DNA of 64,000 bases from Clostridium rhizosphaerae (GTDB lineage Bacteria > Bacillota > Clostridia > Clostridiales > Clostridiaceae): contig NZ_JAESWC010000008.1 of the NCBI RefSeq assembly GCF_016765585.1, positions 1 to 64,000 on the forward strand, written 5' to 3'. This document shows positions 1 through 64,000 of this stretch, one piece after another (within the stretch, counting starts at the first letter, position 1; each line of letters begins with the position of its first letter). Under the pieces are notes generated by a model. The model did no database searches, was not told the DNA's origin, and saw nothing but the letters and a program-made list of their open reading frames with translations. The position numbers and the translations under genes were made by a program.

Positions 1-290
<290 letters not shown>

Positions 291-495
291 AAAGTTTGAA
301 AACTTAAGCTCATCGCTTACTTATTTTATTGAAGTCGCTTAAACAACTTCAAAAGAATTGCTGGTCATGTTCCTGGATAACTTATGCTCGCTGATTTCCA
401 TCAGCTAAGTTATCCGCTAAAGTCCACTTAGGACTTTAACCCTTAATTTCTCTGTTTAATTTTCAAAGACCAATTACTTTGCCGTCATCTGACAG
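291..495 (-). other. 16S rRNA leader (pre-rRNA spacer)
   Basis: This is the transcribed leader between the rrn promoter and mature 16S. It holds a long stem pairing GGATAACTTA with TAAGTTATCC (about 383-415), a second stem around AGTCC/GGACT (420-436), and a boxA-like GGTCTTTGAAAA just upstream. These are typical of clostridial rRNA leaders that pair with the 16S-23S spacer during processing and antitermination. Limits are approximate. Confidence 0.7.
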
Positions 496-502
496 CTTTT
501 AT

Positions 503-531
503 ATCTTATCATCTAAACTTTTATCTGTCAA
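503..531 (-). promoter_or_regulatory. rRNA operon promoter
   Basis: On the minus strand a perfect -35 TTGACA (526-531) is separated by 17 bp from a -10 TAAGAT (503-508). The inferred transcription start is near 496, giving a ~205-nt leader. A short inverted repeat (TTGTCGC/GCGACAA, near 597-621) lies just upstream. Confidence 0.75.
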
Positions 532-559
532 CATCTTTTTTAAAAGTAATTTTTACTTA

Positions 560-921
560 CTATTAGATACTGAAGAAGATTGTTTGAGTAATTTGTTGTC
601 GCTTTGTGTCGGCGACAAGGAATATAGTATCACATATAAAAACTCACATAGATATATAATAAGCATATAAATCAAAATAATTCATTATATCTATATATTT
701 CTCTACTTAACTATAATTTTCATATATTGATACACCAGGGAGAGTATTTGCATAACTTAATAAACTTGTTTCACAATCCTGATGAAAAAGTGCAAATTAG
801 TAATAATCAAGCTAAATAATTACAGGACAACAAAATGTTGTAGGCTTATATATTATTTCCTACGAAAAACGCTGCATACTTTAACTAATAGCTTGATATC
901 ATTTTACTGCGTTGACCTCTT
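560..921. other. Intergenic region between rrn promoter and yitT
   Basis: About 360 bp of AT-rich sequence without a convincing gene. Small open frames here lack ribosome binding sites and recognisable sequence. Weak inverted repeats exist (for example ACAACAAAATGTTGT near 827-841), but no terminator with a clear U-tract was found for the yitT gene that ends at 922. Confidence 0.5.
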
Positions 922-1800
922 TTATTCTTCTTCTACTAGCCTATCAAATCCAGCCCCTTTTCCCCAAACAGAAATAACAGGTAAGACATTTATAAATGCA
1001 TTTTGATCAACTTGAGCTATAAACGCTTTTATAAGCATAGCTTCCCTCGGTGAGCAAATAGTTGATATCTTTAATCTTTGGAGGTTCATATATCCTCCTT
1101 TTATTTCAGAACTGCTTACCCCTCTTTTTACATTGTGAAGAATATATTTTGTTATAGCTTCATATTCATCGCTTATAATTTCGATATTAACTTTTTTAGA
1201 GCTAAATCCAAATAAAACCATATCAATTACTTTTACAGTTATTACTTGGGAAATAATAGCATATAAAGCTACCTTTTTATCATAAATTATTGCAGAGCTT
1301 GCTATTATAGTTCCATCAATGCCTAATAGTATTTCACTTATACTTATAAAAGCAAATACTTTTTGATGCAAAATCTTTGCAACGGTATCAGTTCCTCCAA
1401 AGGAAAATCCTCTTTTAAGAACAAGACCCACTCCTATTCCGCCTATTATTCCATAGTATACAGAGCCCAATATCATATCATTACTAATAAAATTGTAATT
1501 TAAATTTTCAAGCACAATCAAAATAATTGGAAAGGTTACTGATAGCGTGATTATTTTTAAGGCCTCTTTTTTCCCTACAGCAAGCCATGCTGATAAAAGC
1601 ACAAATAAAGATAAGGCATAGTATATATAAGTATATTTAATATGAATAAACTTTTCCAATATAATTGAAATACCAGTTATTCCACCTGAAATTAGACCAT
1701 TAGGCTTTAATATTGATGTAATAGAAAATGCCGTTAATATGCAGCCAATAGTTACTATGATTATATCAATCACAATTTTTTTATAATTCTTATTTCCCAT
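922..1800 (-). CDS. YitT family membrane protein (first copy)
   Basis: A 292-residue protein with the YitT/YvjA layout: about five N-terminal transmembrane segments (roughly residues 8-195, including the glycine-rich GLISGGITGISI and FSFGGTDTVAKIL loops) followed by a cytoplasmic DUF2179-type domain (roughly 205-285, motif NVKRGVSSSEIKGGY). The molecular function of the family is not settled. The ATG start follows a GAGGTG ribosome binding site. A second family member lies at 8682-9530, with diverged sequence, so this is an old paralogue pair rather than a recent duplication. It is transcribed towards the rRNA leader and appears monocistronic. Confidence 0.9.
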   Translation of the reverse strand: MGNKNYKKIVIDIIIVTIGCILTAFSITSILKPNGLISGGITGISIILEKFIHIKYTYIYYALSLFVLLSAWLAVGKKEALKIITLSVTFPIILIVLENLNYNFISNDMILGSVYYGIIGGIGVGLVLKRGFSFGGTDTVAKILHQKVFAFISISEILLGIDGTIIASSAIIYDKKVALYAIISQVITVKVIDMVLFGFSSKKVNIEIISDEYEAITKYILHNVKRGVSSSEIKGGYMNLQRLKISTICSPREAMLIKAFIAQVDQNAFINVLPVISVWGKGAGFDRLVEEE

Positions 1801-1920
1801 ATTGTCACCTCATTTTTAAAATGCTTGTCCGTTAATAGTATAATCGAATTTGTTTTAATTTAATAGATAGCAATCCTTAATTAAATTAAAAAATCGCTAA
1901 TATTTTTACACTTTCCCAAA

Positions 1921-1945
1921 TAAAAAAACGTACATAAAATGTACG
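1921..1945 (-). terminator. Rho-independent terminator after the beta-lactamase-like gene
   Basis: On the minus strand a CGTACAT/ATGTACG hairpin (1929-1945) is followed by seven U residues, a few bases past the stop codon at 1952. Confidence 0.8.
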
Positions 1946-1951
1946 CAAAGC

Positions 1952-2731
1952 CTATTTCCAATTTCTATCTATAATATCCCACATCATTTTTCCTACTCGA
2001 GAAATAGTTACTACACCATATACATTGTTAGGCAAGGATTTAGCCATAACAACAAACACAAAATTACCTTTATCTATATTAATTAGTGCTGAATCATTTT
2101 CTATACCTGATAAGCTTCCTGTCTTATTGGCTATATTCTTCCATTCTCTTTCCGGCATGTAGAATGCAAGCTTATCCCTGCTTTGTGTTTTATGAAGAAT
2201 AGTTATTAAATATTCTCTATTATTTTTAGTTAAATAATTTCCATTATGAAGCTCTTTAAAGCACCGCGCTAAATCTAAGCTGCTTGTTATATTTTCAAGT
2301 CCTTTTTCTCTAGCCTTAAAATCCATCATTTTTCTTTTTAAAAAAGTATCCTTTAGTCCTATTTGTTTAATATGATTATTTATTTTGTCTATACCTAAAA
2401 TATCTATAATCTTATTTGTTGCAGTATTATCGCTTTGTATCAGCATAGCAGTAAGCAGTTCCCTTATAGAGTAATCCTTTTCATCAAATTCATGGATAAT
2501 ACCGCTTCCTTCTACCATTTCCTCTTTTTTAATGAATAATTTACGTTCAAGATCGATAGTATCATTTTCTACTTCTCTAAGAAGTGCCATAGCAATAGGT
2601 ACTTTAATACAACTTGCAGAAGGCATTATAGCTTTTTCATTAAAAGAATATGAATATCCGCTATCTATATCTTCAAAATAAAAACTATACTCTCCTATTC
2701 TTGTATCTATGTATCTTTTTATTTCTTTCAT
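1952..2731 (-). CDS. Class A beta-lactamase-fold serine hydrolase, apparently cytoplasmic
   Basis: A 259-residue protein with the three active-site motifs of class A beta-lactamases in order: S40-x-x-K43 (SCIK), S100-D101-N102, and K203-T204-G205. An E142 lies where the omega-loop glutamate is expected (EKGLEN). The protein starts MKEIKRYIDTRIGEYSF, with no hydrophobic signal peptide or lipobox, whereas secreted penicillinases have one. This suggests a cytoplasmic serine hydrolase or esterase, or an atypical export route, rather than an ordinary resistance enzyme. It is a single gene with its own terminator. Substrate unknown. Confidence 0.8.
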   Translation of the reverse strand: MKEIKRYIDTRIGEYSFYFEDIDSGYSYSFNEKAIMPSASCIKVPIAMALLREVENDTIDLERKLFIKKEEMVEGSGIIHEFDEKDYSIRELLTAMLIQSDNTATNKIIDILGIDKINNHIKQIGLKDTFLKRKMMDFKAREKGLENITSSLDLARCFKELHNGNYLTKNNREYLITILHKTQSRDKLAFYMPEREWKNIANKTGSLSGIENDSALINIDKGNFVFVVMAKSLPNNVYGVVTISRVGKMMWDIIDRNWK

Positions 2732-2785
2732 AATTTCCTCCAGGCTTTCATCCCTTTTTTAATTCCCCACATATAACGATATAAT

Positions 2786-2810
2786 AGGCATGCAAAAATC
2801 CTGCATGCCT
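2786..2810 (-). terminator. Hairpin after pfkA
   Basis: An inverted repeat AGGCATGCA/TGCATGCCT (2786-2810) begins six bases past the pfkA stop. The downstream U-run on the minus strand is weak, so termination efficiency is uncertain. Confidence 0.5.
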
Positions 2811-2816
2811 ACAATT

Positions 2817-3914
2817 TTAGTCACCAAATGAAATTCCAATACTTCTTGCTACTTCAACTAATTCACCGCTAGGGTCAACATTTTTAGTTTTTCCAATAAC
2901 ATTTTCAAGACTGTCATAGGATAATTCGTTTCCTTTTAAGCATACCATGTTGCCAAACTTGCCTTCGTTTATCAAATCAACTGCAGCAACTCCGTACTTA
3001 GTTGAAAGTACTCTATCATAAGTTGAAGTTATTCCACCTCTTTGAACATGACCAAGAACAGTGCTTCTTATTTCATGATCTTTTATTAACCTCTCTAAGT
3101 CCAAAGCAAGCTTGTTAGCAATTCCGCCTAATCTAATAGGATCTGGACTATCTTCAACAATTTTGCTTATAACCACATCACCATCCTTAGATTTAGCACC
3201 TTCAGCAACAACTATTATGCTGAATACTTTCCCCTGCTTCTTTCTATCATTGATTTTTTCTACAATTTTATTTATATCATATGGAATTTCTGGAATAAGA
3301 ATAACATCTGCTGAACCAGCTAAACCTGATTCAAGAGCTATCCATCCAGCATTTCTTCCCATAACTTCTAATATCATTATTCTATGATGTGATTCAGCAG
3401 TTGTATGAAGTCTATCAAGCGCTTCTGTTGCAACTCCTACTGCAGTATTAAAGCCAAATGTAACATCAGTTGACGCAAGGTCATTATCTATAGTTTTAGG
3501 TACACCTATAACTTTAATACCTTTTCTTGCAAAGTCTCTAGCACTTGTCAAGGTTCCATCTCCACCTATAACAACAAGAACATCAACTCCGGCTTTCTTT
3601 AAATTCTCTACAGCTACATCTGAAACATCCTTTTTAACCATTTTCCCGTCTTCCTCTACCAAATAGTCAAATAGGTTGTCTTTATTAGAACTATATAGAA
3701 TTGTACCTCCTCTATGTAATATACCTGATACGGCGTCAAGATTTAAAGGCATATAATCATTGTTGTATAATCCTCTATAACCAAACTTATATCCAATAAC
3801 TTCATATCCATATTTTAAAATTGCTGTTCTAGTTGCTGCTCTTAATACTGCGTTTAATCCAGGACAGTCTCCACCGCCTGTAAGTAATGCAATTCTTTTT
3901 ATGTTTTCTGCCAT
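2817..3914 (-). CDS. pfkA: 6-phosphofructokinase, group III-like, predicted ATP-dependent
   Basis: A 365-residue phosphofructokinase phosphorylating fructose 6-phosphate in glycolysis. Visible motifs are the N-terminal LTGGGDCPGLNAVLR, the phosphoryl-donor loop GGDGT (117-121), the catalytic PKTIDND (139-145, general base D143) and MGR (185-187). The length and the lysine in PKTIDND match the mixed-substrate (group III) branch and not the ~320-residue bacterial ATP-PfkA, which has PGTIDND. The glycine after the loop aspartate (G120, equivalent to G104 in E. coli) favours ATP; PPi-dependent enzymes have aspartate there. No pyruvate kinase gene is adjacent, unlike the usual clostridial pfkA-pyk operon, so this is probably a second phosphofructokinase. 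The start follows GGAGGG. Confidence 0.9.
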   Translation of the reverse strand: MAENIKRIALLTGGGDCPGLNAVLRAATRTAILKYGYEVIGYKFGYRGLYNNDYMPLNLDAVSGILHRGGTILYSSNKDNLFDYLVEEDGKMVKKDVSDVAVENLKKAGVDVLVVIGGDGTLTSARDFARKGIKVIGVPKTIDNDLASTDVTFGFNTAVGVATEALDRLHTTAESHHRIMILEVMGRNAGWIALESGLAGSADVILIPEIPYDINKIVEKINDRKKQGKVFSIIVVAEGAKSKDGDVVISKIVEDSPDPIRLGGIANKLALDLERLIKDHEIRSTVLGHVQRGGITSTYDRVLSTKYGVAAVDLINEGKFGNMVCLKGNELSYDSLENVIGKTKNVDPSGELVEVARSIGISFGD

Positions 3915-3945
3915 TCACATATCCCTCCAAATACTTTTTAGTACT

Positions 3946-3974
3946 ATTATACAACGATAAATTCTAATTTTAAA
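3946..3974 (-). promoter_or_regulatory. Predicted pfkA promoter
   Basis: On the minus strand a consensus -10 TATAAT (3946-3951) is preceded at 17 bp by TTTAAA (3969-3974). The -10 lies 32 bp upstream of the pfkA ATG. Confidence 0.5.
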
Positions 3975-4157
3975 CACACTTCTTAACAATTAGCATTTTT
4001 TCTAAATATGTCTACTGTATGTTATATATGCTACCAATTAAGTTACTGAAATATCATATAGTGTAACACAATTACTGCATTTATAATAAGCAAGTTTAGA
4101 CTCATATTTATTATTACCAGCTAACTATAAAAATACTTAATTTTTAATTATAAAATT

Positions 4158-4178
4158 AAAAAGCCTCTAGGGCTTTTT
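4158..4178 (-). terminator. Terminator after uppP
   Basis: An AAAAAGCC/GGCTTTTT hairpin on the minus strand, followed by a U-rich tail, about 12 bp past the uppP stop. Confidence 0.75.
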
Positions 4179-4189
4179 AAAATTCTATA

Positions 4190-5032
4190 TTATTTAGTTA
4201 TAGTGATTACTTTAAGAGCAGCCAATACAAGAAGTACAATACCTATTAAAATTCTATAAATAGCAAATACTCTCATTGGTTTTTTCTTTAAGAAATTAAT
4301 AAACTTTTCAACAACAAGTAATGCAACTAAGAAAGAAACTATAAAACCTAATATTAAAGCAATAAGTTCTATAGAATTCATATGAGGTCTGTCCTTAATA
4401 ATATCCAAACCGCTGGCCGCAATCATTGTTGGAATTGCAAGGAAAAATGAAAACTCCGCTGCTGCTGGTGTTGAAAGACCGCTTACCCATCCTCCCATTA
4501 TTGTAGAAGCAGATCTGGACATTCCTGGCCATAGTGATAGGCACTGAAAAACGCCTATTTTTAAGGCTTGTATAGGAGATACGCTTTCTAAATCTCTTGT
4601 AGAATGACGACTTTTCCTAAAGGAATTTTCAATAATTATTAATAGTGTACCGCCGACTATCATTGCTACAGCGACTGTCAATGTATTAAATAGGTATTTG
4701 TCTATCTTCTTTTTGAACACTAGTCCAATTACAGCTGCTGGTATAAAAGCTATTATCATATTAAGCCACAATTTAAATCCAGGTCTTCCTGGAACAAGTA
4801 AATTATTTGGTTTTAAAGACTCTGAAATCTTTTTCCAGTATAAAACTACAATTGCCAGTATTGCTCCTAATTGTATCACTACTTCAAAGAATGTAGCATA
4901 TTCACCAGTAAAATTAATAAAATGCCCAACTATAATCATATGACCTGTTGAAGAAATTGGCAAAAACTCAGTTATTCCTTCAACTATAGCAATTATAACT
5001 GTTTTTAAAAGAAACAATAAATTTGCAGACAT
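4190..5032 (-). CDS. uppP: Undecaprenyl-diphosphatase (UppP/BacA)
   Basis: A 280-residue polytopic membrane enzyme that dephosphorylates undecaprenyl pyrophosphate to recycle the lipid carrier for peptidoglycan synthesis. It also confers bacitracin tolerance. Both signature regions are intact: the N-terminal EGITEFLPISSTGH motif with the paired glutamates E18 and E22, and the central PGMSRSASTIMGG loop carrying the serine-arginine pair. Length is normal for the family (265-285). It is monocistronic, with a promoter and a terminator of its own. Confidence 0.96.
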   Translation of the reverse strand: MSANLLFLLKTVIIAIVEGITEFLPISSTGHMIIVGHFINFTGEYATFFEVVIQLGAILAIVVLYWKKISESLKPNNLLVPGRPGFKLWLNMIIAFIPAAVIGLVFKKKIDKYLFNTLTVAVAMIVGGTLLIIIENSFRKSRHSTRDLESVSPIQALKIGVFQCLSLWPGMSRSASTIMGGWVSGLSTPAAAEFSFFLAIPTMIAASGLDIIKDRPHMNSIELIALILGFIVSFLVALLVVEKFINFLKKKPMRVFAIYRILIGIVLLVLAALKVITITK

Positions 5033-5074
5033 CGTCTCACTCTCACTCTCTAATTTATTCTAAACACAAATTTA

Positions 5075-5104
5075 ATTATACTATCTTCCTATAGCCAAAT
5101 TCAA
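5075..5104 (-). promoter_or_regulatory. Predicted uppP promoter
   Basis: Minus-strand -10 TATAAT (5075-5080) and -35 TTGAAT (5099-5104) with an 18-bp spacer, upstream of the uppP ATG at 5032. Confidence 0.5.
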
Positions 5105-5152
5105 TTATAATATAAATTTTTAATAATTTTTTAATCTAATAATCAACCATTG

Positions 5153-5632
5153 TCAGTTGTCAGTATTTTCGTAGGATTTTGGAGGAGCTATAAAATAGTT
5201 TACTCCTACAGCAACAGTTATACCTATAAAGGTATCCACAAGCCTGTTTACACTATAAAAAAACGGACTGCCTCCCTTTAAATTTATCATAATAGCACAA
5301 AATACCACACAAGCTATTGAAGTTGATTGTTCCCAATTAAAAATATTGCATATGTATATTACCGCAACTATTCCAATACCAATGAGAATAATATTTCCAG
5401 GCATAATGCTTGAGAGAATAAATCCGATTAAGGCTCCTATAAGAGTTCCAAGCATTCTATTTCTGCCAGCTTTAAAAGATGCTTCAACAGAACTTTGCAT
5501 GGAAATAATAGATGCTATCACAGTATAAAAAGGATATTCCATGTTTAGAAGTTTCGATATAATCATAGAAATCACCACAGCTATTGCAGTCTTGATATTT
5601 CTCATACCTATTTTTTTAATACGTATATTCAC
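5153..5632 (-). CDS. FUSC-type (aromatic acid exporter-like) small membrane protein
   Basis: A protein of about 159 residues with four or five predicted hydrophobic segments (TAIAVVISMIIS, YTVIASIISMQ, MLGTLIGALIGFI, ILIGIGIVAVIYI, FIGITVAVGVNYF). The pattern SSVEASFKAGRNRMLGT is typical of FUSC/ArAE proteins, which are proposed efflux components. It has only the membrane half; the longer cytoplasmic domain of many relatives is absent. I chose the GTG at 5632 because the GAGGTGG ribosome binding site overlaps the longer GTG start at 5641. Function in this organism is unknown. Confidence 0.75.
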   Translation of the reverse strand: MNIRIKKIGMRNIKTAIAVVISMIISKLLNMEYPFYTVIASIISMQSSVEASFKAGRNRMLGTLIGALIGFILSSIMPGNIILIGIGIVAVIYICNIFNWEQSTSIACVVFCAIMINLKGGSPFFYSVNRLVDTFIGITVAVGVNYFIAPPKSYENTDN

Positions 5633-5671
5633 TATAACCACCTCAAAATATGTTATGTTTACTAATTATAT

Positions 5672-5724
5672 AAAAAAATAAGGAACTTAACAATAATCCT
5701 TTATTTGTCAAGCTCCTTATTTTT
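5672..5724 (-). terminator. Terminator after pckA
   Basis: On the minus strand, starting right after the pckA stop, AATAAGGAGCTTGAC pairs imperfectly with GTTAAGTTCCTTATT and is followed by a seven-U tract. Confidence 0.8.
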
Positions 5725-7326
5725 TTATAATGTGTCTACTGCAATAGCATATTGCTTTTCTGGCAGATCATTCAATACTGGTCCAGCATTTACTATGTAT
5801 TCTGGAACATTATTAAATTTTTTAAAGTTTTCATTAAACTTTCTTGCTAGTTCTCTTGCCTTTGTCTCATATTCTTCAACACTTTCCCATGTATTTCTAG
5901 GATTTAATATTTCCTTTGGAACATTCGGGCACTCTACTGGTACTAAAAGTTTAAATATAGAATCTTCTTTATAATCTACATTCTTTAATTTTCCTTCAAG
6001 TGCTGCCTTAACCATTGCTCTTGTATATGAAAGCTTTATTCTTTCACCTGTTCCATATCCGCCACCGGACCAACCAGTATTTATCAAATAAACCTCTGAA
6101 CCGCACTTTTCAATTTTTTCACCTAAAAGTTCTGCATAAACTGAAGGATTCATAAGCATGAAAGGCTCTCCAAAGCAAGCTGAAAAAGTTGCTTTAGGTT
6201 CAGTTATTCCTCTTTCAGTTCCAGCAAGCTTGCTAGTATAACCAGACATAAAATGATACATTGCAGCTTCCTTTGTAAGCTTGGATATAGGAGGAAGTAC
6301 TCCAAAAGCATCAGCGGTTAAAAATATAATAGTTTTAGGATGTCCTCCCATACCGCTCTCTTCTATGTTTTCTATATACTGTAGAGGATAAGCAGCTCTG
6401 GTATTTTCTGTGAGGCTGTCATCATCATAGTCAGGACTTTTATTTTCATCTAAAACTACATTTTCTAATATAGTACCAAATTTTATGGCATTATATATTT
6501 CTTTTTCTTTTTCTTTAGATAGTTTAATAGCCTTAGCGTAACATCCACCTTCAAAATTAAACACACCACTATTGCACCAGCCATGTTCATCATCACCAAT
6601 AAGCTTTCTTTCCGGATCAGCTGAAAGAGTAGTCTTTCCTGTTCCTGATAATCCAAAAAACACAGCAGTATCTCCATCTTCTCCTATATTTGCAGAACAG
6701 TGCATAGGAAAAACCCCCTTATTAGGAAGCAGATAATTCATTAAAGAGAACATAGATTTTTTTATTTCACCTGAATATTGGGTTCCGCCAATTAATATTA
6801 TCTTTTTATCAAAATTAATTATAATAAAAGCTTCTGAATTTATGCCATCTTCTTTTCCATTTGCTTTAAAGCTTGGTGCTGCAATAACAGTGTAATCAGC
6901 ATTAAAAGTTTTCAGTTCTTCTTTGTTTGGTCTTATGAATAATTGATTTGCAAAAAGTGCCTGGGATGCAAATTCGCTTATTACTCTAACTGAGATTCTG
7001 TAATCTTTTAGAGCACCTACAAAACCATCAAACAAATATAATTTATTACTATTTAAATGGGTTAAAACCTTATTATATAACTTATCAAAAACTTCTTCCT
7101 CTATAGGAATATTTACTTCGCCCCAGTTTATTTTATCTTCTACAGATTTTTGTCTTACTATAAACCTATCTTTTGGCGATCTTCCTGTATATTTTCCAGT
7201 GTGCACAACAAGCGCTCCTGTTTCTGACAGTTTTCCTTCATTATTTTTCAATGCGTGTTCAACTAAATCTGACACTGAAATATTTCTGTAAATACTGTTG
7301 CTAGTAATACCTATATTATTTAACAT
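5725..7326 (-). CDS. pckA: Phosphoenolpyruvate carboxykinase (ATP)
   Basis: A 533-residue enzyme interconverting oxaloacetate plus ATP with phosphoenolpyruvate, CO2 and ADP. The P-loop [14 protein letters not shown], followed by the metal-binding LIGDDEHGW, identifies the ATP-dependent bacterial type; GTP-dependent enzymes differ here. Also present are the N-terminal [11 protein letters not shown] and the IGGTQYSGE segment of the active site. Length is standard (530-540). It is a single gene with a strong terminator. In fermentative clostridia it can run gluconeogenically or, under high CO2, anaplerotically; the sequence does not say which. Confidence 0.97.
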
Positions 7327-7464
7327 TCCCCGAATCCCTCCTTAGAGTTTATAATATTATTATTGCATGAAATTATTATTTTTGCAAGAAATTATTTATA
7401 TTTTTGACTATTTGGTGAATTATGAGAGTAATCAATTCATTTTTCAGACTAATTATTAATTTCA

Positions 7465-7496
7465 AAAATAAATGAGAGGAAGTCTCCTCTCATTTT
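7465..7496 (-). terminator. Terminator after manA
   Basis: Minus-strand hairpin ATGAGAGGA/TCCTCTCAT followed by TTATTTTTG, immediately past the manA stop. Confidence 0.85.
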
Positions 7497-7499
7497 TGA

Positions 7500-8480
7500 T
7501 TAGTGTGTTATAACATTATCTATTATTTCTTGTTTAGTTCTCTCTAAATCTGGAACATAGCTTTTAAGAAGCTTCATGTTTCCCTTGACTTCATACTCTC
7601 CTAAAGAAGCCGGAATTAAGATGCTATCGCCTTTCTTAATAATTTCTTTTCCACTTGGATAAAATATTTCTCCCTCACCATCTACAGCGGTAAATATATA
7701 GAACCTTTCACTGTCACTCTTTTCCTTAAAACTGCATTCAACTTCATACAGCTCTAATGAGAAATGCTCGCAAAGGCAGTAATAAGTTTTACTAAAGCCT
7801 TTTTGCTCTAATTTAAGTCCAATGCTTTTTTCACCTTTTAGATTTAAATTCACAACATCTAAAGCTTTATCAACATGCAGTTCTCTGCCTCTATTATAAT
7901 CATATACTCTATAAGTAGTGTCACTGTTTTGCTGAATTTCTGCTATAATAACTCCTTCACCTATAGCATGAACAAGACCACTCTTTACAAAGTAAACTTC
8001 TCCTTTTTTCACTGGGATTTTATTCATAAACTCATCGAATTCTCCAGTTTCAATCGCTTTTTTAAATTGTTCTTTTGTGCAGTTTTTAGTTCCAACTACA
8101 AGGTTTGCACCTTCAAAGGCTTCTACTACATACCAAACTTCTGTTTTCCCCATTTCACCCTCTACTTTTTGAGAGTATTCATCTTCAGGATGAACCTGTA
8201 CTGAGAGTTTGTCCTTTGCGTTTATCAGCTTAACAAGAAGAGGAAACCAATCCTTTGAAATTTTACTTCCAACAATATCATTACCCTTAAGTTTTATAAG
8301 TTCATCAAGCCTCATACCTTTGAATTCTCCATTACAAACAACACTTGTTCCATGTGGATGACATGCAACATCCCAGCTTTCTCCTATATTACCTTTTGGA
8401 AGATTACTTCTAAAAAGCTCTAAATCTCTTCCACCCCAGATTTTATCATAATATAAATTTTCAAATTTTAATGGATACAC
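7500..8480 (-). CDS. manA: Mannose-6-phosphate isomerase, class I
   Basis: A 326-residue cupin-fold isomerase interconverting mannose 6-phosphate and fructose 6-phosphate. The zinc ligands are visible: Q and H in the LSVQVHPEDEY motif, E in KTEVWYV, and H in GLVHAIGEG. The N-terminal YYDKIWGGRDL and IGESWDVACHPHG are typical of the short Firmicute form, about 315-325 residues, as in Bacillus ManA. It stands alone and is divergent from yitT at 8682. The presence of phosphofructokinase, fructose-bisphosphatase and ManA in this window reflects hexose-phosphate metabolism but they are not an operon. Confidence 0.95.
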   Translation of the reverse strand: MYPLKFENLYYDKIWGGRDLELFRSNLPKGNIGESWDVACHPHGTSVVCNGEFKGMRLDELIKLKGNDIVGSKISKDWFPLLVKLINAKDKLSVQVHPEDEYSQKVEGEMGKTEVWYVVEAFEGANLVVGTKNCTKEQFKKAIETGEFDEFMNKIPVKKGEVYFVKSGLVHAIGEGVIIAEIQQNSDTTYRVYDYNRGRELHVDKALDVVNLNLKGEKSIGLKLEQKGFSKTYYCLCEHFSLELYEVECSFKEKSDSERFYIFTAVDGEGEIFYPSGKEIIKKGDSILIPASLGEYEVKGNMKLLKSYVPDLERTKQEIIDNVITH

Positions 8481-8681
8481 TATTATACCTCCGATGCTTT
8501 ATCTTTTTATTTTATTTATAATACCTATTTTATTTTATGGAAAAACTATATTCAATAAAATTTTATATTATTTTAATTGTTTGGCTAGTATTTTTGTGCT
8601 AGTATATTATTGCTTGAAACTAATCCGTCAAACGTTTTATTATCTGAATTATATCTTTCATTATTAGGAGGAACCTTTATC

Positions 8682-9530
8682 ATGAAAACTTTTATTAAAG
8701 AATATGCACTTATAACCTTAGGCAGCGTTATACTTTCTTTAGCTATTTCAGCTTTTTTACTACCTTCACAAATAGGTATAGGAGGCGTTACAGGAATAGC
8801 CATGGTCATCAATCATGTATTTGGCCTTAAAGTAGGACTTCTTACTATTATTATGAATGTACCTTTATTCTTATTCGGGTATAAGCTGGTTGGAAGCAAG
8901 TTTACTATAAGAAGCGCATTTGTGGTTGTACTTTCTTCTTTACTTATAGATTATTTTAGTGCAGCCTTCAAATTTAAACCTATTGAAGACCTGCTTCTTT
9001 CTGCAATATTTTGCGGAGTGCTTTTAGGAATATCGGTATACCTTATATTTTTATCACAAGCCTCCTCCGGTGGATTAGATATACTTGCAAAAATAATTAA
9101 TAACAAATTTAAAAACCTTCAGCTTTCAAATATATTATTAATTCAGGATTTTATGGTTTATGCACTAATAGCTTATGTATTTGGCCCTCGCTCTGTAATG
9201 TATGCTCTAATTGCAAGCTTTATAAGAACCAAAACTCTCGACGCTATACAGGAAGGTCTTGCTTCCTCAAGGCAATGTATTATTATCTGTGAAGATTCAA
9301 GTGAAATAATTTCAACGATTAATACTAAACTTGTCCGTGGCGTTACAGTTCTTGATGCTGTGGGCGGCTATTCTAACGACAAGAAAAAATTTATATATGT
9401 TGTTATTCAAAGGAATCAGTTAACTGCCTTAAAATCTATTGTAAAGAGCATTGAGCCAAGTGCATTTATAGCTGTATCACCTGTAAATGATATTTTAGGA
9501 AACTACAAACAATCCTTGACAATTCAATAA
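8682..9530 (+). CDS. YitT family membrane protein (second copy)
   Basis: A 282-residue YitT/DUF161 protein: several N-terminal membrane helices including the glycine motif PSQIGIGGVTGIAMV and SQASSGGLDILAKII, then a C-terminal DUF2179 domain (roughly 200-275, motif VRGVTVLDAVGGYSNDKK). The ATG at 8682 is chosen because AGGAGG lies 8 bp before it; an upstream in-frame start lacks a ribosome binding site. It is a diverged paralogue of the gene at 922-1800. Membrane location is clear; function is not known. Confidence 0.88.
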   Translation: MKTFIKEYALITLGSVILSLAISAFLLPSQIGIGGVTGIAMVINHVFGLKVGLLTIIMNVPLFLFGYKLVGSKFTIRSAFVVVLSSLLIDYFSAAFKFKPIEDLLLSAIFCGVLLGISVYLIFLSQASSGGLDILAKIINNKFKNLQLSNILLIQDFMVYALIAYVFGPRSVMYALIASFIRTKTLDAIQEGLASSRQCIIICEDSSEIISTINTKLVRGVTVLDAVGGYSNDKKKFIYVVIQRNQLTALKSIVKSIEPSAFIAVSPVNDILGNYKQSLTIQ

Positions 9531-9536
9531 AATTTA

Positions 9537-9561
9537 AAAGCAGCACATCTTGTGCTGCTTT
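9537..9561. terminator. Bidirectional terminator between yitT and the TPR gene
   Basis: Perfect hairpin AAAGCAGCACA/TGTGCTGCTTT between convergent genes, with U-rich flanks on both strands. Confidence 0.85.
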
Positions 9562-9563
9562 AT

Positions 9564-11423
9564 TTAATAAAATAAAACAAAATCAGGCATCTTTAAAGTC
9601 TCGTTTCCTGTACCGCTATTATATTTATCTAGCAAATCCTTAGCTTTCTTATAATTGCTTCTTATCGTGTCGGCTGTATATTTATCAGTTAAATCATTGA
9701 TGCCTTCTTGAGCCTTTCTCAAATTATATTCACCTTTCTCTAAATTAGTATCTTGGCTTATATAATAACATCCTGCATTATTTAAAGTCATTATATCATC
9801 TTGATCAGCTGCATAAGCATACCTTATTTCTTTAATTGCATCTTCTGTTTTCTTATTTTGTAAATAAACTGTACCTAAAGTTCTATGATATTTCGCCGTA
9901 CTGTCCGAAAGCTTAATACATTGCTTAAGCAGGTTTACAGCTTCGTCATACTTCTTATTGGATAAATTTATTAAAGCCATATTATATTTTATTTCAGGTT
10001 CGTCTGGTTTTACAAACTCTGCGATTTTAAAATTTTCCATAGCTTTATCAATATTTTTTGTAGTATACCAATAATAGTTTGCAACTGTAAGCGTTATATT
10101 ATAGTTATAAGGTTCCATAGACAATGCAGTTCTGAAATAGGGCTCTGCTTCTATTGTTTTCCCCTGAGCTTTTAAAATTTCAGGCATTAAAAACCCATAA
10201 TTATCTGGATAATTCTTATTTTTAATTATAGACTCTCTGCAATATTTTTCAGCATTTGTGAAATTCATTTTATTTAAATAATACCATCCTGCAGTGTGAA
10301 GAACCCTGTAATCATCCTTATTTTCATCTATAACCTTTTTTATAAGCTCATCAGCCTTATCATTTTTCTTTAGATTTTGAAGTGCTGCTGCTTCAATTAG
10401 CTTAATTTCTATTTTACCCAAATTATACTGTTTTAAAGAATCAACTAGACTCACTGCTTGATCTGCGGTTGCATCACTTAAAGAATATATCTTTGCAAGC
10501 CACATTTTATACGCTAAATCGTTAGGATTTTTTTCAGCCATGGTACTTATGCTTTCTAATAGAGAATCTTTATTATAAACTGACATCTGGGCTAATATAT
10601 CATATACTTTGTACTCATCCTTATCTATATCCCAGGCAGCTCTTAATTCCTTATAACCTTGCTCCCATTGCCCGTCAATCATAAGCATTCTTGAATACTC
10701 AGCAGTATCATAAGCTGACTTTGTATCTACAGGGTAGCCTGATACTATTTCTTTAGCTTTGTCCATTAAGTTATTAGACATATAGACAGTAAACATTGTT
10801 TTAATTAAGCTCTTATCTTTAGGAAATTGCTTTAAAGCTTCTTCGCCATAACTAAGAGCTGTTTTATAATCTTTATTCATAAACTCTGTAAAAATAACAG
10901 AGTTTAGAACTTGAGAATTTTTACTTCCAAGCTCTTTAGCCTTTTGTATATATTCATTTGATTTTTGTATATCGCCTTTCACAGAATATATTTCCGCAAT
11001 TTTAGCATCCCATAAACCTTCTTTTGCATCCTTCTCCATAAGCTTGCCGTATTCAACTATAGCTTTATCATACTGACCATTGTAATAGTATTCTTCAGCT
11101 TGATTAGCAGCAATTGCATATTTTTTGCTCAAATCTTCTGCTATAGCTTTCTTATGATTGTTATTAACTGAAATGCCAAAGGAAACAACTATAATAATTC
11201 CTAAAGCTAAAAAAGCAGTATAGGCTTTAGCATTTTCTTTATATTTTATTTTAAATCTTTCAAACTTATTTTTTATATTATCTTTATCTAAATATTTTTT
11301 AATTTGTTCTACTAACCTTGTCATATTCTCTTTATTTAATTTGTTTATAATTTTCTTATGTATATCAAATTTAGGTAGCTTGTCCTTACTAAAAGCGTCC
11401 TTAAATTTTTTAATATCAATCAT
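9564..11423 (-). CDS. Membrane-anchored tetratricopeptide repeat protein
   Basis: A 619-residue protein with a charged N-terminal cytoplasmic stretch (1-66), one transmembrane helix (about 68-86, AYTAFLALGIIIVVSFGIS) and then a long series of TPR-like helical pairs (about 95-600; for example AEEYYYNGQYDKAIVEYGKL and MALINLSNKKYDEAVNLLKQ). Orientation suggests the TPR part is outside the membrane, probably as a scaffold. No enzymatic domain is visible. It is convergent with yitT and divergent from murT-gatD. I cannot assign a partner; proximity to lipid II amidation genes is only suggestive of an envelope role. Confidence 0.7.
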   Translation of the reverse strand: MIDIKKFKDAFSKDKLPKFDIHKKIINKLNKENMTRLVEQIKKYLDKDNIKNKFERFKIKYKENAKAYTAFLALGIIIVVSFGISVNNNHKKAIAEDLSKKYAIAANQAEEYYYNGQYDKAIVEYGKLMEKDAKEGLWDAKIAEIYSVKGDIQKSNEYIQKAKELGSKNSQVLNSVIFTEFMNKDYKTALSYGEEALKQFPKDKSLIKTMFTVYMSNNLMDKAKEIVSGYPVDTKSAYDTAEYSRMLMIDGQWEQGYKELRAAWDIDKDEYKVYDILAQMSVYNKDSLLESISTMAEKNPNDLAYKMWLAKIYSLSDATADQAVSLVDSLKQYNLGKIEIKLIEAAALQNLKKNDKADELIKKVIDENKDDYRVLHTAGWYYLNKMNFTNAEKYCRESIIKNKNYPDNYGFLMPEILKAQGKTIEAEPYFRTALSMEPYNYNITLTVANYYWYTTKNIDKAMENFKIAEFVKPDEPEIKYNMALINLSNKKYDEAVNLLKQCIKLSDSTAKYHRTLGTVYLQNKKTEDAIKEIRYAYAADQDDIMTLNNAGCYYISQDTNLEKGEYNLRKAQEGINDLTDKYTADTIRSNYKKAKDLLDKYNSGTGNETLKMPDFVLFY

Positions 11424-11595
11424 TACTCCACCTCATTTGCTTTTTTCCTACACTTATAAATATTCTAACAAATTAATTAAAAAAATGCCACTAAAACAGC
11501 TTAGAAAATTATGTATTTACAATTTGTCTTATATATATGCATGTGTTAAAATATGAGTTATAATATTTTAGTGCTAAAAATACTCACACAAGGCG

Positions 11596-12954
11596 GTGTT
11601 TAAAATTAATATAAAAACTTTTATAGGCATAATTACTTCAAAAATTATTATTAAACTCTCTAAACTTCTATTTAAAGGCGGCAGTAATTTCCCTGGAAAA
11701 GTTGCTTTGAAAATTGATAAAGATATATTAAGTACTGTTGCTAAAGATTATGAGGTTATTTTAGTAACTGGTACTAATGGTAAAACTACTACCACAAGTA
11801 TGATTTATAGTATGGTAAAAGGAGTTTCAGGTAATTCAATAACTAACAGTACTGGCGCAAATATGCTTCCTGGAATAACAGCATGTTTTATCGAAAATTT
11901 CAGCTTTAGGTCCTCCGTTGACAAGAAATATGCTGTTATAGAAGTAGATGAGGCAAATGTTCCTCTGGTAACAGAATACATAAAGCCAAAGGTAATAACT
12001 GTCACAAACTTATTTAGAGACCAACTTGACAGATATGGGGAGGTCTATACTACCTTAAAGAAAATATTAGATGGTATAAGTAAATCTCCTGATTCTACCC
12101 TAGTCTTAAATGGAGATGAATCTTTATTAGGTGATTTAGATGTAAAAAATGAAGTACAATATTATGGATTTGATTATGAAGTAAGTTCAAACAAGCAAAT
12201 AGATATTAATGCGGATGCAAAGTTCTGTAAAAAGTGTAAAAGTCCTTATAGCTACAATTATATTACATACAATCATTTAGGAAGCTTCTACTGCAGTGAG
12301 TGCGGATATAAAAGACCAGAACTTGCCTATACTGTAGATAATATAGTCGAACAAACATCTAGTGGTTCGCTGGTATATTTTAATGGAAATGAATATTATA
12401 TCAATCAGCCTGGAACTTATAATATATATAATGCACTCTGTGCTTACTCTGTTGCTAAATTTTTAGGACTAGAAAATTCAACTATATTTAATGCTTTAAA
12501 GAGTACATCTTCAAGCTTTGGAAGACAGGAAACTTTAAATATAGATAACAAGCAAGTTAAAATAATTCTAGTTAAAAATCCTGCAGGCTTTGATGAAGCT
12601 ATTAACACTTTAACTTTTGATACAAAAGCAATAAGTGCAGCTTTTATTTTAAATGATAATTATGCTGATGGACGAGATGTGTCATGGATATGGGACGTGA
12701 ATTTTGAAAAACTTTCTTCAATAGATATGAGTAAAATAATAATTTCTGGTATTAGGATTTATGATATGGCTGTAAGACTTAAAGCTGCAGGCTTAAATCA
12801 GGAAAGATTTGTTTTATGTGAAAGCTACGAAAACTTACTAAATGAAATTAAAAACTGTGAAACTGACTTTATATACATTCTTGCAACTTATACTTCTATG
12901 ATTAACTTTAGAAAATTCTTACACAGCAAAGGATATATTAAAAAACTTTGGTGA
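11596..12954 (+). CDS. murT: Lipid II isoglutaminyl synthase subunit MurT
   Basis: A 452-residue Mur-ligase-type ATPase that with GatD amidates the glutamate of lipid II to isoglutamine. Domains: Mur ligase middle domain with P-loop VTGTNGKTTTTSM (about 58-70), catalytic VIEVDEANVP and TNLFRDQLDRYGE; a four-cysteine zinc ribbon (CKKC about 213-216, CSEC about 234-237) as in known MurT proteins; and a C-terminal DUF1727 domain (AGFDEAINTL, NDNYADGRDVSWIWD). The GTG at 11596 overlaps the AAGGCGGTG ribosome binding site, so translation may start at a non-ATG codon a few residues later (for example ATT at 11605). gatD follows after 17 bp. Confidence 0.95.
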   Translation: MFKINIKTFIGIITSKIIIKLSKLLFKGGSNFPGKVALKIDKDILSTVAKDYEVILVTGTNGKTTTTSMIYSMVKGVSGNSITNSTGANMLPGITACFIENFSFRSSVDKKYAVIEVDEANVPLVTEYIKPKVITVTNLFRDQLDRYGEVYTTLKKILDGISKSPDSTLVLNGDESLLGDLDVKNEVQYYGFDYEVSSNKQIDINADAKFCKKCKSPYSYNYITYNHLGSFYCSECGYKRPELAYTVDNIVEQTSSGSLVYFNGNEYYINQPGTYNIYNALCAYSVAKFLGLENSTIFNALKSTSSSFGRQETLNIDNKQVKIILVKNPAGFDEAINTLTFDTKAISAAFILNDNYADGRDVSWIWDVNFEKLSSIDMSKIIISGIRIYDMAVRLKAAGLNQERFVLCESYENLLNEIKNCETDFIYILATYTSMINFRKFLHSKGYIKKLW

Positions 12955-12971
12955 AATCGAGGTGAAAAGCT

Positions 12972-13703
12972 ATGGAATTAAATATATGTCATCTATACCC
13001 AGATCTTTTAAATGTATATGGTGATTTAGGAAATATTCGTATTTTAAAATATAGAGCTGAAAACAGAGATATAAAAGTTAATGTTTTTAACGTTTCTATG
13101 GGAGATACTTTTAAAGGGGAACTCTATGATATAGTGTTTTTTGGAGGCGGCCAGGATTATGAGCAGTCTATTGTTTCAAGTGATTTAAAGGAAACTAAGA
13201 AATATGCTATTGCTGAATATATTGAAAACTCAAAGGTTTTCTTAAGCATATGCGGTGGTTATCAACTCCTTGGAAAATATTATACAACTCCAGGCGGCGA
13301 GAGACTTGATGGACTTGGCATATTAGATGTTTGTACTGATGGAGGAGAAAAGAGATTTATAGGCAATACTGTAATATATAATGAAACCTTTAATGAAACT
13401 TATGTTGGTTTTGAAAATCATTCTGGAAGAACATATATAGGTAATCATACTCCTTTAGGCAAGGTTATAGCAGGCTATGGAAATAATGGAGAGGATGGAT
13501 ATGAGGGCTGCATTTATAAAAACACCTACTGCACTTATTTCCATGGTTCATTATTATCTAAAAACCCTGAGCTTGCTGATAGATTAATAAAAACAGCTCT
13601 GGAGCTTAAATACGGAGAGGCAGAGTTAGCTCCTCTTGATGACAGCTATGAAACAAAAGCTAAAAACTTTATTATAGAAAGAGAAAAGAAGATGAAGTCT
13701 TAA
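12972..13703 (+). CDS. gatD: Lipid II isoglutaminyl synthase glutaminase subunit GatD
   Basis: A 243-residue class I glutamine amidotransferase-like protein that supplies ammonia to MurT. The nucleophile C94 lies in SICGGYQLLG and the catalytic histidine (H191) in YFHGSLLSKNPELAD, matching the layout of the Staphylococcus/Streptococcus GatD family. The substrate-contacting GFENHSGRT motif is also present. The start follows GAGGTG with a 7-bp spacer. It forms a two-gene operon with murT. Amidated lipid II is needed for efficient peptidoglycan cross-linking by D,D-transpeptidases in many Gram-positives. Confidence 0.95.
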   Translation: MELNICHLYPDLLNVYGDLGNIRILKYRAENRDIKVNVFNVSMGDTFKGELYDIVFFGGGQDYEQSIVSSDLKETKKYAIAEYIENSKVFLSICGGYQLLGKYYTTPGGERLDGLGILDVCTDGGEKRFIGNTVIYNETFNETYVGFENHSGRTYIGNHTPLGKVIAGYGNNGEDGYEGCIYKNTYCTYFHGSLLSKNPELADRLIKTALELKYGEAELAPLDDSYETKAKNFIIEREKKMKS

Positions 13704-13723
13704 CAAGGCTACATCTTCTTTTC
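13683..13723. terminator. Convergent hairpin overlapping both gene ends
   Basis: GAAAAGAAGATG (13683-13694, inside the end of gatD) pairs perfectly with CATCTTCTTTTC (13712-13723, inside the end of the convergent regulator gene). The stem is thus built from the 3' coding ends of two genes. Confidence 0.65.
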
Positions 13724-14962
13724 CATTATTATAGCTAAATTAAAATATTTTAATGCTTCACTTACCTGAGATAAATTTGAATACATATATCCCATTTCCA
13801 TATACCTTTTATATATCTGTTTTTTAGCTCCAAATTTTAAAAGAGCATCCAGCGATAAATTCATATACATTTCTGCTGAAAGAAGATTATCTTGTTTCTG
13901 AAGTATACGTGATTTTAAATAATAGCTTTCTTCTATAAACTCAATATTATCAAGGCTTATAGAATTGTCTAAAGCTTCATCGCAAATTTCCTGAGCGTAT
14001 TCTAGTATATTATTATCTATAAGCTCATCTATAACAAGCAGCATAAACTTAACTAGCTTTTCCTTATTATCCTTAGGGTAAAGCGTAAGTGCATTTTTAA
14101 TATATTTCATAGCTTTTTCATTAAGACTTACATCAAACATTGTTGCTGCATAGTTATAAATAGCTTTTGATTTTGCTTCTCTATTAAAACCATAGAGCTC
14201 ATAGGATTTAGATTCATATTCCTCGAATTTTCCCTTATCCATAATCAAAGACAGCATAGCAAGCATATGGTACACTTCAGCCTTCCCTAAGTCTTTATCC
14301 ATATATTCAACTAATTCTTCAAGTCTTACAGCAATTTCATATGCTCTTTCGTAGTTTCTAAGCATAATATAGCAAGCTGCTTCGTTATATGTAGCCTTGG
14401 CAAGGATAGTAAGCTTATTTTTTTCCTTTGAGGATTTTCTCACATTATTATAATAGTTGGCAGCCTGGGAAAAATCTTTATTGCTAAACAAAAATCTAGC
14501 TATATCCATATAGTAAGTAAGGTAATTTTCATCGTCATAACATTTTTGATAATACTCGTAATACTTAGATGTCAAGCACTGTACCTTTTCAAGTTCATCT
14601 CTATCAATATGATAATTAAAAATTAAGTGTATAAGTTTAAAGCAAAGATCATAATATTCATATTTTTCGGCAAACCCTAAACTATATAAAACTTCCTGCT
14701 CATAATTATCTAAAGACTTATTACCTTCTAAAAAAGATATATTTTGTATTATCTGTTCTCTTATATTCTGCATCAAATATTCTTTATCTAAATTTAATGA
14801 TTCTGAAATATGTTCTATAATCCATTCTTCAGCCTCAGCTTTATCATTTTCAATACAGCTCATTTTAGAAATGGATATTTTATCTCCGCATATATCCTTT
14901 AAAGTATATCCTTTATATATTCTTGCTCTTTTTATTTTTCCGCCAGTTGACAGTATTTCCAC
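13709..14962 (-). CDS. XRE-family HTH regulator with TPR domain (second of tandem pair)
   Basis: A 417-residue protein: N-terminal helix-turn-helix (about 5-60; GGKIKRARIYKGYTLKDICGDK) followed by helical TPR-type repeats to the C terminus. This is the layout of RRNPP-type and related peptide- or ligand-sensing regulators. The HTH is less canonical than that of its upstream neighbour: the recognition helix region SISKMSCIENDKAEAEEW departs from the usual xISxIExGkxxPS pattern. The start is GTG at 14962 preceded by a GGGGGG ribosome binding site. It lies 25 bp behind a paralogue (14988-16295), so the two are probably co-transcribed. No small peptide gene was found beside it. Confidence 0.78.
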   Translation of the reverse strand: MEILSTGGKIKRARIYKGYTLKDICGDKISISKMSCIENDKAEAEEWIIEHISESLNLDKEYLMQNIREQIIQNISFLEGNKSLDNYEQEVLYSLGFAEKYEYYDLCFKLIHLIFNYHIDRDELEKVQCLTSKYYEYYQKCYDDENYLTYYMDIARFLFSNKDFSQAANYYNNVRKSSKEKNKLTILAKATYNEAACYIMLRNYERAYEIAVRLEELVEYMDKDLGKAEVYHMLAMLSLIMDKGKFEEYESKSYELYGFNREAKSKAIYNYAATMFDVSLNEKAMKYIKNALTLYPKDNKEKLVKFMLLVIDELIDNNILEYAQEICDEALDNSISLDNIEFIEESYYLKSRILQKQDNLLSAEMYMNLSLDALLKFGAKKQIYKRYMEMGYMYSNLSQVSEALKYFNLAIIMEKKM

Positions 14963-14987
14963 CTGTTTCCCCCCAAACTAATACCTA

Positions 14988-16295
14988 TCATTCAAAGTCT
15001 TTAAATGTACCTATAGACTTGAATACCTGTATCCCTCTTGATAAAAACTCAGCCGCCTCTTTGCTTTTTCCATTGTCAACATAAAACTTTCCAAGCATTA
15101 TAGAAATTTCAGCCTGATCTTTATTATAACCCATTAAACTTGCATATGATAATGCCTCATTCAAAGTACTTTCTGCATTATAACCATCGCCTTGTAAGCA
15201 TAAAACTCTATATTTTAATATATAATATTCAACAAGAAGCTTGTCCTTGCAGTTTCCTATATGCTCATATATTTCATTCAGAACCTTATTTGAGTTTTCA
15301 AGATCCTTTAACTTGATATAAATATCACACACACTTAATAAGGTTTCTACTAATTTTACCTTATCAATTTCTTCTCTTATTTTTTTTGATTTATTTAAAT
15401 GTTCAAAAGCCTCATCATAATTTTCGAACTCAAAAAATAGTCTTCCTAGATTATTTTCAATCTCTGCCAAGTAATCTAAATTATGAACTGCTTTAAACTC
15501 ATCCATGCTTTTTTTAGAGTACTGTATTGCATTGTTTATATCTCCTCTGCTGCTGTAGTCAAGAGATAATTTCAATAAAGTCTTTGCATATTCTTTTTTG
15601 TTATCCAGTTCCTTAAACTTTTGCTTTGCCAAATTAGAATATTCAATTGCCTGATTATTGTTTTCCAGCTTATGATAGGTATAAGCTATATAATAATATA
15701 TTTCTCCGAGCAAAAAATCATTTCCTATATCGTTGTCTTTAAATACCTTTTCCGCCTGTTTAAAATAGCTGTGAGAAGAATTATATGCTTTCATATGAAG
15801 AGTTATTATACCAAGCTTGAGAAATGTATTTATTATATCCTCACTGCAGTTTAACTTAATAAATAAAATGTTGGCAGCCAAAAAAAACTGCTGACATTTT
15901 GAAGTTTTTCCTTGCTTCATGTAAATAACTCCGCGTAAAAATAAGTTTTTTGCTTTTCTATATTCCAACTTGTATTTTTCAGCGTAATTAATTGCACTTT
16001 CCACATATTTTTCTGCTAAAGAAAAATCTTCACTTAAAATAAATGCTGCAATAATATTTTCAAAATAAGTACATATTTTTTCAGCTTGTGCTTCCTCAGA
16101 TTCCATTAAATATTCTATAGAAGTATTTAAAGCACCTGCCAAGTACTCTAAAAGATCCATGCTCGGGTTTGATTTTCCTGATTCAACAAGACTTATTTGA
16201 CCAGGTGTAATCCTATCTCCTGCCAAGTCCTTCAGTGTCATATTTAATTCTTTTCGACGTCTTTTTATTTTTTCCCCCAGAGCTAAAATTTCCAT
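14988..16295 (-). CDS. XRE-family HTH regulator with TPR domain (first of tandem pair)
   Basis: A 435-residue protein with a canonical XRE helix-turn-helix (about 3-63; LGEKIKRRRKELNMTLKDLAG then ISLVESGKSNPSMDLLEYLA) and about eight TPR units filling the rest (for example AIEYSNLAKQKFKELDNKKEYAKTLLKLSLDY, split here by helix pairs). I chose the ATG at 16295 because AAGGA lies 9 bp upstream, and its product MEILALGEK aligns with the paralogue start MEILSTGGK; a GTG two codons earlier is too close. Such proteins often sense sporulation, competence or peptide signals; targets cannot be read from this window. Confidence 0.82.
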   Translation of the reverse strand: MEILALGEKIKRRRKELNMTLKDLAGDRITPGQISLVESGKSNPSMDLLEYLAGALNTSIEYLMESEEAQAEKICTYFENIIAAFILSEDFSLAEKYVESAINYAEKYKLEYRKAKNLFLRGVIYMKQGKTSKCQQFFLAANILFIKLNCSEDIINTFLKLGIITLHMKAYNSSHSYFKQAEKVFKDNDIGNDFLLGEIYYYIAYTYHKLENNNQAIEYSNLAKQKFKELDNKKEYAKTLLKLSLDYSSRGDINNAIQYSKKSMDEFKAVHNLDYLAEIENNLGRLFFEFENYDEAFEHLNKSKKIREEIDKVKLVETLLSVCDIYIKLKDLENSNKVLNEIYEHIGNCKDKLLVEYYILKYRVLCLQGDGYNAESTLNEALSYASLMGYNKDQAEISIMLGKFYVDNGKSKEAAEFLSRGIQVFKSIGTFKDFE

Positions 16296-16418
16296 ATACA
16301 CTCATCCTTCGTAAACTTAAATAATACATATATAGATAAAAATGCAATATATTAATATTATTATATCATATTTTTGAATTTTAGACTAAGTTTTTATTTA
16401 ATTTTCAAAATATACTTA

Positions 16419-16450
16419 AAAAGCTCGAGAATCGATAATTCTCGAGCTTT
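16419..16450 (-). terminator. Terminator after the YtxH-like gene
   Basis: Minus-strand perfect stem AAAGCTCGAGAAT/ATTCTCGAGCTTT followed by a U-rich run (TTTTTAAG). Confidence 0.85.
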
Positions 16451-16459
16451 AATAAAAAT

Positions 16460-16630
16460 TTATCTCATTTTTCGCATAATATCATCATGAATATCTCCCA
16501 TTATGCCCATCATCATATCACCGGATCTTCTTAATCTCTTTCTTGAACTTTTGTTAAGCTGAGGAACTATTAACATTCCTGCAGCCGCTCCAATCATTGC
16601 TCCTGTAGTAACGCCTTTTAAAAATCCCAT
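16460..16630 (-). CDS. Small YtxH-like protein
   Basis: A protein of about 56 residues: a glycine/alanine-rich hydrophobic segment near the N terminus (GVTTGAMIGAAAGMLIVPQ) followed by a basic stretch (KSSRKRLRRS) and a methionine-rich amphipathic tail. This resembles YtxH-type general-stress or envelope proteins. The AAAGGAG ribosome binding site lies over the upstream ATG at 16651, so I place the start at ATG 16630; a TTG at 16636 is equally possible on spacing. It has its own terminator. Function unknown. Confidence 0.7.
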   Translation of the reverse strand: MGFLKGVTTGAMIGAAAGMLIVPQLNKSSRKRLRRSGDMMMGIMGDIHDDIMRKMR

Positions 16631-16706
16631 ACTCAAATGCACTCCTTTCATTATAGTATATCATTAGAGTATGCAATTTTAAATTTATTAAACCTTGAAA
16701 TTACTT

Positions 16707-17162
16707 CTATAGTTTCTTTAGCTCATCCATTGCATCATTTGCAAGCTCATCGCATCTATTGTTATATTCATTATCCGAATGGCCTTTAACCTTAATAAAC
16801 TGAACCTTATGATATTTTAAAAGCTCTATTAATTTCTCCCAGAGTTCTTTATTTTTCACTGGTTCCTTGGTCGAACTTTTCCATCCATTTCTTTGCCAGT
16901 TATCTATCCACTTTTGATTTATTGCATTAATTACATAAGCAGAATCACTGTGAAGCTTAACCTCACATGGCTCTTTAAGCATGGATAAGGCTTGTATCAC
17001 AGCAGAAAGCTCCATAATATTATTAGTTGTATTTCTAAAAGCCTGCTTAACCTCTTTCTTGGTTCCATTATACATAAATACAATTCCAAAAGCTCCTATT
17101 GTATTTTCCTTTCCATTTCCTCTGCAAGCTCCATCAGTGTATATCGTGACGCTTTTCATCAT
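16707..17162 (-). CDS. rnhA: Ribonuclease HI
   Basis: A 151-residue RNase H that cleaves RNA in RNA-DNA hybrids. The four catalytic acids are present: D10 ([11 protein letters not shown]), E51 (NIMELSAV), D73 (LHSDSAYVI) and D138 (NRCDELAN), with H128 in VKGHSDN as the flexible-loop histidine. The gene starts inside the end of the upstream DUF1232 gene (29-bp overlap) with a GAGGAG site before paired ATG codons (17162 and 17159), so translation of the two is probably coupled. Why RNase HI is tied to a DUF1232 protein is unclear. Confidence 0.94.
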
Positions 17163-18114
17163 CCTTCTCCTCTTTAAAACCTTTTACCCTCAATTTTTTA
17201 ACATAATCTAAGAGTTTACCAACATTTTGGCTGCCAACCATTTTTGAAATAAAGGCTACACCATCTTTTATAACTTTTATTATATCATCTTTTCCTGTCC
17301 AATTTGATAATATAACTTCCTCTGGTACTTCATTTATAATTTTATTCATTGCAAAAAATACAATAGCAACATCATCTATCTTACCTACGAGAGGTATAAA
17401 ATCAGGTATTATATCTATTGGAGATGCTATATATGCAATTAAACCTCCAACCATCATCTTAGTTTTAATGTCTACTCTTTTATCCTTAAATAATCTCCAA
17501 AGAAGTGCTCCAATATCCGGAACAAGCATAGCATATTCTACTATATCCTTATACTTTTCAGGAACTCTATTTTCAATATTTTCCCTAGCCTTAGTATAAC
17601 CATCTTCTAAAGTATTTTGTGTTTTATCCTTATTTTTGTCCTTTTTTTTAAATTCAGAAACCTCTTTATCTGGTGCATATATTATATCTTCTGCTTCTAC
17701 CTCTATAGCATCCTCCATCAAATTAATAGCTTTAAGCTTAAAATAAACAAACGGTACAAGCTTAGCTATTATATTTAAATCCACAATCAAGTTATCCTTA
17801 TCAACTGTAATACCATTTTCCGAAAAATCCTTCAAAGCAGTCTTTAGCGCAAAATTCTTGACAGAACTCATTATTCCAAGCTTTGCTACTTTGAATTCAA
17901 ATATTTTAATGTTAACAATATTATCCCTTATGCTTCCAATCCCTGCTGTTGCTTGAAAAGGAATTTCAACACCTTTTTTATAGCTTCCCTTTACAACAAT
18001 TAAATCATTTATTTGTATTTCCTTTATATTTAAACCCTCTACTTTTACGTACTCTTCGATTGCTTCTAAAATATCTTTAGATGTTACTTTTGCTTTAATA
18101 CTAGTAAGCTTCAT
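17134..18114 (-). CDS. DUF1232 (YkvA-like) domain protein with N-terminal lipid-binding-like region
   Basis: A 326-residue protein. Residues about 218-255 ([23 protein letters not shown], split as [14 protein letters not shown] and [16 protein letters not shown]) form the DUF1232 signature, a short membrane-associated hairpin. Residues 1-145 form a beta-rich region (repeated I-x-I-x and V-x-L strands) that resembles DUF2993/LmeA-type domains in pattern, but this is a weak inference. A lysine-rich linker (155-175) joins them. There is no signal peptide. It overlaps rnhA by 29 bp. Role unknown. Confidence 0.7.
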
Positions 18115-18336
18115 AGCACTTCCCCCTATTCCTAAGCTTTAAATCCAATAATTAAAGTATATATTAAAAAACAATTTATGCAACATCCATTTTATTCTTT
18201 AACATAATTTACTTTAGCAAATTTTATGATTTTCATTAGACTTTAAATTTTAAGTCTATATAATATTATCTTATAAGGCACATATATGTAAAAAACTAAA
18301 ACATATAAAATTAACGATTTATCTAAGGAGGATATT

Positions 18337-20079
18337 ATGAATAAGAATAAGAAAAAGTATTTGTATATTCCAATGGCAATAGCGCTTTTATCTATAGTAT
18401 TGCTCCTAATATTTAATATAGATAGTCCCTCTAAGTCTGATAAGCTCTATGTGGACTTTATGAAGGATATAGCTGCTAAAAAAGTTTCTACAGTATATGT
18501 TACAAGTTCACCTAAAATAAAGGTAAAACTAACTGATGGAAATACTTATGAAACAGATAATCCTAGAACAAATAATTTTAAGGAAGAGTTATTAAAACAA
18601 GGAATTAATGTTTCTGAGAATTCGCCATTTTCACCTAAACAGGCTATACCTACTTTTCTTTTAAGTGCTTCATTAGTATTTATGGCTGTAATGACAGTTA
18701 AATCATCAAGTCTAAGCTCAAAAAAGCTGAAGGGAGTGGATGCTCTTGATGTTTCCGCTGTTTCAAATGCTGCCTACACTTTTAACTCTGTTGCAGGTAA
18801 TGAAGAAGCCAAGGAAAGTGTAAAAGATATAGTAGATTTCCTTAAAAATCCAGAAAAGTACAATGCTTATGGTGCAAGAATGCCAAAAGGTATTATGCTT
18901 TACGGAGAGCCCGGTACAGGTAAAACTCTTTTAGCTAAAGCAGTTGCCGGTGAAGCGGGTGTTCCTTTTTACGCTATGTCTGGTTCTGACTTCGTCCAAG
19001 TATATGTAGGGGTAGGAGCCAGCAGAATAAGACAGCTTTTTAAGAAAGCAAGGAGCCATGGAAAGGCTGTAATATTTATAGATGAAATAGATGCCATAGG
19101 TAAAAAAAGAGATGGTGGAAAAACAGGAGGCGGTTCTGAAGAAAAGGATCAAACTCTTAATGCTCTTTTAACTGAAATGTCAGGTTTTAACGAAAAAGAG
19201 GGTATTGTTATAATAGCTGCAACGAACAGACTAGATACACTTGATCCCGCACTTTTAAGACCTGGCAGGTTTGACAGACATATAGAAATAAATCTTCCTG
19301 ATATAGCTGCCAGAGAAAAAATATTAGAGCTGCACTTAAAAAATAAGCCAACTCAAGATATAAATATTCATGAGTGGGCTCAAAAAACTTCCTACTTCTC
19401 AGGTGCTAAGATTGAAAGCTTAGTTAATGAAGCTGCTATTCTTGCAGCAAAAGATGAGGACAAGTTTATAACCAATCTTCATATAGATAAAGCTTATTCA
19501 ATCGTATTAGCTGGTTATGAGAAGATAAACAGAGATCATATTAAGGATAAAGATAAGAAGATTACTGCTTATCATGAAGCAGGACATGCATTGCTTACTT
19601 TAAAAGTGCTTCCTGATGATAAACTTTCAAAAGTAACTATTATACCGACAAGCAAAGGTGCCGGCGGATATACCTTAAGTATACCTGAAGATAAACTTTA
19701 CCAAAATAAGGATTATTTAAAGAGAAGAATTATGGTGCTCCTTGCTGGAAGAGCAGCTGAGGATATAATATTTGGGAGCGATTTTATTACTACGGGTGCT
19801 TACAATGATTTTCAGCAGACAACAAGAATGGTTTCAAGCATGATTACTCAGTATGGCATGGGAGAAACTTTAGGTCTTCTAAATTTTGAAGAACTTTCTC
19901 ATTTAAACTATGCTAATACTGATAATATAGTTAAGGAATGCAAAACGACTATTGACAACCTATATGAAGAAGTAAAACAAATTATTACAAAAGACAGAGA
20001 ACTTCTTGAAAAAATTACAGAAAAATTAATAGAAAAAGAAACTCTTCTTGATACTGATATAGAAGAAATTGCTTCCTAA
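18337..20079 (+). CDS. ftsH: FtsH-family ATP-dependent zinc metalloprotease
   Basis: A 580-residue membrane-anchored AAA+ protease that degrades membrane and cytoplasmic proteins. Layout: two transmembrane helices (about 8-27 and 103-121) flanking a ~75-residue external segment; AAA+ module with Walker A GEPGTGKT (190-197), Walker B VIFIDEIDAIGKKR and the arginine-finger region RPGRFDRHIEI; M41 protease with the zinc motif H413-E-A-G-H417. It is shorter than typical FtsH (600-650) because the C-terminal tail is missing. It is not next to tilS/hpt, where clostridial housekeeping ftsH usually lies, so it may be a second copy. The ribosome binding site is AAGGAGG. Confidence 0.93.
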   Translation: MNKNKKKYLYIPMAIALLSIVLLLIFNIDSPSKSDKLYVDFMKDIAAKKVSTVYVTSSPKIKVKLTDGNTYETDNPRTNNFKEELLKQGINVSENSPFSPKQAIPTFLLSASLVFMAVMTVKSSSLSSKKLKGVDALDVSAVSNAAYTFNSVAGNEEAKESVKDIVDFLKNPEKYNAYGARMPKGIMLYGEPGTGKTLLAKAVAGEAGVPFYAMSGSDFVQVYVGVGASRIRQLFKKARSHGKAVIFIDEIDAIGKKRDGGKTGGGSEEKDQTLNALLTEMSGFNEKEGIVIIAATNRLDTLDPALLRPGRFDRHIEINLPDIAAREKILELHLKNKPTQDINIHEWAQKTSYFSGAKIESLVNEAAILAAKDEDKFITNLHIDKAYSIVLAGYEKINRDHIKDKDKKITAYHEAGHALLTLKVLPDDKLSKVTIIPTSKGAGGYTLSIPEDKLYQNKDYLKRRIMVLLAGRAAEDIIFGSDFITTGAYNDFQQTTRMVSSMITQYGMGETLGLLNFEELSHLNYANTDNIVKECKTTIDNLYEEVKQIITKDRELLEKITEKLIEKETLLDTDIEEIAS

Positions 20080-20083
20080 ATCT

Positions 20084-20118
20084 AAAAAGATGAGGCTCAC
20101 CCTAAGCCTCATCTTTTT
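20084..20118. terminator. Bidirectional terminator between ftsH and rhomboid genes
   Basis: Stem AAAAAGATGAGGCT/AGCCTCATCTTTTT between convergent genes, with U-tracts on both strands. It includes the last codons of the rhomboid gene. Confidence 0.9.
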
Positions 20119-21085
20119 TATTTATACTGTCTAAAATTAAAGTTATCAATATACCTCCAACCAGTCCACCTAAGTGTGCAAAATTATCAATATTTGACAT
20201 TGTAAAACCTATAATGAGATTAATAATAATTACCGAGGCAATATTTCTTAAAAAATCTCTCCCAATATTTTTTCTTGCCTTTACAGCAAAAACTAACGTA
20301 GTTCCAAGAAGTCCGAAGATAGCCCCTGAAGCACCAACTGAAACACTGTCAGAAAATATATAACTGAATAAGGAGGATAAAATGCCGCTTGCAAAATATA
20401 TAATAATATACTTAGCTCTTCCATAAAGTCTTTCAACCAAAGGTCCAATAGAATATAAAGCATACATATTCAAAGCAATATGCAATAAACCTCCGTGAAG
20501 GAACATGCAGGATATAAGCCTGTAATACTGACCTTCAGCTATAAGTTCATTATATTTTGCTCCTAATTTTATAAGTACATCCTGGTGACTATAAAAAATA
20601 CTTCCTGATAAAAATGACGTTACTATATAGGCCGCTACATTTAATGCAATAATACTATAGGTTACCCAGCTTTTGAAGGTATCTCTTTCAGTTTCCTTAT
20701 TAACATACCTTGAATTTCTGCTTAAATTTAAGAGTTCCTGTAAGGTTTGCTCCGAATTAGCACCATAATATAAAATATTATTATCAGTATAATTAAGCAC
20801 TATAGTATCATTATCGTATGTCTGCAGCTGTGTACCGTCTGATACTAATATTTTATTCAGTTCAATATGACTTACATTCAGTACATCCTTCAAATACTCT
20901 ACCAGATTGGCACAATCAATGCAGCCCTCATTGATAAAAACAATTACTTTTTTACTGTCAATTTCAATGTTTCTTACCAATGCCCAGTTAGACATCAAAT
21001 TATAGTCATCACTAATTTCGATAATTCCATAATTAAAAACTTTGTTCATACCTTCTACAATATTTCTAATTAAATCATCTTTCAT
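20102..21085 (-). CDS. Rhomboid family intramembrane serine protease
   Basis: A 327-residue protein with a ~135-residue N-terminal cytoplasmic domain and six or seven transmembrane helices. The rhomboid signature is complete: H-x3-N in the second helix (HIALNMYAL), the catalytic serine in GASGAIFG and the catalytic histidine in FAHLGGLVGG. The N-terminal region contains a CxxC pair (EGCIDCANL). I place the start at the ATG at 21085 because AAGGAG lies 6 bp upstream; an earlier ATG has none. Substrates are unknown. Confidence 0.92.
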   Translation of the reverse strand: MKDDLIRNIVEGMNKVFNYGIIEISDDYNLMSNWALVRNIEIDSKKVIVFINEGCIDCANLVEYLKDVLNVSHIELNKILVSDGTQLQTYDNDTIVLNYTDNNILYYGANSEQTLQELLNLSRNSRYVNKETERDTFKSWVTYSIIALNVAAYIVTSFLSGSIFYSHQDVLIKLGAKYNELIAEGQYYRLISCMFLHGGLLHIALNMYALYSIGPLVERLYGRAKYIIIYFASGILSSLFSYIFSDSVSVGASGAIFGLLGTTLVFAVKARKNIGRDFLRNIASVIIINLIIGFTMSNIDNFAHLGGLVGGILITLILDSINKKDEA

Positions 21086-21184
21086 ATCGTTCTCCTTACT
21101 ATTGCATATATAATGCAATAAAGTTCTTTTTATTTACTTTTCTATTTGATATAATAAAAAAAACTAAATAATTAGGGTGGTTTC

Positions 21185-22825
21185 ATGAATAATACTTCTG
21201 TAAATAAGCATACAAGAATTTTATACTATTTCCTTTCTATTTTTATTGTACTTTTTTCTATATTTAAACTTAGTACAAGTCCTATTACCTTATATATTGA
21301 AGATTATATCTTCTTAATAATTTTAATGCTTTCTTTCATTCTAGTAAATAAATATTCTCTTAAATTTAAAGTTACAAATATAAATTTTAGCGACTTTATA
21401 ATTATAATATGTTATATAAAATTCAGCTTATATATAACGGCATTAATGATATTTATATGCTATTTTATTTCCTTTGCTATTGAATATAATTGCTCTAAAA
21501 ATTTAAATCTGCTTACTGAAAACACACATGTATTTAACAGAAGCTTAGTAATACTATCAGTTTTCATATCTCATATACTGATAAATAAAATAGACAACAT
21601 ATACTACTTAAGAAACTACGAACAGGCATCTGTAATATTATTCAGCGTGTTTATACTTATATGTAATTATATTTTATATTGCCTAAACTTATCCTTTGAA
21701 TACAAAACATTAATATTAGTAACTTTAGAAAATGGTCTTTATTACATATTATTAAACTTTATTACATGTACGATTTTAGCTTGTTTTTCAATTTATTTAT
21801 ATAATTCATATGGCTATATGCCTATAGTTTTTATGACTGCTTTTATTATTTTTATTAGTTTTTCTTTAAACTCCTTAGATAAATTAAAAATTTCTAATAA
21901 AAATCTAAAGAACATTACAGAAAACACAAACTTTTTAATATCTAGAGCAGATTTTAAAATTAAACTTCAGCACACAATACAAACCATTGAAACTATGATT
22001 CCTTTTGTATTCTGCGGTATTTATATTCCTCGTGAAAATTATACTTCAATCTATCCTTTAACCTATAAATGCAATACATTAGTCAGCATGGAGGATTTAA
22101 AGTTTGCTACATCATCAGATAATCATACCTATAATCAATTAATGAGTGGAATCACATTATATAAAGAAAGCAGTTATTTTAAAAAATCTATAAACTTAGT
22201 CGATACACTTTCAAAAGAAATCAAGTATACTGCCTCTATTCCTATAAAGGACTGCGACCGTACTATTGGTTTTTTTCTCTTATGCAATGATAGATATCTT
22301 AATTTAGATGAGGAAATAGAACTGATAAATATATTAGGCCAACATATGGGAATGGTTAATTTTCATATTAATACAAATATAAAAAATAATTTAACATCAT
22401 ATAAAACCTATGATGGGCTTATAAAATGTATAGACTATAATATCAAATACAAGATTTTCTTTACTTTGGCAATTATTGAGCTGACTAATTATACTGAAAT
22501 AATTGAAAGATATAATTTGGATTTTTATGAAGCTTTTAAAAGTGAATTAAGCAGAATTATATCTAAACTGTTATCTCCTAGAGATAATTTACTATGTTTT
22601 GAAAAAGAAGATATTTATATTGTATTTAATCTTTTGGATATTAAAAATTCTTCAAATAAATTAGATGAAATATCAGCATTCTTAAGCAATTTTAAATATA
22701 AAGATATACCTTTAAATATAAAATTCTCTTATGCATGCTCCGAATATCCTGTAGAAGGTATAAATGCAGATGAAATACTAGATAACACCTATAGAAAACT
22801 TCACTTAAATAAAAGCGTCTCGTAA
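21185..22825 (+). CDS. Membrane protein with GAF-like and degenerate GGDEF domain
   Basis: A 546-residue protein: about seven hydrophobic segments (10-235), a GAF-like sensory region (about 245-400), and a C-terminal GGDEF-fold region (about 405-546; YDGLIKCIDYNI, FTLAIIELTNY, RDNLLCFEKEDIYIVFNL). The place where the catalytic GG[DE]EF loop should be reads FEKEDI, so diguanylate cyclase activity is not expected. It may sense a ligand or bind GTP or another signal. The start ATG follows GGGTGG. It is convergent with an intact HD-GYP gene. The gene is very AT-rich, even for this window. Confidence 0.75.
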   Translation: MNNTSVNKHTRILYYFLSIFIVLFSIFKLSTSPITLYIEDYIFLIILMLSFILVNKYSLKFKVTNINFSDFIIIICYIKFSLYITALMIFICYFISFAIEYNCSKNLNLLTENTHVFNRSLVILSVFISHILINKIDNIYYLRNYEQASVILFSVFILICNYILYCLNLSFEYKTLILVTLENGLYYILLNFITCTILACFSIYLYNSYGYMPIVFMTAFIIFISFSLNSLDKLKISNKNLKNITENTNFLISRADFKIKLQHTIQTIETMIPFVFCGIYIPRENYTSIYPLTYKCNTLVSMEDLKFATSSDNHTYNQLMSGITLYKESSYFKKSINLVDTLSKEIKYTASIPIKDCDRTIGFFLLCNDRYLNLDEEIELINILGQHMGMVNFHINTNIKNNLTSYKTYDGLIKCIDYNIKYKIFFTLAIIELTNYTEIIERYNLDFYEAFKSELSRIISKLLSPRDNLLCFEKEDIYIVFNLLDIKNSSNKLDEISAFLSNFKYKDIPLNIKFSYACSEYPVEGINADEILDNTYRKLHLNKSVS

Positions 22826-22837
22826 CGAGACGCTTTT
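22811..22837. terminator. Bidirectional terminator enclosing a stop codon
   Basis: Perfect 12-bp stem AAAAGCGTCTCG/CGAGACGCTTTT whose three-base loop TAA (22823-22825) is the stop codon of the plus-strand gene. The other arm reaches the stop of the minus-strand HD-GYP gene. Confidence 0.9.
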
Positions 22838-23897
22838 ATGATACTATTCGTTCTATTACAATATTAGAGAATTCTAACAAATCTATTTCATAAAATGGTA
22901 TTGGTGTCTTTGTTTCACTTTCGTAAAGTACACGAAGTACTGGCCTGTCAGGAAAATTTTTATTTTGCCTCACTATATAACCTTCAGCGCCATTAGATAA
23001 TCTAACACAGCATCCTAATGGATAAACTGCAAAGGTTTCTCTAAAACTTCTAACTACATCATTGTCGAAAGCTGTACCACTTCCCGACAGTATTAATTCA
23101 TAAGCTTCATTAGGACTGAATTTCTTTCTATATACCCTATCATTACTTACAGCATCATAGACATCACAAACACAAACTACCTTTCCAAATCTAGATATTT
23201 CCTTGTCCACAAGATTATAGGGGTATCCTCTTCCATCTATTCTCTCATGATGCTGTAGTACCGCCTTTATAGCGTTGTCGGGTATTCTCACATTTTTCTT
23301 TAATATTTCTCCGCCATAAATAGGATGCTTCTTAACCTCACAAAACTCATCACTAGTTAAAGGTCCGCTTTTAGTTATTATTTTATTTGAAATTTTTGTT
23401 TTACCAATATCATGGAGTATAGCTCCAATAGCAAGTTCTTTTAATTCCTTCTCACTAAAACCGTAAGATATACCCAAAAAAGATGACATAATACATGTAT
23501 CTAAGGAATGTACAAAAGTATAATTATCATAAGTTTGTATATCGTATAAACTTTTGTTTACATCCCCCATATCTATAATATAATCAACCAAATTCTCTAC
23601 AATATTTATTGTGTCCTTTACATCCCTTTTATTGCAGCTATGGATATTTCTCATTATTCTTGACATGTTTTTCATTGTTACTTGCTTCAATTCTGCTAAT
23701 CTATCATCCTCAACCATAACATCATCTAGTCTATTATCCTCTACATATATAAAAAAAACTCCAAGCGACTTAAGTTTATCCATATATCTTCTATTTAACT
23801 TTACCCCAGCTCTTAGCAACACTTTTCCATCATTAGTTAGTATATTTCTCCCTAATATTTCACTTTCTTGAACTCTATCAATAAATTCTAATCTCAT
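22836..23897 (-). CDS. HD-GYP domain cyclic-di-GMP phosphodiesterase
   Basis: A 353-residue protein with an N-terminal ~110-residue DUF3391-like region (GRNILTNDGKVLLRAGVKL) and a complete HD-GYP domain: H162-D163-I-G-K (LHDIGKTKIS), HPIYGGEIL, and the HHERIDGRGYP motif (216-226). All metal-binding histidines and aspartates are visible, so it should hydrolyse cyclic-di-GMP. A C-terminal ~65-residue beta-rich extension follows (GCCVRLSNGAEGYIVRQN). No receiver or membrane domain is present, so control probably acts through the N-terminal region. It faces the degenerate GGDEF gene. Confidence 0.93.
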   Translation of the reverse strand: MRLEFIDRVQESEILGRNILTNDGKVLLRAGVKLNRRYMDKLKSLGVFFIYVEDNRLDDVMVEDDRLAELKQVTMKNMSRIMRNIHSCNKRDVKDTINIVENLVDYIIDMGDVNKSLYDIQTYDNYTFVHSLDTCIMSSFLGISYGFSEKELKELAIGAILHDIGKTKISNKIITKSGPLTSDEFCEVKKHPIYGGEILKKNVRIPDNAIKAVLQHHERIDGRGYPYNLVDKEISRFGKVVCVCDVYDAVSNDRVYRKKFSPNEAYELILSGSGTAFDNDVVRSFRETFAVYPLGCCVRLSNGAEGYIVRQNKNFPDRPVLRVLYESETKTPIPFYEIDLLEFSNIVIERIVS

Positions 23898-23998
23898 AAG
23901 TCACCTCTATGCTTCTTTTGCTGACAAATAATATTATACTATGTAGCACACATTATTTCAGCATTTTTTTGCAAGAATCTACATAATTATGAAAAGAT

Positions 23999-24032
23999 AA
24001 AAAGATTCCAACACTATCTCTGGAATCTTTTT
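23999..24032 (-). terminator. Terminator after the 24042-24443 gene
   Basis: Minus-strand stem AAAAAGATTCCA/TGGAATCTTTTT followed by a short U-rich tail. Confidence 0.8.
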
Positions 24033-24041
24033 ATCTGCATT

Positions 24042-24443
24042 CTATTTGTAATTATCTTCTTTAGCCTTTATTGCTTCAAATACACTTTCCATTTCATCTT
24101 CAATTAACTCACAAGCAGTATTTATTTTTTCACCCATATCTTTATATTCTTCCATATAATCAAACTTTAATAACCAAGTTGGGTTATATTCATTATCTAC
24201 TTCTTCAATTATAAAGCCCGCTTCTTCAAAAGCATCTAAATTAAACAAGTCATATATAGCGGAATACTCCCATTCTTCAACATCTCTATTTGTATCAAAA
24301 AACATATTAACTTTATCACCATCATAATAGAATTTTGTTACATATAGCGCACCTTCGCTTACTTCATAGCTGCCTAATTCTTTAATTAAAAAATTTGTTT
24401 CTTTATCTCTTTCCATTAAAACCAATGATGAAAATTCCAACAC
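24042..24443 (-). CDS. Conserved-looking acidic protein of unknown function
   Basis: A soluble protein of about 133 residues with no signal peptide or membrane segment. It is strongly acidic (clusters such as DTNRDVEEWEY, EDEMESVFEAIKAKED) and probably alpha/beta. The GTG at 24443 is the likely start: the AGAGAGG site lies 6 bp before it and directly abuts the longer ATG at 24449. It is a single gene with its own terminator. I do not recognise a characterised family. Confidence 0.6.
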   Translation of the reverse strand: MLEFSSLVLMERDKETNFLIKELGSYEVSEGALYVTKFYYDGDKVNMFFDTNRDVEEWEYSAIYDLFNLDAFEEAGFIIEEVDNEYNPTWLLKFDYMEEYKDMGEKINTACELIEDEMESVFEAIKAKEDNYK

Positions 24444-24640
24444 TATCATCCTCTCTAGTAAAATATCTATAAATATAATAACACAGATTTAAGATTTTTA
24501 AACAACTTAATAATTTTGCGAACTTTAAAGCGTAGTCTGCGATCATTTTAGTTCCCAATCTACTTCTATTCCCCTTTACTAATTTACATTTTTTGGTTAT
24601 TATTATATTATAAGTAATATTATGGAAATAGGAGTTAGTT

Positions 24641-24955
24641 ATGAAGAAAATAATACCTATACTTATTGCAGTATTAATTATTTTAGCTGCCGGGGGAGCC
24701 AGATACCGTTACAGTGTAAATAGATATAGAGATTTAGATTACACAGTTCAAAAATATGTTACTACGGGATTATTTAATAAATACAAGCTATATAGGGTTG
24801 ACGACATTAAATTGAGTTTTTCTGACGGAGATATTGCAGTTATGAGCGTTTCAGGTATGAAAAATAAGGCTCCTCATAAAAATGTAAAATATAAGGTCTT
24901 TTTAGAAAAAACTAAAAGTGGTATTTGGAGAGTAAAAAAGGTATATAGTACATAG
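24641..24955 (+). CDS. Small secreted or membrane-anchored protein of unknown function
   Basis: A 104-residue protein with an N-terminal hydrophobic helix (KKIIPILIAVLIILAAGG) that serves as signal peptide or anchor, then a basic beta-rich ~80-residue domain ending VKYKVFLEKTKSGIWRVKKVYS. This pattern (strand-turn-strand with a conserved-looking GxWxVxxV end) recalls small DUF4829/NTF2-like lipoprotein domains, but no lipobox cysteine is present. The ATG follows GGAG by 6 bp. Function unknown. Confidence 0.6.
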   Translation: MKKIIPILIAVLIILAAGGARYRYSVNRYRDLDYTVQKYVTTGLFNKYKLYRVDDIKLSFSDGDIAVMSVSGMKNKAPHKNVKYKVFLEKTKSGIWRVKKVYST

Positions 24956-24960
24956 TCTCG

Positions 24961-24981
24961 ACAGGTCAAAAATTTGACCTG
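24961..24981 (+). terminator. Terminator after the 24641-24955 gene
   Basis: Stem ACAGGTCAAA/TTTGACCTGT followed by TTTTAAATTT on the plus strand. Confidence 0.85.
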
Positions 24982-25008
24982 TTTTAAATTTATAACACAA
25001 TTTTATAT

Positions 25009-25023
25009 TGCAAATAATTTGCA
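25009..25023 (+). promoter_or_regulatory. Candidate Zur/Fur-type operator before znuCB
   Basis: A perfect 7-1-7 palindrome, TGCAAAT-A-ATTTGCA, 94 bp upstream of the znuC start. Fur-family boxes have this 7-1-7 symmetry with an AAT-n-ATT core, and a Fur-family gene lies just downstream of znuCB. Confidence 0.55.
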
Positions 25024-25117
25024 TTTAGTTATATAATTATATTTGTTAATATTTTAGTCAATAATTTTATATACGCAGCTATTTAATATTAAAAAATAAA
25101 CTTGGAGAATGATATAT

Positions 25118-25759
25118 ATGATACTAGTTAAAAACTTATGTTTTTCTTATAATCCTTCTTCTCCATACATATTGAACAACATAAACTTACACATTGAAAG
25201 CGGTTCATATGTTTCTATATTAGGAGAAAATGGGAGTGCAAAAAGTACTTTTGTTAAGCTTATTCTTGGTTTTTTAAAACCTAGCTCTGGCTCTATTGAT
25301 ATTAATACTACTGAAATTGGGTACGTTCCTCAGAGAATGGAAAGCTACAATTCTCAATTTCCTATTACTGTGTATGAAATGCTCAGCTGTCACTTAAAAG
25401 CCTTAAAGCTGAAAAATAAGGATTTAATAACCGAATCCTTAGAAAAGGTTGGTATGTTAGGGTTTAAAAATTCTTTAATAGGCAAGTTATCTGGAGGACA
25501 GCAGCAAAAAATATTTATAGCTCGATCTATTATGGCTGTACCAAAGCTGTTAGTGCTGGATGAGCCCTCAACTGGTATAGATACTATGAGTCAAAAAGAG
25601 ATTTATGAAATCTTAAAGGAGCTTAATGTTAAACATAATGTTACAGTGCTTTCTATAGAGCATAACCTTAACGCAGCTATAGAAAATTCAACACATATAT
25701 ATAAACTTGAAAAAGGTAATGGGATTCTTTATACTGCTGAGGAATATAAAAATATATAA
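25118..25759 (+). CDS. znuC: Zinc/manganese-type ABC transporter ATP-binding protein
   Basis: A 213-residue ABC ATPase that powers metal uptake. Motifs: Walker A GENGSAKST, Q-loop VPQRME, signature LSGGQQQK, Walker B LLVLDEPSTGID and H-loop IEHNL. The Walker A has alanine in place of the usual last glycine (GSAKS rather than GSGKS), an unusual but tolerated variant in this family. I place the start at ATG 25118, since the ATG at 25109 directly abuts the GGAG site. znuB follows after ~47 bp. No solute-binding lipoprotein gene is adjacent. Zinc is favoured over manganese because of the neighbouring Fur-family regulator, but this is inference. Confidence 0.88.
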   Translation: MILVKNLCFSYNPSSPYILNNINLHIESGSYVSILGENGSAKSTFVKLILGFLKPSSGSIDINTTEIGYVPQRMESYNSQFPITVYEMLSCHLKALKLKNKDLITESLEKVGMLGFKNSLIGKLSGGQQQKIFIARSIMAVPKLLVLDEPSTGIDTMSQKEIYEILKELNVKHNVTVLSIEHNLNAAIENSTHIYKLEKGNGILYTAEEYKNI

Positions 25760-25806
25760 GAACTTAAGAATTTATAACTTTTTAAAAGTTTTGTTTGGAG
25801 GAAAAT

Positions 25807-26610
25807 ATGCTGGAATATAGCTTTATGCAAAATGCTCTTATGGCAGGCATTTTGATATCTGTTTTATGCCCCTTAGTCGGTGTATTTCTTGTTTTAAGAA
25901 GATACTCCATGATGGGAGACACTTTATCACACTCATCCTTTGCTGGTATTGCAATTGGACTTATTTTTGGTTTTAATCCACTGCTCAGTGCGTTTATATT
26001 CACTTCAATTTGCGGAATTATAATTGAGTTTTTAAGAAATTATTACAAAAAATATGCCGAGATCGTTATGTCTATAGTGCTTACCTTTAGCATTGGGGTA
26101 GCAATATTACTTATAAGTACAGGAAAATCAGGTGCAAATGTTAATACATATCTGTTTGGGAGCATCTTGACTGTATCATCTTCAGATTTATATTTGATAT
26201 CCATATTGAGTGTTATTTCAATCATATTATTATTGTTTCTATATAATAAAATGCTTTACATAACCTTTGATGAAGAAGGTGCTTCCATAACCGGTATAAA
26301 TGTAAAACTTATTAATTATATATTTATACTTTTAGTTGGAGCTACAATTGCTGTTTCTATTAGAATAATGGGTATTTTAGTTATTTCATCTATGATTGTA
26401 ATTCCGGTAGCATCAGCTCTTCAATTAAACAAAGGTTTTAAAAGCACGCTTCTTTATTCTATATTATTTGGATTTATAGACATAATACTTGGTCTAGTAT
26501 CCTCTTATTATATTAATAGTGCTCCCGGTGGTACTATAGCATTAGTTTCAGTTATAGTATTAGTTATAGTGTTAGTTGTTAAGGGTTTAGTATTTAAAGA
26601 TTTGCATTAA
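25807..26610 (+). CDS. znuB: Zinc/manganese-type ABC transporter permease
   Basis: A 267-residue integral membrane protein of the ZnuB/MntB (ABC-3) family with about eight transmembrane helices. Family motifs include CPLVGVFLVLRRYSMMGDTLSHSSFAGIA near the N terminus (residues about 20-48, here split by membrane topology) and GILVISSMIVIPVASALQL. The start is ATG 25807, 5 bp after TTGGAGG; the upstream TTG overlaps that site. It pairs with znuC and ends in a terminator shared with the convergent regulator gene. Confidence 0.9.
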   Translation: MLEYSFMQNALMAGILISVLCPLVGVFLVLRRYSMMGDTLSHSSFAGIAIGLIFGFNPLLSAFIFTSICGIIIEFLRNYYKKYAEIVMSIVLTFSIGVAILLISTGKSGANVNTYLFGSILTVSSSDLYLISILSVISIILLLFLYNKMLYITFDEEGASITGINVKLINYIFILLVGATIAVSIRIMGILVISSMIVIPVASALQLNKGFKSTLLYSILFGFIDIILGLVSSYYINSAPGGTIALVSVIVLVIVLVVKGLVFKDLH

Positions 26611-26614
26611 ACTA

Positions 26615-26646
26615 AAAGAGTGAAAGCATTAACAGCTTTCACTCTT
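26615..26646. terminator. Bidirectional terminator between znuB and the Fur-family gene
   Basis: Perfect stem AAAGAGTGAAAGC/GCTTTCACTCTTT between convergent genes, with U-rich flanks. Confidence 0.88.
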
Positions 26647-26648
26647 TA

Positions 26649-27065
26649 TTATTTTGAATTGCTTTTACATTCATCACAAACACCTTTAATTTTAAGTTCA
26701 TGTTCCATCAATGTAAAACCGGTCTTATTTTTAATAATTTGTTCAATTTGAACCATTGGACAATCTATTTCTACTTCCTTATGACAAAGGCAGCATTCGA
26801 GGGTATGCTTGTGTATTTCTTTCTTAAGCTTATAATTATATTTTCCGTCACCTAAGTCGAACTTATCTACTAGCTTTTTATTTTCAAACATATCCATAGT
26901 TCTGTAAACAGTTGAAAGATCAATAGGTAATTCTTTTTTTCTGCACTGTTCATATATATAATCTACGCTTAAAGCATCTTCACTGTTTAATAATATTTGA
27001 AGTATATTTAATCTTCCTTTTGTAACTTTTATGCTAGATTTTTTAAGATAAGTTTCTATATCCAT
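26649..27065 (-). CDS. Fur-family metalloregulator, probable Zur
   Basis: A 138-residue Fur/Zur/PerR-type repressor. It has a winged-helix DNA-binding half (about 1-80; recognition region PIDLSTVYRTMDMFE) and a dimerisation half with two CxxC pairs (C91/C94 and C130/C133) forming the structural zinc site. The regulatory-site residues include the HKHTLEC segment. Convergent placement next to znuCB and the 7-1-7 palindrome before znuC favour Zur. PerR or Fur cannot be excluded from sequence alone. Its own upstream region has TATAAT but no clear copy of the palindrome. Confidence 0.85.
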   Translation of the reverse strand: MDIETYLKKSSIKVTKGRLNILQILLNSEDALSVDYIYEQCRKKELPIDLSTVYRTMDMFENKKLVDKFDLGDGKYNYKLKKEIHKHTLECCLCHKEVEIDCPMVQIEQIIKNKTGFTLMEHELKIKGVCDECKSNSK

Positions 27066-27130
27066 GCTATCACCACACTTACTATTATGGTAATATTATA
27101 ACATACTGTGCAAAAAAATAATAAGTTTTT

Positions 27131-28438
27131 TTATTCACTCTGCTTTTTAACTAGTATCTTTTTAATTCTTCTGTTCTCTACTTCTAATATTGTAAACTTA
27201 TAATCTTCAATTATGATACACTCTCCTTTTTTCGGAAATCTCCCAAAGTAATCCAGCATTAAGCCGCTGACTGTATCATAATTTTCTTCATAATTTGATT
27301 CTAATAACTCATTTAGCTCGCTCATGTTTATTCCGCCGTCAACTTCGAATTCATTTTCACCTTTTATAGCTATCTCTTCTTCCATTTCATCGTACTCATC
27401 GTAAATATTACCAACTATCTCCTCAAGCATATCTTCGATTGTAATCAATCCCGCAGTAGTACCATATTCATCAATTACAATGCTTATATGCATGCTTCTT
27501 TTTTGCATTTCTTTTAGAAGCTTATCAATTTTCATATATTCTGTTACAAAATAAGGTTCTTTAATAAAATTCTTTAAACTGAACTCATCCTGTTCACTGT
27601 TAAATGCCATATAATCTATAATATCTTTAGTGTAAAGAATACCAATTATATTATCGATGCTGCCCTCATATATGGGTATTCTAGAATACTTTTCTTCTAT
27701 AATTATCTTAAGTGTTTCATCAAAGCTGCTTTCTATATCAAGTGCCACGATATCCGGTCTTGGTGTCATAACATCACTTACTGTAGTATCATCAAACTGA
27801 AATATGCTGTTTATCATTTCTGTCTCTGCTTTTCTAAATATTCCTCTCTCTTCGCCTACATTAATCATCATTCTAATTTCTTCTTCAGTTATCTGTTCAA
27901 CATCTTCACTTTCTGACCCATAAATAAGATTTACAAAAAAATTTGTTGCTTTTGTTAATGCAATTACTAAAGGCTTAGCAATTATATCGATTACTTTAAT
28001 TACACCAACTGACATAGATGCTATAAGTTCTGATTTTCTAAGGGCAAGTCTTTTAGGAATTAATTCTCCAAATAATAATGACAAGAAAGATATTAATATT
28101 GTTATAAATACAAAAGATATTGTAGATGCAAATCTTACAAGAAACTCAACATTACTTTTAATGAGAAGTCCCTCTAATACCTTTGACAAACCAACAGCAG
28201 CTGAAGCTGATGTAAAAAAGCTTGCTAAAGTAACACCTACTTGAATGGTTGCTAAAAACTTACTCGGTTCTCTAATAATACTTAATAGCTGCTCTGCTTT
28301 TTTATCTCCTTCACTGGCTTTTTTTTCTAAAGTCATCTCTCTTAAGGATATTACACTTATTTCTGCCGCCGCGAAGAAAGCATTTATTCCAATTAAGATA
28401 ACAACTATAATTATCTGTAATAACAAAATTTCCACCAC
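27131..28438 (-). CDS. Hemolysin C/CNNM-family membrane protein with CBS pair
   Basis: A 435-residue protein with a DUF21 transmembrane domain (about 1-190), two CBS domains (about 210-330; DVMTPRPDIVALD and SIVIDEYGTTAGLITIEDMLEEIVG) and a C-terminal CorC/HlyC domain (about 345-430). Relatives are implicated in Mg2+ or Co2+ transport or homeostasis; the name hemolysin is historical. The start is uncertain: GTG codons at 28438 and 28435 overlap the AGGTGG site, and a TTG at 28426 has better spacing. It has its own region between zur and mntP, both also on the minus strand. Confidence 0.88.
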   Translation of the reverse strand: MVEILLLQIIIVVILIGINAFFAAAEISVISLREMTLEKKASEGDKKAEQLLSIIREPSKFLATIQVGVTLASFFTSASAAVGLSKVLEGLLIKSNVEFLVRFASTISFVFITILISFLSLLFGELIPKRLALRKSELIASMSVGVIKVIDIIAKPLVIALTKATNFFVNLIYGSESEDVEQITEEEIRMMINVGEERGIFRKAETEMINSIFQFDDTTVSDVMTPRPDIVALDIESSFDETLKIIIEEKYSRIPIYEGSIDNIIGILYTKDIIDYMAFNSEQDEFSLKNFIKEPYFVTEYMKIDKLLKEMQKRSMHISIVIDEYGTTAGLITIEDMLEEIVGNIYDEYDEMEEEIAIKGENEFEVDGGINMSELNELLESNYEENYDTVSGLMLDYFGRFPKKGECIIIEDYKFTILEVENRRIKKILVKKQSE

Positions 28439-28499
28439 CTAAAAAACAAAAATATAAAATCGTATAAATATAATATTACCATAAAACCTATAAATATAA

Positions 28500-28551
28500 A
28501 AAATTAAAGGTTACAAATTGCCTGACATTAACAGTGCACTTTGTAACCTTT
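28500..28551 (-). terminator. Terminator after mntP
   Basis: Minus-strand stem AAAGGTTACAAA/TTTGTAACCTTT with a 22-nt loop, followed by AATTTTTTA. Confidence 0.8.
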
Positions 28552-28564
28552 CTAAATATGTATC

Positions 28565-29116
28565 TTATAAAAAAATCATTTTAAGTCCAAAAATAATAAG
28601 TATTATACCGCCTAAATAATCTGCATATTTTCCAATAGCATTTACCCTTCTTAAATATCTTGCTAATAAAAAAGCTCCAAGAGAAATTATTAAGGTAACT
28701 ATTCCTATAAATAAAGTATCAGTGAACACCGCTGCTGCACTCTTAATATTATCTAAAGCCGTAAAGCCTACAACCATTGCATCTATACTTACAGACATTC
28801 CAAGAACTATGTACATGCTAGGTTTAATAAGAGGACATTCTCCTTTGTTCTCGTAACCCTCTTTAATCATAAGACAACCTACGATGGCTATTACAATTCC
28901 CCCAATAACCTCCGGCACACTTGCTATGTATGTATTAAATAAAAATCCTGCATAAGCTCCTATTAAAGAAAAAAAGAATTGGAAGAATCCAAAGGATAGT
29001 GCAAATAAATATTTATTATTTCTTCTAACTTGATTGTTAAGCCCAATACATACAGCCACTCCAAATGCATCAAGAGATAATGCAAGGGCAATTGTTAATA
29101 AGGAAAAAAAGCTCAA
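28565..29116 (-). CDS. mntP: Manganese efflux pump MntP
   Basis: A 183-residue, six-helix membrane protein of the MntP (DUF204) family that exports Mn2+. Both inverted-repeat motifs carrying the key aspartates are present: [14 protein letters not shown] near residue 15 and [11 protein letters not shown] near residue 110. Length matches the family (180-195). I looked upstream for the manganese-sensing yybP-ykoY riboswitch that often controls this gene and did not find it in the ~160 bp available. Confidence 0.93.
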
Positions 29117-29235
29117 TTAAATAACCTCCCTAAGCCACCATTTAGTCTAATTCACTTCATACTTGCAGAGAAGAACAACATTTTTATTTTACTTTAAATT
29201 ATATAAAAAGTCTAACGCTTTTTATGCCAATTAAA

Positions 29236-29270
29236 TGAAAAAAAGAGAAGTTTTTTCAAACCTCTCTTTA
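29236..29270 (-). terminator. Terminator after pit
   Basis: Minus-strand stem AAAGAGAGGTTT/AAAACTTCTCTTT (one mismatch) followed by a six-U run. Confidence 0.75.
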
Positions 29271-29276
29271 ATTAAA

Positions 29277-30287
29277 CTATAATCCAAAAACTCTTGTAAT
29301 AATAAATATTGATACACCAGATAATGCAGCACAGATTGGTATTGTTAAAACCCAAGCCCAAACTATATTTTTCGCAACTGTCCATCTAACAGAAGATAAT
29401 CTTTTAGATGCTCCTACACCCATTATCGATGTAGAAATTATATGAGTTGTACTTACAGGTGCGTGCATCATGGATGCAGTAAAGATAACAGCTGCTGCTC
29501 CTGTCTCCGCAGCAAACCCATTAACCGGTGCTAGCTTTGCCATATTATGACCCATAGTTTTTATAATTTTCCAGCCGCCTATTGATGTTCCACAAGCCAT
29601 AGCTACTGCACAGGAGAACTTAACCCAGGTTGGCACAGTAAAGGTTGTTAATGCTCCTGCACTAACTAATGCCATAGTTATAATACCCATAGACTTTTGA
29701 GCATCATTCATTCCATGGTTCAAAGCCATAGCAGCTGCAGATGCTATTTGAGCCTTTGAAAAAACCTTCGTAACTGTAGCAGGTCTTGTCTTTCTTAATA
29801 TCCACTGAAGAGCAATCATTATAATATAACCTGCTGCAAAACCTATTACAGGAGATAATATAAGCCATAATATAATCTTATTCCATAATTGCATCCAGTT
29901 AACAACCGCTAAAGACATTGACTTGTAAACTATAGCAGAACCTAGTAATCCACCAATTAAAGCATGAGAGGAACTGCTTGGAATCCCAAAATACCATGTA
30001 ATAAGATTCCAGATAATTGCTCCTATTAAAGCAGCAATAACAACCTCAGGAATTACAGCTTTAGGATCTATAATACCTGAACCAACAGTTTTAGCAACTT
30101 CTGAACTTAAAAAAGCACCAACAAAATTTAAAACTGCTGACATTAAGATAGCAACTCTAGGAGTCAATACTCTTGTAGATACTGATGTTGCTATAGCATT
30201 TGCAGTATCATGAAAACCGTTTATAAAGTCAAAGCCTAAAGCTAAAATTACTACTGCTATAGTAATTATCAAAACTCCACTAGGCAT
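29277..30287 (-). CDS. pit: Low-affinity inorganic phosphate transporter (PiT family)
   Basis: A 336-residue membrane protein with about ten helices and the two PiT signature repeats: GFDFINGFHDTANAIATSV near the N terminus and ALNHGMNDAQKSMGI in the second half. It is a Pi:cation symporter. The gene starts inside the end of the upstream DUF47 gene (8-bp overlap), a conserved pairing of PiT carriers with DUF47 proteins. A phased TTAACA-like repeat array lies upstream of the operon. Confidence 0.95.
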   Translation of the reverse strand: MPSGVLIITIAVVILALGFDFINGFHDTANAIATSVSTRVLTPRVAILMSAVLNFVGAFLSSEVAKTVGSGIIDPKAVIPEVVIAALIGAIIWNLITWYFGIPSSSSHALIGGLLGSAIVYKSMSLAVVNWMQLWNKIILWLILSPVIGFAAGYIIMIALQWILRKTRPATVTKVFSKAQIASAAAMALNHGMNDAQKSMGIITMALVSAGALTTFTVPTWVKFSCAVAMACGTSIGGWKIIKTMGHNMAKLAPVNGFAAETGAAAVIFTASMMHAPVSTTHIISTSIMGVGASKRLSSVRWTVAKNIVWAWVLTIPICAALSGVSIFIITRVFGL

Positions 30288-30903
30288 GTTTCATTACAAC
30301 TCCTTCAACTGTATTAGCTACATCTTCGCAAGCATCAAGAGTCTGCTCTACATATTCATATATTTCTCTCCACTTCATTACGTCTAGCGTTGAAGTCTCA
30401 CCACTAAATAGATTTGATATAGCTCTTCTATATATTTTGTCGCCTTCATCTTCTATTCTATTTATTTCTATAATCTTTTCACTTAATTTTTTACTCTTCT
30501 TCATATTCTTAAGCTCTTCCATAAGATTTATAACTTCACTGCATGAATTAACTATCATATCAGCTAAAATGATTGCATCCTGCTGTGCTGTTTTAACATT
30601 AAACATTATAAATCTATGAGCTGTAGCTTCAACAAAATCTAAAATATCATCAAGCTGCTTAGCTATGGTGTAGATATCTTCTCTATCAATAGGTGTTATA
30701 AAAGTTTTGTTAAGCTGTTCTAATATGTCATGAACTTGTTTATCACCTTTATGTTCTAATTCCTCGATATGTCTTACCTTTTCTTCCATGTTTCCAAGAT
30801 CCTTCAAAAGGTCTCTAAGCTTTATTGCAGCCTCATGAGTTATGTGAGCTGAATCAATAAATAAATCATAAAACTTGTCTTCTTTTGGAGTTAACATAGA
30901 CAT
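30280..30903 (-). CDS. DUF47 family (PhoU-like) phosphate transport accessory protein
   Basis: A 207-residue all-helical protein of the DUF47/YkaA family, structurally related to PhoU, with the conserved metal-contact segments ELEHKGDKQVHDI and IEDEGDKIYRRAI. Such proteins are found encoded with PiT carriers and are proposed to regulate them. Overlap with pit by 8 bp implies translational coupling. The ribosome binding site is GGGAGGA upstream of ATG 30903. Confidence 0.92.
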   Translation of the reverse strand: MSMLTPKEDKFYDLFIDSAHITHEAAIKLRDLLKDLGNMEEKVRHIEELEHKGDKQVHDILEQLNKTFITPIDREDIYTIAKQLDDILDFVEATAHRFIMFNVKTAQQDAIILADMIVNSCSEVINLMEELKNMKKSKKLSEKIIEINRIEDEGDKIYRRAISNLFSGETSTLDVMKWREIYEYVEQTLDACEDVANTVEGVVMKHA

Positions 30904-30982
30904 TTAAGAATCCTCCCTTTGCCTAAAAATTTATTTTGATAAATAATTAACCTAAACGCACAAGTTGAATTATAGCATACTG

Positions 30983-31030
30983 TTAACAATATTTAAACAT
31001 ATGTAAATATGGGTTAACATAAACTTAACA
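30983..31030. promoter_or_regulatory. Phased TTAACA-type repeat array, candidate PhoP box
   Basis: On the plus strand TTAACA (30983), TAAACA (30994), TAAATA (31004), TTAACA (31014) and TTAACA (31025) start at intervals of 11, 10, 10 and 11 bp, one per helical turn. This is the layout of PhoP boxes in Firmicutes (direct TTAACA-like hexamers about one turn apart). It lies 80-127 bp upstream of the DUF47-pit operon and also upstream of the divergent gene at 31161, towards which the repeats read. Confidence 0.5.
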
Positions 31031-31160
31031 TTGCCCAAAATCAACTAAAAAATGTCGTAATTTTATAGAATATTATAGTTAAATATTATACAATAATAGT
31101 AAATTGTAGTAATATACTATTATGATATTATATTAAATCTTAGTTAAAGGAGTGTTTTTA

Positions 31161-31649
31161 ATGAAACGCAATAATATTACCTGGGGAATTCTGCTTATAT
31201 TTCTTGGCATATTAATACTATTAAATAGAGTCTATGGAATCAATTTATTAAGTATTAGCTATTTATGGCCTTTATTTATACTAATACCTGGTTTATGTTT
31301 TGAATTCGGATATTTTATAAATAGAAGAGATTCTGGTTTATTAGTACCTGGAGGAATCTTAACTGTAATAGGTTTACTATTTCTTTTTCAAACCTATACA
31401 GATTGGAGATTTGCAACAATTATCTGGCCAATTTGTGTTTTATCTGTTGCTTTTGGTTTATTTCAGCTATATATATTTGGACATAGGTCGTCAGGACTTC
31501 TTGTGCCAGTATTTATACTTGGCTCTATAGGTCTAATAGGATTATTTTCTATGATTTATGGCGAGCTGCTTCCTTGGCTGAATTACAGTCTTGTACTTCC
31601 TATTATATTAATTTTACTTGGCATATATATTCTTGTTAAGAAACATTAA
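31161..31649 (+). CDS. Small polytopic membrane protein, LiaF-like transmembrane domain
   Basis: A 162-residue protein made of five or six hydrophobic helices with the WGILLIFLGILILLN and LWPLFILIPGL patterns common in DUF5668 and LiaF/YvqF N-terminal domains, repeated through the protein (WPICVLSVAFGLFQ, LPIILILLGIYILV). The soluble LiaF domain is absent. The start is ATG 31161, 8 bp after AAAGGAG. It is monocistronic. Function unknown. Confidence 0.7.
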   Translation: MKRNNITWGILLIFLGILILLNRVYGINLLSISYLWPLFILIPGLCFEFGYFINRRDSGLLVPGGILTVIGLLFLFQTYTDWRFATIIWPICVLSVAFGLFQLYIFGHRSSGLLVPVFILGSIGLIGLFSMIYGELLPWLNYSLVLPIILILLGIYILVKKH

Positions 31650-31656
31650 TATATAC

Positions 31657-31748
31657 AATGCAAAAGTTCTAATACATTCATGATGTGCCAAAAATCCTTG
31701 AAGATTGGATATTTTGTGACATCATGAATGTAAGAACTTTATTGCATT
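31657..31748. repeat. Long near-perfect inverted repeat
   Basis: Arms 31657-31686 and 31719-31748 pair over about 28 positions with two 2-nt bulges, and an inner stem (CCAAAAATCC with GGATATTTTG) continues it. The outer AT-rich flanks (ATATATA) also pair. The result is a ~100-nt hairpin between the 31161-31649 gene and a separate ordinary terminator. It could be a small repetitive element, an RNA stabiliser or an RNA gene. Confidence 0.6.
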
Positions 31749-31756
31749 ATATATAT

Positions 31757-31798
31757 AAAAAGGTTCAATAGTTTAATAAAAACTATTGAACCTTTTTT
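31757..31798. terminator. Bidirectional terminator before the lipid kinase gene end
   Basis: Stem AAAAGGTTCAATAGTTT/AAACTATTGAACCTTTT with U-tracts on both sides, between convergent genes. Confidence 0.88.
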
Positions 31799-32686
31799 CT
31801 ATGGGCAAACTATCTTTATCCCATTTTCTATCATACTAAATTCTACTTCTTTTCCCCTGCTTATTTCCCCATCAATATTAAAAGAAATTATTTTAGGACT
31901 TACTAATTTTATCTTTTTTCCATTTTGAAAATGAACTTCTTTTATTTTTGAATGAGTTCCTTTTATAACCTTTGGAAATAATACTAAAATTCTTGGTTTC
32001 GATACCTCCTCAATGTTACATACATTAAATATACCATCATCTATTTTGGCCTCTGGAGTTACATTTATTCCGCCACCATAATACCTTCCATTAGCAACAG
32101 CAACAAGTAAAGCTTTCATATTAAATTTTCTATTGTCTATAATTATTTGCAAATCTGGGCTCTTATATTTAAAAACTGTAATAATAATTCCTAATATGTA
32201 TGCAAGCTTTCCACCTATAAATGGCATTTTTTTTAGTTTTATAGCATTATAAGCTACTTCTGCATCAAAGCCTGCCGATGCAATATTTAAAAAGTATCTA
32301 TTATTGACTATTCCTAAATCTATATATTTTTCTTTTCCATCTATCATTTTTAAAAAAATGTCTTCGATTTTTTCTTTTTTGGAATAATTATATATACTTT
32401 TAATAAAATCATTTCCTGATCCGCTTGGAATAACCGCAAGGCTGCTATTTGTATTTACCATTCCATTTAATACTTCGTTTAGGGTTCCATCCCCTCCTAC
32501 TGAATAAATTCTAAAATCTTCAGTGCTGCTATATTTCCTTACCAATTCAGTAGCATGTCCTACGCCTTTTGTTACCTCAATAACATACTTTTCATTTCTA
32601 TGCTCAAATATTTTTTCAATAACAGGTATAAGTTTTAATGTTTTCCCTTTTCCTGCTGCCGGATTTATTATAAAAAGATGATTCAT
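31799..32686 (-). CDS. Diacylglycerol kinase family lipid kinase (YegS/BmrU type)
   Basis: A 295-residue soluble lipid kinase. The nucleotide-binding motifs are clear: INPAAGKGK at the N terminus, GGDGTLNEVLNGM, and IPSGSGNDF. A C-terminal beta-sandwich follows with FNIDGE near the end. Family members phosphorylate diacylglycerol or related lipids and help recycle it in Gram-positives; whether this one is the DgkB equivalent is not certain. The start is ATG 32686, 4 bp after GAGGTG. An earlier ATG has no ribosome binding site. Confidence 0.88.
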   Translation of the reverse strand: MNHLFIINPAAGKGKTLKLIPVIEKIFEHRNEKYVIEVTKGVGHATELVRKYSSTEDFRIYSVGGDGTLNEVLNGMVNTNSSLAVIPSGSGNDFIKSIYNYSKKEKIEDIFLKMIDGKEKYIDLGIVNNRYFLNIASAGFDAEVAYNAIKLKKMPFIGGKLAYILGIIITVFKYKSPDLQIIIDNRKFNMKALLVAVANGRYYGGGINVTPEAKIDDGIFNVCNIEEVSKPRILVLFPKVIKGTHSKIKEVHFQNGKKIKLVSPKIISFNIDGEISRGKEVEFSMIENGIKIVCP

Positions 32687-32777
32687 AAAGCACCTCGTAA
32701 TTTTCATAATGTATTAATATTTTATAACATAATACGGATGTAGTATAGAGGCACTTTAATAAAATTGCAAACTAAAA

Positions 32778-32845
32778 TGGCCGCAAGCTGTGATTTAAAG
32801 TCCGCAGGGCTTTGCGTGGAAAATAATATATAAGCATGTTCTTTG
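32778..32845 (+). repeat. Repeat copy A (short, degenerate)
   Basis: The sequence GGCCGCAAGCTG, then TTAAAGTCCG, then GCTTTGCGTGGAAAATAA matches the start of copy C read on its own strand (AGCCGCAGGCTG, TAAAGACC, GCCTTGCGTAGAAAATAA). It ends after a CATGTTCTT word and lacks the distal half, so it looks like a truncated or internally deleted copy. Confidence 0.5.
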
Positions 32846-32902
32846 ATATTGTAGAAATCAAATCTACTGTAAACCAGCATGACTCAAGTAAATATTTAAA
32901 TA

Positions 32903-32956
32903 TTTTTATAGTTTTATATTTAAATAGTTTTATATTTAAATATAAAACTATAAAAA
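32903..32956. repeat. Perfect 24-bp AT-rich inverted repeat
   Basis: Arm 32903-32926 (begins TTTTTATAGTTTTATATTTA) is the exact reverse complement of 32933-32956, with a 6-base loop. The left arm and loop also contain a direct repeat of TAGTTTTATATTTAAATA. Weaker outer pairing (GACTCA near 32881, TGAGTAAGTC near 32964) extends it. Confidence 0.8.
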
Positions 32957-33009
32957 CGATCATTGAGTAAGTCGTATATATAGATAATTATAATTGCGTA
33001 CAAAATACA

Positions 33010-33117
33010 TAGGCTGGGTGTAAAGACCAAGAGCAGGTGCAGAAAATAATATTTTAATTTCATTGATAACTTTGCTCATGTTCTTGGCGAAGTAATACTG
33101 AAAAGCTTAGAGCCTCT
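33010..33117 (+). repeat. Repeat copy B, left arm of a large inverted repeat
   Basis: About 105 bp that match copy C (33184-33303) in inverted orientation at roughly 80% identity by eye. Shared words in order: TGTAAAGACC, AGAAAATAA, ATTTTA, GATAACTTTGC, ATGTTCT, AATACTGAAAAG, AGAGCCTCT. The two arms enclose a ~66-bp centre. Confidence 0.7.
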
Positions 33118-33183
33118 CTTCTGAGCAAGCTAAAACTTTTTAAAGCCTGCGGCTATTAAAGCAACAAGAAGTCAAAGCGAATT

Positions 33184-33303
33184 CTTAGAGGCTCTTAACT
33201 TTTCAGTATTGCAAGCCTTAGAACATACGCAAAGTTATCATAAAGTAAAATTTTATTTTCTACGCAAGGCTCTAAGGTCTTTACACAACAGCCTGCGGCT
33301 ACT
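33184..33303 (-). repeat. Repeat copy C, right arm of a large inverted repeat
   Basis: Inverted partner of copy B. On the minus strand it begins near 33303 with TAGCCGCAGGCTG, then TGTAAAGACC, and ends near AGAGCCTCTAAG. The AGCCGCAGGCT word is itself a small palindrome and also occurs in the centre (33144-33154, CCTGCGGCT), suggesting local hairpins within the element. Confidence 0.7.
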
Positions 33304-33324
33304 TTGTTTAGCAATCTACTTTTA

Positions 33325-34104
33325 TTAACTATTAAGCACTCCTAAAATCTTATTTAACACCTCTCCTCTTGACTTTATATCAGAAAGGATTTGAGCTTTT
33401 GCATCTAGTATGCCTTTAAGCGTGTTTCCTGCTGCAGTATAATCTTTAGCTTGTATATTAGACTTAAAGGTCTGCCATAGTGCTTGTTTGTTTTTTTCCT
33501 CATCTTTTATTTTTTGAATTATACTTTTAGATTGATCAACTAATGGTTTAGTTTGATCTTTTTTTGCCTTAAGTGAATCTCTATAAGCTTTTAATTGGTC
33601 TTTTAAAGGTTTTATCGAATCATTATTAGCCTTAATTTGCTCTCTGATTTTTTCTATTTGAGAATTTAAATTTAAAATTTGATTTTTTAAATCCTCTGCA
33701 GTTTTTGTATCTTTATTTTTCACTGCTTCCTGAAACTTTTTCTTTAAATCCTGTCTTTGGGTATTAAGATTTTTTGCTTGAGCTGTTAATTCTTTATCTT
33801 GTGCAAGTACTGCTTTAATTTTTTCTACACTATCTTTATTATTTTGTGAAGTTAGCGCTTTATGCTTTTCCTTTATTTGATCTGCTATTTTGTTGTTTTC
33901 ATCCTGTGCAGTTTTAGTCTGAGCTCTTAGATCAGTTAATTTAGTCATTTGTTCAAGATAGTCTGGTATAAATTTTTGTCTTGCTTCCTTCTGTTCAGGA
34001 GTAAGTGTAGTTTTTGCATTTGCATCAGTTCCCTCTGCAAATGCTGTAGTAGTTGCACCAAGCATCATTGCTGCAGTAAGTGCTAATGAAAGAAATTTTT
34101 TCAT
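33325..34104 (-). CDS. Secreted coiled-coil protein of unknown function
   Basis: A 259-residue protein with a clear signal peptide (MKKFLSLALTAAMMLGATTTAFA, here about residues 1-23, cut before EGTD) followed by an almost entirely helical, K/Q/D-rich sequence (about 55-250) with heptad-like repeats such as LNLNSQIEKIREQIKANND. It could be a CpxP/Spy-like periplasmic or cell-wall chaperone by composition, but no defining motif is present. It lies 24 bp after a small lipoprotein gene, so the two are probably one operon. Confidence 0.7.
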   Translation of the reverse strand: MKKFLSLALTAAMMLGATTTAFAEGTDANAKTTLTPEQKEARQKFIPDYLEQMTKLTDLRAQTKTAQDENNKIADQIKEKHKALTSQNNKDSVEKIKAVLAQDKELTAQAKNLNTQRQDLKKKFQEAVKNKDTKTAEDLKNQILNLNSQIEKIREQIKANNDSIKPLKDQLKAYRDSLKAKKDQTKPLVDQSKSIIQKIKDEEKNKQALWQTFKSNIQAKDYTAAGNTLKGILDAKAQILSDIKSRGEVLNKILGVLNS

Positions 34105-34128
34105 TATTAGTCCTCCCTTGATATATTT

Positions 34129-34455
34129 TTATTTTCCTAAGCTGATATCCTTTGGAATATCCGCTAATGGATCTTTGTCTGATAAAATGTCATCAATGCT
34201 GTTAATTTCATCTTGTAGTTCAATATCGTTAAGATTTACACTTTCATCATATTTTGTTATAGACTTAATAAGTTTATCGTCATCTAGATTTTCTGCTTCC
34301 TTAACAGTCATCTTAGCTGTATTATCAACAGCTTTTGTATTTAACGTTTGAGTTAAAGTCTCATCTTTTTTATTTGTAAAATTAGCTCTTGAACATCCGG
34401 CAAGAACAACTATCGCTATAAAGCTTAACAATAATAGCTTAATAGATTTTCTCAT
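34129..34455 (-). CDS. Small lipoprotein of unknown function
   Basis: A 108-residue lipoprotein: a basic N terminus, hydrophobic stretch and a lipobox VLAGC (cysteine near residue 21), then a short acidic, probably disordered and helical region. I choose the ATG at 34455, 8 bp after GGAGG; an ATG two codons earlier is very close to that site. It is followed by the secreted coiled-coil gene. I recognise no family. Confidence 0.7.
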   Translation of the reverse strand: MRKSIKLLLLSFIAIVVLAGCSRANFTNKKDETLTQTLNTKAVDNTAKMTVKEAENLDDDKLIKSITKYDESVNLNDIELQDEINSIDDILSDKDPLADIPKDISLGK

Positions 34456-34587
34456 ATGCATTACCTCCTCCTATTGATACAAGCAATGTGCTTTAATATA
34501 TTTTTATTATAAAGACAATATATTAAATGAAAATTATAAAAAAATTAAAAAAAATAAAGTCTTGGATAAATTCCAAGACCTTAATAA

Positions 34588-36624
34588 CTATGCAGGATTT
34601 TCTAGTTCCTTATATTGCAGCTTGTAAAGATTATAGTATAGTCCTTCTTTTGAGATAAGCTCTTCATGATTGCCGATCTCTCTTATCTTGCCTTTATGAA
34701 GCACAATTATTTTATCTGCATTTTTAATTGTAGACAGTCTGTGAGCAACTATAATTGTAGTTCTATCTTTCGTTATTTTACTTAAAGCATCCTGAATTAA
34801 CCTTTCAGTTTCAGTGTCTATATTCGAGGTAGCCTCATCCAATACAAGTATAGGCGGATTAAAGGCTATAGCTCTAGCAAATGCGATAAGCTGTCTCTCT
34901 CCTTGAGAAAAAGTCGTTCCTCTTTCATTAACCATGTCATCATATTTATTAGGAAGTTTCTCAATAAACTTATCCGCATTCACATATTTACATGCCTTTA
35001 TAACATCTTCATCTGTAATACTCTCATCGTTAAGTCTTACATTGCCTTTTACATCACCTGTAAAAAGAAAAACATCCTGAAGAACTGTTGCAAGATTTCT
35101 TCTTAAATCATGTTGATTCATATGCTTTATGTTTATACCGTCAATTAATATTTCACCCTTTTGAATATCATAGAGTCTGCTTATTAAGCTTATTATTGAA
35201 GTCTTTCCTGCACCAGTTGCTCCTACAAAAGCTATTTTTTCTCCTGGTCTTATCTTAAAGCTGACATCTCTTAATACCCATTGCTCTTCATTATAAGCAA
35301 ACCAAACATTCTTAAATTCTATTTCACCTTTTAATCTATCAATACTTGTAGGTTCTTCTAAATCCTTGATTTCACTTTCATTATCCATAAGCATAAATAT
35401 TCTTTCTGCTGAAGCCATGGAAGATTGAAGTATATCATATTTTTCTGTCAGGTCAAAGATTGGCTGAAAGAACTGCATTAAATAACTTACAAATGCAAAC
35501 AGTACTCCTACAGCTATTTCTTGATTTAACACTTTAACTCCTCCAAACCACAGAAGTACAGCAAGTGTTAATGTAGAAACCAAATCAACTGAAGGTCTAA
35601 ATAATGCAAATATAGTAAGTTGTTTCATGGAAGACTTAAAGTAAGATTTGTTTATTTCATTAAACTTATTAAACATCTTATCTTCAACATGATAAATTTG
35701 GACAGTCCTCATACCTGATATATTTTCTGACAAGGAGGAATTGATCTTTGCTAGCTTTGCCCTAACCTCTCTATATGCATCTCTGTCATATTTTTTAAAT
35801 ATTGCAGAACCGATTATTACAAAAGGTACAGAGCAAAGTATTATGAGGGCGAGCTTAACATTCATCGAAAAAATCGCAATGAGTATTCCTACTAAAATAA
35901 ATATATCTTTAAATAAGTAAACTAAGACTCCAGTATACATTTCATTAAGTGCTTCAACATCGTTAGTAACCCTTGTTACCAATCTTCCCACAGGATTTTT
36001 GTCATAGAAGGAAAGAGATAATCCCTCTACTTTTCTAAACAAATCATTTCTTATATCAAAAATAATTTTTTGTCCTGTCTTTTGTAAGATATAAAAGGAT
36101 AGATATCCTAAAAGAAATACACTTATACATATAAGTAAAGTATATATAACTGTTTTAATCAAATCCGATACATCTGCAGCTCTTAAAATTCTTATTTGTT
36201 CATTTGATAATTGATATGCATTATATATATTGCCATCTTGAGTGAACTTATCTACGTTTAAAGTAAAGGAACCATTTTCTTTTACTTTGCTATCAACAAT
36301 ATAATATTTTTTATTATAATAAACCATAGAAACTGCTTTGCCATCTTTATTTGCTCCCTTGATGACATAGCCATTTCCGAGCTTTATGCTTCCCTCTGCC
36401 GGACTTTGAACAATTGTATAAGCCCCTTTATAACCATTAATATCATTATCGATAGCATTTTTAATGAGCATAGGTCTAAGCAAATCAAGCCCTGTCCCCA
36501 CAAACATCAGCATAATTACAGCAAGCAGCTGCCATTTAAAAGGCAGAGCATATTTTAATAGTCTCTTCATAAGTTTAGAATCATAAGCCTTAACTACTGC
36601 TTCTTCTTCATTTACCTTATTCAT
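34588..36624 (-). CDS. ABC exporter, BmrD/YheH-like subunit with extracellular domain
   Basis: A 678-residue half-transporter: six membrane helices plus a C-terminal ATPase. Between the first two helices lies an extra ~100-residue hydrophilic insert (about 50-150; GYVIKGANKDGKAVSMVYYN and nearby) resembling the extracellular domain of Bacillus BmrD. The ATPase has Walker A GATGAGKTS, Walker B VLDEATSNID with the catalytic glutamate, but a degenerate signature FSQGERQ. It overlaps its partner by 4 bp (ATGA). The asymmetry matches heterodimeric multidrug exporters. Substrate unknown. Confidence 0.9.
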   Translation of the reverse strand: MNKVNEEEAVVKAYDSKLMKRLLKYALPFKWQLLAVIMLMFVGTGLDLLRPMLIKNAIDNDINGYKGAYTIVQSPAEGSIKLGNGYVIKGANKDGKAVSMVYYNKKYYIVDSKVKENGSFTLNVDKFTQDGNIYNAYQLSNEQIRILRAADVSDLIKTVIYTLLICISVFLLGYLSFYILQKTGQKIIFDIRNDLFRKVEGLSLSFYDKNPVGRLVTRVTNDVEALNEMYTGVLVYLFKDIFILVGILIAIFSMNVKLALIILCSVPFVIIGSAIFKKYDRDAYREVRAKLAKINSSLSENISGMRTVQIYHVEDKMFNKFNEINKSYFKSSMKQLTIFALFRPSVDLVSTLTLAVLLWFGGVKVLNQEIAVGVLFAFVSYLMQFFQPIFDLTEKYDILQSSMASAERIFMLMDNESEIKDLEEPTSIDRLKGEIEFKNVWFAYNEEQWVLRDVSFKIRPGEKIAFVGATGAGKTSIISLISRLYDIQKGEILIDGINIKHMNQHDLRRNLATVLQDVFLFTGDVKGNVRLNDESITDEDVIKACKYVNADKFIEKLPNKYDDMVNERGTTFSQGERQLIAFARAIAFNPPILVLDEATSNIDTETERLIQDALSKITKDRTTIIVAHRLSTIKNADKIIVLHKGKIREIGNHEELISKEGLYYNLYKLQYKELENPA

Positions 36625-38378
36625 GCCTGCACCTCCTCATGTTCCTGTATTTGCTGTTCTAATAACTGTTTTTCATATATGTCATAGTAAAGTCCTTTAT
36701 TTTCTAATAGCTTTGAATGAGTTCCAATTTCAACAATTTGTCCTTCATCTAGAACAGCTATGCAATTTGAATCCTTTACAGCAGAAATTCTATGAGAAAT
36801 TATAATAGAGGTTCTGTCTCTCATTATTTTTTTAAGACTTTCAAGAATTTTAACCTCTGTTTTTGCATCAACGGCTGAAAGGCAATCATCAAAGATTAAA
36901 ATCTCCGGATTTTTAATTAATGCTCTTGCTATAGATATTCTTTGTTTTTGGCCACCAGACAAAGTTACTCCTCTTTCACCAACAATAGTTTCAAATTTAT
37001 CTTGGAAATCCATGATGTTATCATATATATCAGAGTCTTGTGAAGCCTCAATAATTTTATCCATATCTAAGCTTTCAAAAGGTAAGTTTATATTTTCTCC
37101 CACAGTTGATGTAAATAAAAAAGCTTCTTGAGAAACAAAACCTATATTTTTCCTTAAAAACTTTAAAGGAATTTTATTAATATCAAAACCATTAATAAAT
37201 ATTTTTCCTTCTGGTATGTTATAAAGCCTTACTAGTAAATTTACTAAGGTACTTTTGCTGCTGCCGGTTCTTCCTATGATGCCCAAAGTGCTTCCTTTTT
37301 TAATCTCCAAGTTTATATCTTTTAATGCAGGAACTATAGCACCTGGATAAGTGAAACTCAAATCCTTAATAACTATATCCCCATCCAAAGAACTCACATT
37401 CACTATTTTTTTATCAGCTATCTCTGGGGTTTCATGCATTACTTTTTCTATTCTCTCTAATGATGCAAAACCTCTTTGTATATTATTGATAACCTGTCCA
37501 ACAGCCATCATTGGCCATACAAGATTTCCCAAATACATATTAAAAGATATAAAATCACCAAGTGATATACTGCCATAAATAACAAATATACCTCCTGCCC
37601 CTAAAAGCATTACAAAACTTAGAGAAGCTATAAATTCTATTAATGGATGAAAGATACCTACAACTTTAACTAAAGCAATGTTAGTATCAAAATAGTTTTC
37701 ATTTTCCTTTATAAATTTTTCGTATTCCTTTTGCTCCTGCACAAAGGATTTGACAATTCTTATTCCTGAGAAGTTTTCTTGAACCATGTCGGTAAGCTTT
37801 GAAAATGCTCTTTGAACTCTTAAAAACCTTTTATGTATAGTCTTGCCGAACTTAAGAGCCGTAAAGGTTATGAAAGGAAGCGGAATGAGCGATAGTAATG
37901 TTAACTTTACATTGATGGTCATCATAATAATTATAGTTGTTACTGTCAGCGTTAAAGAATCAGTCATCATCATAATTCCAGGACCAAGGGCCATTCTAAC
38001 AGCATTTAAATCATTAGTTGCAAGAGCCATTAAGTCTCCTGTCTTATTATTATTATAGAAGTTAGCAGATAGCTCTTGAAGATGTTTGAAATACATATTT
38101 CTTACATCATATTCTACATGCCTCGAGGTTCCTATTATATACATTCTCCAGACATATCTACCTACCGCCATTAATACAGCAATAGCTACAATGTATAAAA
38201 TGTACTTAATTAAATAATTTGTTGTTGCCGTACCATTTGAAATACTATCGGTTATATACCCAATAAGTTTTGGCGGCACTAGCTGCAGTATATCCACAAT
38301 GATCAAAAATATTATACCTATAAAATATCTGTATCTATATTTATAGGTATATTTGAATAAAGCTTTGATTTTTTTCAT
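36621..38378 (-). CDS. ABC exporter, BmrC/YheI-like subunit
   Basis: A 585-residue half-transporter, the same length as Bacillus YheI/BmrC. It has six membrane helices and an ATPase with Walker A GRTGSSKST, canonical signature LSGGQKQR, and Walker B ILIFDDCLSAVD in which aspartate replaces the catalytic glutamate. Together with the partner this gives one canonical and one degenerate ATP site. The start is ATG 38378, 5 bp after a GGGGGG site; a longer in-frame start at 38492 would run into the kbl terminator and is rejected. Confidence 0.92.
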   Translation of the reverse strand: MKKIKALFKYTYKYRYRYFIGIIFLIIVDILQLVPPKLIGYITDSISNGTATTNYLIKYILYIVAIAVLMAVGRYVWRMYIIGTSRHVEYDVRNMYFKHLQELSANFYNNNKTGDLMALATNDLNAVRMALGPGIMMMTDSLTLTVTTIIIMMTINVKLTLLSLIPLPFITFTALKFGKTIHKRFLRVQRAFSKLTDMVQENFSGIRIVKSFVQEQKEYEKFIKENENYFDTNIALVKVVGIFHPLIEFIASLSFVMLLGAGGIFVIYGSISLGDFISFNMYLGNLVWPMMAVGQVINNIQRGFASLERIEKVMHETPEIADKKIVNVSSLDGDIVIKDLSFTYPGAIVPALKDINLEIKKGSTLGIIGRTGSSKSTLVNLLVRLYNIPEGKIFINGFDINKIPLKFLRKNIGFVSQEAFLFTSTVGENINLPFESLDMDKIIEASQDSDIYDNIMDFQDKFETIVGERGVTLSGGQKQRISIARALIKNPEILIFDDCLSAVDAKTEVKILESLKKIMRDRTSIIISHRISAVKDSNCIAVLDEGQIVEIGTHSKLLENKGLYYDIYEKQLLEQQIQEHEEVQA

Positions 38379-38403
38379 AATAACCCCCCCATGATAAAAA
38401 TCC

Positions 38404-38432
38404 TTTAAAAAAGTCCGCACTAAGCGGACTTT
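38404..38432 (-). terminator. Terminator after the alpha-oxoamine synthase gene
   Basis: Minus-strand stem AAAGTCCGC/GCGGACTTT followed by a six-U run, immediately past the stop codon. Confidence 0.9.
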
Positions 38433-38433
38433 A

Positions 38434-39621
38434 CTATGCAGTTTGCTCTTTTTTCCCCAGCACTCTCTCAAAAGCTTTAAGTGCAAATTCAAGCTGTTCT
38501 TTTGTATGTGTTGGAGTATAACTTGTTCTTAGAAGTGCACACCCTTTTTCAACCGCCGGTGAAACTGCCGGATTTACATATACGCCTTCTTCTAAAAGCT
38601 TCATTGTAAGTGCAAAGGCACGATAATCGTCACCAACCACAATAGGAATTATAGGTGTCTGTGTTTCGCCTATGGAAAGTCCCATTGCCTTAAAACCTGC
38701 TTTCATAAATTCAGCGTTTTCCCAAAGCTTTTTAACTCTTTCTGGTTCTTTTTCTAATATGTTCAAGGCTTCCATAGCCGCAGCTGCATTAGCTGGAGGT
38801 ATAGATGCACTAAATATAAACGGTCTAGAATGATGTTTTATAAAATGAATAACTTCTTCCTTAGCTGCCACATATCCCCCTAGACTGGCAAGTGATTTAC
38901 TAAAAGTCCCCATAACAATATCAACTTCATCCTCGAGCCCAAAATACTCTGCAGTTCCTCTTCCATGATCTCCCATAACACCAAGTCCATGAGCATCATC
39001 TACCATAACTCTAGCTCCGTACTGCTTTGCAAGTTTAACTATTTCCGGAAGATTAGCAATATCTCCTTCCATACTGAATACTCCATCTACAACAATTATT
39101 TTACCGCTGTCTTCTGGAATATACTTCAATACCCTTTCCAAGTCCTGCATATCATTGTGCTTAAACTTTAATAACTTGGCAAAACTTAATCTGCAGGCAT
39201 CAACAATACTCGCATGATTTTGCCTATCCCCAATTATATAATCATTTTTTGCTGCAATTGCAGATAGAATTCCAAGATTTGTTTGAAATCCTGTGCTAAA
39301 AACTAAAGCGTCTTCTTTTCTTACAAATGCAGCAAGCTTTTTCTCAAGTTCTATATGTAAGTCTAATGTTCCATTAAGAAATCTTGAACCTGAACACCCA
39401 GAGCCATACTTTTCCACAGCTTCTATTGCGGCCTTCTTAAGTCTTGGGTCTGATGTAAGTCCTAGATAATTATTTGAACCAAGCATTATTACTCTTTTAC
39501 CATTCATGATAACTTCAGTATCCTGCCCTGAAGTAAGCGCATGAAAATAAGGATATATTCCAGCTTTAATAGCCTCTTTAGCCTCGGTAAAGTTATAACA
39601 TTTTTCAAAAATATCAACCAT
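38434..39621 (-). CDS. Alpha-oxoamine synthase (Kbl/BioF/SPT family)
   Basis: A 395-residue PLP enzyme that condenses an amino acid with an acyl-thioester. Visible residues are the stacking histidine in QNHASIVD (H136), the VDDAHGLGVMG motif (D208, H211), and the PLP lysine K242 in GTFSKSLASLGGY. The N-terminal LGSNNYLGLTSDPRL and GSGCSGSRFLNGT match the family. Which member it is (glycine C-acetyltransferase, 8-amino-7-oxononanoate synthase or a serine palmitoyltransferase-like enzyme) cannot be settled. No biotin genes and no threonine dehydrogenase gene are nearby, while a divergent short-chain dehydrogenase is. Confidence 0.85.
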   Translation of the reverse strand: MVDIFEKCYNFTEAKEAIKAGIYPYFHALTSGQDTEVIMNGKRVIMLGSNNYLGLTSDPRLKKAAIEAVEKYGSGCSGSRFLNGTLDLHIELEKKLAAFVRKEDALVFSTGFQTNLGILSAIAAKNDYIIGDRQNHASIVDACRLSFAKLLKFKHNDMQDLERVLKYIPEDSGKIIVVDGVFSMEGDIANLPEIVKLAKQYGARVMVDDAHGLGVMGDHGRGTAEYFGLEDEVDIVMGTFSKSLASLGGYVAAKEEVIHFIKHHSRPFIFSASIPPANAAAAMEALNILEKEPERVKKLWENAEFMKAGFKAMGLSIGETQTPIIPIVVGDDYRAFALTMKLLEEGVYVNPAVSPAVEKGCALLRTSYTPTHTKEQLEFALKAFERVLGKKEQTA

Positions 39622-39771
39622 TTATTAATTACTCTCCCTTCATTGGTAAAACAATGACAACTACAATTATTTAATAAAATAACTATACCATTATATTAAC
39701 ATAGAAATTTATTAATACATATATTTTAATTTAAATTTAATATTATTTTGCCATATAATGTAATATTATAT

Positions 39772-39800
39772 TTGCAGTATGGCCCTTGCAAAAGTATAAT
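39772..39800 (+). promoter_or_regulatory. Promoter of the short-chain dehydrogenase gene
   Basis: -35 TTGCAG (39772-39777) and a perfect -10 TATAAT (39795-39800) with a 17-bp spacer, giving an ~86-nt leader before ATG 39893. Confidence 0.65.
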
Positions 39801-39813
39801 ATACTTTGTAAGG
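39784..39813. promoter_or_regulatory. Palindrome overlapping the -10, candidate operator
   Basis: CCTTGCAAAAGTAT pairs with ATACTTTGTAAGG across a short centre; 12-13 bp arms with one mismatch and one bulge. It spans the spacer, the -10 and the expected transcription start, the usual position for a repressor site. Confidence 0.5.
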
Positions 39814-39892
39814 AATTATATTTTATTTAATTTTTAGTTTACTTAATAATTTAAATTCACTATTTAATCTAAAGAAATGGAAGGAGAAAAAA

Positions 39893-40717
39893 ATGAGTAA
39901 TGCAAAAGTTGTACTTATAACTGGAGCTTCCTCTGGAATAGGACAAGCAACTGCACAGACACTAATGGAAAAAGGCTATAAGGTATATGGAACCTCCCGT
40001 AAAGTAAAGACCGAGGATACAATAAAAGCTAACTCAGGAATAGGCTTTATAAAAATGATACAGCTTGACGTTTGTTCGGAAGAATCAGTAAAAAATGCAG
40101 TGGACTATGTTCTTAAGAACGAGCCCTCCATTGATATACTTATTAATAATGCCGGCAATGGTATTGCAGGTTCAGTAGAAGATACTTCTCCAGAAGAAGC
40201 TTTAATGCAATTTGAACCCAATTTTTTTGGAGTACTTAGAATGTGCAGAGCTGTGCTGCCTAAAATGCGTGAACAAAAACAGGGTCTCATTATAAATATA
40301 AGCTCTGTAGCAGGATTAATATCCGTACCTTATCAATCCATGTACAGTGCAAGCAAATATGCCCTTGAAGCTATGACTGAAACCCTGAGACTAGAAGTTA
40401 AGAACTTTGGAATAAAGGTATCCATGGTTGAACCAGGAGATACTAAAACGGGTTTTACCGGACAAAGGCAATATGTTAAACAAGCATCCGACTCTGTATA
40501 TCATGATACCTTTATGAAATCTATAAAGACCATGGAAAAAGATGAGCAAAACGGTCCGCCTCCAACATTAGTAGTTAATGCTATAATGAAAATTATAAAT
40601 TCAAAGAATCCACCAGTAAGAATAATTGCAGGATTTTCCTATAAAGCTTTAGTATTTTTAAAAAGAATTCTTCCTGCAAGATTTGTTCAATTTGTAGTCG
40701 GAAAAATATATACATAA
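39893..40717 (+). CDS. Short-chain dehydrogenase/reductase
   Basis: A 274-residue NAD(P)-dependent oxidoreductase with Rossmann glycine motif TGASSGIGQ (about 10-18), the NNAGNG motif, the catalytic serine in INISSVAG and Y-x3-K in YSASKYALEAM. A basic residue pair after the first strand region (TSRKVKT) favours NADPH. The ~25-residue hydrophobic-basic C terminus (IAGFSYKALVFLKRILPARFVQFVVG) suggests membrane association, as in reductases of lipid substrates. It is divergent from the alpha-oxoamine synthase, so a shared pathway is possible. Confidence 0.9.
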   Translation: MSNAKVVLITGASSGIGQATAQTLMEKGYKVYGTSRKVKTEDTIKANSGIGFIKMIQLDVCSEESVKNAVDYVLKNEPSIDILINNAGNGIAGSVEDTSPEEALMQFEPNFFGVLRMCRAVLPKMREQKQGLIINISSVAGLISVPYQSMYSASKYALEAMTETLRLEVKNFGIKVSMVEPGDTKTGFTGQRQYVKQASDSVYHDTFMKSIKTMEKDEQNGPPPTLVVNAIMKIINSKNPPVRIIAGFSYKALVFLKRILPARFVQFVVGKIYT

Positions 40718-40750
40718 ACTAAGTAGATTGCTTTGCAATCTACTTAGTTT
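40716..40750. terminator. Bidirectional terminator between the dehydrogenase and fbp
   Basis: Perfect 16-bp stem AAACTAAGTAGATTGC/GCAATCTACTTAGTTT between convergent genes. Confidence 0.88.
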
Positions 40751-40754
40751 ATTT

Positions 40755-42752
40755 TCACCGCTGTTCTTTTATAAGACCTTTTCTGTAAGCCTCTAGAAGC
40801 ATTTCAAGATCTTTTATTTGAAGCTTCAATTCCCCGCCTATATCAGTATCGCCTACCCTTTTTCTTTCAACCTCCTGTTCTAAAACCACTGTAGTTGAAA
40901 GTATATCTTTCTCTTCTTCAATTGCCTTTTGAGTAGATTCAAAAGGCTCATGGGAAGCAAGTAAAAGGCCATAGGAGTTATATATGAGAGTATAACCAGC
41001 AATTCCCGTCTGACCTTGATAGGCCCTTGAGAAGCCTCCATCAATCACCAGAAGTTTTCCATTTGCTTTTATTGGACTTTCTCCTTTTTTGCTCTTAACA
41101 GGTACATGTCCGTTGATTATATGAGAAACTTTAGAATTAAGACCAAACTCCTCAAGTATTGAATTGCATATTGTTTCATTATCCCTGTACCTAAAATAGG
41201 AATTTTTATTTTCCACCTGAGTTTCCTTGTCATCTATAAAATATCTTTCAAAGGTTGTCATTTTATCTTTTCCAAAAAGAGGTGAATCTGGCCCAGTCCA
41301 AAGATACCATGTTATATCCATTCCATAAAGTTTAGCCTGTGGATTATTTTTGTAAAAGTAACCTTCTCTAGCTAAAATTTCAAGCCTATCTAATAGTGCT
41401 TTGCCGCTATACTCTTTTCCCGTTATTCCAATTTTAACCCTCTTAAAGCTTCCGTCCTCATTTAGTGGAATACATCCATGATACAATAAATTAGAGTTAT
41501 ATTGTAAATACATGCTTCCTTTTGCAAATAAGAACCTGATATGTTTTTGGAGCTTTTCGCTATTTAAGAACGAAGACTTAAGCTTTTCAATAAGTTCTCT
41601 TTCTTCTGTAGTAAGCTCATAAGGACTTTTAGAATCTATGGTTGGAAAATTAGAATCATTTAACTTGTAAACCTTTCCATCCAAATTTATAGTTTCTTCT
41701 CCAAAGTTTATTTTATTTAACATTAATCGGTCTTCCATACCAAAATACGGTCTTCTTTTTATTATTTCACCTTCAAGTTTAAATTGAATAATAGCAATTG
41801 CCTTATGCATCTGAGCAATTAACCTAATATCCTTATCACTATAATTTTCGCAGCCTTGAAGCTTAGGTATAAAACTTAAGCACTCGTCATTTTTATAAAA
41901 CTCTAAAGCAAAGGTTGCTAGCGGTAAAAGGTTTATACCGTATCCATCTTCAATAGTATCTAAATTTGCATATCTGGCACAGATTCTTAATACAGTTGCT
42001 ATACACGCTTCACTTCCTGCAGCAGCACCCATCCAAAGTATATCATGATTACCCCATTGAATATCAACAGAATGATAATCCATTACGGTGTCCATTATTA
42101 TATCTGCACCTGGCCCTCTGTCAAATATGTCACCCACTATATGAAGTCTATCTACAACCAGTCTTTGAATAAGCTTTGCTAAAGCTATGATAAACTCATC
42201 CGCTCTTCCAATTCTTACAATTGTTTGTATTATTTCATTGTAGTACTCTTCTTTATCCAGCATGTCAGGCTGTTCGTGCAAAAGTTCTTCTATAATATAA
42301 GCAAAATCTTTTGGCAAAGCCTTTCTAACCTTGGAACGAGTATATTTTGAAGACACATACCTGCATATCTCAATAAGCCTGTAAAGAGTAATTTTATACC
42401 AATCTTCTACATTCTCTTCATCCTTTAGCATAAGTTCAAGCTTTTGTTCAGGATAGTATATAAGTGTAGCCAAACTTTTAATATCACATTGTCTTAATGA
42501 ATTTCCAAAGATATCATTTATCTTTCGTTTAATAACTCCTGAAGCATTTTTAAGGACATGAATAAACGGTTCATATTCTCCATGGATATCTGTTAAAAAA
42601 TGTTCCGTACCTTTAGGTAAATTTAAAATTGCCTGCAAATTTATTATTTCGGTACAAGCTGAAGCTATTGTAGGATATTGACTTGCCAGAAGCTTTAAAT
42701 ATTTAAGGTCATACATAGACTCATCAGTTAAATTTTCATCTGCAAACCCCAT
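40755..42752 (-). CDS. fbp: Fructose-1,6-bisphosphatase class III
   Basis: A 665-residue metallophosphatase, the Firmicute-specific FBPase that removes the 1-phosphate of fructose 1,6-bisphosphate in gluconeogenesis. The calcineurin-type metal motifs are visible: [38 protein letters not shown] and [13 protein letters not shown]. Length matches Bacillus Fbp (about 670). It is a single gene. With pckA in the same window the organism has both committed gluconeogenic steps. Confidence 0.96.
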
Positions 42753-42879
42753 GAGTATCCCCCTATTTTCTTGATATTAATTAGCACATCACACAATATT
42801 ATATGTGTATTTTTACAAATATGCTATTCTACACATAAATAATATAACATATATGAAAACTATTGCAATATAAAACAAA

Positions 42880-42918
42880 TAAAAATGGATTACTATGAAT
42901 TAAATCATAATAATCCAT
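42880..42918 (-). terminator. Terminator after the subtilase gene
   Basis: Minus-strand stem ATGGATTATTATGA/TCATAGTAATCCAT (one G-T type mismatch) followed by TTTTTATTTG. Confidence 0.85.
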
Positions 42919-42929
42919 CAATTATAGTC

Positions 42930-43964
42930 TTAAAACTTAAGGATATTGTTTTTGGCACCTAATTTATCTGCCATTTCAACTGCCGCCTTTGCATTAATAA
43001 GTCCATAACCTGTTTCTTGATCTTTTCCTTTTTCCATAATATCAACAGCTGTTTTATCTAAAATGTATTCTATATCCTCTGAAGTTAAATTTGGATTTTG
43101 CGCTTTTATCATTGCTGCAACACCAGCTGCATAAGGTGCCGCCATACTTGTACCGCTTCTATAATCATAGTCACCATTAGGAATTGTGCTAAGTATATTT
43201 TCTCCAGGTGCCGCTATCTTAACAGAATCTCCATAATTTGAAAAACTGCTTTTTTCATTATAATCATTTACAGAAGACACTGTATAAGCACCTTCATCAC
43301 CTGCAGGGCTGCTATTATCACAGTTTGTATTATTATTTCCTGCAGATACTACAACAAAAGAGCCTTTAGTTCTTGCATACTTGATTGCCTGACTTATAAA
43401 TTCATCCTTTACATCAAAACCAACACTAAAATTTATAACATCTGCGCCTTTATCAGCTGCATACTTAATCCCTTTAGCTATAATGTCGGAAGACCCCTGT
43501 CCGTTTTTGTCCAAAACTTTTACAGGTATTATTTTCACGTCAGCTTTACCAACTACCCCCGTAATCCCAATATTGTTCTCAGCATCTGCTGAAATAATAC
43601 CTGCTACATGAGTACCATGCCAATTATCATCCATAGTATCAGAAGTATTGTTTAGAAAATTATATCCTTCATCCTTTAATACCCTATTTTTAAGATCAGG
43701 ATGATTATAATCAACTCCAGTATCTACAACTGCTACCTTTACCTCTCTCTTTTGCTGCAATATTATCCAAGCCTCATCACCTTTTATTTGGGAAATCCCC
43801 CATTGGTTACTGTAGTCTGTATTTTTATCGTTATTCGTATCTGATGCTTGTACACTTTTAGTGGAAGGCATAACCTTATAAGCTTTAATACTAGGAGAAC
43901 AGCCTGATGCAGTAAAAACTAATGAAAAAACTAATGCATATAATATTAACCTTGACTTATTCAT
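42930..43964 (-). CDS. Subtilisin-like serine protease, lipoprotein
   Basis: A 344-residue S8 peptidase anchored by a lipobox (TASGC, cysteine near residue 22). The catalytic triad is intact: aspartate in VAVVDTGVDYNHPDL, histidine in NWHGTHVAGI and serine in SGTSMAAPYAAG, with the oxyanion asparagine in VVSAGNNN. Only ~30 residues separate the lipid cysteine from the catalytic domain, so the usual I9 propeptide is missing; folding may need another factor or none. ATG 43964 is chosen on spacing from the GGGGG site. Probable role: surface protein processing or turnover. Confidence 0.93.
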   Translation of the reverse strand: MNKSRLILYALVFSLVFTASGCSPSIKAYKVMPSTKSVQASDTNNDKNTDYSNQWGISQIKGDEAWIILQQKREVKVAVVDTGVDYNHPDLKNRVLKDEGYNFLNNTSDTMDDNWHGTHVAGIISADAENNIGITGVVGKADVKIIPVKVLDKNGQGSSDIIAKGIKYAADKGADVINFSVGFDVKDEFISQAIKYARTKGSFVVVSAGNNNTNCDNSSPAGDEGAYTVSSVNDYNEKSSFSNYGDSVKIAAPGENILSTIPNGDYDYRSGTSMAAPYAAGVAAMIKAQNPNLTSEDIEYILDKTAVDIMEKGKDQETGYGLINAKAAVEMADKLGAKNNILKF

Positions 43965-43970
43965 GTACAT

Positions 43971-44372
43971 ACACCCCCTTAATAATTTTGATTTATCTAA
44001 TTCATAAATCTAAAGCTATTGTTCTTTTTAAATCACTACCGCTCTAAAGATTATTGATATCTCATTGTCAATTCAAAGTTTCCCCTGCGAAATATCTATT
44101 CATTTTTTATTAAGCAGATTAACTCGCAATCTACATCTATGATGCTTCTAATTATATCTTGTCGTCTATAAAAATCCTATGATGAGTTTCTGGAAAAATA
44201 AAAAAATAATAGAACATAAGTATATTAATTACCTATCGTTCTAATAAGACTCTGTCTTAGTCCTCTTCCCCCTATGTAATTTACTAGTGGGTTTTATAAA
44301 TATCCTTAATATTTATATGAATTATGCACAATATAATCATATATTTTTATAAAAGATAATAAGGAGGCATCC
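43971..44372. other. Long leader or intergenic region before brnQ
   Basis: About 400 bp without a gene between divergent transcription units. I looked for a T-box, an S-box and an attenuator. There is a weak hairpin around CCCCCTATGTAA and TTTACTAGTGGG (44269-44291) followed by TTTTATAAAT, which could be an attenuator, and a poor CodY-like match near 44184-44199 (TTTCTGGAAAA). Neither is convincing. Confidence 0.4.
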
Positions 44373-45686
44373 ATGAGAAAGAATGTTAAAGATATAGTTA
44401 TAGTTGGTTTTGCATTATTTGCTATGTTTTTTGGTGCAGGGAATCTAATTTTCCCGCCCTATCTAGGCAAAATGGTTGGAAGTGATTTCCTTACCGCAAT
44501 AATAGGTTTTCTTATAACCGGAGTTGGCCTTCCACTGATGGGAATAATAGCATCAGCAAAGATTAACGGCGGTTTCGAGAATATGGCAATTAGAGTTGGC
44601 AAAGGCTTTTCACTTATTTCTGGTACTGCAATGATACTTGCAATTGGACCTTTACTTGCTATTCCAAGAACTGCAGCCACTACCTATGAATTAGGAGTTA
44701 AGCCTTTATTTCCTGGAGTAAGCCCTTTATTATCTATTATCTTATATTTTTTAATAAACAGCGCTTTTGTTTTAAATCCCTCTTCTATTATAGATAATAT
44801 AGGTAAGATATTAACTCCTATACTATTAATTATGCTTTCTCTTATTATATTAAAAGGAATCATCAATCCTATAGGAAATATAGAAAGCACTTCGATTACC
44901 AGTGTTTTTTCTATGTCACTGCTTCAAGGTTATCAAACAATGGATGCTATGGCTTCTGTAATATTTTCTTCAATAATTATAGGCTCAGTTGTTTCCAGAG
45001 GTTATACTTCTAAATCAAAAATAATTTCAACAACATTGCTATCTGGTGTTGTAGCAGTGGCAGGACTCGCCTTTGTCTATGGAGGTCTTTTATATCTGGG
45101 TGCTCAAACTGTAAAAATTTTACCTAGAGACATTATGAAAACAGAACTTGTTATAGAGATATCAAGTAGAACTCTTGGAGCCTTTGGGAGTGTTGCCTTA
45201 GGACTTTCTGTAGCATTAGCCTGTTTGACTACCTCTATAGGTTTAACGGCAACCGCTGCTGAGTATTTCAGCAAGACTGTATCAAAAGGGAAAGTATCGT
45301 ATACAGTAAATGTAATGCTTATAACCTTGATAAGTATTATAATTGCAAACATGGGTGTAGACAGAATTGTAAAATTTGCCTCTCCTGTACTAAATATTTT
45401 ATACCCTGTGGTAATAGTTCTGATTGCTATCACTCTTATTGGAAAACTTATTAAAAACAACTGGGTTGTTAAGTTTACTGTATATACTACTCTTATTTTC
45501 AGCATAATTGATACATTGATGAATCAATTTTATATTAATAGTTCTCTTAAGGATATATTCTATCTTATTCCTCTTTCAAGGCAAGGCTTTGCTTGGCTTA
45601 TTCCAACATTATTAGTCTTATTTATAACCTCATGGTTTACTAAGATTGGTAATATAAATGATGAGGAGAATCAATCAGCAGCATAA
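44373..45686 (+). CDS. brnQ: Branched-chain amino acid carrier BrnQ (LivCS family)
   Basis: A 437-residue, twelve-helix secondary transporter for leucine, isoleucine and valine, driven by Na+ or H+. The N-terminal GFALFAMFFGAGNLIFPPYLG is diagnostic of the family, as is IGPLLAIPRTAATTYELGV. The start ATG follows AAGGAGG with a 5-bp spacer. A ~400-bp gene-free region upstream suggests a regulated leader, but no known riboregulator was recognised. Confidence 0.95.
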   Translation: MRKNVKDIVIVGFALFAMFFGAGNLIFPPYLGKMVGSDFLTAIIGFLITGVGLPLMGIIASAKINGGFENMAIRVGKGFSLISGTAMILAIGPLLAIPRTAATTYELGVKPLFPGVSPLLSIILYFLINSAFVLNPSSIIDNIGKILTPILLIMLSLIILKGIINPIGNIESTSITSVFSMSLLQGYQTMDAMASVIFSSIIIGSVVSRGYTSKSKIISTTLLSGVVAVAGLAFVYGGLLYLGAQTVKILPRDIMKTELVIEISSRTLGAFGSVALGLSVALACLTTSIGLTATAAEYFSKTVSKGKVSYTVNVMLITLISIIIANMGVDRIVKFASPVLNILYPVVIVLIAITLIGKLIKNNWVVKFTVYTTLIFSIIDTLMNQFYINSSLKDIFYLIPLSRQGFAWLIPTLLVLFITSWFTKIGNINDEENQSAA

Positions 45687-45850
45687 GTAATAAATCTTAT
45701 TCGTTCGTTTTTAAAACTCTGCCTTATTTTTGTAACATTATAAAATCCACCTGAATATACTGGTAAGGGACGATATATGTTCACAAAAATATGGCGGTTT
45801 ATGATAATGAGTTTGATTATAAACCTCCATTTAATAAATTGGAGGAAATG

Positions 45851-46765
45851 ATGAAAAGAAAGATTTTGCTTTTTATCTTGTCTTTCTCACTTTCTATAAA
45901 TATTGCAGGATGTACTTACGAAAAACCGTCAAGTAATGTTAAAGTTTTGTCTCCGCAAAACAGCAGTATTGCTGATGAAACCAAAAACAATACTTCTAAC
46001 TTAATTGAAATACCAAAATCCGAAGATAAGTCTAAAGAAGAATCTAAAGCTGTAAATTCTCCTATAGAACAGCCAAATCCTCCCCTGGTTCTAAAAAAAG
46101 GTGACAATGGCGATCAGGTTAAAACCATGCAGCAAAAATTAAATAAGTTCGGCTATAACTTAACAGTTGACGGAAGCTTTGGTCCCTCTACTCATTTTGC
46201 AATTATTGATTTTCAAAAGAAAAACAAAATTACTGCAAATGGCTTGGTTGATTCTGCTACTTTAAAATGTTTGGATAAAACTCCTACAGCCGAAACTACT
46301 TATAAGCCTTCCTCACAAGATACTAAAACAGCAGTAAATAATGCAGCCTCCTTAGAGCAATATGTCAACAGTAAAAGCTTTATAAGTAAAACAAACTATT
46401 TTATATGGGCTGATCTATCTAAACAGAGAGTAAATATATTCAGCGGCTCAAACGGAAAGTGGGAGCTTATAAAATCTTTTACCTGCTCCTCAGGAAAGTC
46501 CTCTACTCCAACAATAAAAGGAAGTTATACAGTTGGAGCTAAAGGAAATTATTTCATAGCTGACAGCGGAGCCAGATGCAAATACTATACTCAAATAAGC
46601 GGAAATTATCTTTTCCACAGCATACTTTATGATAATAAGGGAGAAAAAATTATAGACGGAAGATTAGGTATTCCTCTTTCACATGGATGTGTAAGATTAG
46701 CAGTAGAAAACGCTAAATATATTTATGATACTATACCTTCCGGAAGCTTAATATATATAAACTGA
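45851..46765 (+). CDS. L,D-transpeptidase with peptidoglycan-binding domain, lipoprotein
   Basis: A 304-residue cell-wall enzyme that can form 3-3 peptidoglycan cross-links. Order: signal peptide with lipobox INIAGC (cysteine near residue 21), low-complexity linker, PG_binding_1 domain (about 75-135; LKKGDNGDQVKTMQQKLNKFGY), and a C-terminal YkuD domain with the catalytic motif H-x16-18-SHGCVRL. ATG 45851 is 5 bp after GGAGG; upstream in-frame starts have no site. The lipid anchor is less common than a transmembrane anchor in this family. Confidence 0.92.
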   Translation: MKRKILLFILSFSLSINIAGCTYEKPSSNVKVLSPQNSSIADETKNNTSNLIEIPKSEDKSKEESKAVNSPIEQPNPPLVLKKGDNGDQVKTMQQKLNKFGYNLTVDGSFGPSTHFAIIDFQKKNKITANGLVDSATLKCLDKTPTAETTYKPSSQDTKTAVNNAASLEQYVNSKSFISKTNYFIWADLSKQRVNIFSGSNGKWELIKSFTCSSGKSSTPTIKGSYTVGAKGNYFIADSGARCKYYTQISGNYLFHSILYDNKGEKIIDGRLGIPLSHGCVRLAVENAKYIYDTIPSGSLIYIN

Positions 46766-46788
46766 GAAGAGTTTTTAATACTCTTCTT
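46765..46788 (+). terminator. Terminator after the L,D-transpeptidase gene
   Basis: Stem AGAAGAG/CTCTTCT followed by TTTATTTTG on the plus strand. Confidence 0.8.
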
Positions 46789-46992
46789 TTATTTTGTATA
46801 TGAAGGACTAATTTTTATTAAATAAAACATACTAAAAATACTACTGCTTTTAAAAAATGTTATACTTATATTACAGATACACTAAACTATTAATTACAAA
46901 CAATAAAAACAAAGAATATATGACATTTTTATTGCCGCTAATCTAAGTTTTCTTGCATTGCTTGTGTTTAATTAGTTAGCTAGGAGGTTTAC

Positions 46993-48327
46993 ATGAAAAT
47001 TAAGTTAACAGAAGATGTTTCATATATATTAGATATTTTAATTAAAAATGGATATGAAGCTTACATTGTGGGCGGCTGCGTGAGAGACAGTCTCATTGAA
47101 AGGCAGTTAAAGGATTGGGATATTACAACGAGTGCTAAACCAGAGGATATATTAAGACTTTTTGAAAAAACTATTCCAACCGGTATAAAACACGGAACTG
47201 TTACTGTTGTTTTAAATAAAAATAATTATGAAGTGACTACCTATAGAATTGATGGATATTATTCCGATAACAGACATCCTGACGAAGTAATTTTTACAAG
47301 CTCCTTAAAAGAAGATTTGAGCCGCAGAGATTTTACTGTTAATTCTCTTGCCTATAATAGCATCAATGGTTTAGTTGATATGTTTGATGGTATATCCGAT
47401 TTACATAACCGTTTAATAAAATGTGTAGGAGATCCTGATAAAAGGTTTAATGAAGATGCGCTTAGAATGCTTAGAGCTATTCGTTTTGCCTGTCAATTAG
47501 ATTTTACTATCGATGAAGAAACATACAAAGCTATAAGTAGAAACTATGCTCTTCTTAGAAATGTAAGCTCTGAAAGGATTAAAGATGAGTTTTGCAAAAT
47601 ACTTCTAACATCAAAGCCAAGCAGAGGAATGAAAATGCTTCTTGAAACAAAACTGCTGGATTATATAGTTCCTGAGCTTACGGAAAGCGTCGGCTTTGAC
47701 CAGAAGAATCCTCATCATGATAAAAATGTTTTTGATCACATTATGTCTGTATTAGACAACTCTGAAGAAAATTTAATTGTAAGACTCGGTGCACTTTTTC
47801 ATGATATAGGAAAACCTAGAACCTTTTCAATAGATAAAAAAGGCATCGGTCACTTTTATGGCCATAATGTTGTAAGTGCTCAAATGGCTGAAGAAATTCT
47901 AAAAAGATTAAAATTTGATAATAAAACTATAGAAAAAGTAATTATAATAATTACAGAACATATGTCAGCATACAATAATATGAAAAACAGAACGTTAAAA
48001 AAATTCATTTCAAGAGTTGGAGTAGATAATCTTGAGGACTTATTTCAGCTTCAGATTGCAGACAGCAAAGGTCATAAGAAAGATGCTGATTTCAGTCCTA
48101 TAATAAAAAGGAGAGAAGAAGTAAAAAAAATATTAGAGAGCGGTGAACCTTTTACAGTAAGTCAGCTTAAGATTAATGGAAATGATTTAATTGCACTTGG
48201 CTTTAAACCAGGAAAATATATTGGTGTACTTCTAAATGAACTTTTAGAAAAAGTTATGGAGAAACCTGAATTAAATAACAGAGACTCTTTATTAAAAATT
48301 GCAAGAGAAAAACTTGAAAATAAATGA
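46993..48327 (+). CDS. cca: CCA tRNA nucleotidyltransferase
   Basis: A 444-residue class II nucleotidyltransferase that adds or repairs the 3' CCA of tRNA. Visible are the catalytic YIVGGCVRDSLI with DWDITT (metal-binding aspartates), the RRDFTVNSLAYN and RMLRAIRFACQLDF motifs, and a C-terminal HD domain (LFHDIGKPR) as in the HD-type branch. Start ATG follows AGGAGG. Monocistronic with a bidirectional terminator. Confidence 0.95.
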   Translation: MKIKLTEDVSYILDILIKNGYEAYIVGGCVRDSLIERQLKDWDITTSAKPEDILRLFEKTIPTGIKHGTVTVVLNKNNYEVTTYRIDGYYSDNRHPDEVIFTSSLKEDLSRRDFTVNSLAYNSINGLVDMFDGISDLHNRLIKCVGDPDKRFNEDALRMLRAIRFACQLDFTIDEETYKAISRNYALLRNVSSERIKDEFCKILLTSKPSRGMKMLLETKLLDYIVPELTESVGFDQKNPHHDKNVFDHIMSVLDNSEENLIVRLGALFHDIGKPRTFSIDKKGIGHFYGHNVVSAQMAEEILKRLKFDNKTIEKVIIIITEHMSAYNNMKNRTLKKFISRVGVDNLEDLFQLQIADSKGHKKDADFSPIIKRREEVKKILESGEPFTVSQLKINGNDLIALGFKPGKYIGVLLNELLEKVMEKPELNNRDSLLKIAREKLENK

Positions 48328-48352
48328 GCATGAATAAAAATCATGCTCATTT
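48322..48352. terminator. Bidirectional terminator between cca and the amidase-like gene
   Basis: Perfect stem AAATGAGCATGA/TCATGCTCATTT with U-rich flanks on both strands. Confidence 0.88.
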
Positions 48353-48357
48353 ATTTT

Positions 48358-48903
48358 TTAAGAAATTTCTATTTTCATAAAATGCATCTTTTTAGCAGCT
48401 GGTTTTATATAGGATATATTCTGAGCATCATAAGTATGCTGAGATATTAAAGGTACTCTCCTCCCGCCTTCATTTGTAAAATCTGTTATTATAGTTGAGT
48501 GATATATAAACCCTTTATAGTTCTCATATTGTATTAAATCTCCAAGTTCAAGCTCCTCAATATTTTGTACTTCAACAGCCTTTAAACCTGATGCTCTGCT
48601 CTGTCCTCTTATTTTGAGAGTCCAGTAAAGGGAGTGCGCCACAGCCCAAGATACTGACCAAGTATCATTGTTTCTATTTGCTATATTTTTTCTATACCAC
48701 CAAGGTGAGGAATCATAGGAAAAAGGTGAGCCTCCTGCTTTCAAGCATTGAGATATAAAATTGGTGCAATCTCCTCCTCCATCACCATGCAGACCAAAAT
48801 ATCTGTACGTTTCATTTGGCGTTAAAGAATAATTTAATGCATACTTTGATGCTTCCTGCCTATCATAGCTATTTACTCTATAAAAATCCCCATAGTAATA
48901 CAT
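48358..48903 (-). CDS. Putative amidase-domain (papain-like) protein
   Basis: A 181-residue protein matching the clostridial/bacillar putative amidase domain (Amidase_6): an aromatic N terminus, then GDGGGDCTNFISQCLKAGG with the presumptive catalytic cysteine, SPWWY, SVSWAVAHSLYW, and a histidine in GFIYHSTIITD. The fold is probably papain/CHAP-like with a wall-peptide or amide substrate. It carries no signal peptide, lipobox or wall-binding domain, unlike secreted relatives, so its site of action is uncertain. Confidence 0.78.
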   Translation of the reverse strand: MYYYGDFYRVNSYDRQEASKYALNYSLTPNETYRYFGLHGDGGGDCTNFISQCLKAGGSPFSYDSSPWWYRKNIANRNNDTWSVSWAVAHSLYWTLKIRGQSRASGLKAVEVQNIEELELGDLIQYENYKGFIYHSTIITDFTNEGGRRVPLISQHTYDAQNISYIKPAAKKMHFMKIEIS

Positions 48904-48947
48904 AGATATACCCTAACAATTGTTATTACTTCTATATTATGCTTTAG

Positions 48948-51161
48948 CTAAGATTTTGGTTTATATCTTAAAAATTTATCAAAGTAATATTTAAAGCAGT
49001 TTTGTTTTTCTTTAATATATTTTTCAATAAATAAATATATTTCAATTTTATCCAAATTTACTGCTGTCTGTTTACCATAAAACTCTTTATAGGCAGCATC
49101 AACCACAATCTTGATTGCTTTTCTCAACCTTTCATCTTTTATCCCCTCTATCCACAGCATATCATCTTCATGATAATTTTCACTTACAAAACTTAATCGA
49201 TGTTTTACATAATTATAAAATCCTGTATTGCTATTGGACTTTAAGATATTATTTTTAAGCATTATAAACGCAATTGTTTTGTATACTGCAAAAGCAAGTA
49301 CCAATACGATAACTAAGCTTATAAAACCAATTATATACTTTACTAAACTGTTACCCTCTAAATTACTTAAGCTGTTTTTTTCACCTTTTATATGAATTTT
49401 ACCTTTTTCATTACTTCTTGTTACTATACGAGCTGTGTTAGGATTAGCATCTTTATATTCTTCTCTCTGTGCCCCTACAGTTGAGTCAACAATACACCAT
49501 AAATCTTCATCTGGATACAAAAGTATTTCAGTCCATGCATGGGCCATATCATTTGTAACCTCATATATACCCTCTAAATCCTTTTTATTAGTCATATTAA
49601 AGCCTTCTACATATCGCGAAGGTATACCTGCTATTCTACACATTATAGTTTCTGCAGTGGCAAAATAGGTACAGTAGCCCTTCTTTTCAGTAAACAGAAA
49701 ATAATCAACAAACTCCCTGCCTTCCGGAACATCAGATACATCTAAAGAATACTTGTAATTTTTCGTCAGGTAACTTTGTATGCTTTCTATTTTTTCCTTA
49801 TTATTCTTACAGTTATTTGTTATACTCTTTACAAGCTTATAAACCTCTGGAGAAATGTTTTCAGGTACCTCTAGGTACTTTTGATACTGTCTATTGGTAT
49901 TTTCATCATAATTTATACTAATATTATCTTTATAAACATTAGAAAAAAGTCCTATATTATCTTTGCTTTCATAAAAACTTACAGTGTAAGAACTATTTAT
50001 AGATGTATTTCCTAGTACTATAAAACTTCCTGTACCATCAACACCTAAATATCCTTTTGAAAGCGACACCTTATAAGGAAAGCTTGGAGAGAATATAGTT
50101 GATGTAACCAGTTTTTCAGGATGCACTATAATACTTTTTAATTCAATGTCACCTTTAAGGTACTTTTTAAGATTATCAGAAGCATATCTTAAATTAGTAC
50201 CTTCAGCTTTTCTTTCATAGCTTTCACCAGTTTTAGTCCATTTGAATCCATCATAATAATCTTTCACTATTCCTTTTAAGTAATAAGTATCATCGGCCTT
50301 TACTTTAAATGCCAAGTTATAATCCAGTTCTATTGGTCCTCCTAACTTGCCCTCTTCATTTGAATAACCGGAATAAGCCAAATCATATGCATTGTTAATA
50401 CTTTTTATTTGCTGATTTTTACTAACACTTAAATAATCCTCTATTATTGAAACTGAACTTTTAACTCCAAATACTTGTATTGCGAAATAAGAAAAAATAC
50501 CCATAAATAATGAAGTTAAAATTACATATTGATAAATTTTACTTTTTGATACTGAATCTTTTATTCCATTCTTCTTTAACCTTTCTGATGAATTAATGAA
50601 TCTATTGCATCCATAGACTGTCATGCTAAGCACAACAAAAAATATCATAAACTTCTTCATTTTAATAAACTCAACTGAAGGTGCTAAGAATAACATCAAT
50701 AAAACATTTATCAGTATTAATATATTCCCTAGTCCCTTTTTATTGAGGTATATCATCAACACTGTAAAAATAGGAATTATAATTGCAAAAAACGGTATAT
50801 AAATATAAAAATATGTTTCCTTTGAATAATAAAAACTTCTTTGTATTATTTTGTAGTAAACTTTAAAATTACTAAATTCAAATCTTGACAGGCAAATTAT
50901 GCAAATTAAAATTATAGTAATTAGAGTAATTAAATATAGTTTCTTACTTGCTGAGGCTGATATCCTATTAAACAAAACAAATAAAAATAATCCCTTAAAA
51001 AACATTCCAGTTATAATAAGGTAATTAAAATCTTTGATTAAGTAGGCCTCCTGGATTACCTTAGACATTAGTAAAATAAATAAAAAAAGCATTATCTCAA
51101 AAGTATAATTTAAAAATACCTTTTTAATTGGTATTTTTATATTTTCAAGTAGCTTTTTCAT
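48948..51161 (-). CDS. Transglutaminase-like membrane protein (TgpA type)
   Basis: A 737-residue protein: about seven N-terminal membrane helices (1-235), an extracellular region (about 240-600) with a transglutaminase core, one further helix (about 610-635) and a ~100-residue cytoplasmic C-terminal DUF4129-type domain. The cysteine protease-like triad is visible: cysteine in KKGYCTYFATAETIMCRIAG (residue about 495), histidine in DMAHAWTEILLY and aspartate in WCIVDST. It is the third gene of a moxR-DUF58-tgpA operon (4-bp gap). Targets are unknown; the trio is thought to act together in envelope processes. Confidence 0.88.
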   Translation of the reverse strand: MKKLLENIKIPIKKVFLNYTFEIMLFLFILLMSKVIQEAYLIKDFNYLIITGMFFKGLFLFVLFNRISASASKKLYLITLITIILICIICLSRFEFSNFKVYYKIIQRSFYYSKETYFYIYIPFFAIIIPIFTVLMIYLNKKGLGNILILINVLLMLFLAPSVEFIKMKKFMIFFVVLSMTVYGCNRFINSSERLKKNGIKDSVSKSKIYQYVILTSLFMGIFSYFAIQVFGVKSSVSIIEDYLSVSKNQQIKSINNAYDLAYSGYSNEEGKLGGPIELDYNLAFKVKADDTYYLKGIVKDYYDGFKWTKTGESYERKAEGTNLRYASDNLKKYLKGDIELKSIIVHPEKLVTSTIFSPSFPYKVSLSKGYLGVDGTGSFIVLGNTSINSSYTVSFYESKDNIGLFSNVYKDNISINYDENTNRQYQKYLEVPENISPEVYKLVKSITNNCKNNKEKIESIQSYLTKNYKYSLDVSDVPEGREFVDYFLFTEKKGYCTYFATAETIMCRIAGIPSRYVEGFNMTNKKDLEGIYEVTNDMAHAWTEILLYPDEDLWCIVDSTVGAQREEYKDANPNTARIVTRSNEKGKIHIKGEKNSLSNLEGNSLVKYIIGFISLVIVLVLAFAVYKTIAFIMLKNNILKSNSNTGFYNYVKHRLSFVSENYHEDDMLWIEGIKDERLRKAIKIVVDAAYKEFYGKQTAVNLDKIEIYLFIEKYIKEKQNCFKYYFDKFLRYKPKS

Positions 51162-51165
51162 ATCT

Positions 51166-52329
51166 TCACCTGCCTTCCATTGAATGCAGCATACTTTCTA
51201 TACTCATACATTCAACTCCTAAATTAGAAAGATAAATAGCATTTTCCTTATTCTCAATAGTATTATAAAAAATCGTAATACCATAGCCGTAATTTTTAAT
51301 CATAGAAATATTATTACATAGTAATGCATCAATCCTTGAAGTAATAAGAGCGATATGCACGTTTCTTTGAAGTTTATAAAAATTTTTATATAGGTACTCC
51401 GATATTTCATCTTCTCCATCACTTTTTTGAGTTAGAAAGAAATCCATCAAAATTTCAAACTGATCTTTTGATGATATATTTATACATCTGTTTAAAATGC
51501 TATTTACAAATACTCTTGTACAAATACTTCTTAACTGCATATACTTTACTATAGATACGCATAAATCCACCATTGCTTCTTCTTTCTCACCATGTTTATC
51601 TAACTCAATATTAGCCTTATTCATGTTTAGAAAAATCGCAAATTCTTGACCTGAAATACTATCAGAATTTTTTACAAACAATTCATCATGTTTTGCACTA
51701 ACCTTCCAATGCACCTTCTTCAAGCTGTCTCCAAAATTATATTTTCTTACATCCTTTATAGTAAACATATCTTCATATGTACTTTTAATATCAATAGCTT
51801 GCTGATAAATATCCTTGCCGCCAATAGGCAGCTTTTGAATATTGTATATTTTGGGGTATACTTTCACTACTGCAGAACAATCAACAATTTTTTTTAGTTT
51901 GAAAATATGAAATAAATCTGATATTTCCAATTCTATTGTTCCTAAATCATAAATTCCCCTATGATAAAATTTGATATAATTTCTTATCCATACATCTTCC
52001 TCTTTTGTAATGTTAATTATTTCACCTTCGTACCCGCTGCTGCCTTCTATATAGCTTAAGGATCTTACCACTATATAGGGTGCTGGCAGAAAAAAGCTGC
52101 ACTTAACTATGGTTAAACACTCTACAGCATCGCTTGATGTATGAATTGTATCATCTATTTTAACTTCAGCTGTAACAAAGTGTTTTTGAATGATTATATA
52201 AATATACGCTATTATGAATATAAAAAACAAAGAGAAGAATATACAGTATGGTATGATTCCCCCTTGATATATAGCTAATATAAAAGAAGCAATAAAAGTT
52301 ATCAAAAACTTTTTATCTATATTAATCAT
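51166..52329 (-). CDS. DUF58 domain protein
   Basis: A 387-residue protein with two N-terminal hydrophobic segments (about 7-45) and a von Willebrand-like DUF58 domain (about 180-300) marked by YNFGDSLKKVHWKVSAKHDELFVKN, of which the R-x-Y-x3-D-x3-x-I-x-W pattern is typical. It lies one base after moxR, with its ribosome binding site (GGTGAGG) inside the moxR end, so translation is coupled. DUF58 proteins partner with MoxR ATPases; substrates are not known. Confidence 0.88.
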   Translation of the reverse strand: MINIDKKFLITFIASFILAIYQGGIIPYCIFFSLFFIFIIAYIYIIIQKHFVTAEVKIDDTIHTSSDAVECLTIVKCSFFLPAPYIVVRSLSYIEGSSGYEGEIINITKEEDVWIRNYIKFYHRGIYDLGTIELEISDLFHIFKLKKIVDCSAVVKVYPKIYNIQKLPIGGKDIYQQAIDIKSTYEDMFTIKDVRKYNFGDSLKKVHWKVSAKHDELFVKNSDSISGQEFAIFLNMNKANIELDKHGEKEEAMVDLCVSIVKYMQLRSICTRVFVNSILNRCINISSKDQFEILMDFFLTQKSDGEDEISEYLYKNFYKLQRNVHIALITSRIDALLCNNISMIKNYGYGITIFYNTIENKENAIYLSNLGVECMSIESMLHSMEGR

Positions 52330-52330
52330 A

Positions 52331-53269
52331 TTACCTCACCTTTGGCAGTGGTATTTTATCTAAAATTTCTTCTATGATTTCATCTACGCTTAAACCTTTC
52401 GCCCTTGCCATGGAAGAAAGCGTTATTCTATGGCATAAAACTGCTTTCGCGTTATTCTTTACATCCTGTGGTATAACATAGTCCCTATAATCTATGAAAG
52501 CGTTTGCCTTGGCAACTTTTAAAAGAGCTAGTGCAGCTCTAGTACTTGCCCCTAAGGCTATATACTTATTTTCCCTAGTAGCATTTACTATAGATACTAT
52601 ATAATCTGATACTTCCTTTGCTGCAAAAACTTGTCTTACTTTCTCTTGAATTCTTACTATTTCTTCCTTTTGACCAATTATTTTTAGTTTTTTAATCGGT
52701 TCTTCATTTCCGTAAATCTGAAGTATTTTAGATTCATTTTCCTTATCTGCATATCCTATTCTAACCTTCATCATAAATCTATCCAGCTGGGCTTCTGGAA
52801 GTATAAAGGTTCCTTCATACTCTATTGGATTTTGTGTAGCCAGAACAATAAAAGGCTCTTCAAGCTTGTAAGTATTAATTCCTTCTGAAACTTGATTTTC
52901 TTCCATAACCTCTAAAAGCGCTGATTGAGTTTTAGGTGAAGTCCTATTTATTTCGTCAGCTAAAATAATATTTGCAAAAATAGGACCCTTTCTAAATTGA
53001 AAGTCACCAAGCTTTTGGTTATATATAGAAATACCTGTTATATCTGAAGGCAGAAGATCAGGTGTAAACTGAATTCTGCTGTAAGATAAATCCAAAATTT
53101 TAGCTAAGGTTTTTATAATTGTAGTCTTACCTACTCCAGGGACGTCCTCAATTAAAATGTGTCCTCCTGCAAATATTCCTTTGAGAATATCATATATTTC
53201 TGCAGTCTTTCCAAATATAACTTTCTCCATATTTCCTACAATTTCTTCAATTAAATCTTGTTCTTTCAT
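52331..53269 (-). CDS. MoxR-family AAA+ ATPase
   Basis: A 312-residue AAA+ ATPase with Walker A DVPGVGKTT, Walker B IILADEINRTSPKTQSALLEVMEE and sensor/lid motifs ATQNPIEYEGTFILPEAQLDRFMMK, all standard for MoxR. It is the first gene of a tightly packed moxR-DUF58-tgpA operon and probably remodels or activates its partners. I use ATG 53269, 5 bp after AAGGGG; an ATG five codons upstream lacks a site. Confidence 0.93.
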   Translation of the reverse strand: MKEQDLIEEIVGNMEKVIFGKTAEIYDILKGIFAGGHILIEDVPGVGKTTIIKTLAKILDLSYSRIQFTPDLLPSDITGISIYNQKLGDFQFRKGPIFANIILADEINRTSPKTQSALLEVMEENQVSEGINTYKLEEPFIVLATQNPIEYEGTFILPEAQLDRFMMKVRIGYADKENESKILQIYGNEEPIKKLKIIGQKEEIVRIQEKVRQVFAAKEVSDYIVSIVNATRENKYIALGASTRAALALLKVAKANAFIDYRDYVIPQDVKNNAKAVLCHRITLSSMARAKGLSVDEIIEEILDKIPLPKVR

Positions 53270-53437
53270 AATTCCCCTTCCCATCCGCTATTAATGAATA
53301 TTTAAACAGATTTTATAACTATATTTTATAACAATATGCTTTTTTTTACCATAGAAGTATAAAATTTACCTTACTTATTGACATTATAAATATTTATTAT
53401 TACTATTACATTAAAATTACATTTGGGGGAATTTGCC

Positions 53438-54340
53438 ATGAATTATAAACTTACCTATGAAAAACATATTTTTAATTTTAGTAAGAGTAATACCGTCGCA
53501 TTAACAGTCTCTTCTGGAGATAGTATAGAAATAGAAACTATGGACTGTTTTGCAAATCAGCTTACAACTCCAGAAGATAAATTGGAAAGTATGGACTGGG
53601 ATAAAGTAAATCCAGCTTCCGGACCTATATTTATAAGAGAAGCTTTCAAAGGTGATACTCTAAAAGTTACTATTGAAAATATACGTTTAAATAATCAGGG
53701 TGTTATGGCATCTGGAAAAGATTTAGGCGTATTAGGAGATTTATTAGATGGACTTGAGTCAAAACTCATACAAATAGAAAATGGTAAAGCAATTTTTAAT
53801 GACAAGATTTCAATACCTCTAAATCCTATAATTGGGGTCATTGGAGTTGCCCCTGAAAACGAAGCTGTAAACTGCGGCACACCTGGAACTCATGGCGGAA
53901 ACATGGACAATACTATGATAGTTGAAGGAGCAGTATTATATCTTCCGATATTCGTTGATGGCGCTTTATTTGCTCTTGGAGACTTACATGCAGTAATGGG
54001 AGATAGTGAAATTGGTGTTACTGGAATTGAAATTGCTGGAACTGTGAAAGTAAAACTTGACGTTATAAAAAATTTAATAATTGAAACTCCAATGCTTGAA
54101 AACAACGATTATTTTTCTACTATTGCCTCCTCACAAACCCTTGACGATGCAGTAGCCGACTGCACAAAACATATGTTTATGCTGCTTTCTAAAAAGCTTG
54201 AAATTCCTAAGCATGAACTTGTGATGCTACTGAGTGTTGTTGGACATACTCAGATATGTCAGGTAGTTGACCCATTGAAGACTGCTAGATTTATAATGCC
54301 TAAATGGGTACTTGAAAAATATAAGTTTAATATATATTAA
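53438..54340 (+). CDS. Acetamidase/formamidase family protein
   Basis: A 300-residue FmdA/AmdA-family amidase hydrolysing small amides to acid and ammonia. Diagnostic segments are IEMDC-like IEIETMDCFANQL, NPASGPIFIREAFKGDTLKVTIE, GTPGTHGGNMDNTMI and LFALGDLHAVMGDSEIGVTGIE, which hold the metal-binding and catalytic residues. ATG 53438 follows GGGGGAA; the upstream TTG overlaps that site. A single gene. Length is typical of the short Firmicute form. The true substrate is not known. Confidence 0.88.
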   Translation: MNYKLTYEKHIFNFSKSNTVALTVSSGDSIEIETMDCFANQLTTPEDKLESMDWDKVNPASGPIFIREAFKGDTLKVTIENIRLNNQGVMASGKDLGVLGDLLDGLESKLIQIENGKAIFNDKISIPLNPIIGVIGVAPENEAVNCGTPGTHGGNMDNTMIVEGAVLYLPIFVDGALFALGDLHAVMGDSEIGVTGIEIAGTVKVKLDVIKNLIIETPMLENNDYFSTIASSQTLDDAVADCTKHMFMLLSKKLEIPKHELVMLLSVVGHTQICQVVDPLKTARFIMPKWVLEKYKFNIY

Positions 54341-54382
54341 TCCAATTAAAGCCTCCTTAATCTTAAGGAGGCTTTAATTGGA
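54341..54382. terminator. Bidirectional terminator after the acetamidase gene
   Basis: Perfect 20-bp stem, TCCAATTAAAGCCTCCTTAA and its reverse complement, with a 2-base loop, between convergent genes. One of the strongest hairpins in the window. Confidence 0.9.
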
Positions 54383-54417
54383 TATTTTAATAAGCTTCTA
54401 AAAATAATAGCTTATAT

Positions 54418-55512
54418 CTATTTTGTTTTAATAAATCCAAAAAGATATTCAGGTTTTAATAAATCCAGTAAAATCAGATCCTGTTCTGCTATTCTGCCTA
54501 CAAAGTTTCTTTCACCATCATTAGGCATATCCCTTGAAATTATTTCTAACTCACCTCTATAGTGGGATAAGTTATCATTCACTATAACTATATCACCTCT
54601 ATGAAATAGCTTTTCATTATATTTACGATATGGGATTATCTTATTTCTATAACTTCCTCTTGGCATGCTGCTGCGTACCATAAAGTCCGAAGCATCACCT
54701 CTGCCAAAGTGAGGATAATTATATATGATATTTTTTTCTTCCACAGTAATATTATCAGCCAGATTAACTCTAAAGGTTATCTTAGATTTATCAACCTCTG
54801 ATACTGCTTTTAGTTCCTCTTCTGCTGCATAGGCATTACCTATTATGATATCATCTATTTTGTTAGTAGCAAGCAGATGCCTGGCTTGTAAATCTATAGG
54901 AAGTTCTCGATGAATTTCACAAGTAGGCAATCCTTTATATACAGGCCAAGGTCCAAAGGTGTCTTCATTATTGCTGGATATAAAGGCAGCAACGGGAAGT
55001 CCTAAGCTTTTATACTTATTAGTAAATTCCATAAATTTATTCCATCCAAGTCCCGTATATTTCTGCGGGTAAAAATTATGACAAACTATCATGTTATGAA
55101 TATTTGCACCTCTTTCAATCATCAAGTCCAAAGCTGCGTTGGTGCTTCCGTTGAACTCAATTTGAATTCCATATGGATTATGAGTTATTGCTATATCCTC
55201 AATTTCACCAAAATGCCCATCAAGGCGAACAATATCTACCTTCATATCACTGAATGGCTTTAGATCATATGGCGTAGCTCCTAAATGTGAAAAAACTTCT
55301 GGATTAGTGTCTACAGCTACTATAAACCCAAGCTCATGCGCTTGTTTCATAAATCTCGTAAATTTTTCTATAATAAATTCTTTTGTTTCCTTAACTGATA
55401 GTAAACAGGTAAAAATACGTGAAAATCCATATTTTGATGCCAATTTCATGTATTCATAGTCCTTCTCCTCTGTTGAATGTTCAGGATAAATAGAAATACC
55501 TAATCTATGCAT
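54418..55512 (-). CDS. DUF871 family protein, MupG-like phospho-glycosidase
   Basis: A 364-residue protein: N-terminal TIM barrel (about 1-240; RLGISIYPEHS, VDTNPEVFSHLG, VRLDGHFG) and C-terminal cyclophilin-like domain. Staphylococcus MupG of this family hydrolyses the 6-phospho-MurNAc-GlcNAc disaccharide made by a PTS. Here it ends an operon of glycosylasparaginase, M20 peptidase and CutC genes, downstream of a PTS, fitting a role on an internally phosphorylated disaccharide. No murQ etherase gene is visible. The start is ATG 55512 or GTG 55518; a longer ATG overlaps AAAGGAAG. Confidence 0.85.
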   Translation of the reverse strand: MHRLGISIYPEHSTEEKDYEYMKLASKYGFSRIFTCLLSVKETKEFIIEKFTRFMKQAHELGFIVAVDTNPEVFSHLGATPYDLKPFSDMKVDIVRLDGHFGEIEDIAITHNPYGIQIEFNGSTNAALDLMIERGANIHNMIVCHNFYPQKYTGLGWNKFMEFTNKYKSLGLPVAAFISSNNEDTFGPWPVYKGLPTCEIHRELPIDLQARHLLATNKIDDIIIGNAYAAEEELKAVSEVDKSKITFRVNLADNITVEEKNIIYNYPHFGRGDASDFMVRSSMPRGSYRNKIIPYRKYNEKLFHRGDIVIVNDNLSHYRGELEIISRDMPNDGERNFVGRIAEQDLILLDLLKPEYLFGFIKTK

Positions 55513-55541
55513 TTTAACACTACTTCCTTTCAATATTATAT

Positions 55542-56288
55542 TTATTGATGAATAATTTTAACCAGTTCTTCCACAACCCTTGAATCTACTGTATCATAAG
55601 AAAAATCATCATTAGCATAAGCATAACTCACATGGTTTTTTGTTGTAGTTTTATCCTTAAGCCATGACTTGCATGAACTATGAATTTGAGTAATTCCTGT
55701 GTAATCCATTATTTTTTTTGCATTTTCAGTATTTATTCCACTTCCGGCCAATATTTCAATTTCACTTCCATAATCCTTCTGCAAGTTTTTTAATAATTCC
55801 ATTCCTTGTTCAGCCTTGGGTTCTAAGCCACTAGTAAGAATACGATCTACACCTAAACCAATTAAATTTTCAACCGATTTAAATGGATTGTTGACACAAT
55901 CAAAGGCCCTATGAAATACTACTTCCTTTTCCTTACCATATGATTTAATTGTATCAACTACTTCTTTAATCTGTGAAACATTAATATCTCCGCTCTCCTC
56001 CAAACAGCCAAAGGCAATTCCATCTGCTCCATACTCTAGCATTACCTTAATATCTAATAAAAGTATTTCAAAATATTCCTTGTTATAGTAAAAGCCTGCT
56101 CCTCTAGGCCTTGACATACAAATAACCTTTAAGTCAGTATTCTTTTTAGTCAAAATGAGATTTGCAATACTTGGAGTTAATCCTCCCATATACAAAGCAC
56201 TATTTAATTCCACTCTATCTGCTTTTCCTTTATATGCCTGAATACAGTCATAATAGCTCCCACAGCATATTTCTACTATCTTATTCAC
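55542..56288 (-). CDS. cutC: CutC family protein
   Basis: A 248-residue TIM-barrel protein of the CutC family, with the conserved EICCGSYYDCIQA, KADRVELNSALYMGGLTPS and VICMSRPRGAGFYY segments. CutC is named for copper homeostasis, but its biochemical activity is disputed and it often sits among sugar catabolism genes, as here. The GTG at 56288 is favoured: AGGTG lies 6 bp before it and it overlaps the M20 stop (GTGAATAA), giving coupling. The GTG at 56297 is too close to that site. Confidence 0.88.
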   Translation of the reverse strand: MNKIVEICCGSYYDCIQAYKGKADRVELNSALYMGGLTPSIANLILTKKNTDLKVICMSRPRGAGFYYNKEYFEILLLDIKVMLEYGADGIAFGCLEESGDINVSQIKEVVDTIKSYGKEKEVVFHRAFDCVNNPFKSVENLIGLGVDRILTSGLEPKAEQGMELLKNLQKDYGSEIEILAGSGINTENAKKIMDYTGITQIHSSCKSWLKDKTTTKNHVSYAYANDDFSYDTVDSRVVEELVKIIHQ

Positions 56289-57399
56289 TAGCTTCACCTG
56301 CCAATTTTATTAAACTTAGTGCATAAATCTTTGCATTCATCACAATATCTTTAGTATCCATCCACTCGTTTGGATTATGTCCTATTCCTTTTTGCCCTGG
56401 AAAACTTGGGCCAAATGGGACAATATTAGGCATCACTTTTGCATAGGTACCACCTGTAGTAGTTACTGGCGTACCATCAAAACCTGTTACCTCTTCATAG
56501 GCTTCCTTGAGTTTCCTTATCAAAATACAATCTTTTTCAAACCTTACAGGTTCGTAGTTATGAATCAATTCTAAGGCTAATTTTTCAGGCATCTTGGTTT
56601 TTATTTGCATAATAATTTTTGAAATAGTCACATTTGCAGGATAGCTTAAAGTAAAATCAAATATACATTTGTCTTTTTCCATACTTAATTCATATCCACG
56701 CATCTGCATTTTCCCAAATTCCTCGTCGGAGAAATCGATACCTAATAGCTCTCCATTATCTTTGCTTTGCAAAAAGTACTTGGTCACAAAGCTAAAAAAT
56801 TCATTTAAATCTGATTTGTTAGCTTTTACCATGAGCTTAGCTCTGCCTCTTTCACCATAAACAACAGGATATTTGCAATCTGGTGTCCATCCCATGATTG
56901 GAGGTTTCTCATATTTTAAATAATGTTCAACATCCTTCATTCCTGTTTCTTCATTAGTTCCAAATATGATACGAATTGACTTATTAAATTTAACCCCACA
57001 CTGTTTGCAGGCATATAAAGCATATAAACATGACATAATTGGGCCTTTATTATCTAATATTCCTCTTGAATATATTCTTTCATCTTTACAATATCCGCTA
57101 AAAGGAGGATGAATCCATCCTTCTCCGGCTGGAACAACATCTAAGTGTCCTATGATTCCTATATAATCGCTTCCTTCTCCTAATTGAGCATAACCAGCAT
57201 ATCCATCTAAGTTTTTTATTTGAAATCCAAGCCTATAGGCAATTTCCAATACTTTTATCAAGCAATCGCTAATTCCTTTTCCAAAAGGCATTCCTTGAAG
57301 AGTCTCACCTGCAACACTATTAATTTTGACTATATCTATAATGTCTGTAATCATCTCTTCCTTTAATTCATCAATTTTTTTAAAAACAGTATCTCTCAC
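56281..57399 (-). CDS. M20 family peptidase, PepV-like but short
   Basis: A 372-residue di-zinc peptidase. Metal ligands and base are visible: H85 and D87 in IGHLDVVPAGEG, D116 in RGILDNKGP, the E150-E151 pair in FGTNEETGMKD, D174 in WTPDCKYP, and a histidine in GIGHNPNEWM. PepV/Sapep dipeptidases are about 460-470 residues; this lacks roughly 90, mostly in the lid/dimerisation domain, which should alter substrate range. Start is GTG 57399 with GGTGAGG at good spacing. It lies 7 bp after the glycosylasparaginase gene. Confidence 0.87.
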   Translation of the reverse strand: MRDTVFKKIDELKEEMITDIIDIVKINSVAGETLQGMPFGKGISDCLIKVLEIAYRLGFQIKNLDGYAGYAQLGEGSDYIGIIGHLDVVPAGEGWIHPPFSGYCKDERIYSRGILDNKGPIMSCLYALYACKQCGVKFNKSIRIIFGTNEETGMKDVEHYLKYEKPPIMGWTPDCKYPVVYGERGRAKLMVKANKSDLNEFFSFVTKYFLQSKDNGELLGIDFSDEEFGKMQMRGYELSMEKDKCIFDFTLSYPANVTISKIIMQIKTKMPEKLALELIHNYEPVRFEKDCILIRKLKEAYEEVTGFDGTPVTTTGGTYAKVMPNIVPFGPSFPGQKGIGHNPNEWMDTKDIVMNAKIYALSLIKLAGEASE

Positions 57400-57406
57400 T
57401 TCAACC

Positions 57407-58363
57407 TCACCTTCTAACTAATGGTGCAGTTCTGGTTTTCATATAATTATCCAGCCATTCACTGTTTGCTTTTTCATGAATACATTTACCATTTATATTT
57501 TTTGCTAAGTAGATTATTGGCTCCTGATGCTCGGTAGTCACAACAAACGAGAATCCTTCGATGTTAGTTGCAACTCCCCACTCACCTTTATTGTTCATAG
57601 CTATTAATGATAAGTCCCCTGATTTCCCTCTTCTTTCCTTAAGTTCTTTATCAAGCCTGTTTACAGCAATTTCACAGGCCTCCTGAGGGTGATGACCTTC
57701 TTTCATTAAACGAACAATCTCGTAAGAAATGCATCCCTTCATTAAGTCTTCACCTAACCCTGTTGCACTAGCTCCCCCTACTTTAGAATCCACATAAAAG
57801 CCTGAGCCAGAAATTGGGGAATCACCAACTCGTCCCTTTTTCTTCATAAACAAACCACTAGTTGAAGTGGCAGCAATCATATTACCTCTTTTATCAAGAC
57901 CTACCATGCCTACTGTATCATGTCCGCTGTAAGGTTTAATTTCTTGTTCCTTTATCTCTTTAATACGATTATAATAGTGAATTTTTGCACGTTCAGTCAG
58001 CATATTTTTGCGCTGAAAGCCCTCTTTATGAGCAAATCTTTCTGCACCTTCTGCAACCAATAGATTATTCACTTTTTCTTTGCTTAATCGTCTTGCTATA
58101 CTAATAGGATTAGCATAATCCTTAATTGCAGCAACAGCTCCAATATCTAAGGTAGTTCCATCCATATATGCCGCATCTAATTCTACCTCCATATCTTCAT
58201 TAGGAAGCCCTCCATAGCCTACAGATTTATAAAATTCAAAATCTTCTACTTCTCTGATTGCATTTTCAATCGCATCTCCTGCAAATCCCCCATCTTCTAA
58301 AATTTCCCTTCCTGCTGTAATGCCCTCAAAAGCCATACGCCAAGTTGCAATTATCCCATACAT
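57407..58363 (-). CDS. N4-(beta-N-acetylglucosaminyl)-L-asparaginase (Ntn hydrolase T2)
   Basis: A 318-residue amidohydrolase that cleaves the GlcNAc-Asn bond or a similar beta-aspartyl amide. The autocleavage site is present as GHDTVG with nucleophile T150, which would split it into alpha and beta subunits. Residues of the substrate pocket include GRVGDSPISGSGFYVDS and GGASATGLGEDLMKG. It has no signal peptide, so it acts on an imported substrate, unlike the periplasmic Elizabethkingia enzyme. It heads a four-gene operon downstream of the PTS. GTAG-type isoaspartyl peptidases are related and cannot be fully excluded. Confidence 0.87.
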   Translation of the reverse strand: MYGIIATWRMAFEGITAGREILEDGGFAGDAIENAIREVEDFEFYKSVGYGGLPNEDMEVELDAAYMDGTTLDIGAVAAIKDYANPISIARRLSKEKVNNLLVAEGAERFAHKEGFQRKNMLTERAKIHYYNRIKEIKEQEIKPYSGHDTVGMVGLDKRGNMIAATSTSGLFMKKKGRVGDSPISGSGFYVDSKVGGASATGLGEDLMKGCISYEIVRLMKEGHHPQEACEIAVNRLDKELKERRGKSGDLSLIAMNNKGEWGVATNIEGFSFVVTTEHQEPIIYLAKNINGKCIHEKANSEWLDNYMKTRTAPLVRR

Positions 58364-58457
58364 ATTATATTACTCCTTCACATATAAAATTAACTTCATG
58401 AAATCGATAATAACTTACTTTCTATTTTATATAATTATAGTTGAATATACTATAATT

Positions 58458-58487
58458 AAAAGAGGATGTTACATAACACCCCCTTTT
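58458..58487 (-). terminator. Terminator after the GrdB-like gene
   Basis: Minus-strand stem AAAAGGGGGTGTTA/TAACATCCTCTTTT (G-U pairs allowed) followed by AATTATAG. The promoter of the glycosylasparaginase operon must lie between here and 58363. Confidence 0.65.
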
Positions 58488-58491
58488 AATT

Positions 58492-59019
58492 TTAGAAGCA
58501 AATCTGACTAATTAATGATGTAACATTCTCTTTACTAAATAATGCTTTAGCTAATTTGCACATATTGTTTAACGAGTCATTTAGACCTATTCCGCCTTTT
58601 TTAGGAGTAACTACAATATTTACTTTATCTTTAAATTCGCATATTGTTTCCTCGTTCTCAGCAGACATGGCTGCAAAAGCTGGAATATTTACCGTTTTGT
58701 TTATATCATAGGCTACTTTTGCTGCCATACTAGCATAGTCTTTATAATTAAGAGCCGGGCCACATATTACTACATCAGGATGCAGCTTATTTACCATGGC
58801 ACAAAGCTTTCTTGACACCTCCTCAGGATCAGCTAAATATGTACCATTCCCGCAATAAAGGCAAGCGATTACCTTACCGTCGATTTGTTTAAGGAATGGT
58901 TCCATCATAATCGCTGGACCCAAAGGTTCCCTTTTAGCACCTAGTGGTATCATCTTGTCATCTTTAGTGCCTGCACCCGCTTGTATTTGATCATAAATCA
59001 TTATGATTTTAATAGCCAT
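58492..59019 (-). CDS. Stand-alone protein resembling the N terminus of glycine reductase component B (GrdB)
   Basis: A 175-residue protein whose segment order follows the N-terminal half of GrdB-type subunits: GAGTKDD (cf. GGIGGEE), EPLGPAIMM (cf. GPVGPG), IACLYCGNGTYL (cf. VCGDNYF), VICGPALNYKDYASMA (cf. AGPAFNAGRYG), VNIPAFAAMSAENEE (cf. IPAVTGMYEENPG). The selenocysteine-containing C-terminal half is absent; the gene ends in TAA, not UGA. It is the last gene of the PTS operon (13-bp gap). A reductase role cannot be inferred without the rest of the complex. Confidence 0.65.
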   Translation of the reverse strand: MAIKIIMIYDQIQAGAGTKDDKMIPLGAKREPLGPAIMMEPFLKQIDGKVIACLYCGNGTYLADPEEVSRKLCAMVNKLHPDVVICGPALNYKDYASMAAKVAYDINKTVNIPAFAAMSAENEETICEFKDKVNIVVTPKKGGIGLNDSLNNMCKLAKALFSKENVTSLISQICF

Positions 59020-59032
59020 TTGAAATCATCTC

Positions 59033-60403
59033 CTATAGGTCATCGAATGATAAATTCTCCAAAGAATCATCATCATCTTCCTCAGTTGCTTTAGCCTCTT
59101 CATTTATATATTGCTTATCCATAATTTTAATAAATGGCATGTATATGAATACTCCTAGTATTAATAATGCGGCTTGAAGCAGGGCACCTACCCAGTTTGT
59201 TGCTAAGAAACCAGAAATAATTATTGGAGTTGTCCATGGAATATTAACACCATTACAAATTGGGACTAATTTTAGACTCATTGCAACATACGAAATAATT
59301 ATATTTAAAGTTGGTACTAACATAAATGGAATCAACATTGTTGGATTCAATACTATAGGTAAACCAAATACTATTGGTTCATTTATTCCAAATATCCCTG
59401 GTACTAAAGCTAATTTACCAAGTTCTTTAATTCGTTTTGATTTACAGAAAAATATCATAGCAATTAATAGTGATAATGTAGAACCGCATCCTCCGAACGT
59501 AGCAAATAAATCTTGGAATTGTTGAGAAATAATATGGCCTTGACCAACACCGGTTTTGAAAAATTCCAAGTTTTCAGCAGTTAGTGTCTGAAGAATCGGA
59601 TTATATACTGCACCTACTACAGAACCACCATTTACTCCAAAGAACCAGAATAAATGAAGGAAAATATACGCTGTAATCATTGCTCCTAATGTATCACCTA
59701 AATTCATTAACGGTAGTTGCAAGAACTTAAATACAATTGTGAAAACATCTGTTTTAAAAAATCCGAAAAACAAATTAATAACAAAGAATACAGTTATAAC
59801 CAAGCCAGCAGGTATTAAAGCTGCAAATGATTGTACAACAGTTGGTGGAACACCTGCAGGCATTTTAATTATCCAGCCTTTGCGTTCAGCAAAGGAATAA
59901 ATATGAACAGCTAAGAAGGCAGAAATAATACCAATAAATATTCCTTTTGCTCCAACCCATCCAAGTGGAAGACCTCCTCCTAAAAATACCTGAACTGGAT
60001 CTGAAACACCTTTAATCTGCACTTTTCCTGTCACACCATAAGGCATAATTAAAAACCAAGCCATAATAGATACTGCAGCTCCAAAAATTGGGTTTGTTTT
60101 CATTTGCTTAGCAAATGAGTATCCTATACCAAGCACTGCAAATATCGCCATAATTGAAAATGTTGCATCAGCAGGCTTTCCAAAATAAGCTGCTAATGTA
60201 GATCCATTTATTTTTACAGACTCTAACCAATTAGTCCATGCAGGAATTGGGAAATTAGCAATTAATAAAAACAATGACCCTACAATTAATAATGGTGTAG
60301 ATACTAAAAAACCATCACGTATAGAAATCAAATATTTATTTTTGCCAATGGATTCAGCTAATGGCATTAAAACTTTTTCTAACCACTTAAGCATACTTTT
60401 CAC
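59033..60403 (-). CDS. PTS lactose/cellobiose-class transporter subunit IIC
   Basis: A 456-residue permease with about ten helices of the Lac/Cel (lichenan) class. Hallmarks are the N-terminal WLEKVLMPLAESIGKNKYLISIRDGFLVSTPLLIVGS, split here as LMPLAESIGKN and LISIRDGFL, HLFWFFGVNGG, GCGSTLSLLIAM and FGINEPIVFGLPIVLNP. It ends in an acidic tail (EEDDDDSLENLSFDDL). Sugar specificity cannot be read; the class carries beta-glucosides, chitobiose, lactose and others. It follows subunit IIB by 5 bp. Confidence 0.93.
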   Translation of the reverse strand: MKSMLKWLEKVLMPLAESIGKNKYLISIRDGFLVSTPLLIVGSLFLLIANFPIPAWTNWLESVKINGSTLAAYFGKPADATFSIMAIFAVLGIGYSFAKQMKTNPIFGAAVSIMAWFLIMPYGVTGKVQIKGVSDPVQVFLGGGLPLGWVGAKGIFIGIISAFLAVHIYSFAERKGWIIKMPAGVPPTVVQSFAALIPAGLVITVFFVINLFFGFFKTDVFTIVFKFLQLPLMNLGDTLGAMITAYIFLHLFWFFGVNGGSVVGAVYNPILQTLTAENLEFFKTGVGQGHIISQQFQDLFATFGGCGSTLSLLIAMIFFCKSKRIKELGKLALVPGIFGINEPIVFGLPIVLNPTMLIPFMLVPTLNIIISYVAMSLKLVPICNGVNIPWTTPIIISGFLATNWVGALLQAALLILGVFIYMPFIKIMDKQYINEEAKATEEDDDDSLENLSFDDL

Positions 60404-60408
60404 CTCTT

Positions 60409-60732
60409 CTATTTATTTGCTGATTTAATTAATTTCACTGCAGTTTTTAAAACCTTTTTAGCATTCATCATGCCATAATCAGTAGGATCAATGACTGCAA
60501 TAGGAATTCCCATTGCTCCAAAATCGTTTACAGTCTTTTCATACAAGTATTTAACTTGTGGTCCAAGTAAAATACAATCTGGATGAAGTGTTTTTATGAT
60601 TTCGTCTAATTCATTGTGCGGAAAAGCCTTAACTTCAACTGGTAATGAATTTTCATCAGCAGCTGTTTGCATTTTACTTGCTAGTATACTTGTTGACATC
60701 CCTGCACTGCAAAATAAATAAATTTTCTTCAT
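60409..60732 (-). CDS. PTS lactose/cellobiose-class subunit IIB
   Basis: A 107-residue phosphocarrier. The phosphorylated cysteine C8 lies in IYLFCSAGMSTSILA, the P-loop of this class; LGPQVKYLYE and IPIAVIDPTDYGMMNA complete the pattern. It transfers phosphate from IIA to the incoming sugar. Cytoplasmic. The ribosome binding site is GGGGGAG-like. Confidence 0.95.
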   Translation of the reverse strand: MKKIYLFCSAGMSTSILASKMQTAADENSLPVEVKAFPHNELDEIIKTLHPDCILLGPQVKYLYEKTVNDFGAMGIPIAVIDPTDYGMMNAKKVLKTAVKLIKSANK

Positions 60733-60786
60733 AAATCTCCCCCCTTTCCCCTATTTATTGCATTACTATTAAATAATTTATAAGAT

Positions 60787-61110
60787 TTACTTATTTTCTA
60801 AATTAAAAATTCTCTCATAAGTTTCGATTAACTCAGTCGCTAAAATTTTACAAGTTTCAACTGACATTAACTGATCTTCTGCATGAAGCAATAACAAGTT
60901 AGGAGTAACTTGTCCATCATTTGCTTCCTGCTGTATTAGTTTAGCATGTGAGTTATGTCCTTGATTAAAATATGCTTCACCTTCACTGATGCAGGTTTCA
61001 GCCTTTTTGAAATTGCCTTTCTTAGCTTCTTTAATTGCCTCGATAAAGCTGTTTTTAGCCATACCTGCTGAAGATATAATTTGAAAACAGGATAATTCTA
61101 ATCCCTCCAT
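60787..61110 (-). CDS. PTS lactose/cellobiose-class subunit IIA
   Basis: A 107-residue all-helical trimeric phosphocarrier. The phosphorylated histidine is H76 in LLLLHAEDQLMS, with the metal-binding aspartate beside it; the N terminus ELSCFQIISSAGMAKNSFIEA is standard. It is the first gene of the PTS operon, preceded by a GGGAGGG site, a TATAAT -10 and a palindrome shared with the regulator promoter. Confidence 0.95.
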   Translation of the reverse strand: MEGLELSCFQIISSAGMAKNSFIEAIKEAKKGNFKKAETCISEGEAYFNQGHNSHAKLIQQEANDGQVTPNLLLLHAEDQLMSVETCKILATELIETYERIFNLENK

Positions 61111-61131
61111 AGCTGTCCCTCCCTTCTTGTA

Positions 61132-61137
61132 ATTATA
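61132..61137 (-). promoter_or_regulatory. Predicted -10 of the PTS operon
   Basis: Perfect minus-strand TATAAT. The hexamer 17 bp upstream is ATAACC, a poor -35, which fits an activator-dependent promoter with the palindrome centred ~49 bp upstream of the -10. Confidence 0.5.
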
Positions 61138-61174
61138 GTATATACTCTTTATGAGGTTATGGACTTTACTATCC

Positions 61175-61192
61175 TTTCCTACTATTAGGAAG
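61175..61192. promoter_or_regulatory. Candidate operator of the PRD regulator, PTS copy
   Basis: Palindrome TTCCTACTATTAGGAA (61176-61191) upstream of the PTS operon and overlapping the end of the RDD gene. It matches 15 of 16 positions of the palindrome upstream of the regulator gene. Confidence 0.6.
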
Positions 61193-61775
61193 CATTATTA
61201 ACACATATTACTTTGGTGTTAGAAATCAAATCATGTATAGCTTTTTGATCTTTTCTAAATATAACAAATATTCCTGATAAAACACTTATTACAATACCCA
61301 CATACATTAGTGGGGTAATTAAATTGATATTGGTGATTAGAGATAGTACTTGATGTAATAGATTGCTTGGAAATATTAACGCTCCTTCGATTAAAAGAAT
61401 TCCTATTATTTGCCTAACAAACAACTCTTTAAACATAATGGAATCATATCCTTCTTTAACTATCTTAAAATGACACCATCGTTTTCCTAAGGTTTGTCCA
61501 TTCCAAATCACTAATGGAACAATCATATAATAGAAAAGTGCAAATCCTAATCCTGTGCATCCTGCCAGAATCGCATACTGTTTAGGATATTGAAATAAAT
61601 TTGTGTTTAAATCCTGTGTATTCGTAACTTTCATATATATCAGCACCATTGGCAAAGAAGTAAAAATACTTCCTATATACCAATCAACCATATAAGCAAT
61701 AAATCTTTTCCATGATGGAACTTCTTGTGAAACTGCTAATTTAGTTTCATTAGATGTTTTTATTACCTTTTTCAT
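61185..61775 (-). CDS. RDD family membrane protein
   Basis: A 196-residue protein with four transmembrane helices and the RDD signature: WKRFIAYMVDW, WNGQTLGKRW and KDQKAIHDLISNTKV. RDD proteins are of uncertain function, some proposed in cation or glycan transport. It sits between the PRD regulator (22 bp gap) and the PTS operon, so it may contribute to uptake. Confidence 0.85.
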   Translation of the reverse strand: MKKVIKTSNETKLAVSQEVPSWKRFIAYMVDWYIGSIFTSLPMVLIYMKVTNTQDLNTNLFQYPKQYAILAGCTGLGFALFYYMIVPLVIWNGQTLGKRWCHFKIVKEGYDSIMFKELFVRQIIGILLIEGALIFPSNLLHQVLSLITNINLITPLMYVGIVISVLSGIFVIFRKDQKAIHDLISNTKVICVNNAS

Positions 61776-61797
61776 AATTACACCCTCAATCCTTAAC

Positions 61798-63711
61798 TTA
61801 TTTTAAGACTTCATCCATAAACTCCCTATAGCTATCTGCCTCTAACAACCTGGAAAATTGGTCAGGATCAGAAACCATGTTGCTTAGCCAATCGAAGAAT
61901 ATTTTTAATATTTTATAGTCATCTTTATTGATAGCAAATAGTATTACAAATCGTACTTCATAGTCCCCCCATTTAATTGGCTTATCCATAATTGCAATAC
62001 TCAGCGCTGAATGATTTATTAAAGCCTCATTGAGCCCATGCGGAGTTGCAAATCCATAATCAAAAGATGTTGCAGATATCTTTTCTCTCTGCAGAACGCT
62101 GCTTTTAAAAGCTTCTTCAACGTATCCTTTTTCATACAGGGCATTGCACATCTTTGTAATCAAATCAACATGGTTGTCCACATCTACATGAACGTAAAAA
62201 AATTCTTTCTTAATCAGCTTTAATACCAATAATTTAAAATCATCTTTACATCTAACTTTATCCAATCCATTCAATACCTTGAAAATTTTGTTTTCATCTT
62301 CATAATTAACAAATAAAGAAATCTGCTCTGTTACAATGCGCAAGTTATGCTTCAATGGAAGTGTTGTTAATATCAAATCAGGTTTTAAATCATCAATTGC
62401 TTTTTTCTCAAAGAAACTCATATGCTCAATAATTTCTAAACGTTCTCCGAATCTATTAAGAATCTTTTCTATACACAAATTTGACATAGCCTCATCCCTA
62501 GGATGAATTATAACTACTTTGTATTTATATTTAGAGTTTGCACGAGCATATGCAACTCCTAGATGCAATGCGATAAATGCTATCTCATTTTCACTAATAG
62601 TAATATGAAGCTTTTTCTCAAGTTCTTCACAAGCTCTAACCCCCATTTCAAACACTAAAGGATAGTTATGTTTAATTTCTTGAAGGTACAAATTATCTAT
62701 ATCAACATTATTTCTATACCGCTCTATTAATGCCCTAATATGTGTTTCCAAACCATTTCTTAGTTCACAGTCGCAGCTAAAGTCAACATCAAATGTCTTT
62801 TTTATATCAATGAAAATTTCTGTTAATACTGAGGAAATTGAACAATCACTTTGGCACCGTAATACTTTATCTGTATAAACAGTGCTCCTTCTTCCAAGCA
62901 GCAATAAAGCTAGTAAAACAACCTCATCCTCCACAATGTCAATTCTTATTTCTTTTGCCAGCTTTTCAAAAAATGTTTTTGAAATTTTATATTCAAGACT
63001 AAGTTTTAATTCATCATTATTTCTATCAGTCTTTATATAGTTATGCCGTATGATACGTTCAATTGCAATTCCTATATGCATTATTATCATTGTAAATGTA
63101 AGTTCACGAATGTGATAATGATATTCTTCAAATGTATCCTGCAAAATATCCTTTACCTTGATAAGATTAAAATTTTTATAAAAAGAAGCAATCTTATTTA
63201 GGTTTAAAAAGTTGCCTTTTATTTCACTTTCCAACAACTCTTTATACAATTTACGCTTTTGCTCCTCTGTACCTTCCAAGCTTATATGATTTTTACTCCT
63301 TATAAGCTGTAAACCATCATAAGATTCAATTGTTTTTTTTATCTTTTTAATATCATTATCAATAGAATAGCCTGAAACAAAAACCTTATCCTGTAGTAAT
63401 GTCAGGTTAATTTCATTTCTCTCGAATAATAATTCTTTAATAATGTAGATACATCTCTCTTCAGGAGTCTGAGGAATAATTCCATAAGTCTCTATATCTA
63501 AACTTTGAAAATTATCTTCATTCATTCTATATCCTAATCTTATATTTGACTCAATTAAAACATCTTTATAAAATTCATTAATATGAGAGACATCGCTTCT
63601 AATAGTCCGATCTGATACTCCTAATACCCTTGCCAACTCCTTGCCAATGATCCACCCATTATTATCATGCATATACATAATAATTTTTTCTTGCCTTTTA
63701 TTTAACACCAT
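61798..63711 (-). CDS. PRD-domain transcriptional regulator (BglG/MtlR/LicR type)
   Basis: A 637-residue DNA-binding activator. Domains in order: HTH (about 1-60; LARVLGVSDRTIRSDVSHINEF), a Mga-like helical part, two PTS regulation domains (about 180-290 and 300-405) with histidines in IMHIGIAIERI and FIALHLGVAYAR, an EIIB-like domain (about 410-490) without an obvious phospho-cysteine, and a C-terminal EIIA-Fru-like domain (about 500-635) with the histidine in FATPHGLNEA. It is expected to activate the adjacent PTS operon under PTS phosphorylation control. ATG 63711 follows AGAGGT. Confidence 0.92.
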   Translation of the reverse strand: MVLNKRQEKIIMYMHDNNGWIIGKELARVLGVSDRTIRSDVSHINEFYKDVLIESNIRLGYRMNEDNFQSLDIETYGIIPQTPEERCIYIIKELLFERNEINLTLLQDKVFVSGYSIDNDIKKIKKTIESYDGLQLIRSKNHISLEGTEEQKRKLYKELLESEIKGNFLNLNKIASFYKNFNLIKVKDILQDTFEEYHYHIRELTFTMIIMHIGIAIERIIRHNYIKTDRNNDELKLSLEYKISKTFFEKLAKEIRIDIVEDEVVLLALLLLGRRSTVYTDKVLRCQSDCSISSVLTEIFIDIKKTFDVDFSCDCELRNGLETHIRALIERYRNNVDIDNLYLQEIKHNYPLVFEMGVRACEELEKKLHITISENEIAFIALHLGVAYARANSKYKYKVVIIHPRDEAMSNLCIEKILNRFGERLEIIEHMSFFEKKAIDDLKPDLILTTLPLKHNLRIVTEQISLFVNYEDENKIFKVLNGLDKVRCKDDFKLLVLKLIKKEFFYVHVDVDNHVDLITKMCNALYEKGYVEEAFKSSVLQREKISATSFDYGFATPHGLNEALINHSALSIAIMDKPIKWGDYEVRFVILFAINKDDYKILKIFFDWLSNMVSDPDQFSRLLEADSYREFMDEVLK

Positions 63712-63745
63712 ATTACCTCTTCCCTGAATCATTATTTATATTATT

Positions 63746-63751
63746 ATTATA
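63746..63751 (-). promoter_or_regulatory. Predicted -10 of the regulator gene
   Basis: Minus-strand TATAAT with a poor -35 (GTAAAA at 17 bp), and the palindrome centred ~43 bp upstream. Confidence 0.4.
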
Positions 63752-63760
63752 TATTAACAC

Positions 63761-63778
63761 TTCAGTTATTTTACTGAA
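63761..63778. promoter_or_regulatory. Second palindrome in the regulator promoter
   Basis: TTCAGT-N6-ACTGAA between the TTTTCCTA palindrome and the -10, overlapping the expected -35. It could be a repressor site or a half of a composite operator. Confidence 0.35.
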
Positions 63779-63781
63779 TAA

Positions 63782-63801
63782 TTTTCCTAGTATTAGGAAA
63801 A
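63782..63801. promoter_or_regulatory. Candidate operator of the PRD regulator, autoregulatory copy
   Basis: Perfect palindrome TTTTCCTAGTATTAGGAAAA with 8-bp arms, upstream of the regulator gene. Its core differs at one position from the palindrome before the PTS operon. Confidence 0.6.
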
Positions 63802-63966
63802 GAAAAATAATCTATATACTTATGAGATTGATTATAGTATATTCATTCCATTACATATTAAATTTTCACCAAAAAACTTTCAAAATTAATTTATTTCTTT
63901 CACATGCTGCTTTATCAAAGAAAAACTTATAAACCAATAAGTACGCTCTATAAATAAATTAATAAT

Positions 63967-64000
63967 TAAAAAGGGTATAGCTTCAAAGCTATACCCTTTT
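63967..64000 (-). terminator. Terminator of a gene beyond the right edge
   Basis: Stem AAAAGGGTATAGCTT/AAGCTATACCCTTTT; the minus-strand U-rich tail (TTTTTAATTATT) indicates it ends a minus-strand gene lying past 64000. Confidence 0.8.

Follow-up and report, generated by a model that had tools for sequence, protein, structure and literature searches.

A probable clostridial extension of the enterococcal GlcNAc-Asn pathway, with GH170 and CutC genes

A glycosylasparaginase (GA) gene that stands among genes of a Lac/Cel-type phosphotransferase system (PTS) raises the question of which remnant of N-glycoproteins, if any, the bacterium takes up and dismantles. GlcNAc-Asn is what remains of N-glycoproteins after the action of endoglycosidases and proteases. 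We analyzed such a locus in a 64,000-nucleotide stretch of Clostridium rhizosphaerae DNA (the window). Judged from sequence comparisons, the locus is very probably an extended clostridial form of the enterococcal ega locus, serving import and intracellular breakdown of GlcNAc-Asn. The core of this pathway is already known from Enterococcus, and the clostridial version adds GH170 and CutC. Relatives of the locus were found in Enterocloster, Hungatella, Faecalibacillus, Thomasclavelia, a segmented filamentous bacterium, Peptacetobacter, and genomes labelled C. difficile; Eubacterium multiforme and Clostridium sp. OS1-26 also carry the cluster. Since GlcNAc-Asn is a leftover of N-glycoproteins, a phosphorylating route to its use would be relevant to the growth of gut clostridia on glycoproteins of the host. 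Two under-studied families would also gain a testable place, GH170 as a chitobiosyl helper and CutC as an amino-sugar enzyme.

Gene content of the locus

Ten ORFs, every one intact, occupied the minus strand from 54418 to 63732, with the identities and order given in a preliminary description, which had set the end of the island at 63802; the last gene stops at 63732. The Pfam and NCBIfam profiles matched were MupG_N with MupG_C, CutC, M20 (Sapep/PepV subfamily), Asparaginase_2, NF041545, Lac/Cel-family EIIC, EIIB, and EIIA, RDD, and, for the regulator, PRD together with an EIIA-2 domain. The regulator (61798..63732; 644 aa; HTH_11, Mga, two PRDs, and EIIA-2) is followed by an RDD-family membrane protein (61185..61775; 196 aa) and by the EIIA (60787..61110), EIIB (60409..60732), and EIIC (59033..60403) genes. 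The next gene (58492..59019; 175 aa) encodes a GrdB-like protein that scored 250 bits against NF041545 (cut-off, 175). It is not a full-length GrdB (glycine/sarcosine/betaine reductase B), as it covered positions 2–163 only of the 347 in the profile and has no counterpart of the C-terminal half, and a search of solved structures gave no relative of this family at a meaningful E-value (best, 0.1). The GrdB-like and GA genes are 128 bp apart, and the gap holds a strong hairpin on the minus strand (58425..58500; −21 kcal/mol, z −5.73), a likely terminator or attenuator. This hairpin was absent from the output of a simple terminator scan, and it fits the proposed division into two transcription units that split before GA. 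A palindromic terminator (54340..54383; terminator scan and folding, z −8.88) closes the locus.

The best match of the GA (57407..58363; 318 aa; Ntn nucleophile Thr150) among solved structures was the glycosylasparaginase 1p4k (206 bits), and the best isoaspartyl peptidase gave 128 bits. Its alignment begins at residue 4, which would therefore leave no room for a signal peptide; both results agree with the initial designation as a cytoplasmic glycosylasparaginase. The protein has the Asp-Thr autoprocessing site and the W/T/R/D/T/G active-site residues of EC 3.5.1.26, the roles of which we take to follow the Elizabethkingia enzyme. The ten residues checked were kept in all 61 copies (the window and 60 loci), except for the Trp (60 of 61, with one gap) and the equivalent of T170 (59 of 61). 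AsnA2, a cytoplasmic GA of Lacticaseibacillus casei, is described as being processed at Thr and as cleaving GlcNAc-Asn at 20.91 µmol/mg/min and, weakly, the 6-O-fucosylated form at 0.26 µmol/mg/min, about 80 times slower (PMC6960285).

In regards to the Sapep/PepV-like M20 dipeptidase (56281..57399), its 372 aa against the 470 aa of PepV bear out the term short, the difference being about 100 aa. The metal-ligand positions were kept in 60 of 60 copies (the window and 59 loci), the last His in 59. The M20 ORF overlaps by 17 bp that of a CutC-family TIM-barrel protein (55542..56297; 251 aa), and the last gene encodes a GH170 (DUF871/MupG-like) predicted 6-phospho-glycosidase (54418..55533).

Recurrence of the gene set and its known counterparts

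Searching with the GrdB-like gene as bait gave 74 loci, and the 70 that were close relatives formed the base for the counts. A GA stood beside a Lac/Cel-type PTS in 61 of the 70, spread over 12 named bacterial families, and the order EIIC, GrdB-like, GA, M20, CutC was unbroken in 44. Because the GA and the PTS recur together to this extent, the gene set of the island is, on this comparative evidence, not a product of chance; a lack of conserved co-occurrence had been named beforehand as grounds for dropping the idea, and these counts gave no such grounds. The M20 gene was present in 60 of the 61 GA-bearing loci. EIIC was the neighbouring listed ORF of the GrdB-like gene in 65 of the 70 loci, a relative of the PRD regulator lay nearby in 54, and the RDD gene occurred in 35.

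In a tree of 44 rows, the 37 EIICs that came from GA loci or GrdB-like loci, the window EIIC among them, formed one block (support, 98/93), within which those with and without a nearby DUF871 gene were interleaved. Seven other Lac-family EIICs, which are few and on long branches, fell outside. The nearest relative of the window EIIC was that of locus L040 (86% identity). E. faecalis was represented in this comparison by Enterococcus raffinosus and E. gilvus; the E. raffinosus EIIC encoded next to GA shared 54% identity with that of the window, and the two GAs were 58% identical.

In E. faecalis, the ega locus encodes Lac/Cel EIIB and EIIC besides a GA and a dipeptidase, and it contains a pseudogene of a putative oxidoreductase (PMC11160706); the title of Combret et al. 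2024 reports that it serves GlcNAc-Asn. The statement in the preliminary description that no such pathway had been described is thus incorrect, but its proposal that an amino-acid-linked N-glycan remnant is imported whole is supported. From the text of PMC11160706 we infer that the OG1RF pseudogene belongs to the family of the GrdB-like gene, which is intact in some strains. The two loci would then have in common the GA, the M20 dipeptidase, EIIB and EIIC, and the GrdB-like gene. The clostridial locus adds CutC, GH170, RDD, and EIIA, the last of which is not mentioned in the ega passage (PMC11160706). It has a PRD/EIIA-2 regulator in place of the GntR of ega, and is therefore a variant rather than a copy. 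A minimal form was present in E. raffinosus and E. gilvus, with genes for GntR, the Sapep dipeptidase, GA, IIB, IIC, and IIA; it matches the ega gene content given in that passage. The annotated loci of these two species had no GH170.

Other described systems resemble the clostridial locus in part. The alf-2 cluster of L. casei likewise contains a cytoplasmic GA and a PepV-type M20 peptidase. Its account, however, lists an MFS permease, a fucosidase, GntR, an aspartate decarboxylase, and the kinase SugK, with Fuc-GlcNAc-Asn as the substrate and no growth on GlcNAc-Asn (PMC6960285). Profiles detected no MFS permease, alpha-fucosidase, or ROK kinase among the ten window proteins. The L. paracasei chb genes (chbRCDE and chbBA) have a cellobiose-type PTS and GH170 as the window does, but the passages describing them contain no GA, M20, CutC, or GrdB-like gene, and they include DUF3284 (ChbD) and a different regulator (PMC12791066). 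No DUF3284 profile match was obtained among the ten window proteins. A Latilactobacillus curvatus region combines GA, GntR, GrdB-like, EIIC, and Sapep dipeptidase genes; unlike in the window, neither CutC nor GH170 lies beside the GA, and its EIIC sits on a long branch of the tree. The asnA2 gene of L. sakei is LSA1693, next in number to a GntR regulator (LSA1692) and close to a cellobiose-type EIIC (LSA1690) (PMC3146418).

GH170 and the nature of the substrate

The window GH170 has both MupG domains and fell in a 37-row block of the DUF871 tree (support, 100), where it grouped with Lac-PTS-linked (ChbE-like) proteins and which contained no murQ- or murP-linked row; the tree was made without S. 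aureus MupG and ChbE themselves. Because of this grouping, GH170 probably extends a core route for GlcNAc-Asn to chitobiosyl substrates. A stricter model, in which the locus is built for chitobiosyl-Asn and GH170 must act before GA, is unlikely. The window GH170 gene does share a transcription unit with GA, its clade includes the Lac-PTS-linked DUF871 genes, and the GH170 ChbE of L. paracasei is needed for growth on N,N'-diacetylchitobiose (PMC12791066). Along the branches of the DUF871 tree the label "in a GA cluster" switched 6 times; well-supported branches force 5 of these gains or losses, and this pattern fits repeated recruitment. However, GH170 was near GA in just 27 of 61 GA loci, and of 28 tested GA-cluster genomes with no GH170 nearby, 9 had no DUF871 gene anywhere. 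These 9 include a complete C. cadaveris genome (L098) as well as three MAGs, which may be incomplete. The L040 cluster lacked GH170, with two copies elsewhere in its genome, the annotated Enterococcus loci lacked it as well, and four single-sequence queries found no kinase for the inner GlcNAc. Such loci, and the interleaved EIICs, do not accord with the earlier view that a disaccharide substrate is required.

That the asparaginase acts on free asparagine or on isoaspartyl peptides, and not on a glycoasparagine, is very unlikely. The enzymes belong to the same Ntn superfamily, and in three f32 genomes, all from a single family, and in genome G057 the GAs had no PTS gene detected nearby, one of them adjoining an amidohydrolase; thus, a GA alone does not imply the system. 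Against this reading, the glycosylasparaginase match was better by 78 bits, GA-type residues were kept, and the gene is coupled to a sugar PTS.

Hardly any probability attaches to recycling of muropeptides (MurNAc-GlcNAc), even though MurNAc-6P-GlcNAc was the first substrate assigned to the DUF871 family. The S. aureus mupG-murQPR system also pairs a DUF871 enzyme with a PTS-phosphorylated disaccharide, but that disaccharide is MurNAc-GlcNAc and MurQ takes part (PMC6262408); no murQ adjoins the window GH170. This reading was rejected because the source genome has a separate murQ-mupG-MurP-like locus and because the window DUF871 lies in a clade other than that of the murQ/murP-linked proteins of Clostridia, and such a route has no step for GA. 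The original preference for a non-muropeptide substrate is therefore retained. Just as improbable is the reading that the PTS simply serves chitobiose or cellobiose and that GA, M20, and CutC lie beside it by chance. The EIIC also matched generic cellobiose/lactose models, and 4 of 8 tested genomes having a GrdB-like PTS without a nearby GA had no GA at all, which shows that a PTS of this type can occur without GA, but the recurrence and unbroken gene order described above speak against it, and the source genome carries a GA-free PTS and GH170 set elsewhere.

Proposed route and the place of CutC

From gene content, conservation, clades, and catalytic residues we infer which substrate is used, that it is phosphorylated before GA acts, and what CutC, GH170, and the GrdB-like and RDD proteins may do. 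In the proposed GlcNAc-Asn route, the PTS would import GlcNAc-Asn, and probably short GlcNAc-Asn peptides too, phosphorylating the sugar. The M20 dipeptidase would trim adjoining amino acids to leave Asn with the free ends that GA requires; in some relatives M42 aminopeptidases stand in its place. GA would convert (6-phospho-)GlcNAc-Asn to aspartate and 1-amino-GlcNAc(-6-phosphate), provided that it accepts a 6-phosphate, and the latter product would yield GlcNAc-6-phosphate and ammonia, perhaps aided by CutC, before NagA and NagB act. The roughly 80-fold slower action of AsnA2 on the 6-O-fucosylated substrate counts against the GA step on a phosphorylated sugar. Both nagA and nagB are present elsewhere in the source genome. 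GH170 would split the phosphorylated outer GlcNAc off chitobiosyl substrates. Phosphorylation by the PTS during uptake would make a sugar kinase unnecessary; alf-2, by contrast, has an MFS permease and needs SugK (PMC6960285). Four single-sequence queries of the ORFs of the 70 loci gave no ROK, BadF, or PfkB-type kinase. The source genome has no GH85 endoglycosidase, and the substrate must therefore come from others or from another enzyme.

CutC is a new element relative to the known GlcNAc-Asn pathway. Of the 61 GA loci, 52 had a CutC gene near GA, and for the other 9 the assembly carried one at a different place, against a background of 34 of 391 Clostridia. Judged by gene context, an amino-sugar enzyme seems a better description of the protein than a copper protein, and we put at about even the chance that in these bacteria it is an enzyme of GlcNAc-Asn/amino-sugar catabolism and not of copper homeostasis. 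No named copper gene occurred in 13 annotated CutC regions, which were stretches in incomplete PLSDB tables, and the "EICC" Cys pair was not common to all cluster copies. CutC could plausibly clear the glycosylamine made by GA (1-amino-GlcNAc or its 6-phosphate), which reportedly decays spontaneously at acid pH, or alternatively convert another GlcNAc(-6-phosphate) intermediate. The CutC family is distributed from bacteria to humans, and its genes, widespread beyond the GlcNAc-Asn locus, are yet named for copper. If CutC is an amino-sugar enzyme, a widely distributed protein family would be misnamed.

No paper linking CutC with glycosylasparaginase was found in the open-access literature, and cutC and asnA2 carry far-apart locus numbers in L. 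sakei (PMC3146418). No single pathway emerged from 79 ORFs picked around 28 Clostridia CutC genes outside GA clusters, where the commonest family was alpha-L-fucosidase (3 ORFs) and two ORFs were CutC itself. Among the matches listed, CutC overlapped GA in three Hymenobacter plasmids and lay within nag-type loci of several Alphaproteobacteria.

Organization and conservation of the locus

The ten genes anticipated in the preliminary description were confirmed in the same order on the minus strand (54418-63732). By family assignment, they encode a PRD/EIIA-2 regulator, an RDD protein, Lac/Cel-type EIIA, EIIB, and EIIC, a GrdB-like protein (NF041545), a glycosylasparaginase (GA; Asparaginase_2), an M20 peptidase of the Sapep/PepV subfamily, CutC, and a GH170 (DUF871) protein with MupG_N and MupG_C domains. 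A hairpin of 16 pairs (z -5.73) lies between the GrdB-like and GA genes, and a palindrome of 20 pairs (z -8.88) closes the locus. Among solved structures, the asparaginase was closest to glycosylasparaginases (206 bits), ahead of isoaspartyl peptidases (128 bits). The alignment starts at residue 4, and the enzyme is therefore taken as cytoplasmic, as first proposed. The nucleophile Thr and its partners were kept in 61 GAs (the window and 60 loci), except for one gapped Trp position and two variants at the T170 position.

Among 391 genomes of the class, NF041545 was over the cut-off in G000, G301, and G351. At E ≤ 0.001 it matched in 49 genomes; the matches beyond these three scored under the cut-off, most of them in ORFs near 350 aa. 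EIIC, EIIB, GA, M20, and CutC stood together at one site in all three genomes; MupG was not found in the 19-kb stretch of G301. The GrdB-like proteins of the three genomes were aligned and used to scan the species-genome collection, which recovered 74 loci; L109-L112, remotely related and lacking the cluster, were excluded, and 70 were kept. At a distance of up to 9 kb from the GrdB-like gene, we found EIIC in 70 loci, EIIB in 65, M20 in 62, GA in 61, EIIA in 55, a regulator in 54, CutC in 52, a YitT-family membrane protein in 36, RDD in 35, MupG in 30, and an M42 peptidase in 9; most of these counts are lower bounds (BLAST with few queries, some contigs ending early). The neighboring listed ORF of the GrdB-like gene was EIIC in 65 of the 70 loci, and the order EIIC, GrdB-like, GA, M20, CutC was unbroken in 44. 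The hosts belong to 13 named families (12 for the GA loci; six hosts have no family name) and to Bacillota (68), Actinomycetota (1), and an unassigned phylum (1), with four C. difficile-labelled loci that are not independent. The proposed neighborhood comparison thus revealed conserved co-occurrence, and the locus is real and widespread. GA was not nearby in nine of the 70 loci; the genome of one (L086) also holds L087, which has GA, and of the remaining eight genomes, four carried GA elsewhere and four lacked it genome-wide.

GrdB-like, RDD, and YitT are conserved across loci. The YitT-family gene (PF02588 plus DUF2179; e.g., L058:13503-14375) mostly follows CutC directly, and none is present in the window cluster. 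The GrdB-like protein matches the N-terminal half of GrdB only. It accompanies EIIC even in two Thermoanaerobacterium loci (L106 and L108: EIIA, GrdB-like, EIIB, EIIC, and a divergent regulator) whose genomes yielded no GA; its probable role is therefore a general one, for the transporter or its substrate.

Relation to known glycoasparagine pathways

The preliminary description knew of no described pathway with this gene set, which was not borne out: the core pathway corresponds to the known ega pathway of Enterococcus faecalis, which is reported to serve GlcNAc-Asn, and what is new is the clostridial variant that adds GH170 and CutC. The ega locus is described as holding GA, a dipeptidase, Lac/Cel EIIB and EIIC, and a pseudogene for a putative oxidoreductase (PMC11160706). 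Enterococcus and the window share GA, a Sapep-type M20 dipeptidase, and Lac/Cel EIIB/EIIC. Megaplasmids of Enterococcus raffinosus and E. gilvus carry GntR, Sapep dipeptidase, GA, IIB, IIC, and IIA, with no CutC, MupG, or GrdB-like gene annotated beside the GA set on either; E. raffinosus GA and EIIC are 58% and 54% identical to those of the window. The arrangement in L. curvatus comprises GA, GntR, GrdB-like (38% identical), EIIC, and Sapep.

The EIICs of the GrdB-like/GA loci, Enterococcus included, formed one 71-row block against four others (support 99) in a tree of 75 rows (66 of the 70 loci, four below 380 aa being left out, and nine others). In a careful tree built from 44 selected rows, among them 33 of the 70 loci and seven other Lac-family EIICs, the block comprised 37 rows with support of 98/93; the rows outside it are few and have long branches. 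The label for MupG near the PTS switches 12 times over 67 labelled rows, which marks MupG as a module loosely tied to a single type of transporter.

The alf-2 cluster of Lacticaseibacillus casei has an MFS permease and requires the kinase SugK, and its GA, AsnA2, taken as intracellular, is described as cutting GlcNAc-Asn well and 6-fucosylated GlcNAc-Asn weakly; the product, 1-amino-GlcNAc, reportedly cannot be metabolised and is unstable at acid pH (PMC6960285). In contrast, the clostridial loci have a PTS, and four single-sequence queries (E 1e-5) against the ORFs of the 70 loci detected no ROK, BadF, or PfkB-type kinase, which would fit phosphorylation of the sugar by the PTS during uptake. 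The source genome has nagA and nagB elsewhere. M42 aminopeptidases, often in tandem, add to or replace M20 in L085, L086, L087, L093, L094, L098, L101, L102, and L105, which suggests import of a glycopeptide rather than free GlcNAc-Asn in these nine loci. In G185, a GA (48% identical; L171:7828-9866) adjoins an amidohydrolase with no PTS gene nearby and CutC elsewhere in the genome, maybe another use of GA.

Association of CutC with glycosylasparaginase

The CutC link is the part of the locus that deserves an experiment. Of the 61 GA loci, 52 have CutC no more than 9 kb from the GrdB-like gene (the L083 copy is weak and oppositely oriented). For all of the other nine, a CutC lies elsewhere in the assembly; several of these loci stop at a contig edge, so that part of these CutCs may come from the cluster itself, and in L087, CutC adjoins GA just past 9 kb. 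In the class sample, CutC was over the cut-off in 34 of 391 genomes: 6 of 7 with a strong GA versus 28 of 384 others (Fisher p 1.8e-6), and 3 of 4 versus 28 of 384 without the three GrdB-like clusters (p 0.0018). These p values are indicative because the genomes are related, and an eighth GA match (E 6.6e-4, internal stops) was dropped. GA and CutC occupy separate sites in three of the genomes with both. GA-locus CutCs do not form a single clade: over a tree of 72 rows, in which 14 loci were skipped as near-duplicates, the label changes 6 times by gain or loss.

On three Hymenobacter plasmids, GA and CutC share a 4-bp overlap and lie among GH92 genes; part of these plasmids also carry ROK, nagB, GH18, or GH2 there. 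Novosphingobium RL4 has GA, a TonB receptor, CutC, and an amidohydrolase inside 10 kb, and UR115 has an Asparaginase_2 gene at a distance of 3 kb from CutC. Among the annotated ones of 11 GA plasmid regions (all but JZB09), CutC was not near GA in those of Persicobacter psychrovividus, Sphingomonas, Thermomicrobium, L. curvatus, and the two Enterococcus plasmids; its absence beside GA in Enterococcus makes CutC an aid that is not proven essential.

Thirteen annotated CutC plasmid regions were chosen, not at random, from 40 of 67 records. In eight of them an amino-sugar, GH20, or GA gene is named (three Hymenobacter, Sinorhizobium, Kozakia, Paracoccus saliphilus, Peteryoungia with GH20 only, and Qingshengfaniella with MurQ). 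The P. seriniphilus region is syntenic with that of P. saliphilus, Asticcacaulis is doubtful, and the regions of Parabacteroides, Salmonella, and Klebsiella depart from this pattern. No named copper gene was seen in the examined stretches of the 13 regions. Five alphaproteobacterial CutCs (L202, L204, L206, L207, and L208, from Sinorhizobium, Qingshengfaniella, Kozakia, and two Paracoccus plasmids) are located in GA-free loci of the nagA/ROK/murQ/GH20 or sugar-ABC kind, and several of them adjoin a ROK or Gfo/Idh gene.

Predicted role of the GH170 protein

The MupG-like phospho-glycosidase first described has the MupG domains and is outside the murQ/murP-linked clade. Of 47 DUF871 proteins placed in a tree (a 115-aa fragment was omitted), 28 from GA clusters, three from GrdB-like loci without GA, and six linked to Lac-PTS formed a 37-protein block (support 100) containing no murQ- or murP-linked row; three background rows from short loci without a telling neighbor fall outside it. 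The source genome has three DUF871 genes: one by MurQ and a MurP-like EIIBC, one by another Lac-type PTS, and the window copy. A pullulanase-like protein of 1757 aa adjoins the murQ-mupG locus (G000:C6; L037:2587-7860).

On Borreliella cp26, DUF871 is immediately 3' of lactose/cellobiose-type PTS IIA and IIB genes, a PTS that carries chitobiose. This B. burgdorferi protein (L188:4507-5604), annotated as 'alpha3-beta1 integrin-binding protein', looks like a 6-phospho-glycosidase by context and family. The L. paracasei GH170 protein ChbE is reported to be required for growth on chitobiose (PMC12791066). The clade, the Borreliella context, and ChbE make the window GH170 more likely a chitobiose-6P-type glycosidase than a muramidase.

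GH170 is near GA in 27 of the 61 loci. Among 28 GA genomes with no MupG nearby (28 of 34 such loci searched), 19 had a MupG-family gene elsewhere and nine had none, so that GH170 cannot belong to the obligatory route in those nine. A further 6-phospho-glycoside route may exist on a C. difficile plasmid (L191:2745-11153), where GH170 is grouped with a Lac-type PTS, an amidohydrolase, a DgaE-like lyase, a KDGP aldolase, and a sugar kinase.
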